37,495 nucleotides of DNA from the NCBI GenBank assembly GCA_947311785.1, contig CAMZLW010000073.1, positions 1 through 37,495 of the forward strand. Reading direction: 5' to 3'. Source of the DNA: an uncultured Ignavibacteriales bacterium. Its GTDB lineage: Bacteria > Bacteroidota > Ignavibacteria > Ignavibacteriales > Melioribacteraceae. Numbering within the stretch: position 1 is the stretch's first letter; each line of letters begins with the position of its first letter. A program made the translations under genes and the position numbers. The notes beneath the pieces were generated by a model that saw only the letters and a program-made list of their open reading frames with translations, had not been told where the DNA came from and searched no databases. Below are positions 1 to 37,495 of this stretch, one piece after another.

Positions 1-102
1 ATGATGAGTATTGATGTTGTCGAATTCGATCTATAAATTTTTCTGTTAGTCTGTAGTCCTCTTTTTTGAAAATTTATTGCTGACTTTTTGGAGGGAACTC
101 AT

Positions 103-393
103 ATGTTTAATAATATAAATCTATATTTGGTTGGTGGATTAAATGTTCACGAAAATTTTGGAGAGGGACATAATTTTGTAACGGTTTATAGCAATACTTT
201 TATTCTTCCTACTATTTCGGTTGGCTATCAAATAAGTAAAACTTTAGGCGTTTTAATTAGCTATTATAATCCAATTGAAAAGTATAAACTTTTTGAAGAA
301 GCAACGTTGGACGAAGGGGGAATGGATAATCTTCAAATATACACCGGAAATTTAATAGGTGTTATTGCCATAGGGGTTGATTGGACTTTCTAA
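103..393 (+). CDS. Outer-membrane beta-barrel C-terminal fragment (hypothetical)
   Basis: A 96-aa reading frame of alternating hydrophobic and polar residues, with strand-like segments such as NINLYLVGGLNV and PTISVGYQI. It ends in WTF; a terminal aromatic residue is usual for outer-membrane barrels. It has no signal peptide, so it cannot be a complete exported porin. The frame is open upstream only to a TGA at 67-69, with another in-frame TAA at 34-36. A GGAGGG at 90-95 stands seven bases before the ATG at 103, so this start is chosen over the TTG at 88. It is most likely the tail of a decayed or frameshifted barrel gene, though a small free-standing protein cannot be excluded. Function is unknown. 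Confidence 0.45.
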   Translation: MFNNINLYLVGGLNVHENFGEGHNFVTVYSNTFILPTISVGYQISKTLGVLISYYNPIEKYKLFEEATLDEGGMDNLQIYTGNLIGVIAIGVDWTF

Positions 394-402
394 TAATAGA
401 AT

Positions 403-424
403 CCTTTGTATAATTCCCCAAAGG
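403..424. terminator. Weak hairpin between convergent genes
   Basis: CCTTTG (403-408) pairs with CAAAGG (419-424) across a 10-base loop, in the gap between the plus-strand fragment ending at 393 and the minus-strand gene ending at 477. Neither side carries a convincing T tract, although a run of eight T lies near 451-458. It could act as a weak bidirectional terminator. Confidence 0.25.
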
Positions 425-476
425 TTGTGTTATGTTATATGTTTACTCGGATTTTTTTTAGTATTATTAAGCCAAA

Positions 477-3400
477 CTAAAAATCTACACCAATTGAGAA
501 ATAATATTTGGGTTTCGAAAATCCATGAAAGTCGTATGCCCAAGCTACATCAAAACGGAGTAAGAAAAAGAGGATATAAGACCTTGCACCAAAGCCAGTT
601 CCAACCAGCATCCCTTTAGAATAGTCGTCATATTTTTGTTGGAAATTTATTTCTAGTTCTTCGTTCTTTGTCCATGCTGTACCAACATCAACAAATGCAG
701 TTCCAATAACATTTTGGAAAAATATAGGAATTATTGGTCCGGCAAGTAAATACCTAATTATTGGCATTCTTAATTCCAAATTTATAAGCATATATTTTGT
801 TCCAATTTGCTGAGCATAATTGTAACCACGCAGAGGCATTGCTGGGGATAGGAATGCAAAATCGGAAGCATTTTCGATAGGCACAGAGCCAGTTGTAAAA
901 GTTCTGTTAATCCAATTATCTGTTCCGCCAAGCATAAAGCGTTGAGGATTATGCCCACCAGAGTATCCACCAGAAAATCGGAAAACAACGGAATTATCGT
1001 ACATAAATCTTATATATTTTCTATAATCCCAAGTAACCGAGTAGAAACTTTTACGTGGATCGTCAAAGCCAAGATTTCCAAAAATTGTGGCTTTGTATCT
1101 TGTGCCTTGAATAGGGGAGTAGTAACCCCACATTGTGTTATCGTGAACAAAACTTACCGAAGGAATTGAGTAAAATATTTTTTCCATTGGCTCTGCAAAA
1201 TTTTCTAAATTTTCGGAGGAAGTTAAAATTTCACTTAGTGCCACATCAAATCGGTTAAATTTGCTAATAGGAAAACTTGCAGAAACAGTTCCGCCATAAT
1301 TTCTAAAACGGAAAAGATTGTAATAAGGTCCACGGTTTAAATAAACAAAACGTGCAGTGTGAAAAGCCTCAACGCCAATGTTTACTCTTTTTGCAAGATA
1401 GTAATACGAAAGTCCGTAATCGCTATTTTTTAAATCAACTTGAAACCCTGTAACTCCAATTAAACGATGGTTGCCAAGCATATCGCTAAAGGATAGAACA
1501 GTTGTTCCAACCAAGCCATACATTGTGCTGTAGCCAGCATTGGCATATATTAAATCGGGAGTGAAATTTACTTTGTATCTGTTAACGAGATAGTTGCCAT
1601 TTTTATCAAGTTTCTGAGTAAATAATTTTTCTCTCTCTTCTTCTTCGTCGTCATCGTCTTTTGGCTCATACGTATCTGTATTTGGTGAAAAAACATAATT
1701 ACTGTAATCTTTTTTATCGGTTGTATCTTGCACCTCTTCTTCGTCGGTTTCGTCTTGTACTAAGTTTCCAGTAAAAATAAAGTTTCGTTTTTTAGGCTTT
1801 TCCTCTTTTTTATCATCAGTAAATAAAACTTTTGTTTCTTTGGGTTTTTTAGAAGTATCTCGTTTTATAGAGCCACCCAAGAATGCTACTTCTTCGGTAG
1901 AAAATTCATTTTTATTAGCTATTACACTTGCCATAAAATCGGTTAATTGAAGTGAATCAATTTCAATATCCAAGTCGAAAGGATTATCTATTTGGAAAAT
2001 ATTGTAGCCACGCTTGAAAAGAGTGGTATAAACAAGCTTCATTCCATCTTTTGAAAGTGAAAGTTGTTCAAGCTGATTTAACGAATTTGTAATTGGCTTT
2101 GCATTATTGCTAGCAATAAAATTTGTATCGTTTGTGGTATTATTTATTGCCATTTTATAAATGTTGAAAATTCCGTTTTTATCAGAAATGAACAAAATTT
2201 CGTTTCCATTTGGCGAAACAACTGCCGATTTTTCGTCGCTATTTTCCCAATTTGTTAATCGTGTAATTTTATTTGTGTTTAAATTGGTTTGATATAAATC
2301 AACTTGTTCATAATTAAACTCGTATAAATTAAAATTTTGGGGTAGCATAAACGGAGTTAAATATTTACCTCTGTCAGAAGAGAAAAATATGTTTCTGCTA
2401 TTTGGACCCCACGATGGATGCGAATCTGTGAAGATATCGTTTGTAATATTAGTAACTTTTTTTGTGTCAAAATTGTAAACATAAATATCCGATTGCTTTG
2501 CATTGTGGGCATTGAAAGCAATTTTATTTCCGTCTGGCGACCAGCTTACAGACTCAATTCCTCTAAAACTAAATGGTAAACTTCTGTATTCCTTAGTTTC
2601 AACATTTATAATTGTTATAACATCGTTCCCACCTTTTTTTAGTGCAAGAGCAATGTGCTTATTATCGGGCGACCAAGTTAATATTGGATGAAGAACATTA
2701 AGTTCCTCAAAATCGAATGTTGTTCCGCTACTTACAACTTTATCAATCTTTTCTTTATCGTGGATATCTCTAACATAAACATCTAAATAAATATCTCTAT
2801 CGGAAACAAAAGCTATTTTATCGCCAATAGGTGAAATTGTAGGGCTAGTATTGTAGAACCCCATTGTTTTTTTTGTTTCGGTTAATCTTTTGGAAAACTC
2901 ATCTGGCTCTTCGCGTGTTGCTATATCTGGCCAATAGTGAACTTTAATATCTTTCTTCCACTTATCACTTAGCTCTTCTAAAGATAGCCCAAGTGTAGCT
3001 TTTAAGCCAGGCTCAAAGCGACCAAGGTCATTTATTTTTCTAAGAAGTTCTCCAACTTTTTCTCTTCCGTATTTGTCGGCAATATATTTGAAAACCGATT
3101 GCCCACCACGGTATCCAAAATAACCACTTAGCTGCTGGATATCTGGAAGAAAATCATTTATAATTGCATTTCTAATAAACATGTCGGAATTAGTTTCCCA
3201 ATTGCTCGATAAGTATTCTGCCATGCCTTCGTGAAACCAGTGGGGTAGCTGCAACGTAATACCTCGTGAAACAATATTTTGAACTGTTCCACCATAAAGC
3301 ATATCGCGCATTACTGCATGCACTAACTCGTGATGAATTACGTGTCTGTATTTTTTATAATCTCCTTCAAAAGGGAATACAACACGATTTTTAAATGGCT

Positions 3401-3728
3401 CAGTAAAACCTCCGGTGCCTTGCCCAAGATATCCATCAGTTGTGTTTGTTTCTTGAAACTCGTTGTGCGAATTATAAATAATTAAAGAAATTCTGTTGTT
3501 AATTTGGTATTTCAATCTTTCTTGAATATCAGCCAAAGCATCTTCTGCGGCTGCGGCTGCAAACTCGGCATTTACATTTCCACCATCCGAAAAGTAAACA
3601 TCAAAATGTTTTGTTTGGATGTATAGCCAGTCGTACTCTTTGTACTGAACTTTATTTTGCCCAAATTGAGCAAAAATTGGTTGCACAAAAATTAAAATTA
3701 GTAATATGTATTTTTGTAGTTGGTTCAT
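477..3728 (-). CDS. HExxH peptidase / TolB-like propeller / Omp85-like barrel fusion
   Basis: 1083 aa from the ATG at 3728, chosen because it begins directly with a signal peptide (MNQLQKYILLILIFVQPIFAQ). The upstream ATG at 3761 lies inside a repeat. Residues 25-270 resemble peptidase MA-like gluzincins, with HELVH at about 133-137 and a candidate third ligand in HEGMAEY (E about 167). Residues 290-640 carry repeated PD40/TolB-type blades (for example SWSPDGNKIAFN, SPNGNEILFISDKNG). A charged linker with a run of Asp and Glu follows. The last 350 residues look like an Omp85 barrel, with LRGY at about 966-969 (bases 822-833) matching the family's conserved (V/L)RG(F/Y) motif, and a C-terminal Phe. 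No POTRA domains are visible. Probable site: outer membrane with a periplasmic protease-propeller module. The substrate is unknown. It lies downstream of rnr and tamB on the same strand. Confidence 0.8.
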   Translation of the reverse strand: MNQLQKYILLILIFVQPIFAQFGQNKVQYKEYDWLYIQTKHFDVYFSDGGNVNAEFAAAAAEDALADIQERLKYQINNRISLIIYNSHNEFQETNTTDGYLGQGTGGFTEPFKNRVVFPFEGDYKKYRHVIHHELVHAVMRDMLYGGTVQNIVSRGITLQLPHWFHEGMAEYLSSNWETNSDMFIRNAIINDFLPDIQQLSGYFGYRGGQSVFKYIADKYGREKVGELLRKINDLGRFEPGLKATLGLSLEELSDKWKKDIKVHYWPDIATREEPDEFSKRLTETKKTMGFYNTSPTISPIGDKIAFVSDRDIYLDVYVRDIHDKEKIDKVVSSGTTFDFEELNVLHPILTWSPDNKHIALALKKGGNDVITIINVETKEYRSLPFSFRGIESVSWSPDGNKIAFNAHNAKQSDIYVYNFDTKKVTNITNDIFTDSHPSWGPNSRNIFFSSDRGKYLTPFMLPQNFNLYEFNYEQVDLYQTNLNTNKITRLTNWENSDEKSAVVSPNGNEILFISDKNGIFNIYKMAINNTTNDTNFIASNNAKPITNSLNQLEQLSLSKDGMKLVYTTLFKRGYNIFQIDNPFDLDIEIDSLQLTDFMASVIANKNEFSTEEVAFLGGSIKRDTSKKPKETKVLFTDDKKEEKPKKRNFIFTGNLVQDETDEEEVQDTTDKKDYSNYVFSPNTDTYEPKDDDDEEEEREKLFTQKLDKNGNYLVNRYKVNFTPDLIYANAGYSTMYGLVGTTVLSFSDMLGNHRLIGVTGFQVDLKNSDYGLSYYYLAKRVNIGVEAFHTARFVYLNRGPYYNLFRFRNYGGTVSASFPISKFNRFDVALSEILTSSENLENFAEPMEKIFYSIPSVSFVHDNTMWGYYSPIQGTRYKATIFGNLGFDDPRKSFYSVTWDYRKYIRFMYDNSVVFRFSGGYSGGHNPQRFMLGGTDNWINRTFTTGSVPIENASDFAFLSPAMPLRGYNYAQQIGTKYMLINLELRMPIIRYLLAGPIIPIFFQNVIGTAFVDVGTAWTKNEELEINFQQKYDDYSKGMLVGTGFGARSYILFFLLRFDVAWAYDFHGFSKPKYYFSIGVDF

Positions 3729-3751
3729 ATTTTTATAATTATATTTAACGT

Positions 3752-3860
3752 TGTCATTCATGCCCCATGTTTTTTATGGGGAATGTTTTTATCGGAAATC
3801 TTTAACTACATAAGATTCCCCCCAAATGGGCATGCTACGTAAGAGCATCGCAGAATGACA
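3752..3860. repeat. Structured intergenic repeat with 8-bp inverted ends (copy A)
   Basis: The element is bounded by TGTCATTC (3752-3759) and its reverse complement GAATGACA (3853-3860). Inside are several nested stem-loops: CCCCAT/ATGGGG (3763-3781), GGGGAAT with ATTCCCC (3778-3784, 3815-3821), AATCTT/AAGATT (3797-3817) and ATGCT/AGCAT (3832-3848). It fills the gap between rnr and the protease-barrel gene and covers the upstream ATG of the latter. It shares the words GCAGAATG, GCATGCT...AGCATC and GTCATTC with a second element at 25923-25998. It looks like a REP- or MITE-like element; function and mobility are not shown. Confidence 0.5.
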
Positions 3861-3883
3861 TCCTTTTTTAAAACTGTTTTAAA

Positions 3884-5980
3884 TTAGTCAACAATTAAAA
3901 AATCCACTTCTCTTTTTTCTTCATCAACTCTTATTAGTTTTACAGTAACTTTATCTCCAAGTCTGAAAACTCTTTTAGTTCTTCTTCCAATAAGGGAATA
4001 ATTTTTTTCATCAAATTCATAATAGTCATCATCCAAATCGCTCATACGCACTAAGCCTTCTGCAAGATTTTCGTTCACTTCAATGAAGATACCAAAATTT
4101 GTAACTCCAGAAATTATTCCTTCAAAATCGTCTCCGAGCTTATCTTTCAAGAACTCCATCTGTTTTAATTCAACTGAAAGTCTTTCAGCAGAAACAGCAC
4201 TTTTTTCTTGTAGAGACGAGTGTTCACAAATTTCATTTAATTCAACCAAAGAATATAAATGATTATTGTTATTTTCAAGGTAATTATAAGTCAACAAATG
4301 GACAATCAAATCGGGGAATCGTCTAATTGGGGAAGTAAAATGCGAGTAGTTAGGAAACCCCAATCCGTAATGCCCAATATTCTTGGGCGAATAAACAGCC
4401 TTAGCCATTGTGCGTATTGCAATTTCGTTTAATACTGCCTCTTCGCTTGTTCCTTCGGCTTCGGTTAAAAGTAGCTGAAATTCTTTTGATAAATTTTTGC
4501 TTGTGCTGTTAAATTTGTATCCAAGTGATTTTACAAATTGAACAAACTCAAAAAGCTTAGTCTCATCGGGCTTATCGTGAATGCGGTAAACAAATGGACG
4601 AGCATTTTTTTTATCACCTTTATTAAAATGACCAGCCACAACTCTGTTGGCAAGTAACATTAATTCTTCAATTAGTTGATTACTCTCTTTCATTGTTTTT
4701 ATATTTATTGCTAAAGGCTTGCCGTTTTTATCCAACTCAAATTTAATTTCTGGACGTGTAAAATTAATGCTTCCTTTTCTGTTGCGTTCACTTCGTAAAT
4801 GCTTTGCAATTTTATTTAGCTTAGTTATTTCGCTTAGATAATCACCTTTGTTATTTTCAATAATCTCTTGAACTTCTTCGTAAGTAAATCTTCGTTTGCT
4901 GTTGATAATTGTTTTTTTTATTTGATAATTCACAACTTTTATATTTGAATCGAACTCAAGAATAACCGAGTAGGCGAGCCTATCTTTATTGGGAACAAGT
5001 GAGCATAAATTGTTCGAGAGTTTTTCTGGAAGCATTGGTATTACTTTGCCAACAAGATAGACCGATGTAGAGCGTTTCATAGCTTCTTCGTAAACTTTGC
5101 TATTGTGTGTAACGTAATGGCTTACATCTGCAATGTGAATGCCCACAGAGAGGTTTCCATTTTCTAACTTTTTAACAGAGACAGCATCATCAAAATCTTT
5201 TGCATCGGCAGGATCAATTGTAAAAATATCATCTGCTCTTAAATCCAAACGTTTTGCAATTTCTTCGTCAGCAATTTTGGATGAGATATTATCTACTTCT
5301 TTTTCAACTTGAGTAGGGAAGTCAACAGTAAATTCAAACTCCTTTGCAATAGATGCAACTTCAGCATTAAACGATCCAGCTGCACCAAAGTTAGTTGCAA
5401 CAACGCCCTCGGGGTGTGATGAGCGGTTCGATATCATAATATCGGCAACCTCAACTAAGTCGCCAACTTTAGCACCATTTAGGTCTTCGTCGTTAATAAA
5501 AATAATCCGTTGAATTGATTTATCTTTTGGCTCAACAAAAAACAATTTTTTCCGTTTTATAAGAGTTCCAACAATTATATCGTTTTTACGTTCAATTACT
5601 TTTACAACTTCACCCTCAAGGTTTTTCCCTTTTTTATTTGGAAGTAGTTTTACCTCAACTGTATCACCATTAAATGCTAATCCAAAATATTTTTCTGGAA
5701 TAAAAACATCGTTTAATTTTGATTTTTTAAGAATCACAAATGCGTAAGTACCTTCTTTTGATAGTTGAAAAACTCCAACCAGTTTTTTTTGAGAGCTTTT
5801 AACCTTCTCAATTCTTTTCCCTTTGCGAACAAGAAAATCGTCTTTTGTTAAAAAATAAATTGCTTCTTTTAGCTCAGCATATTTTTTTGCTGTGTTGGCA
5901 TTTAATTTTCGTGCTAACTCTTTAACCTTTAATTTAGCATGTGGTTGCTTTTGGAAAAATTGTTTTACTTTAGTTTTCAT
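3884..5980 (-). CDS. rnr: Ribonuclease R
   Basis: 698 aa, the usual RNase R/VacB length range. This is a processive 3'-5' exoribonuclease that degrades structured RNA in the cytoplasm. Order of domains: an N-terminal winged-helix-like region (1-60), cold-shock OB folds (about 65-200), the RNB catalytic domain from about 245 and a C-terminal S1 domain (about 620-698, containing GVTNFGIFIEV). The catalytic aspartate cluster is visible as TIDPADAKDFDDAVSV (D256, D262, D264, D265), followed by GIHIADVSHYV. The ATG at 5980 is the only sensible start. It follows tamB by 57 bases on the same strand and may be co-transcribed with it. All key residues are present and nothing suggests decay. Confidence 0.95.
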   Translation of the reverse strand: MKTKVKQFFQKQPHAKLKVKELARKLNANTAKKYAELKEAIYFLTKDDFLVRKGKRIEKVKSSQKKLVGVFQLSKEGTYAFVILKKSKLNDVFIPEKYFGLAFNGDTVEVKLLPNKKGKNLEGEVVKVIERKNDIIVGTLIKRKKLFFVEPKDKSIQRIIFINDEDLNGAKVGDLVEVADIMISNRSSHPEGVVATNFGAAGSFNAEVASIAKEFEFTVDFPTQVEKEVDNISSKIADEEIAKRLDLRADDIFTIDPADAKDFDDAVSVKKLENGNLSVGIHIADVSHYVTHNSKVYEEAMKRSTSVYLVGKVIPMLPEKLSNNLCSLVPNKDRLAYSVILEFDSNIKVVNYQIKKTIINSKRRFTYEEVQEIIENNKGDYLSEITKLNKIAKHLRSERNRKGSINFTRPEIKFELDKNGKPLAINIKTMKESNQLIEELMLLANRVVAGHFNKGDKKNARPFVYRIHDKPDETKLFEFVQFVKSLGYKFNSTSKNLSKEFQLLLTEAEGTSEEAVLNEIAIRTMAKAVYSPKNIGHYGLGFPNYSHFTSPIRRFPDLIVHLLTYNYLENNNNHLYSLVELNEICEHSSLQEKSAVSAERLSVELKQMEFLKDKLGDDFEGIISGVTNFGIFIEVNENLAEGLVRMSDLDDDYYEFDEKNYSLIGRRTKRVFRLGDKVTVKLIRVDEEKREVDFLIVD

Positions 5981-6037
5981 AATATTTCTTAATTTATTTA
6001 ATTATTTCTTTTTTATTTAAAAGAGTTATATAAAATT

Positions 6038-9000
6038 TCAAAAAGAAAATTTATACATTACTCCAAATTCATTTACTTTTTGCGTGTTGTTATACGATGA
6101 AGAAATAATGGGGTCTTTTCTTTCAATTCTCATAATAAATCGCGGGCTAAACAGATACTCAATTTTACCATTTGCTTGGCTCCAATCTACCATTTCGGAA
6201 CTTCCGCCAAAAGTATATCTAAATTCCATTACTCTACCAGAAACGTTGTAGCGAGTCTCTTTTCCTGTTTGATTAATATTTACATTGTTTATAATATTAC
6301 CAAGCCGTGCATTAAGAAACGAAGTTGCCACCGAGCCAAGCATTGAGTATCCAGCAGATTTTGCAATATTAGCACTTTCAGAATCTTTGCTAAAAGTTCC
6401 AAAAAGAAGAAAATACATTGCATCAAGATTTGTGTACTGCGAACTTGGTACGTTGTAATCAATATTTTGAGCACCCGAATATACTTTCATATCCAAAGGC
6501 TTTTCTCCAGATGCCATATTGGTTAATAGTGAATTTACCGAGTCATCAATTTTTATTTTTACAGCAGTCTTAACTGGTTCTGCCTCATCATCCCTTGGGT
6601 TTATGTAGTCAGAAATATATGTTGCAGTTATATTAATAATAGGATTTGTTATATCGGATGTAAATTTAAGGCTACCTTCTGTTGAAAATGTTTTGTAAAA
6701 AGTAAACATCGAACTGGGTAAAATATCAAATTGACCTTGACTGGTAAACTGGTTATTGATGTTTTGTATTTTAAGTTCGCCCGTAAAATCGGCAAGTAGT
6801 TTTTGATTTAATGCTTTCGATAATACCACCGATAGTTTTGAAATATTTGGAGACATAATTTTTATATCTAAATCAAAATCTGCTGGAATAGTGCTTGAGT
6901 CTGCACTCTCTTTTTTAATTAACATTGCGGATAGTAATCTTGCATGTTTAGCCTGTTGTAGTTCGGATGCAGTTGAATCGTTTATAAATATATATTTAAA
7001 GTCGGAGTTAGAGACAGAATAGCTGGATGATTTAGGAATAAAATTTAGACTTAACTCCTCAAGAATTATACTGCCGCTAAAACTCGATTTCTTGTTTTTA
7101 TATATATAATTCCAGGGAGTTCCAGATTTTAGTTGCAAATCGCCATAGAAATTTTGTAGCGTTGCTTTAGAGTAAGGGGATAACACGGCTAACTTGCCAT
7201 TCATTATTATGTTTGCAGAGTTCATTGAAAAGCCATCTAAAATTATTCCGCCCGAAAGAGTAAGCTTACCAGGGAATTGTGTTTTACCATTATTTTTGAT
7301 AAACGAGTTTTCAATTTTAATGTTTTTTTTATCAAACACTAAATTGAAATTTGTAATGTAATCTAAGTTAGAAATGCTGGAGGTAAATTTTATGTTTTCC
7401 GTTGATAAATATCCTGCCAAATTAAAATCGTTCAACTTACCACTTACAGAAATTTCAGAATTAACAATTCCTTGAGGATTTTGTATTGTAGGAATTAGAT
7501 TCCCGAACGAGGCAAGATTAAAATTATTTGTATTCAATTTGAGGGCTAAGTCTTTAGTAGAATCTGTGCTAATAGAATCTTCCAAATCCAAATTAAATGG
7601 GATGTTACCCACAAGTGTTAAAAACTTTTTCCCCTCACTATTAAGTGAATCTAAAAACTCAATATTTGTATTAATGTTTTTATTATTATAATTAATTTTA
7701 CCAAAAAGAGAACCGATATAATTATTTTTAATTAGAAAATTTTTAACAGAAAAATCGATATTATAAATTGGCTTTGTGATAGTTCCTCTAACTTTAGCAT
7801 TTAAATTTATATTTGATTTTGCATTTTGCGAATCAAAAAACTTATCTGCAATAATAGCCCCATCAACATTGGTTAAAGCTAAATCGAAGTTCTGTTCACT
7901 CTTGTTTAGTATAGAGCCATCCAGACTAAGTTTAGAATTACCATTAAACAGATTAAAGTTTTTAATATCAAATTTTGATTTTGTATTAGTTATAAAAATG
8001 GAATCTCTGTTTTGCCAACTATAGTCTTTGTACGAAAAAAACAAGTTGGAAATATTAAGAACTTCGCTCGAATCGGAAAATCCAAAATAACCTTCAAGCC
8101 CTGTATCAAACTCATCATCGATATTTGCTTCAACATTCAGGAACGCTTTGCTTTGGTTAAATATCAAATCGGCTTTTATATTATTAATATTTAAGTTAGA
8201 AACCATCTCTTCCGAGTTTAATGAAAATGTACTAAAAATATTATCGAAGGAATATTTATTGTTATCTGCGCCAACATCAAAGTTACTTTTAACCCCCGAA
8301 ATATAGAAAACCTCTTTGCCTTTAAAGAGAAAAAGCCAATCTAAATCAAGCGTAGTGCTAACTGTAAAGTTATCTAAATCATTTTCCACATAGCCATAAC
8401 CACTACCAGAAATTTCAACTTTATCTCTATTTAAAAGAGCGGCTATCAATTTGAAATCTTTAAAGTTAAAATCGTAATCTAAATAAATATCTTTTTGCGA
8501 ATATTTTCTATCTCTAAGTAATATATCTAAAGTATTGGAAGTATCAGCAGAAAACTTTACAGGATTTATTTCGTTAAGTTTTTGAGTTACAGCATAGCTA
8601 AGTTTTTTTGTTTGGTAGCTAAGTAAATTAAAAGTTTCATCAAGTAAAAAATCACCAGTTATGTTAAAATCTAGTATGTCGGATTTTAAGCTTATTAAAC
8701 GTGTGTTGTCAAGTTTGGATAAATCTATTTGAAAATTAATACTGTCAAATTTGTTTGAGCCAATTACCGAATTTGTAAAATCCATTTTGAAATCACCGAT
8801 GGTTTTATCTAAATCTAAAGATTGTCCGTTTGCATCAAACGTAAAGTTAAGAGATGAACTTAAAGTTGAATCGCCAGTGTAGTAGAGCAAATTTAAGTTT
8901 CTGAATTTCCCTTTAAGATTATAAAGAGGCTTTTCGGTAATGGCTAAATCTAATTTCCCATTTATTTCGGTTTGCATACTATCAAGATTAGAAAAAATTT

Positions 9001-10519
9001 GCAAATCGATTAATTGGTCAATGGTATGTAGCTTTATATTTGCTGTGTCAATTTGATGCCCTCCAATTTGCGAATTTGTAATTACAAATGCTAATCTAGA
9101 ATCTGATTTTTCAGGGTCAAAACCAGCACCCATTAAACTACCTTTTGTATTTAGTATCGAATTAATTCCTAATGATGAATTAAGATTTATATTTCTAGTT
9201 TCAGCAACAAAATTGTATTCAATTAATTCTTTTGTAATATCCATAAAGGCATCAATTGTAAAACTTCCATCACCAATTTTAGCCCCCCCATTAGCATTAA
9301 ATTTTAGTGGCTCGCCTTCATAATCTATATTAATATTTTCAACAAATAAATTGGGATATTTTGGTAATTCTAAACCACTTAAAAAGGAATCAACTTCCTT
9401 GTAAGAAACATCCGAGTTGTAAAAACTGGCTTTTGTGTATAAGTACATTGGTGTGTGTAGCTTTTTAAGATTTCCCTTTATGTTTATTGATGTGGTCTCT
9501 AATTTCCAAGCAGAAGTAAAATCAAAATTTCCGAATCTACCTTTTCCCTCAAAGTTAACAAAAGGTTTACCGTACATAAAATTAGTTGATTCAATAAACG
9601 AGGTTAAGTCACTCATGCTAAAAGGTTGTGCATCTAAATTAAATCTGATAGGATAATCTTTGAAGTCTTTCATGTTAATATCGCCAAATAGATTGAAATC
9701 CTCTAAGCGTGCAGAAAGATTAATCTGTGAGCTATCTGTAATTAGTTCTAAGTTTTTCACTTCGGCAAATTTTTCCGAAAGTAAAATTTGCCCACTAAAA
9801 TTGTGCAGTGTAAACATTTTAAGATTAGGGGTAAAGGATAGTTGAGAAATATCAACAAAAAATTCTTTGTTATTTAGGTTAGCTAATAAATCTAATTTTA
9901 AGTTAAAGTTCTCAATCTCAATATCATCATAGTTCATAGTTTCATATTGTAAATGAGAATCTAAATATCTATTCCCCTTTATTTTGAAGTCTATGTTGCT
10001 GAGTGAAAAATCTGAGACATCAATTAAAAATGGGAACCCACCATCATTACTTTGTTTTGCTGTTGAAGAATCGATAACAACTATAGTTGAAGAAGTATCT
10101 GCTTTTACTATGTTTTCTATATTCCAATGATTTTTTTTTGTTTCTAGTATTTCAAAGTAAACATCTGAAATATTTAGTGTAGTTACCTTAATGCGTTTAG
10201 CAAGTATGTAAAACGGATTAAGAGCAAACTCGATTTTTTTTGCAGAAAAAAGAGTATCCGATTTTTTTTGTAAAGTTATATCCTTAAGTAGCAGATGGGT
10301 GATAAGAGTTCCTTCAACACTGCCAATGTTTAACTTCCCATTAAGTGAGTTATTAGCAATTTCAACAATTTTATCACGAAGAATATTACGAAAAGTTGAG
10401 GTTTGCGAGAAGGCAAAAATTACAGCAAAAATTAAAAATATTGCAACAAAAAACCCAATAATAGAGTTCCCAATTTTTCTTGGAATTGTTCTCTTTATTC
10501 TGTTCTTTCTAAAAATCAT
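6038..10519 (-). CDS. tamB: TamB-like translocation/assembly module protein
   Basis: 1493 aa, large as expected for TamB/DUF490. One N-terminal membrane anchor (about 16-38, IIGFFVAIFLIFAVIFAF) is followed by an AsmA-like start (GKLNIGSVEGTLITHLLLKDI). A very long stretch of beta-rich repeats should form the periplasm-spanning hydrophobic groove. The C-terminal DUF490 region runs from about 1130 (DILPSSMFTFYKTFSTEGSLKF, then LDAMYFLLFGTFS) to the final barrel-like strand ending in FSF. The family links the inner membrane to an Omp85 partner and is implicated in phospholipid transport and outer-membrane protein insertion. No TamA/TamL with POTRA domains is in the window. The start overlaps the end of rfaE2 by four bases, consistent with translational coupling. 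Confidence 0.9.
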   Translation of the reverse strand: MIFRKNRIKRTIPRKIGNSIIGFFVAIFLIFAVIFAFSQTSTFRNILRDKIVEIANNSLNGKLNIGSVEGTLITHLLLKDITLQKKSDTLFSAKKIEFALNPFYILAKRIKVTTLNISDVYFEILETKKNHWNIENIVKADTSSTIVVIDSSTAKQSNDGGFPFLIDVSDFSLSNIDFKIKGNRYLDSHLQYETMNYDDIEIENFNLKLDLLANLNNKEFFVDISQLSFTPNLKMFTLHNFSGQILLSEKFAEVKNLELITDSSQINLSARLEDFNLFGDINMKDFKDYPIRFNLDAQPFSMSDLTSFIESTNFMYGKPFVNFEGKGRFGNFDFTSAWKLETTSINIKGNLKKLHTPMYLYTKASFYNSDVSYKEVDSFLSGLELPKYPNLFVENINIDYEGEPLKFNANGGAKIGDGSFTIDAFMDITKELIEYNFVAETRNINLNSSLGINSILNTKGSLMGAGFDPEKSDSRLAFVITNSQIGGHQIDTANIKLHTIDQLIDLQIFSNLDSMQTEINGKLDLAITEKPLYNLKGKFRNLNLLYYTGDSTLSSSLNFTFDANGQSLDLDKTIGDFKMDFTNSVIGSNKFDSINFQIDLSKLDNTRLISLKSDILDFNITGDFLLDETFNLLSYQTKKLSYAVTQKLNEINPVKFSADTSNTLDILLRDRKYSQKDIYLDYDFNFKDFKLIAALLNRDKVEISGSGYGYVENDLDNFTVSTTLDLDWLFLFKGKEVFYISGVKSNFDVGADNNKYSFDNIFSTFSLNSEEMVSNLNINNIKADLIFNQSKAFLNVEANIDDEFDTGLEGYFGFSDSSEVLNISNLFFSYKDYSWQNRDSIFITNTKSKFDIKNFNLFNGNSKLSLDGSILNKSEQNFDLALTNVDGAIIADKFFDSQNAKSNINLNAKVRGTITKPIYNIDFSVKNFLIKNNYIGSLFGKINYNNKNINTNIEFLDSLNSEGKKFLTLVGNIPFNLDLEDSISTDSTKDLALKLNTNNFNLASFGNLIPTIQNPQGIVNSEISVSGKLNDFNLAGYLSTENIKFTSSISNLDYITNFNLVFDKKNIKIENSFIKNNGKTQFPGKLTLSGGIILDGFSMNSANIIMNGKLAVLSPYSKATLQNFYGDLQLKSGTPWNYIYKNKKSSFSGSIILEELSLNFIPKSSSYSVSNSDFKYIFINDSTASELQQAKHARLLSAMLIKKESADSSTIPADFDLDIKIMSPNISKLSVVLSKALNQKLLADFTGELKIQNINNQFTSQGQFDILPSSMFTFYKTFSTEGSLKFTSDITNPIINITATYISDYINPRDDEAEPVKTAVKIKIDDSVNSLLTNMASGEKPLDMKVYSGAQNIDYNVPSSQYTNLDAMYFLLFGTFSKDSESANIAKSAGYSMLGSVATSFLNARLGNIINNVNINQTGKETRYNVSGRVMEFRYTFGGSSEMVDWSQANGKIEYLFSPRFIMRIERKDPIISSSYNNTQKVNEFGVMYKFSF

Positions 10520-10995
10520 TTATAACTTTCTTTAATTTTTGCTACAATTTTTGAAGTTGATTGTTCCACAACAAAATCAATTGGTTCAACAGTGCCACCA
10601 TTGGCTAAAACTATATCACTACCAACAATATTTTCAGCAGACCAGTCAGAGCCTTTAACTAAAACATCTGGAATTATTTTGGAAATTAATTCACGTGGTG
10701 TATCTTCATTAAAAAGTGTTACATAATCTACTGAACGTAAATTGCTTAAAATAAATGCTCGCTCGTTCTCATTTATTATTGGACGGAGTGGACCTTTTAT
10801 TTTTGAAACTGATTCATCTGTGTTAAGTCCTAAAATTAGAACATCGCCTTTTGCTCTTGCTTTTGCAAGGTAATCTACATGCCCAGCGTGGAGGATATCG
10901 AAACAACCATTAGTAAATACAATTTTTTTGTTGCTCAATTTTAGCTCTTTAGCAATTGCTATTATTTCATCTCTGGATTTTAATGCAGTTTTCAT
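10516..10995 (-). CDS. rfaE2: D-glycero-beta-D-manno-heptose 1-phosphate adenylyltransferase
   Basis: 159 aa. A nucleotidyltransferase of the cytidylyltransferase-like superfamily that makes ADP-heptose from heptose 1-phosphate and ATP, for the LPS inner core. The N-terminal region shows VFTNGCFDILHAGHV, with the HxGH nucleotide-binding signature as HAGH (36-39). LVKGSDWSAENIVGSDIV, further on, is typical of RfaE2. In Escherichia coli this activity is the C-terminal half of HldE; here it is a separate protein placed directly after its kinase partner. The start overlaps the end of the kinase gene by four bases (10992-10995), and the stop overlaps tamB by four. Confidence 0.93.
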   Translation of the reverse strand: MKTALKSRDEIIAIAKELKLSNKKIVFTNGCFDILHAGHVDYLAKARAKGDVLILGLNTDESVSKIKGPLRPIINENERAFILSNLRSVDYVTLFNEDTPRELISKIIPDVLVKGSDWSAENIVGSDIVLANGGTVEPIDFVVEQSTSKIVAKIKESYK

Positions 10996-11987
10996 TTTGC
11001 TTCTGAAAATAAGTGATTAAATAATTTTTCTTTTTCTATTGGAACAACTCCTGCATCTTCGCAAACTAAACCGCCAGCGTAATTTGCAAGATTAGTTGCT
11101 TCAGATATTGAAGCTCCCGCAAGTAGCGAAATGGTAAGTGTTGAAATAACTGTGTCGCCAGCACCCGAAACATCTAAAACCTTGCGTGCTTTTGTTGGAA
11201 TTATTTCCATTTGTTTACCGCTCTCAAAAATAGCCATTCCATCAGCACCCAATGTTAATAGTATGTATTTGCTATTAATTTTTTTTAATAGTTCAAAACC
11301 AATTTTTTCAATATCGGGTTTAGAATTTATTTTTCTTCCAAAAGAATCTTCTGTTTCTTTTAAATTTGGTTTAAAGACTGTAACGTTTTTGAAATTAAAA
11401 AAGTTTTCAAATTTTGGATCTACAGTAATAACTTTATTTTCTTTGTTAGCAAGTTCAATTATTTTATAAATTAAGTTTTCTGAAAGAACGCCTTTGTTAT
11501 AGTCTTCCAAAATTATTGCGTCAATGCTGTTGATATTATTTTTTAAGGAATCGAAAAGTGTTTGTTCTAATTCCTCCGAAATTTTCTCTTTACTCTCTTT
11601 ATCAATACGCACAATTTGTTGGTCGGCAGATATAACCCGTGTCTTTGTTGTAGTTGGACGCGAAGCATCGTTAATTAGAAAGTCTCCACTCATATTTGCT
11701 TTGTTCACAAGGTCTTTAAATATTGAGGCATTATCATCTTTGCCAAGTAAACCAAAGGGCATAGCGTTTCCACCAAGCTTGGTAATGTTAAGAGCAACAT
11801 TTGCTGCACCACCAAACCTAAAAAACTCATTATCAATTTCAACTATTGGAACTGGTGCTTCTGGAGAAATTCTTTTAACATCGCCCCACAGATATCCATC
11901 AAGCATCATATCGCCAATAATAGCAACGTTAAAATTTTTAAAACTACTTTTTAATTCTAGTAATCTTTTGTGTGTCATATCATTCAT
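10992..11987 (-). CDS. rfaE1: D-glycero-beta-D-manno-heptose-7-phosphate kinase
   Basis: 331 aa from the ATG at 11987. A ribokinase/PfkB-family kinase that phosphorylates heptose 7-phosphate at C1 in ADP-heptose synthesis. The signatures are GDMMLDGYLWGDVKRISPEAPVP near the N-terminus, GGAANVALN, and the catalytic GAGDT loop (about 275-279, Asp 278 as base). The frame is open to an ATG at 12002. AAGGA stands five bases before the ATG at 11987, so that start is preferred; it overlaps the upstream propeller gene by eight bases. Together with the separate adenylyltransferase it replaces the fused HldE of enterobacteria, and implies a heptose-containing LPS core. Confidence 0.93.
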   Translation of the reverse strand: MNDMTHKRLLELKSSFKNFNVAIIGDMMLDGYLWGDVKRISPEAPVPIVEIDNEFFRFGGAANVALNITKLGGNAMPFGLLGKDDNASIFKDLVNKANMSGDFLINDASRPTTTKTRVISADQQIVRIDKESKEKISEELEQTLFDSLKNNINSIDAIILEDYNKGVLSENLIYKIIELANKENKVITVDPKFENFFNFKNVTVFKPNLKETEDSFGRKINSKPDIEKIGFELLKKINSKYILLTLGADGMAIFESGKQMEIIPTKARKVLDVSGAGDTVISTLTISLLAGASISEATNLANYAGGLVCEDAGVVPIEKEKLFNHLFSEAK

Positions 11988-13050
11988 CAATATCCTTAAC
12001 AAAATTTTCTACAAATTTATTAGTGAAATTTATTGCAAACAAACCTTTGTTTGTGCCAAACCAAAGTCTTGTTCCATCAAAATGTAGCGAGTTTACAACC
12101 TTTGGTAGTCCATCAATATTTACCATTTTAATTTCATTAGTTATTCTGTTTATTAGTGCAACACCTCTGCCAAAAACATCTTTGCTGTTTTTACTAAACT
12201 GATATAAAGAAGCCCAAATAAAATTACCAGTAATTTCCAAATCGTAAATTCCATTTCCTTTTAATCCATTTCGTGCATCGTAGCGAGTCCAATCGTTCTT
12301 TCTGTCAAATTTATAAATTCCACCTAAGTTATAATTTGGATTGTTTTTTGTTATAAATTCATCAAGCCCAATCCAAATATTATTTTGCTCAACAAGCATA
12401 GCCGATATTGAAACTGCATCTCCTTCGCCATTAAAATAGTTTAATTTGTTATCGTAAAAAGAGAGGGAAGATTCATCGGAAATATCTTGCGATTTATCAT
12501 ATTTATGAAGACCAGATTCTGAGCCAAACCAAACCAAACTATCGCCATCTACTTTTATCACTTTTATTGTATTGGTTTTCATATTTTCGTTCATTGTTAA
12601 ATCGTAGTCGGTAAATCTACGGCGTTTAAGATCGTATTTTGTTAGATACTTGAAGCGTCCAATCCATACAGCATTAATGTATGGGTCGTATTGCACATCT
12701 CTAATCCAATTACTTAACTGTCCACCTTTGCCGAACTTTCTTTTACTCCAACGTTTTCCTTTTTTATTATAAATAAAAAGTCCATCGGATGAACCAGCCC
12801 AAACAAATTTTTTGTTAGCCGTAATTGTGTAGAAAAAATTATGACGGAGTTTTTTGTTTCTTGTTGAGTAATTATACCACTCTTGCATTCTATAATTAAA
12901 TTGAAAAATTCCATTACCATTTGTAGCAACCCAAAGGTTATTTCCATCGTTACAAATATCACGCACATCTTTGCCATCGAGATAGCTTTCTAGCTCTTGA
13001 GCAACGACAAATGAGTTTAAAAAAAATATTATTAATAGGAAACTTTTCAT
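11980..13050 (-). CDS. Exported seven-bladed Reg_prop beta-propeller protein
   Basis: 356 aa with a signal peptide (MKSFLLIIFFLNSFVVAQ). The rest consists of about seven repeats of the two-component-regulator-propeller (Reg_prop) type, each with a W-x-G/A core: LWVATNGNGIF, VWAGSSDGLF, VWIGRFKYLT, VWFGSESGLH, IWIGLDEFIT, IWASLYQFSK and LWFGTNKGLF. That is enough for one complete propeller. In hybrid two-component sensors such propellers precede a membrane segment and a kinase; neither is present here, so this is a stand-alone periplasmic or surface protein. It sits between the lipoyl gene and the heptose genes. Its 3' end overlaps rfaE1 by eight bases, suggesting co-translation. Binding partner unknown. 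Confidence 0.75.
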   Translation of the reverse strand: MKSFLLIIFFLNSFVVAQELESYLDGKDVRDICNDGNNLWVATNGNGIFQFNYRMQEWYNYSTRNKKLRHNFFYTITANKKFVWAGSSDGLFIYNKKGKRWSKRKFGKGGQLSNWIRDVQYDPYINAVWIGRFKYLTKYDLKRRRFTDYDLTMNENMKTNTIKVIKVDGDSLVWFGSESGLHKYDKSQDISDESSLSFYDNKLNYFNGEGDAVSISAMLVEQNNIWIGLDEFITKNNPNYNLGGIYKFDRKNDWTRYDARNGLKGNGIYDLEITGNFIWASLYQFSKNSKDVFGRGVALINRITNEIKMVNIDGLPKVVNSLHFDGTRLWFGTNKGLFAINFTNKFVENFVKDIDE

Positions 13051-13070
13051 TGTCTCACAATTTAAAATGA

Positions 13071-13847
13071 CTAAAAAATGGATTTATTATTAACACTAAA
13101 TTTACTAATAAATAATTTTGTAGAATTTTTAAAATTAAAATTCCAATCGTTTTCAAATTGACTAATAATTGATTTGGAAAGTGATGAATAGTCAGTTTTT
13201 TGGTTTGTGATACTCTCAATTTCGGTAGTTTTATTTGCGAGTTCAATTTTTAATTCGGTAATATTAGTTTTGTTAATTAAATAATCTGGAAGTTCTGCAT
13301 GCTTTTTTCCACAAAGAATTGAACCATGTTGTAACACAACATTACTCATTCTTCGTTGGGCACTACCAATTAATTTCTTTCCATTAAATTTAACTTCACT
13401 TTTTGCTGTGCTGGCAAAACATAATGCCCCCGAAGGATTATCCAGAAGCTGTTTGAAATTTGGTTGTATGTTTTCTAATTCAACAGACGAGAGTTTTGAA
13501 TTATATTTTGCAAGTGCGGCGGATAGAGTAACAGAAACCTTATTGTAAATTTCTCTTGCAGAAAGACCATAGTTGAGTGGCAAAATAAGTGAGTAAGTTA
13601 ATTCTTCGGCGTGCAAAATAGCCCTACCACCAGTTGGACGCTTTACAACGCCAATATTATCTAACTTGCATTTTTCGGTGTCAATATCTTCTTCGCTTTG
13701 ATTTGCACCAAGTGAAATTGTGTAAGGCTTCCATCTATACAATCTGAAAAAAGATTCATCCTCTTTGCAAATTTTCGATAAAAAAATATCCAGTTCCATA
13801 TTAAATTTTCCAGAACTGGCTCCTGTATCTAAAAAATGCCAAATCAT
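13071..13847 (-). CDS. lipM: LipM-like octanoyltransferase / lipoate-protein ligase family
   Basis: 258 aa of the biotin/lipoate A/B ligase fold. KRPTGGRAILHAEELTYSLI matches the R-x-TGG-RA-x-LH motif. GALCFAST carries the Cys expected as acyl-thioester nucleophile in LipM/LipL enzymes, followed by GKKLIGSAQRR and LQHGSIL. Such enzymes move octanoyl from acyl carrier protein to lipoyl domains, or attach lipoate. The Cys favours LipM over an ATP-dependent LplA, but the sequence alone cannot settle this. It overlaps lpxA by four bases. Its place in an lpx operon has no obvious metabolic link beyond shared acyl-ACP chemistry. Confidence 0.8.
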   Translation of the reverse strand: MIWHFLDTGASSGKFNMELDIFLSKICKEDESFFRLYRWKPYTISLGANQSEEDIDTEKCKLDNIGVVKRPTGGRAILHAEELTYSLILPLNYGLSAREIYNKVSVTLSAALAKYNSKLSSVELENIQPNFKQLLDNPSGALCFASTAKSEVKFNGKKLIGSAQRRMSNVVLQHGSILCGKKHAELPDYLINKTNITELKIELANKTTEIESITNQKTDYSSLSKSIISQFENDWNFNFKNSTKLFISKFSVNNKSIF

Positions 13848-14620
13848 TTTTTAAGAATACTACGTTGTGATTTTTCAATAAACTTAATAATATCAGCTAC
13901 ATGTGGATTATCAAATTTTTCTTCCAATTCCTTTTTTGCATCGCTTGTGTTTAATCCAGAAAAATAAAATACTTTGTAGGCTTCTTTTAAAAGTAAAATG
14001 TCGTCATTTGAAAAACCTCGTCTGCGTAATCCAATAAGGTTAAGTCCACTATATTTCATAGGAGTATTTGCAGCAACAATAAACGGAGGAATATCAGCCG
14101 AAACAGATTGTCCGCCTTGTATCATAGCATGTTTACCAACAACACTAAATTGATGAAGCACTGTTCCACCACCAATAATAACCCAATCGCCAATATGAAT
14201 ATGCCCAGCAACTTGAACAGAATTAGCAATTATACAGTTGTTTCCAATAATACAATCGTGAGCAATATGTGCGTATGCCATAATTAAGCAATTGCTACCA
14301 ACCTCAGTTTTACCAGTATCAATTGTGCCGCGGTGAAGTGTTGCATACTCACGTATTATGGTATTATCTCCGATGTAAAAATATGTTTTTTCGCCAGCAT
14401 ATTTTAAGTCTTGTGGAGCATTTGAAATTGCTGCTGCTTGAAAAATTTGAACATTTTTACCAATTCTTGCACCATCATAAATGCAAGCGTGCGGACCTAC
14501 AATTGTTCCATCGCCAATTTCAATATCGTCTTCAATTATTGCGTATGCAGAAATTTTTACATTTTCTCCAAGTTTTGCTTTAGGAGAAACAATTGCTGTT
14601 GGATGAATATTTGTAGCCAT
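13844..14620 (-). CDS. lpxA: Acyl-ACP:UDP-N-acetylglucosamine O-acyltransferase
   Basis: 258 aa. First enzyme of lipid A synthesis; it transfers a hydroxyacyl chain from ACP to the 3-OH of UDP-GlcNAc in the cytoplasm. Left-handed beta-helix hexapeptide repeats fill residues 1-190 (for example TAIVSPKAKLGENVKISAYA). They include AYAHIAHDCIIGNN, whose HIAHDC segment holds the catalytic-His region, and end in a helical C-terminus (LLKEAYKVFYFSGLN...). Length and order match LpxA. It is followed with a four-base overlap by the lipM-like gene and preceded closely by lpxC-fabZ. Confidence 0.95.
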   Translation of the reverse strand: MATNIHPTAIVSPKAKLGENVKISAYAIIEDDIEIGDGTIVGPHACIYDGARIGKNVQIFQAAAISNAPQDLKYAGEKTYFYIGDNTIIREYATLHRGTIDTGKTEVGSNCLIMAYAHIAHDCIIGNNCIIANSVQVAGHIHIGDWVIIGGGTVLHQFSVVGKHAMIQGGQSVSADIPPFIVAANTPMKYSGLNLIGLRRRGFSNDDILLLKEAYKVFYFSGLNTSDAKKELEEKFDNPHVADIIKFIEKSQRSILKK

Positions 14621-14645
14621 AACCTATTCCAATTTTATAATTAAT

Positions 14646-16046
14646 TTATTTATCAACAATAGCTGCCATCATTTCGGCTTCGCAAACTAATTTGCCTTCA
14701 ACAAATGCTTTTGTTTTCATTCCAACATAACGTCCGCCAGTCTTTCCAACTAATTCTGCTTCAAGAATTAATTGATCGCCAGGTACAACAGGTTTACGGA
14801 ATTTTGCTTTATCAATTTTCATAAAGTAAACTAATTTTTTTTGCATTTCTTCTTCTGGTAACGAGTTCAGCATTAAAATTCCGCCAGTTTGTGCAAGTGC
14901 TTCAAGTATTAAAACTCCAGGCATAATGCGTTGAGCGGGGAAGTGTCCTTGGAAAAAGAGTTCGTTAAATGTTACAGATTTTACACCACGCACACTTTTA
15001 TCAAATTCTAAATCGATAATTTTATCGACCAATAAAAATGGGTAACGATGGGGAAGAATTTTTTGAATTGCTTCAATGTCGAAAACTACACCTTGCTTTT
15101 TAACATTTTGATATTTCTTTTCAATTTTCTTTTGTTGGTATAATTTGCGTATTTTTTTAGCAAACTCAACATTAGCTTTGTGCCCTGGACGAGCAGCAAG
15201 AATTTGTGCTTTTATTGGAACACCGATTAATGCTAAATCGCCAAGCATATCAAGTAGTTTGTGGCGAACTGGTTCATTTTTAAAGCGTAGTGACCCTTCG
15301 TTAAATATCCCTGTAGTGCCAACTTTTATATCACTTTCAATACCAAGTTTATCTTTAATTTCAAGAACTTTTTTTTCATCCATATCGTGGTCAACAATAA
15401 CAACGGCATTATCTATGTTGCCACCTTTTATTAAGCCTTGATTTATTAAGGGTTCAAGTTCACTTAAAAAGCAGAATGTTCGTGCTGGAGCAAACTCTTT
15501 TTCAAATTCTTGAATATCAAACATACCAGTATGTTGGCTACCGAGAGCTGGATTTTGATAATCTACCAATACAGTCATTCTGTAATTATCTGCGGGAAGT
15601 GCAACAAATTCAACTTGTTCATCTTCATTTTTATATGTAATAGTTTCATCAATTATTAAATAATCTTTGTTTGCATTTTGAATAACAAAGCCAGCTGTAT
15701 TTAGTTTTTCTACAAAAGACATTGCACTTCCATCCATAACTGGTGGTTCAATTCCGTCAATTTCAATTGCAATGTTATCAATTTGTAATCCAACAATTGC
15801 CGCAAGTACATGCTCAACAGTGTGAACTTTTGCATCACCAATACCAATAGTTGTTCCTCGCGAAACATCTACAACGTAATCGGCAGTTGCTGGTATTTCT
15901 GGCTTATCGCCTAAATCAACTCTAATAAATTTTATTCCATAATTTTCGGGTGCTGGTTTAAAAGTTAATTTTGAAGTTGTTCCTGTGTGCAACCCCATAC
16001 CTGCAATTGAAATCTCTTTCTCTATAGTGCGTTGTTTTTCTAACAT
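14646..16046 (-). CDS. lpxC-fabZ: Bifunctional LpxC deacetylase / FabZ dehydratase
   Basis: 466 aa fusion. Residues 1-300 are LpxC, the Zn-dependent UDP-3-O-acyl-GlcNAc deacetylase that commits material to lipid A. HTVEHVLAAIVGL supplies one zinc His, RHKLLDMLGDLALIG the second His and the Asp, and GHKAN the catalytic His. Residues 320-466 are FabZ, the 3-hydroxyacyl-ACP dehydratase, with HRYPFLLVDKI (catalytic His) and GHFPAQRIMPGVLILEALAQTGG (catalytic Glu). The fusion is characteristic of the FCB group. It may balance lipid A against fatty-acid synthesis, because both domains draw on the same hydroxyacyl-ACP pool. Three bases separate it from lpxD. Confidence 0.96.
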   Translation of the reverse strand: MLEKQRTIEKEISIAGMGLHTGTTSKLTFKPAPENYGIKFIRVDLGDKPEIPATADYVVDVSRGTTIGIGDAKVHTVEHVLAAIVGLQIDNIAIEIDGIEPPVMDGSAMSFVEKLNTAGFVIQNANKDYLIIDETITYKNEDEQVEFVALPADNYRMTVLVDYQNPALGSQHTGMFDIQEFEKEFAPARTFCFLSELEPLINQGLIKGGNIDNAVVIVDHDMDEKKVLEIKDKLGIESDIKVGTTGIFNEGSLRFKNEPVRHKLLDMLGDLALIGVPIKAQILAARPGHKANVEFAKKIRKLYQQKKIEKKYQNVKKQGVVFDIEAIQKILPHRYPFLLVDKIIDLEFDKSVRGVKSVTFNELFFQGHFPAQRIMPGVLILEALAQTGGILMLNSLPEEEMQKKLVYFMKIDKAKFRKPVVPGDQLILEAELVGKTGGRYVGMKTKAFVEGKLVCEAEMMAAIVDK

Positions 16047-16049
16047 TAA

Positions 16050-17102
16050 TTATTTCCCTATTTCTTTATTTATTATTTTTTCTAAATCAGCTACTTTGTT
16101 TTTTAATTCTACTATTTGCTTACTATATTTTTCTAAATTTCTTTTATGCCCTTCTTCTCTAAAAGCAACTCTGTATTCTTTTGTAGGAGTTCCAAAATAC
16201 ATACCTGGTTTTATTATACTTTTTGAAACCCCAGATTGAGCACCAATAATTACATTATCCGTAATTTCAATATGCCCAGCTAAACCAACCTGCCCACCAA
16301 AAATACAATTGTTACCAACTGTTGTGCTACCGGCAACACCTACTTGACCAGAAAGGGAAGTATGTTTTCCAATTACAACATTATGCCCAATTTGAACTAA
16401 GTTGTCAATCTTAGCTCCTTCTTTTATTATTGTGGAAGTCATTGCAGAGCGGTCAATAGAAACGTTTGAGCCAAGTTCAACATTGTCCTCAATAATTACA
16501 TTGCCTATTTGTGGCACTTTTGTGTAGCTACCATCATCGTTTTTAAAGTATCCAAAACCATCGGAGCCAACCACTGTGTTGGAATGGATTATTACATTGC
16601 TTCCAATTTTAATTCCGTAATTAATTGTAACATTTGGATAGATTAGTACATTTGAGCCAATAGTAACATTTTCCAAAATAACTGTGTTATGAAGAATTTT
16701 AGTATTATCGCCAATTACACAATTTTCTGAAATTACAACATTTTTGCCAATTGTTACATTTCTACCAATGGTTGCGGTTTCATGAATGTAAGCTGATTTA
16801 TCAATGCCCATAAAGGGAATAGCGTAATCAAAATATTTTATTACTACTTTTTGAATTGCAATATCAGGCTTTTCAACTTCAATATATACAATGTCATTAC
16901 GAGTTTTGGTAATAGATTTATTTATTAAAACAACTTTTGCTTCTGTTGTTTGCAATAGATGAGCGTAATCGGAGCGGTAGATAAAAGTTAAATCGTTTTT
17001 GCCTGCTTCTTTAATAGTGGAAACGCCATCAACTTCAACTGTTTCGTCGCCAAATATTTTTCCCTCAAACAATTCTGCTATTTCTTCTACGGTTATTTTC
17101 AT
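16050..17102 (-). CDS. lpxD: UDP-3-O-acylglucosamine N-acyltransferase
   Basis: 350 aa. Third lipid A enzyme; it adds an acyl chain to the 2-amino group. The N-terminal uridine-binding domain (1-100) is followed by a long left-handed beta-helix of hexapeptide repeats (about 105-300). Signatures are HSNTVVGSDGFGYFKNDDGSYTKVPQIGNV, LVQIGHNVVIG with the catalytic His, and AGSTTVGNNCIFGGQVGLAGHI. The tail (LEKYSKQIVELKNKVADLEKIINKEIGK) is coiled coil, as expected for the trimer. The ATG at 17102 is clear. It is transcribed from skp towards lpxC-fabZ. Confidence 0.96.
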   Translation of the reverse strand: MKITVEEIAELFEGKIFGDETVEVDGVSTIKEAGKNDLTFIYRSDYAHLLQTTEAKVVLINKSITKTRNDIVYIEVEKPDIAIQKVVIKYFDYAIPFMGIDKSAYIHETATIGRNVTIGKNVVISENCVIGDNTKILHNTVILENVTIGSNVLIYPNVTINYGIKIGSNVIIHSNTVVGSDGFGYFKNDDGSYTKVPQIGNVIIEDNVELGSNVSIDRSAMTSTIIKEGAKIDNLVQIGHNVVIGKHTSLSGQVGVAGSTTVGNNCIFGGQVGLAGHIEITDNVIIGAQSGVSKSIIKPGMYFGTPTKEYRVAFREEGHKRNLEKYSKQIVELKNKVADLEKIINKEIGK

Positions 17103-17141
17103 TTATTCTATTAATTATTAGTTGGGAAGAACACAACGAGA

Positions 17142-17657
17142 TTATTGTTCAAGTTTAATTAATACTTTGGTTGTTACATCGTAATCTTCATTTGCAAAGA
17201 GGAACATTACATCACCGCTTTTATCAAAAATGAAATCTAATTCTTCGTCATCAGCAACCTCTGCAATTGCAGTAAAAATTCTGTTTTGAATTGGCTTCAT
17301 AATTTCCTCTTGTTTGGAATATAATTCCCCTTTGTATCCAAACTTACTATCTCTATATTTTTTAATATCGGATTCTAACTTAGATAATTCCTTTTCGATA
17401 GTGATTCTTTTATTATCACTCATAACAAGTTTTCGTTTGTCAAAATCTTTTGTTTTTGTTTCTAGGTCTCTTTCCATTTTTTGTATTTCTTCTTTCCATT
17501 CTTGTACGAGAGCATCAATTTTTTTTTGAGCATCTTGAGCATCGGGTAGTTGTTCAATAATTGCATCGGAATCGACATAACCAATTTGTAATTGGGCAAA
17601 ACTAATTGTGGAAGTAAGAAGTATAAAACTTAATGTGAGAAGTGATAACTTTTTCAT
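17142..17657 (-). CDS. OmpH/Skp-family periplasmic chaperone (copy 2)
   Basis: 171 aa with a signal peptide ending at SFAQ (about 1-21), then LQIGYVDSDAIIEQLPDAQDAQ, the usual OmpH opening strand. A long charged helical hairpin follows (about 45-125), then a closing strand (LDFIFDKSGDVMFLFANEDYDVT). Skp trimers hold unfolded outer-membrane proteins in the periplasm for delivery to BamA. This is the second of two tandem paralogs after bamA. Its AGGA ribosome site lies inside the right arm of a small hairpin (17668-17685, read on the minus strand), and a much stronger hairpin separates it from the first paralog. It may therefore be expressed differently from its neighbour. Confidence 0.9.
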   Translation of the reverse strand: MKKLSLLTLSFILLTSTISFAQLQIGYVDSDAIIEQLPDAQDAQKKIDALVQEWKEEIQKMERDLETKTKDFDKRKLVMSDNKRITIEKELSKLESDIKKYRDSKFGYKGELYSKQEEIMKPIQNRIFTAIAEVADDEELDFIFDKSGDVMFLFANEDYDVTTKVLIKLEQ

Positions 17658-17667
17658 GATAATAATT

Positions 17668-17685
17668 CCTATATTTATTTATAGG
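17668..17685 (-). promoter_or_regulatory. Hairpin covering the SD of the second skp gene
   Basis: CCTATA (17668-17673) and TATAGG (17680-17685) can pair across a six-base loop. On the minus strand this stem contains the start of AGGA, the apparent ribosome site of the 171-aa OmpH gene nine bases before its ATG. Pairing would reduce access to it. The stem is short and AT-rich, so any regulatory effect is inference. Confidence 0.3.
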
Positions 17686-17687
17686 TA

Positions 17688-17718
17688 ACTCACATGCAAA
17701 GTAGCTTTGCATGTGAGT
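17688..17718. other. Perfect 14-bp stem-loop between two skp paralogs
   Basis: CTCACATGCAAAG (17689-17701) is repeated as its exact complement at 17705-17717 with a three-base loop TAG; one more A-T pair extends it to 14 bp. It lies nine bases past the stop of the first skp gene. No T tract follows on the minus strand, so it does not look like a classical intrinsic terminator. An mRNA-stabilising or processing stem, or a leaky attenuator between the paralogs, fits better. Confidence 0.6.
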
Positions 17719-17725
17719 AAACAAA

Positions 17726-18229
17726 CTATTTACTTTTTAACTGATCTAAAACTTTGTAAGTCATATCATATTTTGAATCGGCAAAATGAAGAATATTTAC
17801 TGACCCTGGAATACCTTTGTCGAAAATGAAAGCCATTTTTTGTGTTTTGGCAACTTTAGCAATTGCATCGTTAACAGAATCTAAAATTGGTTTCATCATA
17901 CTTTGACTTTGCTGAACAACTAATTGTTCTTTTTGAAGAATTGCATTTTGTTCCAACATCAATTTTTGCTCTGTTTCTTGCTTTTTTTGTGGAGTCATCA
18001 TGGCACTTTGATTTTGATAAGCTTGCACATTAAGTTGAAAAACTTGTGTTAAACTATCGCGAGTTCTTGTCCAAGTTTGTTGAAGAACTTGTAAATCTTG
18101 CTGAGCTTTAATTGCTGGAGCATAGTTTTGATATAGAACTTGTGAATCGACAAAACCAATTTTTTGTGTTTGTCCGTAAATTGTTAATCCACTAATTAAT
18201 AGTAGTGCTATTATTAGTAACTTTTTCAC
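17726..18229 (-). CDS. OmpH/Skp-family periplasmic chaperone (copy 1)
   Basis: 167 aa with a signal peptide (MKKLLIIALLLISGLTIYGQ), followed by KIGFVDSQVLYQNYAPAIKAQQDLQVLQQTW. A glutamine-rich helical hairpin follows (LNVQAYQNQSAMMTPQKKQETEQKLMLEQ), and the last segment is MAFIFDKGIPGSVNILHFADSKYDMTYKVL. The gene starts with GTG at 18229, supported by GAGGT six bases upstream. It sits 37 bases after bamA, the standard position for skp/ompH. The helices are unusually rich in Gln compared with the charged helices of the second copy, so the pair may serve different clients. Confidence 0.9.
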   Translation of the reverse strand: MKKLLIIALLLISGLTIYGQTQKIGFVDSQVLYQNYAPAIKAQQDLQVLQQTWTRTRDSLTQVFQLNVQAYQNQSAMMTPQKKQETEQKLMLEQNAILQKEQLVVQQSQSMMKPILDSVNDAIAKVAKTQKMAFIFDKGIPGSVNILHFADSKYDMTYKVLDQLKSK

Positions 18230-18266
18230 TTATTACCTCATGTTTTTTTATATGTTATAAAATAAA

Positions 18267-20762
18267 TTAAAATCCTTGTCCAAATTGGAAATGGAATACC
18301 CATTGTGGGTCGCGTTTATCAACAGAAAATCTATCAAATCCATATCCATAATCGAAACCAATTAGCCCAATAGGGTTAATTAAAATTCTTGCACCAACAC
18401 CAACAGATTTTTTCAAGTCGTAAAAGTCGGTATTTTTTAAATCTTTATAAACATTACCAGCTTCGGCAAATGCAATAAAGTAAATAGGCATTGGGTCTAA
18501 CGTAAGAGCAACTCTAAACTCAGTTACATATCTTGTCATTACACTACCACCAATTATTCTGCCATTTTCTCGTGGTCCAACAGTTCTATCATCGTAACCA
18601 CGCAATGGAGTTGTTGCAATAACTAAACCATTTCCTCCCATAAAGAAATATTCAAACGGATTAATATGAGTTCCAGCAGTTAGTTCTTCGAGATATCCCA
18701 TATTAATTCCCGCATAGAAAACTAATCTATTAGAATTAAATAATCTACGGTAAAAATCTGTCTTAAATTGCATCTTAAAATAATCTACTTCGCCAGGAAG
18801 AAATGGACCACCACTTAGTTCGGCATTAATCGAAATTTTTGAACCGCGTGATGGGAAAATTGGATTATCAATATCGGTTCTAGAAATAGTAGCACCAACA
18901 GTAAACTGGTTGTACTCACCTTCTTCGTAGTAACTTCCACCATCTTTGATGTTGTTATATTGATATTTTACAATTCCTTGAATGTAGAAATATTTATCAG
19001 GCCAAAGTAATCTTCTTCCAACCCTAAAGGTAATGCCAGTTTGGCGTAAATCGTAGTAGTAGCGTTGGCGAGTATCAAAAATATCAAACCCAACCATTGT
19101 AGGTGAATCCATAAACCAAGGCTCGGTAAAACCGATATTAAAAGTTTGATAATAATTTCCAACACCAAATTGCCAGTTGAAATTAAGAATTTGTCCACCA
19201 CCCATCGAGAAAGGGTGCATAATATTAAAGTTTGTTAAAGTAACGCCAATTGAACCACTAAAGCCATAACTACCACTATAACCAACAGAAGCATTTAAAT
19301 AATCGCTCGACCTTTCTTCAACGCTATATGTTAAATTTACAGTGCTGTCGTTAACTGGTTTGTAATCTATTCCTTTTTGGTAAAGTCCCTCAACATTAAA
19401 ATATTTTAAGTTTGCCAATTGCTGGAGTGAAGAAAAAATTGCTGTTCTGCTAAAGTAATCGCCAGGTATTGTATAAAGCTCTCTGCGTATAACTTTATCC
19501 ATTGTTTTTGTATTACCAGTAATGTTAACTTCACCAACTTTAAATCTTTGGCTCTCATTTATTTTAATATAAATATCAACTGAGTCTTCGGTAACTCTTT
19601 CTTCTTTTGTTGATAGGTTAAAGCCTAAGTAACCATTATCTTGGTAAATGGAGGAAACATCGGTTTGTTTTTCATTGAATCGTAAATTTTGGTTAAAGCG
19701 TTCTAAGTCAAAAACATCACCTTTTTGGAAATCTAACCTAGCACTAAGCACCTTATCACTATATACTGTGTTACCTTCCCATATAATATTTCGTACAACA
19801 ATTTGCGGACCCTCATACACGTTAATAATTACTTCTACTAAAGATTCATCATCGTTATAAACCAAGGAGTCACTTACAATTTCAAAATCTCGGTAACCCT
19901 CTTTGTTGTAAAATGCTTTAAGTAATTCCTTATCCTTTTTATAGTCCTCTTTGCTGAAGGTGTTATCCGACCAAAATTTCCACCAAACTGGTTCTGATGT
20001 TTCTTCCAATTCTGATTTCAAATCGGCACTAGAAAATTTAGAATTATTAACAAACGTAATTTTGGTTACTTCAACTTCTTCGCCTTCTTCAATTGTATAT
20101 ATTAACAGTAATCGGTTTTTGATTCTTCTAATAATATCGCGTCTGCTATCGGGGTCAAAATCATAAACCGTTTTTTCTGTTATTGAGTTGTCATCCATGT
20201 TTTGCCAAGTAACGGTAATTTCGTCATCATCGGTTGTATCCGATTTTGCAAATTCAAATAGGGAAGTAGAAATTTGGGCGTTCATTAAGCCTTCTTCAAC
20301 ATATAGCTTTTTCATTTCGCGTATAGTTTTGTAAATAGCTTGTGGCTTAAGAATTTGACCAGAAACAAATGTAACTGCCTTGTCTAAATCTTCTTCGTCT
20401 AGTTGATCGTTGCCCTTAAAAATATATTTTTCAATGCGGGGATGTTCATTAACTTTTATAACAATAAAAACACCTGTTCCAACTTTTTTTTCTGCTTCAA
20501 TTTTAATATCAGAATTGAAAAGACCTAACTTCCATAACCGTTTAATTGCATCTAAAGTTTGGTCTCCAGGCACTTCTATTTCGTCGCCAATTTTTAATCC
20601 ACTATTAGCAATAACTGTTGCAGGGTCTGCGGTTGTATTGCCACTAACTGTAATGCCTAATATCTTATAATTAACTCTATTAACTTGTGCAAGCATAGTA
20701 GGTGTTGAAATAAGTAGGAATAATGAGCTAATAAATAGCAGTTTAGTTGGGAAGTTTTTCAT
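18267..20762 (-). CDS. bamA: Outer-membrane protein assembly factor BamA
   Basis: 831 aa from the ATG at 20762. The central Omp85 subunit of the barrel assembly machine. A signal peptide (MKNFPTKLLFISSLFLLISTPTMLAQ) precedes POTRA repeats over about residues 28-430 (for example ITVSGNTTADPATVI, KITFVNNSKFSSADLKSEL, VNITGNTKTMDKVIRREL). The C-terminal barrel carries TPLRGYDDRTVGP, with the conserved LRGY of Omp85 proteins, and ends in QFGQGF. The frame is open further upstream to 20813. The chosen ATG begins the signal peptide, has GGGAAAG just before it, and overlaps uppS by 20 bases. An acidic insert (AKSDTTDDDEITVTWQNMDDNS) within the early POTRA region is unusual. It is followed by two skp genes, its usual partners. 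Confidence 0.95.
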   Translation of the reverse strand: MKNFPTKLLFISSLFLLISTPTMLAQVNRVNYKILGITVSGNTTADPATVIANSGLKIGDEIEVPGDQTLDAIKRLWKLGLFNSDIKIEAEKKVGTGVFIVIKVNEHPRIEKYIFKGNDQLDEEDLDKAVTFVSGQILKPQAIYKTIREMKKLYVEEGLMNAQISTSLFEFAKSDTTDDDEITVTWQNMDDNSITEKTVYDFDPDSRRDIIRRIKNRLLLIYTIEEGEEVEVTKITFVNNSKFSSADLKSELEETSEPVWWKFWSDNTFSKEDYKKDKELLKAFYNKEGYRDFEIVSDSLVYNDDESLVEVIINVYEGPQIVVRNIIWEGNTVYSDKVLSARLDFQKGDVFDLERFNQNLRFNEKQTDVSSIYQDNGYLGFNLSTKEERVTEDSVDIYIKINESQRFKVGEVNITGNTKTMDKVIRRELYTIPGDYFSRTAIFSSLQQLANLKYFNVEGLYQKGIDYKPVNDSTVNLTYSVEERSSDYLNASVGYSGSYGFSGSIGVTLTNFNIMHPFSMGGGQILNFNWQFGVGNYYQTFNIGFTEPWFMDSPTMVGFDIFDTRQRYYYDLRQTGITFRVGRRLLWPDKYFYIQGIVKYQYNNIKDGGSYYEEGEYNQFTVGATISRTDIDNPIFPSRGSKISINAELSGGPFLPGEVDYFKMQFKTDFYRRLFNSNRLVFYAGINMGYLEELTAGTHINPFEYFFMGGNGLVIATTPLRGYDDRTVGPRENGRIIGGSVMTRYVTEFRVALTLDPMPIYFIAFAEAGNVYKDLKNTDFYDLKKSVGVGARILINPIGLIGFDYGYGFDRFSVDKRDPQWVFHFQFGQGF

Positions 20763-21555
20763 CTTTCCCAGTTGTTTTATGGTCTTTCGTAATTTGTTCA
20801 CTAACAAGTCCAAATCTTCTCTCTCTACGTTGGAATTCGGTTATAGCTTCAATCAAATTGGATGTATCAAATTTGGGCCAAAGCACATCGGTAACAAAAA
20901 TTTCTGAATATGCAATCTGCCAAAGTAGAAAATTGCTAATTCTCATATCGCCACCACTTCTAATAAGTAGCTCGGGGTCAGGCATTTCTGATGTATTTAA
21001 ATAACTAGAAATAACATCTTCAGAAATATTTTCTACTTTTACATTACCTTTACTAACATCGGTAGCAATTTTTTTTACAGCATTTGTAAGCTCCCATCTT
21101 CCACTATAACTTATGGCTAAATTCAAAGTCATTTTAGTGTTCATTTTGGTCTTCTCAAATGCATCCTCCAATTCTTCTTGAACTTCTTTTGGAAGCATTT
21201 CGCTATTCCCAATTGAAGTTAATCTGATGTTATTTTTATGTAGTTGTTCAGTCTCACTTTTTAAGCTTTTAACAATTAGTCTCATCAATGTTGAGACTTC
21301 AGTTTTGGGTCGCTGCCAATTTTCTGTAGAAAAAGTATAAAGTGTTAAGTATTTAACTCCTAAGTTCGCACACGCTTCAACAATTTCGCGAACGGTTCTA
21401 ATTCCTTTTCTATGACCAGCAGCACGAGGTAAGCCGTTCTGCTTAGCCCAGCGACCGTTACCATCCATAATGATAGCAATGTGTTGCGGAATAAATCCAA
21501 AACTTTTTACTTCTTCAAGTTTGTTAAAATTTTTGTCGGATATGACTTTTTTCAC
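20743..21555 (-). CDS. uppS: Undecaprenyl diphosphate synthase
   Basis: 270 aa. A cis-prenyltransferase that condenses isopentenyl diphosphate onto farnesyl diphosphate to make the C55 lipid carrier for peptidoglycan and O-antigen. IPQHIAIIMDGNGRWAKQNGLPRAAGHRKG holds the catalytic Asp (D31), and PDPELLIRSGGDMRISNFLLWQIAYSE is the C-terminal signature. It starts with GTG at 21555, with GGAAG close upstream; no other start leaves the active site intact. It is the first gene of the envelope train and overlaps bamA by 20 bases. The same uppS-bamA order occurs in many Gram-negative genomes. Confidence 0.96.
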   Translation of the reverse strand: MKKVISDKNFNKLEEVKSFGFIPQHIAIIMDGNGRWAKQNGLPRAAGHRKGIRTVREIVEACANLGVKYLTLYTFSTENWQRPKTEVSTLMRLIVKSLKSETEQLHKNNIRLTSIGNSEMLPKEVQEELEDAFEKTKMNTKMTLNLAISYSGRWELTNAVKKIATDVSKGNVKVENISEDVISSYLNTSEMPDPELLIRSGGDMRISNFLLWQIAYSEIFVTDVLWPKFDTSNLIEAITEFQRRERRFGLVSEQITKDHKTTGKDEKLPN

Positions 21556-21587
21556 GTACTTCCAAATAATTTTAAATCAGACTTACC

Positions 21588-21616
21588 AAAATATATGTGA
21601 GTCTTATCAATGTCAA
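21588..21616 (-). promoter_or_regulatory. Probable promoter of the uppS-bamA-lpx gene train
   Basis: Read on the minus strand, TTGACA (complement of 21611-21616) is followed after 17 bases by TATTTT (complement of 21588-21593), which continues as TTTTGG. It lies 33 bases before the uppS start. The spacing is ideal for a housekeeping promoter, and the -10 is a fair match to FCB-type elements ending in TTTG. This is a prediction from pattern only. Confidence 0.55.
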
Positions 21617-21708
21617 GAATGATTAAAGTTATAAAAAAACATAAAATTAAAGTAACGGTGGATTATACAAAGGAAAAAAATATTTGTGCCAGAAAAAATA
21701 TTTTTTTC

Positions 21709-22104
21709 TTAATCGAAAAGATTTTCTTCGGTGGAAGTACTAACAATTTTGATTTGTTTTTGTGTTGCTTCTTCTAAGCTAGAAATTATTTTTTTTGCTT
21801 GTGGAATTAAGTTTTCTGGAACACCAAGAAAGAGAGTAACCAGCTTTGTGGAGTACTTGTTTCTTTGATTTGCTAAAAATTTTATTTTACGCAAAATTTT
21901 AGGATTATCAATATCTTCTTTGGTAAGTGTTAAGCCAAGTATAAACTTCTTATTGTACTTGCCAACTGCATCAACTTCAAATTCACCAATTTTTTCTGGA
22001 GTTGGTAAATACTTGCTATGCTTTCGGCTTAAAGTTAAAAATCCGTTTTTCCAAAAATGCTCTATTAAAGAATCAACTCTATCTCTCTCTGAAATGTGTA
22101 CCAT
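21709..22104 (-). CDS. Uncharacterised 131-aa protein downstream of lexA
   Basis: 131 aa, cytoplasmic, with no signal peptide or membrane segment. It opens with a helical region (ISERDRVDSLIEHFWKNGFLTLSRKHSKYLPTP). Then comes a strand pair GEFEVDAVGKYNKKFILGLTLT, which resembles the core of a PD-(D/E)xK nuclease fold; the usual E-x-K is not intact, so catalysis is doubtful. The C-terminal half is Lys-rich, with LVTLFLGVPENLIPQAKKIISSLEE. AAGG precedes the ATG at 22104. It begins eight bases after the WYL-like gene and is the third gene after the lexA promoter, so SOS control is likely. The family is not recognised. Confidence 0.6.
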   Translation of the reverse strand: MVHISERDRVDSLIEHFWKNGFLTLSRKHSKYLPTPEKIGEFEVDAVGKYNKKFILGLTLTKEDIDNPKILRKIKFLANQRNKYSTKLVTLFLGVPENLIPQAKKIISSLEEATQKQIKIVSTSTEENLFD

Positions 22105-22112
22105 AATAAACC

Positions 22113-22352
22113 TTAGTTTAATATTGGAATTATTGGGGAAAAGTGCGAGTAATTTAAAACTTTTATATTTAATATTTTGTCATATTCAATCATCTGAACT
22201 TCGTGCGAGTTATTAAGTCTTCCAAAGACTACTTTTTTACCTCTGTTATCTAAACTTAAATAATATGGTTCAAATACTTTCTCTTCAAACTCGTAAAGTA
22301 TATGCATTCTGTTTCTATTTGAAATTGCTCTTGTAAAAATTTCAGTTTTCAT
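22113..22352 (-). CDS. Small stand-alone WYL-like domain protein
   Basis: 79 aa from the ATG at 22352, chosen because GAGG stands just before it; the frame is open to 22385 inside lexA. The sequence AISNRNRMHILYEFEEKVFEPYYLSL...GKKVVFGRL...VQMIEYDKILNIKVL follows the outline of a WYL domain: a basic helix, an (E)PY-x-L strand, a G-x-x-V/Y-L strand and a final 'DxI..V.VL' helix. The WYL triad itself is replaced by VVF. WYL domains normally bind ligand or nucleic acid behind an HTH domain in regulators of DNA damage and phage defence; here there is no HTH. It lies seven bases after lexA. The assignment is by eye and moderate. Confidence 0.55.
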   Translation of the reverse strand: MKTEIFTRAISNRNRMHILYEFEEKVFEPYYLSLDNRGKKVVFGRLNNSHEVQMIEYDKILNIKVLNYSHFSPIIPILN

Positions 22353-22359
22353 TATTACC

Positions 22360-22995
22360 TCAATTGTACCATCTAAATACACCAAGTGCTTTACCTACTA
22401 TCGAAAAATTGTCCGATTTGTTTATGATAATTGGTGAGTAGTTGTCGTTTTCTGGAAGTAGAGAAATACCTCCGTTCTTTCTTTGAAATCTTTTTAATGT
22501 CGCTTCGTTTTCAATCATAGCAACAATAATTTCTCCGTTGTTTGCTTCTTTTTGTGGGTTTATAATTACAACATCTCCTTCAAAAATTCCTGCATTAATC
22601 ATACTATCGCCTTTAACTTTTAATGCAAAGCAATCAGCTTTGCCGTTAATTAAACTAGATTGTATGTTAAAAGTTCCCTCAATGTTTTCTTCTGCAAGTA
22701 TTGGTTGCCCAGCAGCAACTCTACCAATTATAGGAATTTCAATTGTATCTGTTTGAACTGGCTTTGAGTTTTCATTTGAATTATCAGTAATTGAAATGGT
22801 TCTGCTCGAATTTTCGCCAATATTTAAGTAACCTTTTTTGATTAGTGCATCTATGTGGCGTTTTACTCCAAATGTGCTGGCAATATTAAAATGTGCACCA
22901 ATTTCGCGATAGGTTGGGGGATAACTGTTAAAATCTATAAATTCTTTAATAAAGTTATAAATATTTTCTTGTCTTTCTGTTAATTCATTTTTCAT
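22360..22995 (-). CDS. lexA: LexA SOS repressor
   Basis: 211 aa from the ATG at 22995. The N-terminal winged helix starts LTERQENIYNFIKEFIDFNSYPPTYREIGAHF, the usual LexA opening. A linker (residues about 65-90) precedes the cleavage site in GRVAAGQPILA (Ala-Gly at about 95-96). The latent serine protease dyad is Ser 131 in VKGDSMINAGIFEGD and Lys 168 in NEATLKRF. LexA represses SOS genes and cleaves itself when stimulated by RecA-ssDNA. The frame extends upstream to 23049, but that would run through its own promoter-operator. GGAA precedes the chosen ATG. It heads a three-gene group with the WYL-like and 131-aa proteins. Confidence 0.95.
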   Translation of the reverse strand: MKNELTERQENIYNFIKEFIDFNSYPPTYREIGAHFNIASTFGVKRHIDALIKKGYLNIGENSSRTISITDNSNENSKPVQTDTIEIPIIGRVAAGQPILAEENIEGTFNIQSSLINGKADCFALKVKGDSMINAGIFEGDVVIINPQKEANNGEIIVAMIENEATLKRFQRKNGGISLLPENDNYSPIIINKSDNFSIVGKALGVFRWYN

Positions 22996-23010
22996 AAGTA
23001 GTGTTCCAAT

Positions 23011-23032
23011 GTTCACTACAAAAGTAGTGAAC
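23011..23032. promoter_or_regulatory. Putative LexA operator (perfect 9-4-9 palindrome)
   Basis: GTTCACTAC, four A's and GTAGTGAAC form a perfect inverted repeat that begins 16 bases upstream of the lexA ATG and overlaps the promoter's -10/-7 element. lexA is normally autoregulated, so this is the best candidate for the SOS box of this lineage. It contains GTTC/GAAC ends but differs in spacing from the E. coli (CTGT-N8-ACAG) and Bacillus (GAAC-N4-GTTC) boxes. Confidence 0.7.
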
Positions 23033-23049
23033 AAATAAGCACTTGTCAA
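23019..23049 (-). promoter_or_regulatory. lexA promoter
   Basis: On the minus strand TTGACA (complement of 23044-23049) is followed after 17 bases by TACTTTTG (complement of 23019-23026). The latter fits the TAnnTTTG element of Bacteroidota primary sigma factors. The -35 sits in a second small palindrome, CACTTG-T-CAAGTG (23040-23052). The predicted start of transcription falls within the operator. Confidence 0.6.
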
Positions 23050-23125
23050 GTGAAAAATTATTTAAAATTAAAAAAGCGAATCAAAAGATTCGCTCTAAAC
23101 GTATTGTTATATTTTTTAAGAAAGA

Positions 23126-25138
23126 CTATTTGGTTAACAAAAGCTTAATAGTTTTTGTCTCGTTCTTTGTTATAATCTGCGAAAAATAAACTCCCGATGG
23201 TAAGTTATTTGCTTCAAAAAATATTTTATGTGTGCCAGAGGTTATATTTTTATCCAACAATGTTGTTACAAGATTTCCAATAACATCATACACTTTAATA
23301 GATACGTGTGAACTCTCTTTTAGTTGATATTCCAGTGTTGTTGTGGGGTTAAAGGGATTTGGGTAAGCTGAAATTAAATTATAGGTCTCTGGATTATTGA
23401 AATCGTTAACAGATGTTGGTGCTTTAGTAGTAAAGCTAATTATTTTGTTCATTCCAAAAGTATAATTCTCCGTTTCAGATATTCCTTCTTTTAAGTGAAT
23501 TGTATAAGTGCTGTTTTCATCTAAGAGTGCTTGCGGTGTGAACCTAATAATTCCAGCAGAGTATTCGCTTGCATTAACGCTTATTGGAACAGCTTTGCCT
23601 TCACTATCAAGAAAAAGAACATTACCACCAAGCGAACTAGCTTTTAGTGAGCCATCAAACTTTAATCCTACTGTAACATTTGTTGCAATATTATTATCTC
23701 CATCTTTAGGATAGTTTGCAATAAGGGAAAGATTGTCTCGTGCCTTTGTTACAAAACTTAATTCGATGTCATTTTCAAGCGGAACATCCCAATTACTCAT
23801 TGCTGTTTTGCTAATTTTAAAAATGTAATTTGTATGTTTTATAAAAGTAGGGGATGGTGTAAAATAAACAATGTTATTTTCACTATTCCAGCTTATAGTT
23901 CCAAAAGCATTTGGTGTAATGGTAATAGCATTTTCAACTGAAGTTTTATTCATTGGGTGTGTAAACTCGATAGATACTTTTTTTGAAAGATATGCACTAT
24001 CAACTTTTGCGTTTGGATAAGTTGCAATAACTTTGGGAGCGGCAGAAACATCAAGAACTTTTGAGGCAGTTAATTCTCTAATGGATTGCATTCTGTTTTT
24101 TATTTGTGTCCCTGGGCAAGAAGTTCCGCCACCGCTTTGTCCGTGACCAGTAATGTTGTCGTTTGTTTTGCCTATCGCATTATGATAACTTTTCCCCTCA
24201 GGGTCAATTCCATATTTAGTGGATAAAAATGCAGAAATAGATGCAAGCATATTTAGCCCCTTATCACTTGGAATATTAGAAACATAATTTCCAATAAAAC
24301 AAATTCCAACGGTATTACCATTTTTCCCAGAATTGTGTGCCCCCATAACATTTTCTTGAGTTGAGCTTTTCCACGCTCTACCTTTGTATAATACGCCGTT
24401 TGGATCAACTAACCAGTTGTATCCAATATCTGCCCAGCCATGTGTATTAACATGGTAGTTCCAATAGGATTTTACTACTGCAGCATAATCATTTGAAACA
24501 GTGCTACCAGCACTATGGTGAATAATAATGTGTGTAACATTAGTTAAACTCCTTGAGCTTACATTTTCACCTTGTGGGCATCCCCAACCTTTTCTGGTAA
24601 CATAAGCAGGTCTTTCAATTCCACCAAGAGTTTTGTTTAGCTTTGATTGTTGAATGCTTTTTTCAATTTGTGCTTTATCAGTTTTGCCTGGACTAATAAA
24701 GCTAAAACTCAAATCCTCTATGTTGGAAAAAACATTAGTATGAAACTGAATAAATTTATTCTCTTTATCAAAAAAGGAAAGGGAGCTAATAAACTTGTTT
24801 TTTATTTGTTCTCCTTCATTGTCTTTTTCTACTAATTGCCAATTGCTCCAATTGTCCCCATCTTTTGAAACTCTCAAGTAAAAATGAGCATTATCTTTTC
24901 CAGTTGTGATAGTTGCACTTAAACCGATAGCAATAAAGGGTTCAGGATTTTCTATAGGAATTTCAATTGCTTCCGATAAAAATTCTGAAGGAACTGCTTT
25001 AGATAGGTTGCCTACAGGAGAGTATTCAATTTTTTTGTTTATCATTTCCTGTCCACTTACCGATATGGTAACGAATAGGAATAATAAGCTTATTATTTGA
25101 TATTTGGTTTTTTGTAATGTTTGCACAAAATACTCCAT
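23126..25138 (-). CDS. Secreted N-acetylmuramoyl-L-alanine amidase with T9SS sorting domain
   Basis: 670 aa. A signal peptide (hydrophobic IISLLFLFVTISVSGQ) is followed by an N-terminal beta-rich region and an Amidase_2/PGRP domain (about 175-345). Zinc-site residues are visible in THIIIHHSAGS and GHGQSGGGTSCPG, with WADIGYNWLVDPNGVLYKGR and GAHNSGKNGNTVGICFIGNY between. Two Big_5-type Ig-like domains follow (about 370-570: FTHPMNKTSVENAITITP, then GDNNIATNVTVGLKFDG). The C-terminus SAYPNPFNPTTTLEYQL...YDVIGNLVTTL...LPSGVYF is a Por type A sorting signal for type IX secretion. It probably cleaves peptidoglycan outside the cell or at its surface. A GTG at 25126 has a better-placed GGAG than the ATG at 25138 and may be the true start. 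Confidence 0.9.
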   Translation of the reverse strand: MEYFVQTLQKTKYQIISLLFLFVTISVSGQEMINKKIEYSPVGNLSKAVPSEFLSEAIEIPIENPEPFIAIGLSATITTGKDNAHFYLRVSKDGDNWSNWQLVEKDNEGEQIKNKFISSLSFFDKENKFIQFHTNVFSNIEDLSFSFISPGKTDKAQIEKSIQQSKLNKTLGGIERPAYVTRKGWGCPQGENVSSRSLTNVTHIIIHHSAGSTVSNDYAAVVKSYWNYHVNTHGWADIGYNWLVDPNGVLYKGRAWKSSTQENVMGAHNSGKNGNTVGICFIGNYVSNIPSDKGLNMLASISAFLSTKYGIDPEGKSYHNAIGKTNDNITGHGQSGGGTSCPGTQIKNRMQSIRELTASKVLDVSAAPKVIATYPNAKVDSAYLSKKVSIEFTHPMNKTSVENAITITPNAFGTISWNSENNIVYFTPSPTFIKHTNYIFKISKTAMSNWDVPLENDIELSFVTKARDNLSLIANYPKDGDNNIATNVTVGLKFDGSLKASSLGGNVLFLDSEGKAVPISVNASEYSAGIIRFTPQALLDENSTYTIHLKEGISETENYTFGMNKIISFTTKAPTSVNDFNNPETYNLISAYPNPFNPTTTLEYQLKESSHVSIKVYDVIGNLVTTLLDKNITSGTHKIFFEANNLPSGVYFSQIITKNETKTIKLLLTK

Positions 25139-25170
25139 TTAATATTATAAATCTTATCTCTTACAAAGAG

Positions 25171-25196
25171 AATAACTTTTAGTTTCCTAAGTTATT
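25171..25196. other. Inverted repeat in the amidase-higBA divergent gap
   Basis: AATAACTT (25171-25178) and AAGTTATT (25189-25196) pair across ten bases. A second small repeat, CTCTT-ACA-AAGAG, lies next to it at 25158-25170. The region separates the minus-strand amidase from plus-strand higBA. Either could be an operator or a 5' leader stem for the amidase mRNA; no better assignment is possible. Confidence 0.3.
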
Positions 25197-25224
25197 AAAA
25201 TAATTCTAATAACCCCAAATAATT

Positions 25225-25248
25225 AAGGAAGGAGGTGTGAAAATGTAA
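25225..25248 (+). other. Strong SD followed by a start-stop (ATG TAA) mini-ORF
   Basis: AAGGAAGGAGGTG (25225-25237), a near-complete anti-16S match, is spaced correctly before ATG (25243-25245), which is followed immediately by TAA (25246-25248). It lies about 60 bases before higB and upstream of the higBA palindrome. It may be the relic of a lost gene or a ribosome-parking element; the sequence cannot tell. Confidence 0.4.
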
Positions 25249-25271
25249 TTTTAAAAAGAGGTGCTATTTTG

Positions 25272-25286
25272 TTGCGTGTTACGCAA
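25272..25286. promoter_or_regulatory. Putative HigA operator
   Basis: TTGCGT (25272-25277), GTT, ACGCAA (25281-25286) is a perfect 6-3-6 palindrome 21 bases before the higB start. It is in the position where HigA antitoxins bind to repress their own operon. An AT-rich stretch between it and the gene would hold the -10 region. Confidence 0.5.
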
Positions 25287-25307
25287 TACATCTTTATATT
25301 TTAATTA

Positions 25308-25586
25308 ATGATAAAGTCATCTAAACATAAAGGCTTAAAACTATTTTATGAAACTGGCAGTATTGCTGGAATTCAATCGGCACATAAAAAGAAATTAAAA
25401 ATGAGATTAATTGCTTTAGATACTGCCACACAAATTAAAGATATGGATTTACCAGGCTTTCGTTTGCATACATTAAAAGGCAAAATGGAAGGATTGTGGG
25501 CAATAGATGTAAGTGGAAACTGGCGAATTACATTTGAATTTAAAAACGAAGATGTGTTTATTGTAAATTATAAGGATTATCACTGA
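25308..25586 (+). CDS. higB: HigB-type toxin (RelE/ParE superfamily)
   Basis: 92 aa. A small basic protein with the HigB pattern: KSSKHKGLKLFYETGSIAGIQSAHKKKLKMRL, then LPGFRLHTLKGKMEGLWAIDVSGNWRITFEF and a final NYKDYH. HigB toxins are ribosome-dependent mRNA endonucleases. The gene precedes its antitoxin, the order specific to higBA, and its TGA shares one base with the antitoxin ATG (TGATG). The ATG at 25308 has no clear SD. Length and motifs are intact, so the toxin is probably functional. Confidence 0.92.
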   Translation: MIKSSKHKGLKLFYETGSIAGIQSAHKKKLKMRLIALDTATQIKDMDLPGFRLHTLKGKMEGLWAIDVSGNWRITFEFKNEDVFIVNYKDYH

Positions 25587-25894
25587 TGAATATGCATAAC
25601 CCACCTCATCCAGGGGAATTTATTAAAGAAGTTTATCTTGATTCGTTGGAAATTAGTTATAGAAAAATAGCAGAGATGCTTAAAGTTGCACCGTCAACTT
25701 TTATTAGACTTATTAATTGTCAAAGCAGTATTAGCTCTGAAATGGCATTACGTCTTTCAAAAACATTAGGGCGTTCACCCGAAAGTTGGTTAACCATGCA
25801 AAACAAGTATAATCTTTGGCATGCAAAGAAAAAACTCAATCTTGAAAAAGTTGAAAAACTTTTTACTGAGAGGAAGCATAAACAATACGCTTAA
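25586..25894 (+). CDS. higA: HigA-type antitoxin (XRE family)
   Basis: 102 aa. It begins NMHNPPHPGEFIKEVYLD, the hallmark HPGE opening of HigA. An XRE helix-turn-helix follows (about 24-75: ISYRKIAEMLKVAPSTFIRLINCQSSISSEMALRLSKTLGRSPESWL), then a helical tail. It neutralises HigB and represses the operon, probably through the TTGCGT-N3-ACGCAA palindrome upstream. Its start overlaps the higB stop by one base. After the stop the pair runs into the structured repeat at 25923-25998. Confidence 0.93.
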   Translation: MNMHNPPHPGEFIKEVYLDSLEISYRKIAEMLKVAPSTFIRLINCQSSISSEMALRLSKTLGRSPESWLTMQNKYNLWHAKKKLNLEKVEKLFTERKHKQYA

Positions 25895-25922
25895 TTTTGC
25901 ATTCTAAAAAATTGCCATCCAA

Positions 25923-25998
25923 TAACTAAGGCAGAATGCTCCCAAGTTTAATAAATGTTATTATCTGCATGCTTGAAAGCATCTGTCATTCTTAGTTA
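25923..25998. repeat. Structured intergenic repeat (copy B) between convergent genes
   Basis: TAACTAAG (25923-25930) and CTTAGTTA (25991-25998) bound the element. The match extends inward as AGAATG/CATTCT if a two-base insertion is allowed. A central hairpin ATGCTT-GA-AAGCAT lies at 25969-25982. It shares GCAGAATG, GCATGCT...AGCATC and GTCATTC with the element at 3752-3860. Placed between higA and ilvE, which converge, it could also serve as a bidirectional terminator. Confidence 0.45.
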
Positions 25999-27066
25999 CT
26001 TAACTATCACATTCCAATTATATTTGTCTTCGGCTTTGCCATACTGAATGTCGGAAAGAGCTTCGTATAATTTTGTGCCAAGTTCACCAGCGTGTTCATC
26101 GCTAAATTGAACTTCTGCATCGCCATATTTTAATTTACTAATTGATGAAATAACAGCCGCAGTTCCTGTTCCAAACAGCTCAACAAGATTTCCATTTTTG
26201 TAGCCATCAAAAATTTCTTGAAGTTCAATATTTCGCTCGCTAACATTATAGCCCCAATCTTTAAGCATTTCAAGAACCGACATACGAGTGATGCCAGGAA
26301 GTATTGTTCCAGAAAGGCGAGGAGTTGCAACTTCATTTTTGAACTGCACAAACATATTCATTGTGCCAACTTCTTCAATATATTTTTGTTCAAGTGCATC
26401 AAGATATAATACCTGAGTAAAGCCAAGTTTTTTTGCTTCGCGTTGTGCATAAAGAGAAGCCGCATAGTTACCAGCAGTTTTACAATCGCCAACACCACCG
26501 CGTACGGCACGCACATATTTTTTTGTAGCCATAATAGGCACGGGCTTAAAACCTTCGGGATAGTAGGGCCCTACTGGACTTAGCAAAATCATAAACTTAT
26601 ATTTTTCGCCTGGCTTTACACCAAGCATTGCATCGGTAGCAAACATTACCGGACGAATGTATAGCGAGTGCCCTGGCTTGTTAGGTATCCAATCTTGGTC
26701 AGTTTTTACTAATTCTATTAAGCCTTCCATAACAAAATTGATATCAATTTGCGGCATACAAACTTTTTCTGCCGATCTGTTAAATCGTTCTAAATTTTTT
26801 GTTGGGCGGAAAAGTGAAATACTTCCATTAACTTGCTTGTAGGCTTTAAGACCCTCAAAAATTGCTTGTCCGTAATGGAAAACCAAAGCCGCTGGGCTAA
26901 GACTAATGTTGGAATGTTTTTTAATTACTGCATCTTGCCAACCACCTTTTTCAGAATCGTAATCCATTTCTAAAACGTGAGTTGTAAATGTTTTTCCAAA
27001 AATTAATTCTTCTGGAATTTTGTTTTGCTCGGTTGAGTTTTCATTTTCAAAAATTAGCTTACTCAT
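25996..27066 (-). CDS. ilvE: Branched-chain amino acid aminotransferase
   Basis: 356 aa, the length of the longer (mitochondrial/ilvE group II) branched-chain aminotransferases. This PLP enzyme interconverts Leu, Ile and Val with their 2-oxo acids using glutamate/2-oxoglutarate. Signatures: FHYGQAIFEGLKAYK, LYIRPVMFATDAMLGV, GDCKTAGNYAASLYAQREAKKLG (PLP lysine K196), EEVGTMNMFVQF and SGTILPGITRMSVLEM. AGGTG stands five bases before the ATG. It is a single gene, divergent from mlaE and convergent with higBA; no other ilv or leu gene is near. Confidence 0.95.
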   Translation of the reverse strand: MSKLIFENENSTEQNKIPEELIFGKTFTTHVLEMDYDSEKGGWQDAVIKKHSNISLSPAALVFHYGQAIFEGLKAYKQVNGSISLFRPTKNLERFNRSAEKVCMPQIDINFVMEGLIELVKTDQDWIPNKPGHSLYIRPVMFATDAMLGVKPGEKYKFMILLSPVGPYYPEGFKPVPIMATKKYVRAVRGGVGDCKTAGNYAASLYAQREAKKLGFTQVLYLDALEQKYIEEVGTMNMFVQFKNEVATPRLSGTILPGITRMSVLEMLKDWGYNVSERNIELQEIFDGYKNGNLVELFGTGTAAVISSISKLKYGDAEVQFSDEHAGELGTKLYEALSDIQYGKAEDKYNWNVIVK

Positions 27067-27235
27067 AATTACACCTATAAAATTGTAGTCCTAAGAAAAA
27101 AAATCTTAAAAACTAATTAGTAATTTGATTTTTATTAACACTTCAATTTCTGATTTATTTTTATAAAATACAAGATTATTTGTAGTAACGGAAAATTTAA
27201 AACTCGCTTTTATTTTTTTTGCTTAAATTTATAGT

Positions 27236-28009
27236 ATGCTAAAAAACAGAATAGAGAAACTTGGCAAAAAGACGATGAACTTCTTTGAAGAAGTTGGTCA
27301 AATTAGCCAATTGTTTTTTTCAATATTAAAATATTCAACTCAGCTTTGGAAGAATAAAAAATTGTTGTTTTTCCAAATGGAACACATTGGGGTTAACTCT
27401 CTTCCACTTGTAATAATTATTGCAGTCTTCACTGGTGCAGTCTCTGCTTGGCAAGCAGCATATCAGTTAAAGGGAATTGCACCAATTTCATTTCTTGGAA
27501 CCGCAACAAGCCGCGCAATTATCACCGAGTTAGGTCCTGTGTTAACCGCAATAATTATTGCTGGCAGAATTGGAGCTTCTATTGCTGCCGAGCTTGGCTC
27601 AATGAAAGTTACCGAACAGATAGATGCCTTAGAAACAATGGGAATTAGTCCAATACGTTACCTTGCAATGCCCCGCTTTTTTGCCTCCGTTTTTATGATG
27701 CCAGTATTAATAATTTTTGCAAATGTAATTGCCGTTGCTGGGGCATTTGTAATTTCAAATTATTTTTTGGATGTCTCTTACACAGTTTTTTTCGATTCTG
27801 TCAAACGCTTTTTTCTAGTTAGTGATTTTATGTTTGGATTAGTTAAGGGAGTTTTTTTTGGTGGAATTACCGCTTTGCTTGGGTGTCATATTGGGTTTAG
27901 AACAACAGGGGGTGCGGAAGGTGTTGGACTTTCAACAATTCGCTCATTCGTTCTTTCGGCGGCACTAATTCTAATTGTAGATTACATTTTATGGACGTTA
28001 TTGTTTTAA
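27236..28009 (+). CDS. mlaE: MlaE-family ABC transporter permease
   Basis: 257 aa with five to six hydrophobic segments. LPLVIIIAVFTGAVSAWQAAYQLKGI, ITELGPVLTAIIIAGRIGASIAAELGSMKVTEQIDALETMGISPIRYLAMPR and TTGGAEGVGLSTIRSFVLSAALILIVDYILW are conserved MlaE/YrbE sequences. In the Mla system this permease works with the MlaF ATPase and an MCE protein (MlaD) to move phospholipids between inner and outer membrane. Here neither partner follows: the next gene, 69 bases on, is a sugar transferase. The ATPase and MCE subunits must be encoded elsewhere. Confidence 0.92.
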   Translation: MLKNRIEKLGKKTMNFFEEVGQISQLFFSILKYSTQLWKNKKLLFFQMEHIGVNSLPLVIIIAVFTGAVSAWQAAYQLKGIAPISFLGTATSRAIITELGPVLTAIIIAGRIGASIAAELGSMKVTEQIDALETMGISPIRYLAMPRFFASVFMMPVLIIFANVIAVAGAFVISNYFLDVSYTVFFDSVKRFFLVSDFMFGLVKGVFFGGITALLGCHIGFRTTGGAEGVGLSTIRSFVLSAALILIVDYILWTLLF

Positions 28010-28078
28010 TACCAACATCTTGAATATTACCTAATATCTTTATATTTTTACATATTAAAATTAAGAGGTTATTTATAA

Positions 28079-28900
28079 TTGTCGAAAAGAATATTTGACA
28101 TAATTTTCTCGTTGTTATTGTTGCCAGTTTTGTTACCACTAATAATTATATTTTCGGTAATACTAATTGTTGTAAACAAACAGTCACCCTTCTTTATCCA
28201 AGAACGTGGAATTACACTTGACAAATACCGCTTAAGAATTATTAAACTCCGTACAATAGCTAGTTCCACTAGCCACAAAAATAATAGTTCAATAAATAAA
28301 AGCATATTCTTTAAATCCTTTCATAAACAAAATATTTCAAAATTTGGTAGCTGGTTGCGTAAAACTGGCTTGGATGAAATTCCACAAGTTTTTAATGTTT
28401 TAAAAGGAGATATGAGTTTTGTAGGACCAAGACCATTTATGATTTCAGACCTTAAACTATTAAAGAAAAATGATTGGGAATTTTACAAATTAAGAAATAG
28501 CTTTAACTCTAAACCTGGAATAACTGGTTTGTGGCAAATTTTTTGCAACAGAGATGAAGGTGCAAAAAACTTAATTGCCCTTGAAAAAATTTACGAAGAT
28601 ATGCAATCGTTTAAGTACGATTTAAAAGTTCTTGTATATACAATTCCAATAGTGCTTACAGCAAACAATGCAGATGCAGTTTTCTCAACTATATCATTCC
28701 CACTAAAAGCATCTCACAATTCTACCGAAATTAATTTTGTTTTTGAAAAAACTTCTGCAAAGAAAAAAATTGCGGATGAATATTCTGTTAGGCTAGTAGG
28801 AAATTGGTATGCTGGAGAGCACTTATCTAATAATTCTTCAAGTAACAAAAGTAACTTAAAACTTATCAAAATAAAACCTATCGTTAAAAAGGTTAGTTAA
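28079..28900 (+). CDS. Undecaprenyl-phosphate sugar-phosphate transferase
   Basis: 273 aa of the bacterial sugar transferase (WcaJ/PglC-like) family. These enzymes start surface glycan synthesis by moving a sugar phosphate to undecaprenyl phosphate at the inner membrane. One N-terminal hydrophobic segment (about 5-32) precedes the motif series SPFFIQERG...RIIKLRT, RKTGLDEIPQVFNVLKGDMSFVGPRPFM and KPGITGLWQ. There is no long multi-TM N-terminal region, so it is the short monotopic form. The last 70 residues after VYTIPIVLTA are not conserved in the family I recognise. The TTG at 28079 is the only usable start, since TAA precedes it directly. Confidence 0.88.
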   Translation: MSKRIFDIIFSLLLLPVLLPLIIIFSVILIVVNKQSPFFIQERGITLDKYRLRIIKLRTIASSTSHKNNSSINKSIFFKSFHKQNISKFGSWLRKTGLDEIPQVFNVLKGDMSFVGPRPFMISDLKLLKKNDWEFYKLRNSFNSKPGITGLWQIFCNRDEGAKNLIALEKIYEDMQSFKYDLKVLVYTIPIVLTANNADAVFSTISFPLKASHNSTEINFVFEKTSAKKKIADEYSVRLVGNWYAGEHLSNNSSSNKSNLKLIKIKPIVKKVS

Positions 28901-29020
28901 TTTTCCCTTCTACAAATAATTTCAGTTATAACAAAGAAATAGAAGATTAACAAAATCACATTTTTAATTTTTCAATAATTCCCTTATATTTCAACATTAC
29001 AAAACAATAATAGTATAATT

Positions 29021-29794
29021 ATGAACCAAACTGCAAAGCTGTTAGTTGTCCTAATATTTTTTACGTCAATTTTATTTGCTCAGGGTAGTGCTGGTACAAA
29101 TGCAAAGTTTGAATACCGTTCACTTATTGATATGCAAACTGCTGGTGTTTTAGAAAAAGGCTATGTGGGCGTAGGTATTGATGTACTGCCACTTGGAGTT
29201 TTAATATCCTCAATTGAGGTTGGAGTTTTTAATAATTTTAGTTTTGGAATTTCGTACGGTGCAGAAAATGTTATTGGTACAGGCGATGTTAATTTTTATC
29301 CTCTTCCTGGAGTTTATGCCAAAGGTCGTATTTTTGACGAAGATGAAATGATACCTGCAATTGCAATTGGTTTCGATTCGCAAGGTAAAGGGACGTATAA
29401 CGATTCTTTAAGCCGTTACCAAATAAAATCGCCAGGATTGTTTGTTGCTGCTTCTAAAAATTTTGAATTGCTCGGATATCTTTCCGTTCACGCCATGCTT
29501 AACTACACTCTTGAACGAGATGATAATGATAAAGACCTAAATTTTGGATTTGGCATTGAAAAAACTATTGGTAGTAAAGTATCGTTATACGCAGAATATG
29601 ATTTCGCATTAAATGATAACAATCCACTTTCGCTCGGTGCTGGTAAGGGTTATCTTAATTTTGGTTTGCGTTGGTCAATAGCTGAAGGCTTTACTGTTGG
29701 TCTAGATTTACGTGATGTTTTAAGTAATCAGAAAATAAATACTCATAGTGCTGATCGTGCCCTTTATGTAGAATATATTGCACCAATTTTTTAA
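29021..29794 (+). CDS. Conserved outer-membrane-type beta-barrel protein
   Basis: 257 aa with a signal peptide (MNQTAKLLVVLIFFTSILFAQ). The mature part is a run of amphipathic strands with Gly/aromatic residues: GYVGVGIDVLPLGVLI, NFSFGISYG, LLGYLSVHAMLNYTLER, VSLYAEYDFAL, GYLNFGLRWSIAEGFTVGLDLRD. It ends in APIF, with a terminal Phe. This points to a small outer-membrane barrel with about 10-12 strands. The type is common in FCB genomes but, as far as I know, unassigned. It stands alone between the sugar transferase and rsgA. Function unknown. Confidence 0.65.
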   Translation: MNQTAKLLVVLIFFTSILFAQGSAGTNAKFEYRSLIDMQTAGVLEKGYVGVGIDVLPLGVLISSIEVGVFNNFSFGISYGAENVIGTGDVNFYPLPGVYAKGRIFDEDEMIPAIAIGFDSQGKGTYNDSLSRYQIKSPGLFVAASKNFELLGYLSVHAMLNYTLERDDNDKDLNFGFGIEKTIGSKVSLYAEYDFALNDNNPLSLGAGKGYLNFGLRWSIAEGFTVGLDLRDVLSNQKINTHSADRALYVEYIAPIF

Positions 29795-29836
29795 TAAATT
29801 ATTTTAAGTATTTAAATAATTTAAATCTAAAAACGT

Positions 29837-29878
29837 ATGTCTTCTTATTCTAATTTTAGAATAAGAAAAATTAATTAA
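29837..29878 (+). promoter_or_regulatory. Leader mini-ORF with 11-bp hairpin upstream of rsgA
   Basis: ATG at 29837 opens a 13-codon frame (MSSYSNFRIRKIN) ending in TAA at 29876-29878, in the same frame as rsgA. Inside it TTCTTATTCTA (29842-29852) pairs with TAGAATAAGAA (29857-29867) across a four-base loop. The TAA overlaps the AAGG that would serve rsgA. It may be a translated leader, or a true N-terminus cut off by a nonsense change. Confidence 0.4.
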
Positions 29879-29884
29879 GGTAAA

Positions 29885-30841
29885 ATTATATTAGCTAAAG
29901 TATATAAAATAGAAAGCAAAGATTATTATGTTATTGATGAAAATGATAACTCAATAATATGCAGACTTCCAGGGCGTTTCAAAAAGCAGTATCACCTAAA
30001 AAAAAACAAACAAAGAGTTTTAGATATTGTTACGGTTGGCGATAAGGTTAAAATATCGCTTACCCTAGATGGACGTGGAGAAATAACAAAAATTTTTGAA
30101 AGAGAAAATCTCTTTTCTCGTAAAGCTCCACGTTTAAAAGGCACGTCAGGTAAGGGGGAAAGGCTTGAACAAATTTTTGCTGCCAACATAGATAATGTTG
30201 TAATTGTTGCTTCAGCAAATCATCCAGAGTTTAATAATAGATTAATTGATAGAATTACAGTTGCGGCAGAAAGTTCTCATATTGGTGTAATTATTGTAAT
30301 AAATAAAAGTGATATTGGTACTCCAGAAGAAATTGAGGATTGGAAAGGTATTTATTCTGCTTGTGGATATAATGTTATTGTAACTTCTGTAATTAATAAT
30401 AGTGGACTTTATGGTTTAAGCGAAGCTATGAAAAATTCTACTAACCTCTTTTGTGGACAGTCGGGAGTAGGTAAATCTTCATTGCTCAATGCACTTTATC
30501 CACAATTAGATTTTAGAGTTGGCGAGGTAAGTGAAACTTCAAACAAGGGCAAACACACAACAGTAGCTTCGGTACTGCAGAAGGTTGACAACTCTACTAT
30601 AATTATCGATTCGCCTGGTATTCGTGAGTTTGCTCCTTTTGGAATTATGCGAGAAGATTTATCCCATCACTTTTCAGATATTTATCCTTATGTGAATAAT
30701 TGTAAATTTAATACTTGTACTCATTTGCACGAGCCTGGCTGTGCCGTAATTGAAGCCGTGGAGAATGAATTTATTTCTGTTGAAAGATATTATTCCTACC
30801 TAAATATTCTTGAAAACATCGAAGATATTCCAAAATACTAA
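29885..30841 (+). CDS. rsgA: Ribosome small-subunit GTPase RsgA, non-canonical start
   Basis: About 318 aa if started at the ATT at 29885. A circularly permuted GTPase that checks late 30S subunit assembly. Order: OB fold (about 1-70, with ICRLPGRFKKQYHL), the G4-like motif VINKSDIG, then G1 CGQSGVGKSSLLNAL, switch RVGEVSETSNKGKHTT, G3 IIIDSPGIREF and the C-terminal zinc knuckle (CKFNTCTHLHEPGC). The sequence from 29885 to 30427 is essential to the family, yet contains no in-frame ATG, GTG or TTG between the TAA at 29876 and the Met at 30428. AAGG at 29877-29880 best serves ATT 29885 or ATA 29888. The start is therefore non-standard or the gene is damaged. Confidence 0.85.
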   Translation: MILAKVYKIESKDYYVIDENDNSIICRLPGRFKKQYHLKKNKQRVLDIVTVGDKVKISLTLDGRGEITKIFERENLFSRKAPRLKGTSGKGERLEQIFAANIDNVVIVASANHPEFNNRLIDRITVAAESSHIGVIIVINKSDIGTPEEIEDWKGIYSACGYNVIVTSVINNSGLYGLSEAMKNSTNLFCGQSGVGKSSLLNALYPQLDFRVGEVSETSNKGKHTTVASVLQKVDNSTIIIDSPGIREFAPFGIMREDLSHHFSDIYPYVNNCKFNTCTHLHEPGCAVIEAVENEFISVERYYSYLNILENIEDIPKY

Positions 30842-30966
30842 TCGATTTTTTTTTGATGAACAATTATTACTTACAGTTGTTTAAGCAATGGCAATTAGGG
30901 AAGTTTATTTTTGCTTGTTATTAAAGGCTCTAAGTCATATTTTTTTAAGTTAAATTTTAGGTTATA

Positions 30967-32766
30967 ATGAAGAATACAATATTTATATTTTCCATACTTT
31001 TATTATTTGTTATTGGTTGTTCTGCCACTGCTGTTAAAGAGGATAGTGGTGTAAGTAACAATAATTCAAAGAATGAAAAACTTGCACAAGACTATTTTAT
31101 AAAGGGTGCATTGCTCGACCTGAAAGGGGAGTATCCTGCTGCAATATTAGAATATCAAGAAGCATTAAAGTTAGATGAACAAGCAGGTATTCATCATGTT
31201 TTAAGTAAAGATTATTTAATAATTCAAAAACTTTCTCCAGCTTTAGAACACTCGCGAGCCGCTGTAAGATTAAGTCCAAATGATGCAGAGTATAACTTCT
31301 TGTTAGGAAGCATATATAAAATTGCCCAACGTCCCGATTCAGCTGCAATGGCTTTTGAAAAAGTTATAAAAATTGATACTCTTTTTTATCAGGCATATTA
31401 TCATCTTGCTCAATTAAACGAGGCACAAAGACCACTTAAAGCTTTGGAAATTTATAATAGGCTTATAGAGTTGCGTGGACCTGAGTGGAACGCACTTGTT
31501 AAAGTTGGCGAACTAAACGAGCGTATGGGCAATGTTGAAAATACAATTTCAACAGTTGAAGAACTTCTTAAACTTAATCCATCAAATTTACGTTTGCAAA
31601 AACTTCTTATTGAATCATATCTAAAGACTAATGATAACGATAAAGCTATAGCCCTTGCGGATGATGCGTTAAGTATGTTCCCAGATGATATAAGTCTTAT
31701 AGAATATAAGGGAAATGCAAAAGCAAATCAAGACAAGTGGGAAGAAGCTGCTACTGAATATCAAAAGCTAATTCATTCTAAAGAGCTCCCATTTGATGTT
31801 AAAAAGAGAATTGCTGGTGGATTTGTTGCTGAAGCTGCAAGAGATTCCAGCATAATTCCTATTGCTAAAAGTTTGTTAATTGAAATTGAAAAGGATTCTT
31901 CCGATTGGCAAACAAATGCTTTTCTTGGTGAAATTTTGTTAGAAGAAAAAAATGATTCTTTAGCTATTATCCATTTTAAGAACGCAGCCCATCTTGCTCC
32001 TTGGAATTCACAAGTCTGGAATAGACTTGGAATACTTCTGTTTGAATCGCAAATGTTTGAAGAAGCAATAATTGAAATGAAGAATGCTATCCAAAAATTT
32101 CCAGATGATTTTGTAGATAACTTAATACTTGGTTTATCGTTATCTCAGCAAAAGGATATTGAAGGTGCAGCACGTGCATTAGAACACGCGGTAAGACTTA
32201 ACCCAAACGACTTAACTGCCTTGCATGCGTATGGTTTTACATTGAACCAGCTCAAACGGAATGATGCTGCACTTGTCTATTTGGATAAGGCGTTATTTTT
32301 AGACCCAGAAAATATTCAAGTAATTGGAACAATGGGAATGATTTACGACTCAATGGATAATTTCGAAATGAGCGATTCTTTATATGAGCGTGCATTGCTA
32401 ATAGATTCCGCCGATGTTCTAATTTCAAACAATTATGCTTATTCATTATCAGAACGTGGAGTGAAATTGGATAGGGCTTTAGAGCTTGCAGAGTTTGCTG
32501 TAAAAGAGGAACCAGAAAATTCATCCTATCTTGATACAATAGGATGGGTGCATTTCAAACTTGGCAATTACACTAAGGCAATTGAGTATATTAAAAAAGC
32601 AATTTCTAAAGATGAAGCTAATGCAACTTTGTTTGACCATCTTGCTGATGTTTATGCAAAAATGAGCAATAAAGATAAAGCTGTTAAATTTTACAAAAAG
32701 GCGTTAGACCTTGACCCCACTATAGATAATGTAAAAGAGAAATTAGAAAAAATGGATGAAGGATGA
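30967..32766 (+). CDS. TPR-repeat lipoprotein
   Basis: 599 aa. The N-terminus MKNTIFIFSILLLFVIGCSA carries a lipobox with the lipidated Cys at 18. After a Ser/Asn-rich spacer, most of the protein is tetratricopeptide repeats (about 38-595). Examples are GALLDLKGEYPAAILEYQEALKLD, YNFLLGSIYKIAQRPDSAAMAFEKVIKI, FVDNLILGLSLSQQKDIEGAARALEHAVRLNPND and LFDHLADVYAKMSNKDKAVKFYKKALDLDP. It is a membrane-anchored scaffold, probably in the periplasm. Its last four bases overlap the DUF4292 gene, so the two are likely coupled. Partner proteins are not evident from sequence. Confidence 0.88.
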   Translation: MKNTIFIFSILLLFVIGCSATAVKEDSGVSNNNSKNEKLAQDYFIKGALLDLKGEYPAAILEYQEALKLDEQAGIHHVLSKDYLIIQKLSPALEHSRAAVRLSPNDAEYNFLLGSIYKIAQRPDSAAMAFEKVIKIDTLFYQAYYHLAQLNEAQRPLKALEIYNRLIELRGPEWNALVKVGELNERMGNVENTISTVEELLKLNPSNLRLQKLLIESYLKTNDNDKAIALADDALSMFPDDISLIEYKGNAKANQDKWEEAATEYQKLIHSKELPFDVKKRIAGGFVAEAARDSSIIPIAKSLLIEIEKDSSDWQTNAFLGEILLEEKNDSLAIIHFKNAAHLAPWNSQVWNRLGILLFESQMFEEAIIEMKNAIQKFPDDFVDNLILGLSLSQQKDIEGAARALEHAVRLNPNDLTALHAYGFTLNQLKRNDAALVYLDKALFLDPENIQVIGTMGMIYDSMDNFEMSDSLYERALLIDSADVLISNNYAYSLSERGVKLDRALELAEFAVKEEPENSSYLDTIGWVHFKLGNYTKAIEYIKKAISKDEANATLFDHLADVYAKMSNKDKAVKFYKKALDLDPTIDNVKEKLEKMDEG

Positions 32767-33548
32767 TTAATAAAAAAAATATAATTGTAGTTTTGCTTGG
32801 TCTTCTATTTCTTTTTGGATGTAGCAGTGAAAAAGAAATTAGCACAACTGAGAAAGTGATTCCAGCTAAACGCCTTATTAAAAAGTTAGAGGGAAACAGA
32901 AGAAAAATAAAAACTTTTGAAGGCACAGGAACTATCCATATTAAAAGTGAAAAGTTCACGGGTAAAACAAGTTTTAAAATTTTAATTAAAAAACCAGACT
33001 CAATAAAAATTTCAATTTATGGACCATTTGGTATTGATATTGCTCACGGATTATTTTCGAAGAATAAATTTATGTTTTACGATGTACTAAAAAACCGTGT
33101 TATTACTGGGCAAAATAGTAAAGATGTACTTAAAAAAATGTTTAAAATTGATTTATCGTTCGAAGAGCTAATTGATGCCTTTGCAGGTGCAGTTAACTTA
33201 ACAGAAAAATTAAGAACAGAACCAACTGATTACGAAGTGCTGGATGATATTTATAATTTAACTTATGTTAATAAAAAAGAGAATAAGAAAAACATTTATA
33301 GAATTACTAAAGACGACCTTAAGATTACTGAGTATCGTGTACTATCGCTGAGCGGAAAAGAGTTGCTATCGGGTGATTATTCTAAGTTCAAAAAATATGA
33401 AGATGTTCCAGTTCCTCTATCATTATTAATTAGAAACAAAAGTAAGCGACAAAGTATTAAAATTGATTATAAAAAAATTAAAGTAAATGAAAATCTTAAA
33501 ACTCTAAAAATCAATTTACCATCCGATGTTAAGATTATTAAATGGTAA
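32763..33548 (+). CDS. DUF4292-family lipoprotein (LolB-like fold proposed)
   Basis: 261 aa with a lipoprotein signal (MINKKNIIVVLLGLLFLFGC, Cys 20). The mature region begins with a helix and then beta strands (KTFEGTGTIHIKSEKFTGKTSFKILIKKPDSIKISIYGPFGIDIAHGLF), the outline of DUF4292, whose fold is compared with LolA/LolB lipoprotein carriers. The charged, Lys-rich C-terminus (KKIKVNENLKTLKINLPSDVKII) would close the half-barrel. It overlaps the TPR lipoprotein by four bases and the LytM-like gene by seven, so all three should be made together. A role in lipid or lipoprotein handling at the cell wall is inference. Confidence 0.8.
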   Translation: MINKKNIIVVLLGLLFLFGCSSEKEISTTEKVIPAKRLIKKLEGNRRKIKTFEGTGTIHIKSEKFTGKTSFKILIKKPDSIKISIYGPFGIDIAHGLFSKNKFMFYDVLKNRVITGQNSKDVLKKMFKIDLSFEELIDAFAGAVNLTEKLRTEPTDYEVLDDIYNLTYVNKKENKKNIYRITKDDLKITEYRVLSLSGKELLSGDYSKFKKYEDVPVPLSLLIRNKSKRQSIKIDYKKIKVNENLKTLKINLPSDVKIIKW

Positions 33549-34756
33549 CAATAATAAAACATATCCTAATATTTATATTGCTTACCACATCGCTTTTGGC
33601 TCAATCTAATAAAAACATTGAACAGAAAAACGATGAGCTAAAAGGCATTAAATCCAAAATTTTGAAACTCGAAAATGATTTAAAATCCAAAGCTGCAGAT
33701 GAAGTTAAGAGTGTGAAGTTACTGGATAAAATAAATCATCAAACTCATTTGCTCGATAAAATTATTAAAAAACTTGATTCTGACGAGAGGGGAATTCAAA
33801 AGAGAATTAAGAAACTTAAAAGTGAGATTATTAAAATAAAGAATAATGTAGATGAACTAAAAGAAGATTATTCCAATTTTGTTAAATGGCTTTATATTAA
33901 TGGTGAAAAATCTAAGTGGAATTATTTGTTTAAATCTGAGTCGGTGAATCAAGCAGTTATTAGATATAAATATTTCAATTATATTACTAAAAAAAACGAA
34001 CTAAATATTGAATCCTTTGTTAGGGAAAAAGAAAAGTTAGAAAAATTATCGCAAAGTTTGATGGGTGAAAATAGAGAAAAACAAAAACTTGAAACAGAAA
34101 AACTAACTGAAGTAACAAGACTAAATAATAGAAAAAAAGAAAAAACCAATTTAATTTCTAAGCTACATAAGGACAAAAGAAATATAGAAAAAGAGATTGA
34201 TGAAAAGCGGAAATACGAAATTGAAATTAAAGAACGTATTGCTAAATTAATTGAAGAGGCTAGGGTTAGTAAAAGAAAATTACGAGAAACGAGGTTTAAA
34301 AATAATTCCACAGAATCAATAGTTCCTAAAATTAATTATGCCAAATTTGAAAAATTTTCTGACTTAAAAGGAAAGATGGCGTGGCCTGTTTCATCAGGGA
34401 AAGTAGTTCGGAAATTTGGAGAGATAAAAAATAAAAAATTAAAAACCATTACCTTAAATTATGGAATTGACATTAAATCAAATCCAAACGAAAAGGTTTA
34501 CGCTGTTGCAGAGGGAGTTGTATCGGTTATAGATTGGATAGTTGGCTTTGGCAGTATTATTATTGTAACGCATAATGGAAATTTTAGAACCGTTTATGGA
34601 CACATAGACAACATAAAAGTTAATGAAGATGAAATTGTAAAAGCTGGAACTGAACTTGGAACAATTAACCAAAGTCTTGAAGGGAATATAGTTCATTTTG
34701 AAATTTGGGATGAGCGTAATTATAAAAATCCACAAAAGTGGTTGGTTAAAAAATAA
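33542..34756 (+). CDS. EnvC-like coiled-coil protein with degenerate LytM domain
   Basis: 404 aa: signal peptide (MVTIIKHILIFILLTTSLLAQ), coiled coil (about 25-265, very Lys/Glu-rich), then an M23/LytM domain (about 285-400: GKMAWPVSSGKVVRKFGE, VYAVAEGVVSVIDWIVGFGSIIIVTHNG, YGHI, HFEIW). The metal site is incomplete. The HxxxD motif reads NYGID (Asn 306 for His, Asp 310 kept), and the HxH motif reads IVH (Ile 383 for the first His, His 385 kept). EnvC and NlpD lack the zinc ligands in the same way and activate amidases instead of cutting peptidoglycan. A similar role is inferred here. It overlaps the DUF4292 gene by seven bases. Confidence 0.87.
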   Translation: MVTIIKHILIFILLTTSLLAQSNKNIEQKNDELKGIKSKILKLENDLKSKAADEVKSVKLLDKINHQTHLLDKIIKKLDSDERGIQKRIKKLKSEIIKIKNNVDELKEDYSNFVKWLYINGEKSKWNYLFKSESVNQAVIRYKYFNYITKKNELNIESFVREKEKLEKLSQSLMGENREKQKLETEKLTEVTRLNNRKKEKTNLISKLHKDKRNIEKEIDEKRKYEIEIKERIAKLIEEARVSKRKLRETRFKNNSTESIVPKINYAKFEKFSDLKGKMAWPVSSGKVVRKFGEIKNKKLKTITLNYGIDIKSNPNEKVYAVAEGVVSVIDWIVGFGSIIIVTHNGNFRTVYGHIDNIKVNEDEIVKAGTELGTINQSLEGNIVHFEIWDERNYKNPQKWLVKK

Positions 34757-34777
34757 TTTTGAATTAGTGGCTAATAT

Positions 34778-36025
34778 TTGCAAAACTGGAAAACCATATT
34801 AACAAATTTTATTTCTCTTTCGGGTGGCGAGTTATTTAGCAAAGGAATTGCGTTTGTAATAACAATATATCTTGCACGTGTAATTTTGCCCGAAGGCTTT
34901 GGAATACTTGGATACACAACAGCATTCGTTTCATACTTTTTGCTCTTTATCGATTTTGGCTTTGATATAATTAGCGTTAAACGAATTGCAAACGATAAAA
35001 GTGTTATTTCTAAATACGTAAATAATATTATTTCTTTCCGAATTCTTTTATCTGTTGTAATTTTTATGGCTCTGTCGGTAGTTGTGTTTTTCCTAAATGA
35101 AACTTTGGTTGTAAAGTTAGCATTACTCTTAACAGGATTAAATTTATTTGTTCAATCAATTTCAACAGAATTTGTTTTTCAAGCAACAGAAAAAATAAAA
35201 TATTTATCCATAAAGGTCGTTGCTAAAAATGTGATAATTTTAATGTTTGTTCTCACTTTTGTTAAAAACATTTCGGATGTATTGCTTGTTATAGGAATAT
35301 CAGTTTTTGCAAATTTTGTGATGAATATTTGGCTCTATCGTAAATACGCAAAATTCTTTAAAAAGTTTAAATGGGTGATTGAAAAGAAATTTCTGAAGGC
35401 ATTATTCGCAGAATCATTTCCGCTTCTTATCTCATCGTTTATGATTTCGGTCTATTACAATCTTGATATGGTTATGCTCGGAAATATTAAAACTCAAACT
35501 GAGGTTGGAATATATAATGCGGCATACAAAATATTTTTAATTGGAATTATTCCATTAGGTGCAATTGTAAAAATATTTTTGCCATCTCTTTCAAAAATTA
35601 AAGAAGTAGATTTACTAAAAAAAACACTTCGTAATTTTGGAATTTTAATGTTTGGAAGTGGCTTAATAATCTCAATTTTTATCTTTTTTGTTGCAAATTT
35701 TGTTATCCAAATTATTTTTGGAAATGAATATAGCGGAGCAATAATACCGCTAATGATACTTTCACTTAATGTGGCAGTTATTTCTGTTAATGTGTTTTTT
35801 GGAAACCCTTTAACAGTATGGGGAAAACAGAAAGCCTATTCAATAGCAATAACTTTTGGAGCCATTTTTAATATAATTCTAAATTTAGTTTTAATTCCAA
35901 AATATTCATACAATGGAGCTGCAATTGCAACGCTCCTCTCAGAAGTTGTAGTTTTTATTGGAGTCTTTTTCCTTTTTAATAAAAGTTTTAAAAGTATCTT
36001 AAATGTGCAAAATGTTCAAAAATAA
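34778..36025 (+). CDS. Wzx-like oligosaccharide flippase (MOP superfamily)
   Basis: 415 aa with about twelve hydrophobic segments. It opens NFISLSGGELFSKGIAFVITIYLARVILPEGFGILGY, the usual start of polysaccharide-repeat flippases, and closes with GAIFNIILNLVLIPKYSYNGAAIATLLSEVVVFIG. Such proteins flip lipid-linked glycans across the inner membrane. The start is TTG at 34778; a TAA directly upstream rules out others. It follows the LytM-like gene by 21 bases, so it may share its transcript. No glycosyltransferase cluster is adjacent; the sugar transferase at 28079 is the nearest related gene. Confidence 0.88.
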   Translation: MQNWKTILTNFISLSGGELFSKGIAFVITIYLARVILPEGFGILGYTTAFVSYFLLFIDFGFDIISVKRIANDKSVISKYVNNIISFRILLSVVIFMALSVVVFFLNETLVVKLALLLTGLNLFVQSISTEFVFQATEKIKYLSIKVVAKNVIILMFVLTFVKNISDVLLVIGISVFANFVMNIWLYRKYAKFFKKFKWVIEKKFLKALFAESFPLLISSFMISVYYNLDMVMLGNIKTQTEVGIYNAAYKIFLIGIIPLGAIVKIFLPSLSKIKEVDLLKKTLRNFGILMFGSGLIISIFIFFVANFVIQIIFGNEYSGAIIPLMILSLNVAVISVNVFFGNPLTVWGKQKAYSIAITFGAIFNIILNLVLIPKYSYNGAAIATLLSEVVVFIGVFFLFNKSFKSILNVQNVQK

Positions 36026-36119
36026 ATCGGATTGTTTGTAAAGTATAGTTACGAATAAATCGGATTATTTGTAAAGTATAGTTATAAAAAAAATGGATTA
36101 TTTGTAAAGTAGGATTGTA
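36021..36119. repeat. Three tandem 33-bp repeats before an ATPase gene
   Basis: Copies lie at 36021-36053, 36054-36086 and 36087-36119, with exact 33-base spacing. The first two match at 30 of 33 positions; the second and third at 26 of 33. The shared core is GGATTATTTGTAAAGTA (G for the central A in copy one). The array begins at the flippase stop codon and ends 46 bases before the ATPase ATG, so it covers that gene's promoter region. Repeated protein-binding sites are a likely explanation. Confidence 0.8.
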
Positions 36120-36165
36120 TATGTAAGTAATAGTTGCTATATTTAAAAGAAAAAGAAGATTTAAG

Positions 36166-37401
36166 ATGCTATTTGAAAGAGAGTATTATAAGAAAATAGA
36201 ACCATTTTTATGTGATAAGGAAATATTAGTAATTCACGGTTCAAGGCAAGTTGGTAAAACCTCTTTGATGAAATATATTATTGAGAAAAATAGATTTATA
36301 GAAGAAAACTATGTTTTTATAGATTTAGAAGAACCATTAAGTTTAGATATTTGCAATGCAGGTGCTGAAGCTTTTGTAGAATATCTAACGGTAAATGGTT
36401 TATTGGGCAAAACCCCACTTTATTTGTTTATTGATGAAATCCAGTATATGGATAATCCAAGTAGCTTTTTAAAATTACTTTACGATAAATATAGAAGTAA
36501 GCTAAAAATAATTGTATCTGGTTCATCAACTTTTGAAATAAAATCAAAATTCAAAATATCATTAGTTGGCAGAACAATTAATTTTGAGTTGTTTCCATTA
36601 ACTTTTAAAGAATATTTACTATTTAAAAATATTCCTATCGATATATCAAATCCAATAAAGATTGATATTGTAATTTCTAAATTAAAAAATCATTTTTTAA
36701 ATTTTATCAAATTTGGGGGATATCCTGAAATTGTTTTAGAAGATAATATTGAAAAGAAGAAAATAAAGTTAAATCAAATAATATCAACATACATTAAAGC
36801 AGATATTCGTGATATTGGAAAAATTAGACATGTCGATAAATTTAACAAATTACTCGAAGTTCTTTCATCGCAGATTGGAAGATTGGTAAATATTAGTGAA
36901 CTAAGCAACACCCTTGGCATTGCACGGCAAACTATTGAGGAATATCTTTTTATTTTGGAAAACACATATCTTATAAAACTACTTAGACCTCACTATACAA
37001 ATGTTAGAACAGAGGTTAGTAAAATGCCAAAAATTTATTTTGAAGATACTGGAGTTGCTAATTTATTTAGATATGGAAACTTAAATGTTGAGGTTGACGG
37101 ACAAATATTTGAAAATGCAATTTTTAATGAACTTAGAAAAGGGGATACTTTTGGAAAACTATATTTTTTACGATCAAAAAAACAGCACGAGATAGATTTT
37201 GTTTTGAAAGATGAAGAAAAAATTATACCAATAGAAACAAAAATTAGTTTTACAAAAAAAAGACTTACCTCTATGTTGTATTTTAAAGAAAAAGGATATT
37301 TTAATAGTGCGTACATTTGCAGAATTAATGAACTAAATGAAAATAAAAATGAATGGCTAAAACTAATTTATCCTTGGGAGTTAAAGAATGAGTTTTTTTA
37401 G
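36166..37401 (+). CDS. AAA ATPase with DUF4143 domain
   Basis: 411 aa. The N-terminal AAA_14 domain has Walker A GSRQVGKT (25-32) and Walker B LYLFIDEIQYM. It continues with the sensor-like IIVSGSSTFEI and LVGRTINFELFPLTFKEYL, all typical of the family. A helical winged region follows (LVNISELSNTLGIARQTIEEYLFILENTYLI). The C-terminal DUF4143 half shows YFEDTGVANLF and EIDFVLKDEEKIIPIETKIS, the pattern of a PD-(D/E)xK nuclease-like core. These proteins are frequent and often laterally transferred in FCB bacteria and archaea; their role is unsettled. Three 33-bp repeats lie upstream and a further gene starts eight bases after the stop. Confidence 0.9.
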   Translation: MLFEREYYKKIEPFLCDKEILVIHGSRQVGKTSLMKYIIEKNRFIEENYVFIDLEEPLSLDICNAGAEAFVEYLTVNGLLGKTPLYLFIDEIQYMDNPSSFLKLLYDKYRSKLKIIVSGSSTFEIKSKFKISLVGRTINFELFPLTFKEYLLFKNIPIDISNPIKIDIVISKLKNHFLNFIKFGGYPEIVLEDNIEKKKIKLNQIISTYIKADIRDIGKIRHVDKFNKLLEVLSSQIGRLVNISELSNTLGIARQTIEEYLFILENTYLIKLLRPHYTNVRTEVSKMPKIYFEDTGVANLFRYGNLNVEVDGQIFENAIFNELRKGDTFGKLYFLRSKKQHEIDFVLKDEEKIIPIETKISFTKKRLTSMLYFKEKGYFNSAYICRINELNENKNEWLKLIYPWELKNEFF

Positions 37402-37409
37402 GTGGTAAA

Positions 37410-37495
37410 ATGAGTGTGCCAAGCAAAGCTATTAAAATCAAGTTGGACAATCCAACCCTTGCAAGGATTAGCCACCCACAAGGAACAACACTGTG
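37410..37495 (+). CDS. Start of an unidentified gene, cut by the window edge
   Basis: AGGTGG (37400-37405) is well placed before the ATG at 37410, and the frame stays open for 28 codons to the end of the window (begins MSVPSKAIKIKLDNPTLARI). It lies eight bases after the ATPase stop and may be co-transcribed with it. By hand count the segment 37413-37495 has 37 G/C of 83, higher than its surroundings by eye, and it uses codons such as ACC, GAC and AGC that neighbours use sparingly. Not recognised. Confidence 0.35.
   Translation, partial: MSVPSKAIKIKLDNPTLARISHPQGTTL

Follow-up and report, generated by a model that had tools for sequence, protein, structure and literature searches.

A predicted zinc peptidase, TolB-like propeller and Omp85 barrel in a single chain, encoded near tamB in an Ignavibacteriales bacterium

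Introduction

The closest described system is the WD40-Omp85 subfamily, named in 2014 in the main text of Heinz & Lithgow for proteins that join a propeller to an Omp85 barrel and lack POTRA domains (PMC4104836). According to that text, TolB is the closest propeller to that of the subfamily, the arrangement is akin to a BamA-BamB fusion, and Omp85 proteins are defined by their barrel alone (PMC4104836). The same text describes a 'Metallo' Omp85 subfamily (PF00149) and calls its N-terminal enzyme a metalloprotease (PMC4104836). In having a metal-dependent N-terminal enzyme and an Omp85 barrel, this second subfamily resembles the 1083-residue protein analysed here. PF00149 itself we take to be the calcineurin-like phosphoesterase family and not an HExxH peptidase.

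Patatin-Omp85 proteins such as PlpD also combine an N-terminal enzyme with a C-terminal Omp85 barrel; theirs is a patatin lipase with one POTRA domain, whereas the 1083-residue protein has a predicted zinc peptidase and a propeller. The N-terminal enzyme domain of PlpD stays in the periplasm (PMC11116518). BepA, a periplasmic M48 metalloprotease, breaks down LptD that has stalled as well as BamA that is misassembled, and probably does so at the BAM complex (PMC8423444). It is an HExxH zinc protease, as the 1083-residue protein appears to be, and action at the barrel assembly site is proposed below for the latter; BepA, however, is soluble, has a TPR domain, belongs to a different peptidase family and is not fused to a barrel. 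TamA and TamL share the Omp85 barrel, and the gene described here lies near tamB, but both carry POTRA domains and TamL a lipid anchor, features that the 1083-residue protein lacks.

As judged from domain matches and structural models, the 1083-residue protein has the WD40-Omp85 architecture of an N-terminal TolB-like propeller and an Omp85 barrel with no POTRA domain. It differs in its peptidase domain, which goes unmentioned in the 2014 main text, where no word begins with 'peptidase' (PMC4104836). A literature search for the combination of peptidase, propeller and Omp85 barrel returned that paper alone as relevant, and found no experimental study of the family. The propeller-barrel design that the original prediction had put forward was thus already described in 2014, and the family itself is widespread and unstudied.

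Results

The gene and its product

The window, that is the whole stretch of DNA analysed (37 495 nucleotides), is the entire contig C73 of a draft genome of 2.85 Mb that is ∼ 95% complete, and all coordinates refer to it. An open reading frame of 1083 amino acids spans 480-3728 on the minus strand, with an ATG at 3728 and a stop codon at 477-479, and a plus-strand reading of 477-3728 was ruled out by stops throughout. In the predicted product a signal peptide leads into the Peptidase_MA_2 domain, a six-bladed TolB-like propeller comes next, and a disordered linker joins it to a 16-stranded Omp85 barrel; all structural statements made about this protein are predictions. Its features are as follows.

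480..3728, minus strand: complete coding sequence, 1083 amino acids
3669..3728, minus strand: putative signal peptide, residues ∼ 1-20, MNQLQKYILLILIFVQPIFAQ (read by eye; orthologs show the same pattern)
2919..3641, minus strand: Peptidase_MA_2-like zinc metallopeptidase domain, residues ∼ 30-270 (PF13485)
3318..3332, minus strand: HELVH zinc-binding motif, residues 133-137 (H133, E134 and H137 in 107/107 sequences)
3228..3230, minus strand: E167 in WFHEGMAEY, probable third zinc ligand (107/107)
1959..2906, minus strand: six-bladed TolB-like propeller, residues ∼ 275-590 (PD40, and structure match to TolB)
1584..1907, minus strand: mildly acidic, poorly predicted linker, residues ∼ 608-715 (pLDDT mostly < 50)
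480..1562, minus strand: 16-stranded Omp85 barrel, residues ∼ 723-1083 (predicted model)
822..833, minus strand: LRGY, residues 966-969, in loop L6 between strands 11 and 12 (R967 in 107/107, G968 in 105/107)
774..776, minus strand: E985 on strand 12, expected partner of the L6 arginine (106/107; pairing by analogy with BamA)
687..689, minus strand: D1014 on strand 13, expected partner of the L6 arginine (107/107; pairing by analogy with BamA)

The putative signal peptide is devoid of a lipobox cysteine. A Pfam scan of the protein gave no match to the Omp85 model PF01103, to POTRA (PF07244) or to Peptidase_M48 (PF01435). When 45 family members were scanned, PD40 was found in 45/45, Peptidase_MA_2 in 42/45 and PF01103 in 11/45 (E-values up to 0.01, the best being 2e-16). 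Since PF01103 matches other members, curated models do reveal the fusion in the family, even though this model misses the 1083-residue protein itself. The core of the original prediction, a protease-like domain, a propeller and an Omp85-type barrel in one chain without POTRA domains and near tamB, has stood; two of its arguments, dealt with below, are not supported.

The peptidase domain

PF13485 covers residues 60-261 with an E-value of 2.4e-12 (47.5 bits against a cut-off of 32.4). An NCBIfam flagellinolysin profile also matches residues 126-260, at an E-value of 2.8e-9 that is below its cut-off. The HELVH motif and the downstream glutamate of EGMAEY, from which a peptidase had been proposed, are both present, and together with the profile match above cut-off they point to a member of the MA clan (PF13485). 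When the protein was shuffled 5000 times, HExxH with a spaced EG or EA arose in 10 cases; a chance origin was excluded for HExxH by its invariance in 107/107 homologs, and for LRGY by its conservation.

The propeller and the linker

PD40 repeats run from residue 290 onward (E-value 4.5e-20), in keeping with the long PD40-like region seen at first reading. The propeller part of the full-length model superposes on Escherichia coli TolB (1crz) with a VIA-align Z of 26.1 and an rmsd of 2.4 over 242 residues. The linker that follows contains 30 D/E and 20 K/R residues, and its length varies within the family. It is mildly acidic, as had been noted, but this charge is not conserved in the family, and a conserved acidic linker was therefore rejected as a feature. 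The idea that the propeller replaces POTRA is not supported by the model, in which ∼ 100 poorly predicted residues lie between propeller and barrel. A flexible linker would leave the orientation of the soluble part unfixed.

A long flexible linker could also reach through the pore of the barrel, and the enzyme-linker-barrel order is that of patatin-Omp85 proteins. Both points would suit a barrel through which peptidase and propeller pass to the cell surface, a route (type Vd secretion) that PlpD was at one time proposed to take, and flagellinolysins, which the peptidase domain weakly matches, act outside the cell (PMC5595980). We nevertheless regard a surface enzyme as very unlikely, given that PlpD, the best-studied case, proved to be periplasmic (PMC11116518), that a folded six-bladed propeller would be an improbable cargo for a 16-stranded barrel, and that near-universal conservation better suits a housekeeping role than a secreted factor. 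Because the enzyme domain of PlpD is periplasmic, a periplasmic protease is the default for the 1083-residue protein.

The barrel

The first full-length model drew on 33 close sequences and its barrel was poor (pTM 0.47); it was superseded by a barrel-only model, ma0d8d72c4666, built from 87 diverse sequences, which has 16 long strands, a pLDDT of 90.3 and a pTM of 0.84. A fold search with this model, as the original prediction had proposed, gave Deinococcus radiodurans BamA (8xnb) at a Z of 26.2 and an rmsd of 3.5 over 313 residues, TamA at a Z of 22-23 and FhaC at a Z of 21.8; the best 50 structural matches are all Omp85 proteins (BamA, TamA, FhaC, Sam50). From sequence, the family profile finds the solved BamA 5or1 with an E-value of 8e-10. 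LRGY occurs once in the protein, at residue 966, and the C-terminal residue is Phe, both as originally noted. The number of strands and the position of LRGY in L6, on which the barrel assignment had been made to depend, are those of BamA and TamA in the model. With this predicted fold, a (V/L)RG(F/Y) motif in L6 and a recognisable family sequence, the barrel may be counted as Omp85. In the classical definition, an Omp85 protein carries at least one POTRA domain; the 1083-residue protein carries none.

Conservation and distribution

Across 107 sequences from the phylum, reaching down to ∼ 25% identity, no change is seen at H133, E134, H137, E167, R967 or D1014, while E985 and R987 differ in one divergent row of the 107. 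An apparent loss of R967 in 13/83 rows of an early alignment was traced to misalignment, the better 107-row alignment showing none. The original prediction had been staked on the conservation of HExxH among homologs, and every one of the 107 retains it. On sequence grounds the protein thus appears to keep the gate residues of BamA and TamA, namely the L6 Arg-Gly, a Glu on strand 12 and an Asp on strand 13. The invariance of catalytic as well as gate residues speaks for function in both halves, and hence for a probable active enzyme joined to a working Omp85 mechanism rather than to a mere anchor. Such invariance shows that the residues matter; it does not tell their function.

A full-length ortholog is present in 37 of 38 near relatives (the exception being genome G015), and of 198 genomes that sample the phylum, 124 have a homolog at 1e-40. 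Paralogs also exist, including a second, shorter one of ∼ 945 residues and others of 1040-1110 residues. The genome to which the window belongs encodes a divergent second protease-propeller-barrel copy of 1032 residues (contig C163, L184:1192-4290), with HEFTH, a propeller, a barrel end, a long insert before WFAEGTAQY, and MKGY where LRGY would be expected. A scan of genome contigs returned only close relatives and one propeller-only match in a Holophagae. The protease-propeller-barrel family is widespread in the phylum and is not peculiar to one genome.

A proposed tethered protease at the outer membrane

The reading that we prefer, with a probability of roughly 0.45, is that of a periplasmic zinc protease anchored in the outer membrane, with BamA-like gate residues and a BepA-like action on stalled barrel proteins. 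The barrel would sit in the outer membrane and place the protease at the assembly site, and a flexible tether would hold the peptidase and propeller in the periplasm; the propeller might bind a partner or client, and the peptidase would cut barrel proteins or lipoproteins stalled at the membrane. The periplasmic side of the soluble part is suggested by analogy, and proteolytic cutting and its substrate are likewise our suggestion. Peptidase_M48, the BepA family, was not found at an E-value of 0.001 in the genome (one draft, ∼ 95% complete), and this, together with the precedents of PlpD and BepA, makes tethered BepA-like quality control the best supported role. The position of the gene in a co-directional block with bamA, described below, also speaks for this reading. 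Outer-membrane protein quality control is also the most testable one, given the fully conserved protease site.

The peptidase could instead have a single dedicated substrate. It would then serve the maturation of one class of envelope protein, such as T9SS cargo or lipoproteins, which it would trim while the barrel anchors it. The conserved active site fits this, and a T9SS sorting tail encoded on the same contig indicates that such cargo exists; however, no substrate gene is consistently adjacent, and a mere anchor would not need conserved gate residues, so that we hold a maturation protease to be distinctly unlikely.

A bolder version of the tethered protease, which we think quite improbable, would be an Omp85 assembly factor of a third kind, its protease built covalently into an insertase. 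Clients of TamB or BAM would meet one of two fates, insertion through the barrel gate or cleavage by the tethered zinc protease, and the TolB-like propeller would stand in for POTRA as client sensor. If this mechanism were true, assembly and destruction of outer-membrane proteins would be coupled in a single polypeptide, and point mutations of E134 and R967 could directly test an insert-or-destroy decision in which BAM and soluble proteases (BepA, for instance) otherwise share.

Genomic neighbourhood and the link to tamB

The gene is the last of a co-directional block that comprises bamA, two skp genes, lpxD, lpxC-fabZ, lpxA, a lipoate ligase, a small propeller protein, two hldE parts, the tamB-like gene, rnr and the 1083-residue reading frame. 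Three of these genes bear on the argument.

3884..5980, minus strand: rnr (RNase R), directly upstream of the 1083-residue gene (TIGR02063, E-value 3e-218)
6038..10519, minus strand: TamB-like AsmA-family protein, two genes upstream (NF047952 TamB, E-value 2e-20, below cut-off)
18267..20813, minus strand: BamA with POTRA domains, on the same contig (TIGR03303, E-value 5e-125, above cut-off; PF07244, PF01103)

The Pfam TamB model PF04357 gave no match to the protein encoded at 6038-10519. In the order and class, 49 of 52 distinct genomes have rnr directly upstream; farther afield (loci L088-L130), tamB plus rnr lie upstream of the homolog at 14 of 43 loci. The proximity to tamB that the original prediction had asked about is found in many genomes. 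The tamB-rnr-homolog order occurs on both sides of the main ortholog tree (a quick tree with a midpoint root). As order and direction are the same across the order, in distant classes and on both sides of the tree, the arrangement is probably ancestral.

This shared order and direction, together with the conserved gate residues, would suit a protein that is mainly the transport or insertion partner of TamB: TamB would bring lipids or proteins to the barrel, and the peptidase would act as regulator or cargo editor. Several observations make this rather unlikely. The tamB-rnr pair is kept together in seven genomes in which the homolog lies elsewhere, and rnr may be the tighter neighbour; genomes of family f21 of the phylum have tamB and lack the homolog. 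The linkage to tamB is therefore old, yet not exclusive. In addition, TamL and TamB of Bacteroidota co-purify despite being encoded outside a common operon (PMC12045153). The original case for a TamB partner, that no TamA or TamL was in view, is not supported, because BamA with its POTRA domains lies in the window and a 707-residue TamL/BamA-like POTRA-Omp85 protein is encoded on contig C43 (BamA model 4e-49, TamL model 3.5e-48, both below cut-off). These POTRA-bearing Omp85 proteins give TamB ordinary candidate partners in the same genome. Where the homolog does not adjoin tamB, no other Omp85 gene was found to do so, except for an 802-residue barrel match in genome G059, which is perhaps a TamB2-TamL2-like pair.

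Other Omp85 proteins of the genome are a 593-residue BamA-like protein (contig C14), two PlpD-like patatin-POTRA-Omp85 fusions (L075 on contig C100 and L077 on contig C121) and two further barrels with no recognised N-terminal domain. Downstream genes were rejected as partners of the 1083-residue protein, since in relatives they are housekeeping genes (prs, rplY, pth, H+-pyrophosphatase, rpsF, ssb, rplI, secDF).

Elsewhere in the window, the small propeller protein of the block (11980-13050, minus strand) has a weak match to the PorZ N-propeller, and its gene is kept between lipoate ligase and hldE in relatives. The minus strand at 23126-25138 encodes an Amidase_2 protein that also carries Big_5 domains and, for sorting by the T9SS, a Por_Secre_tail domain. 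Between rnr and the 1083-residue gene lies a repeat (3752-3861, minus strand) with inverted ends, TGTCATTC...GAATGACA, of which the genome holds 10 more partial copies at 69-89% identity; it is possibly a MITE or a REP-like element.
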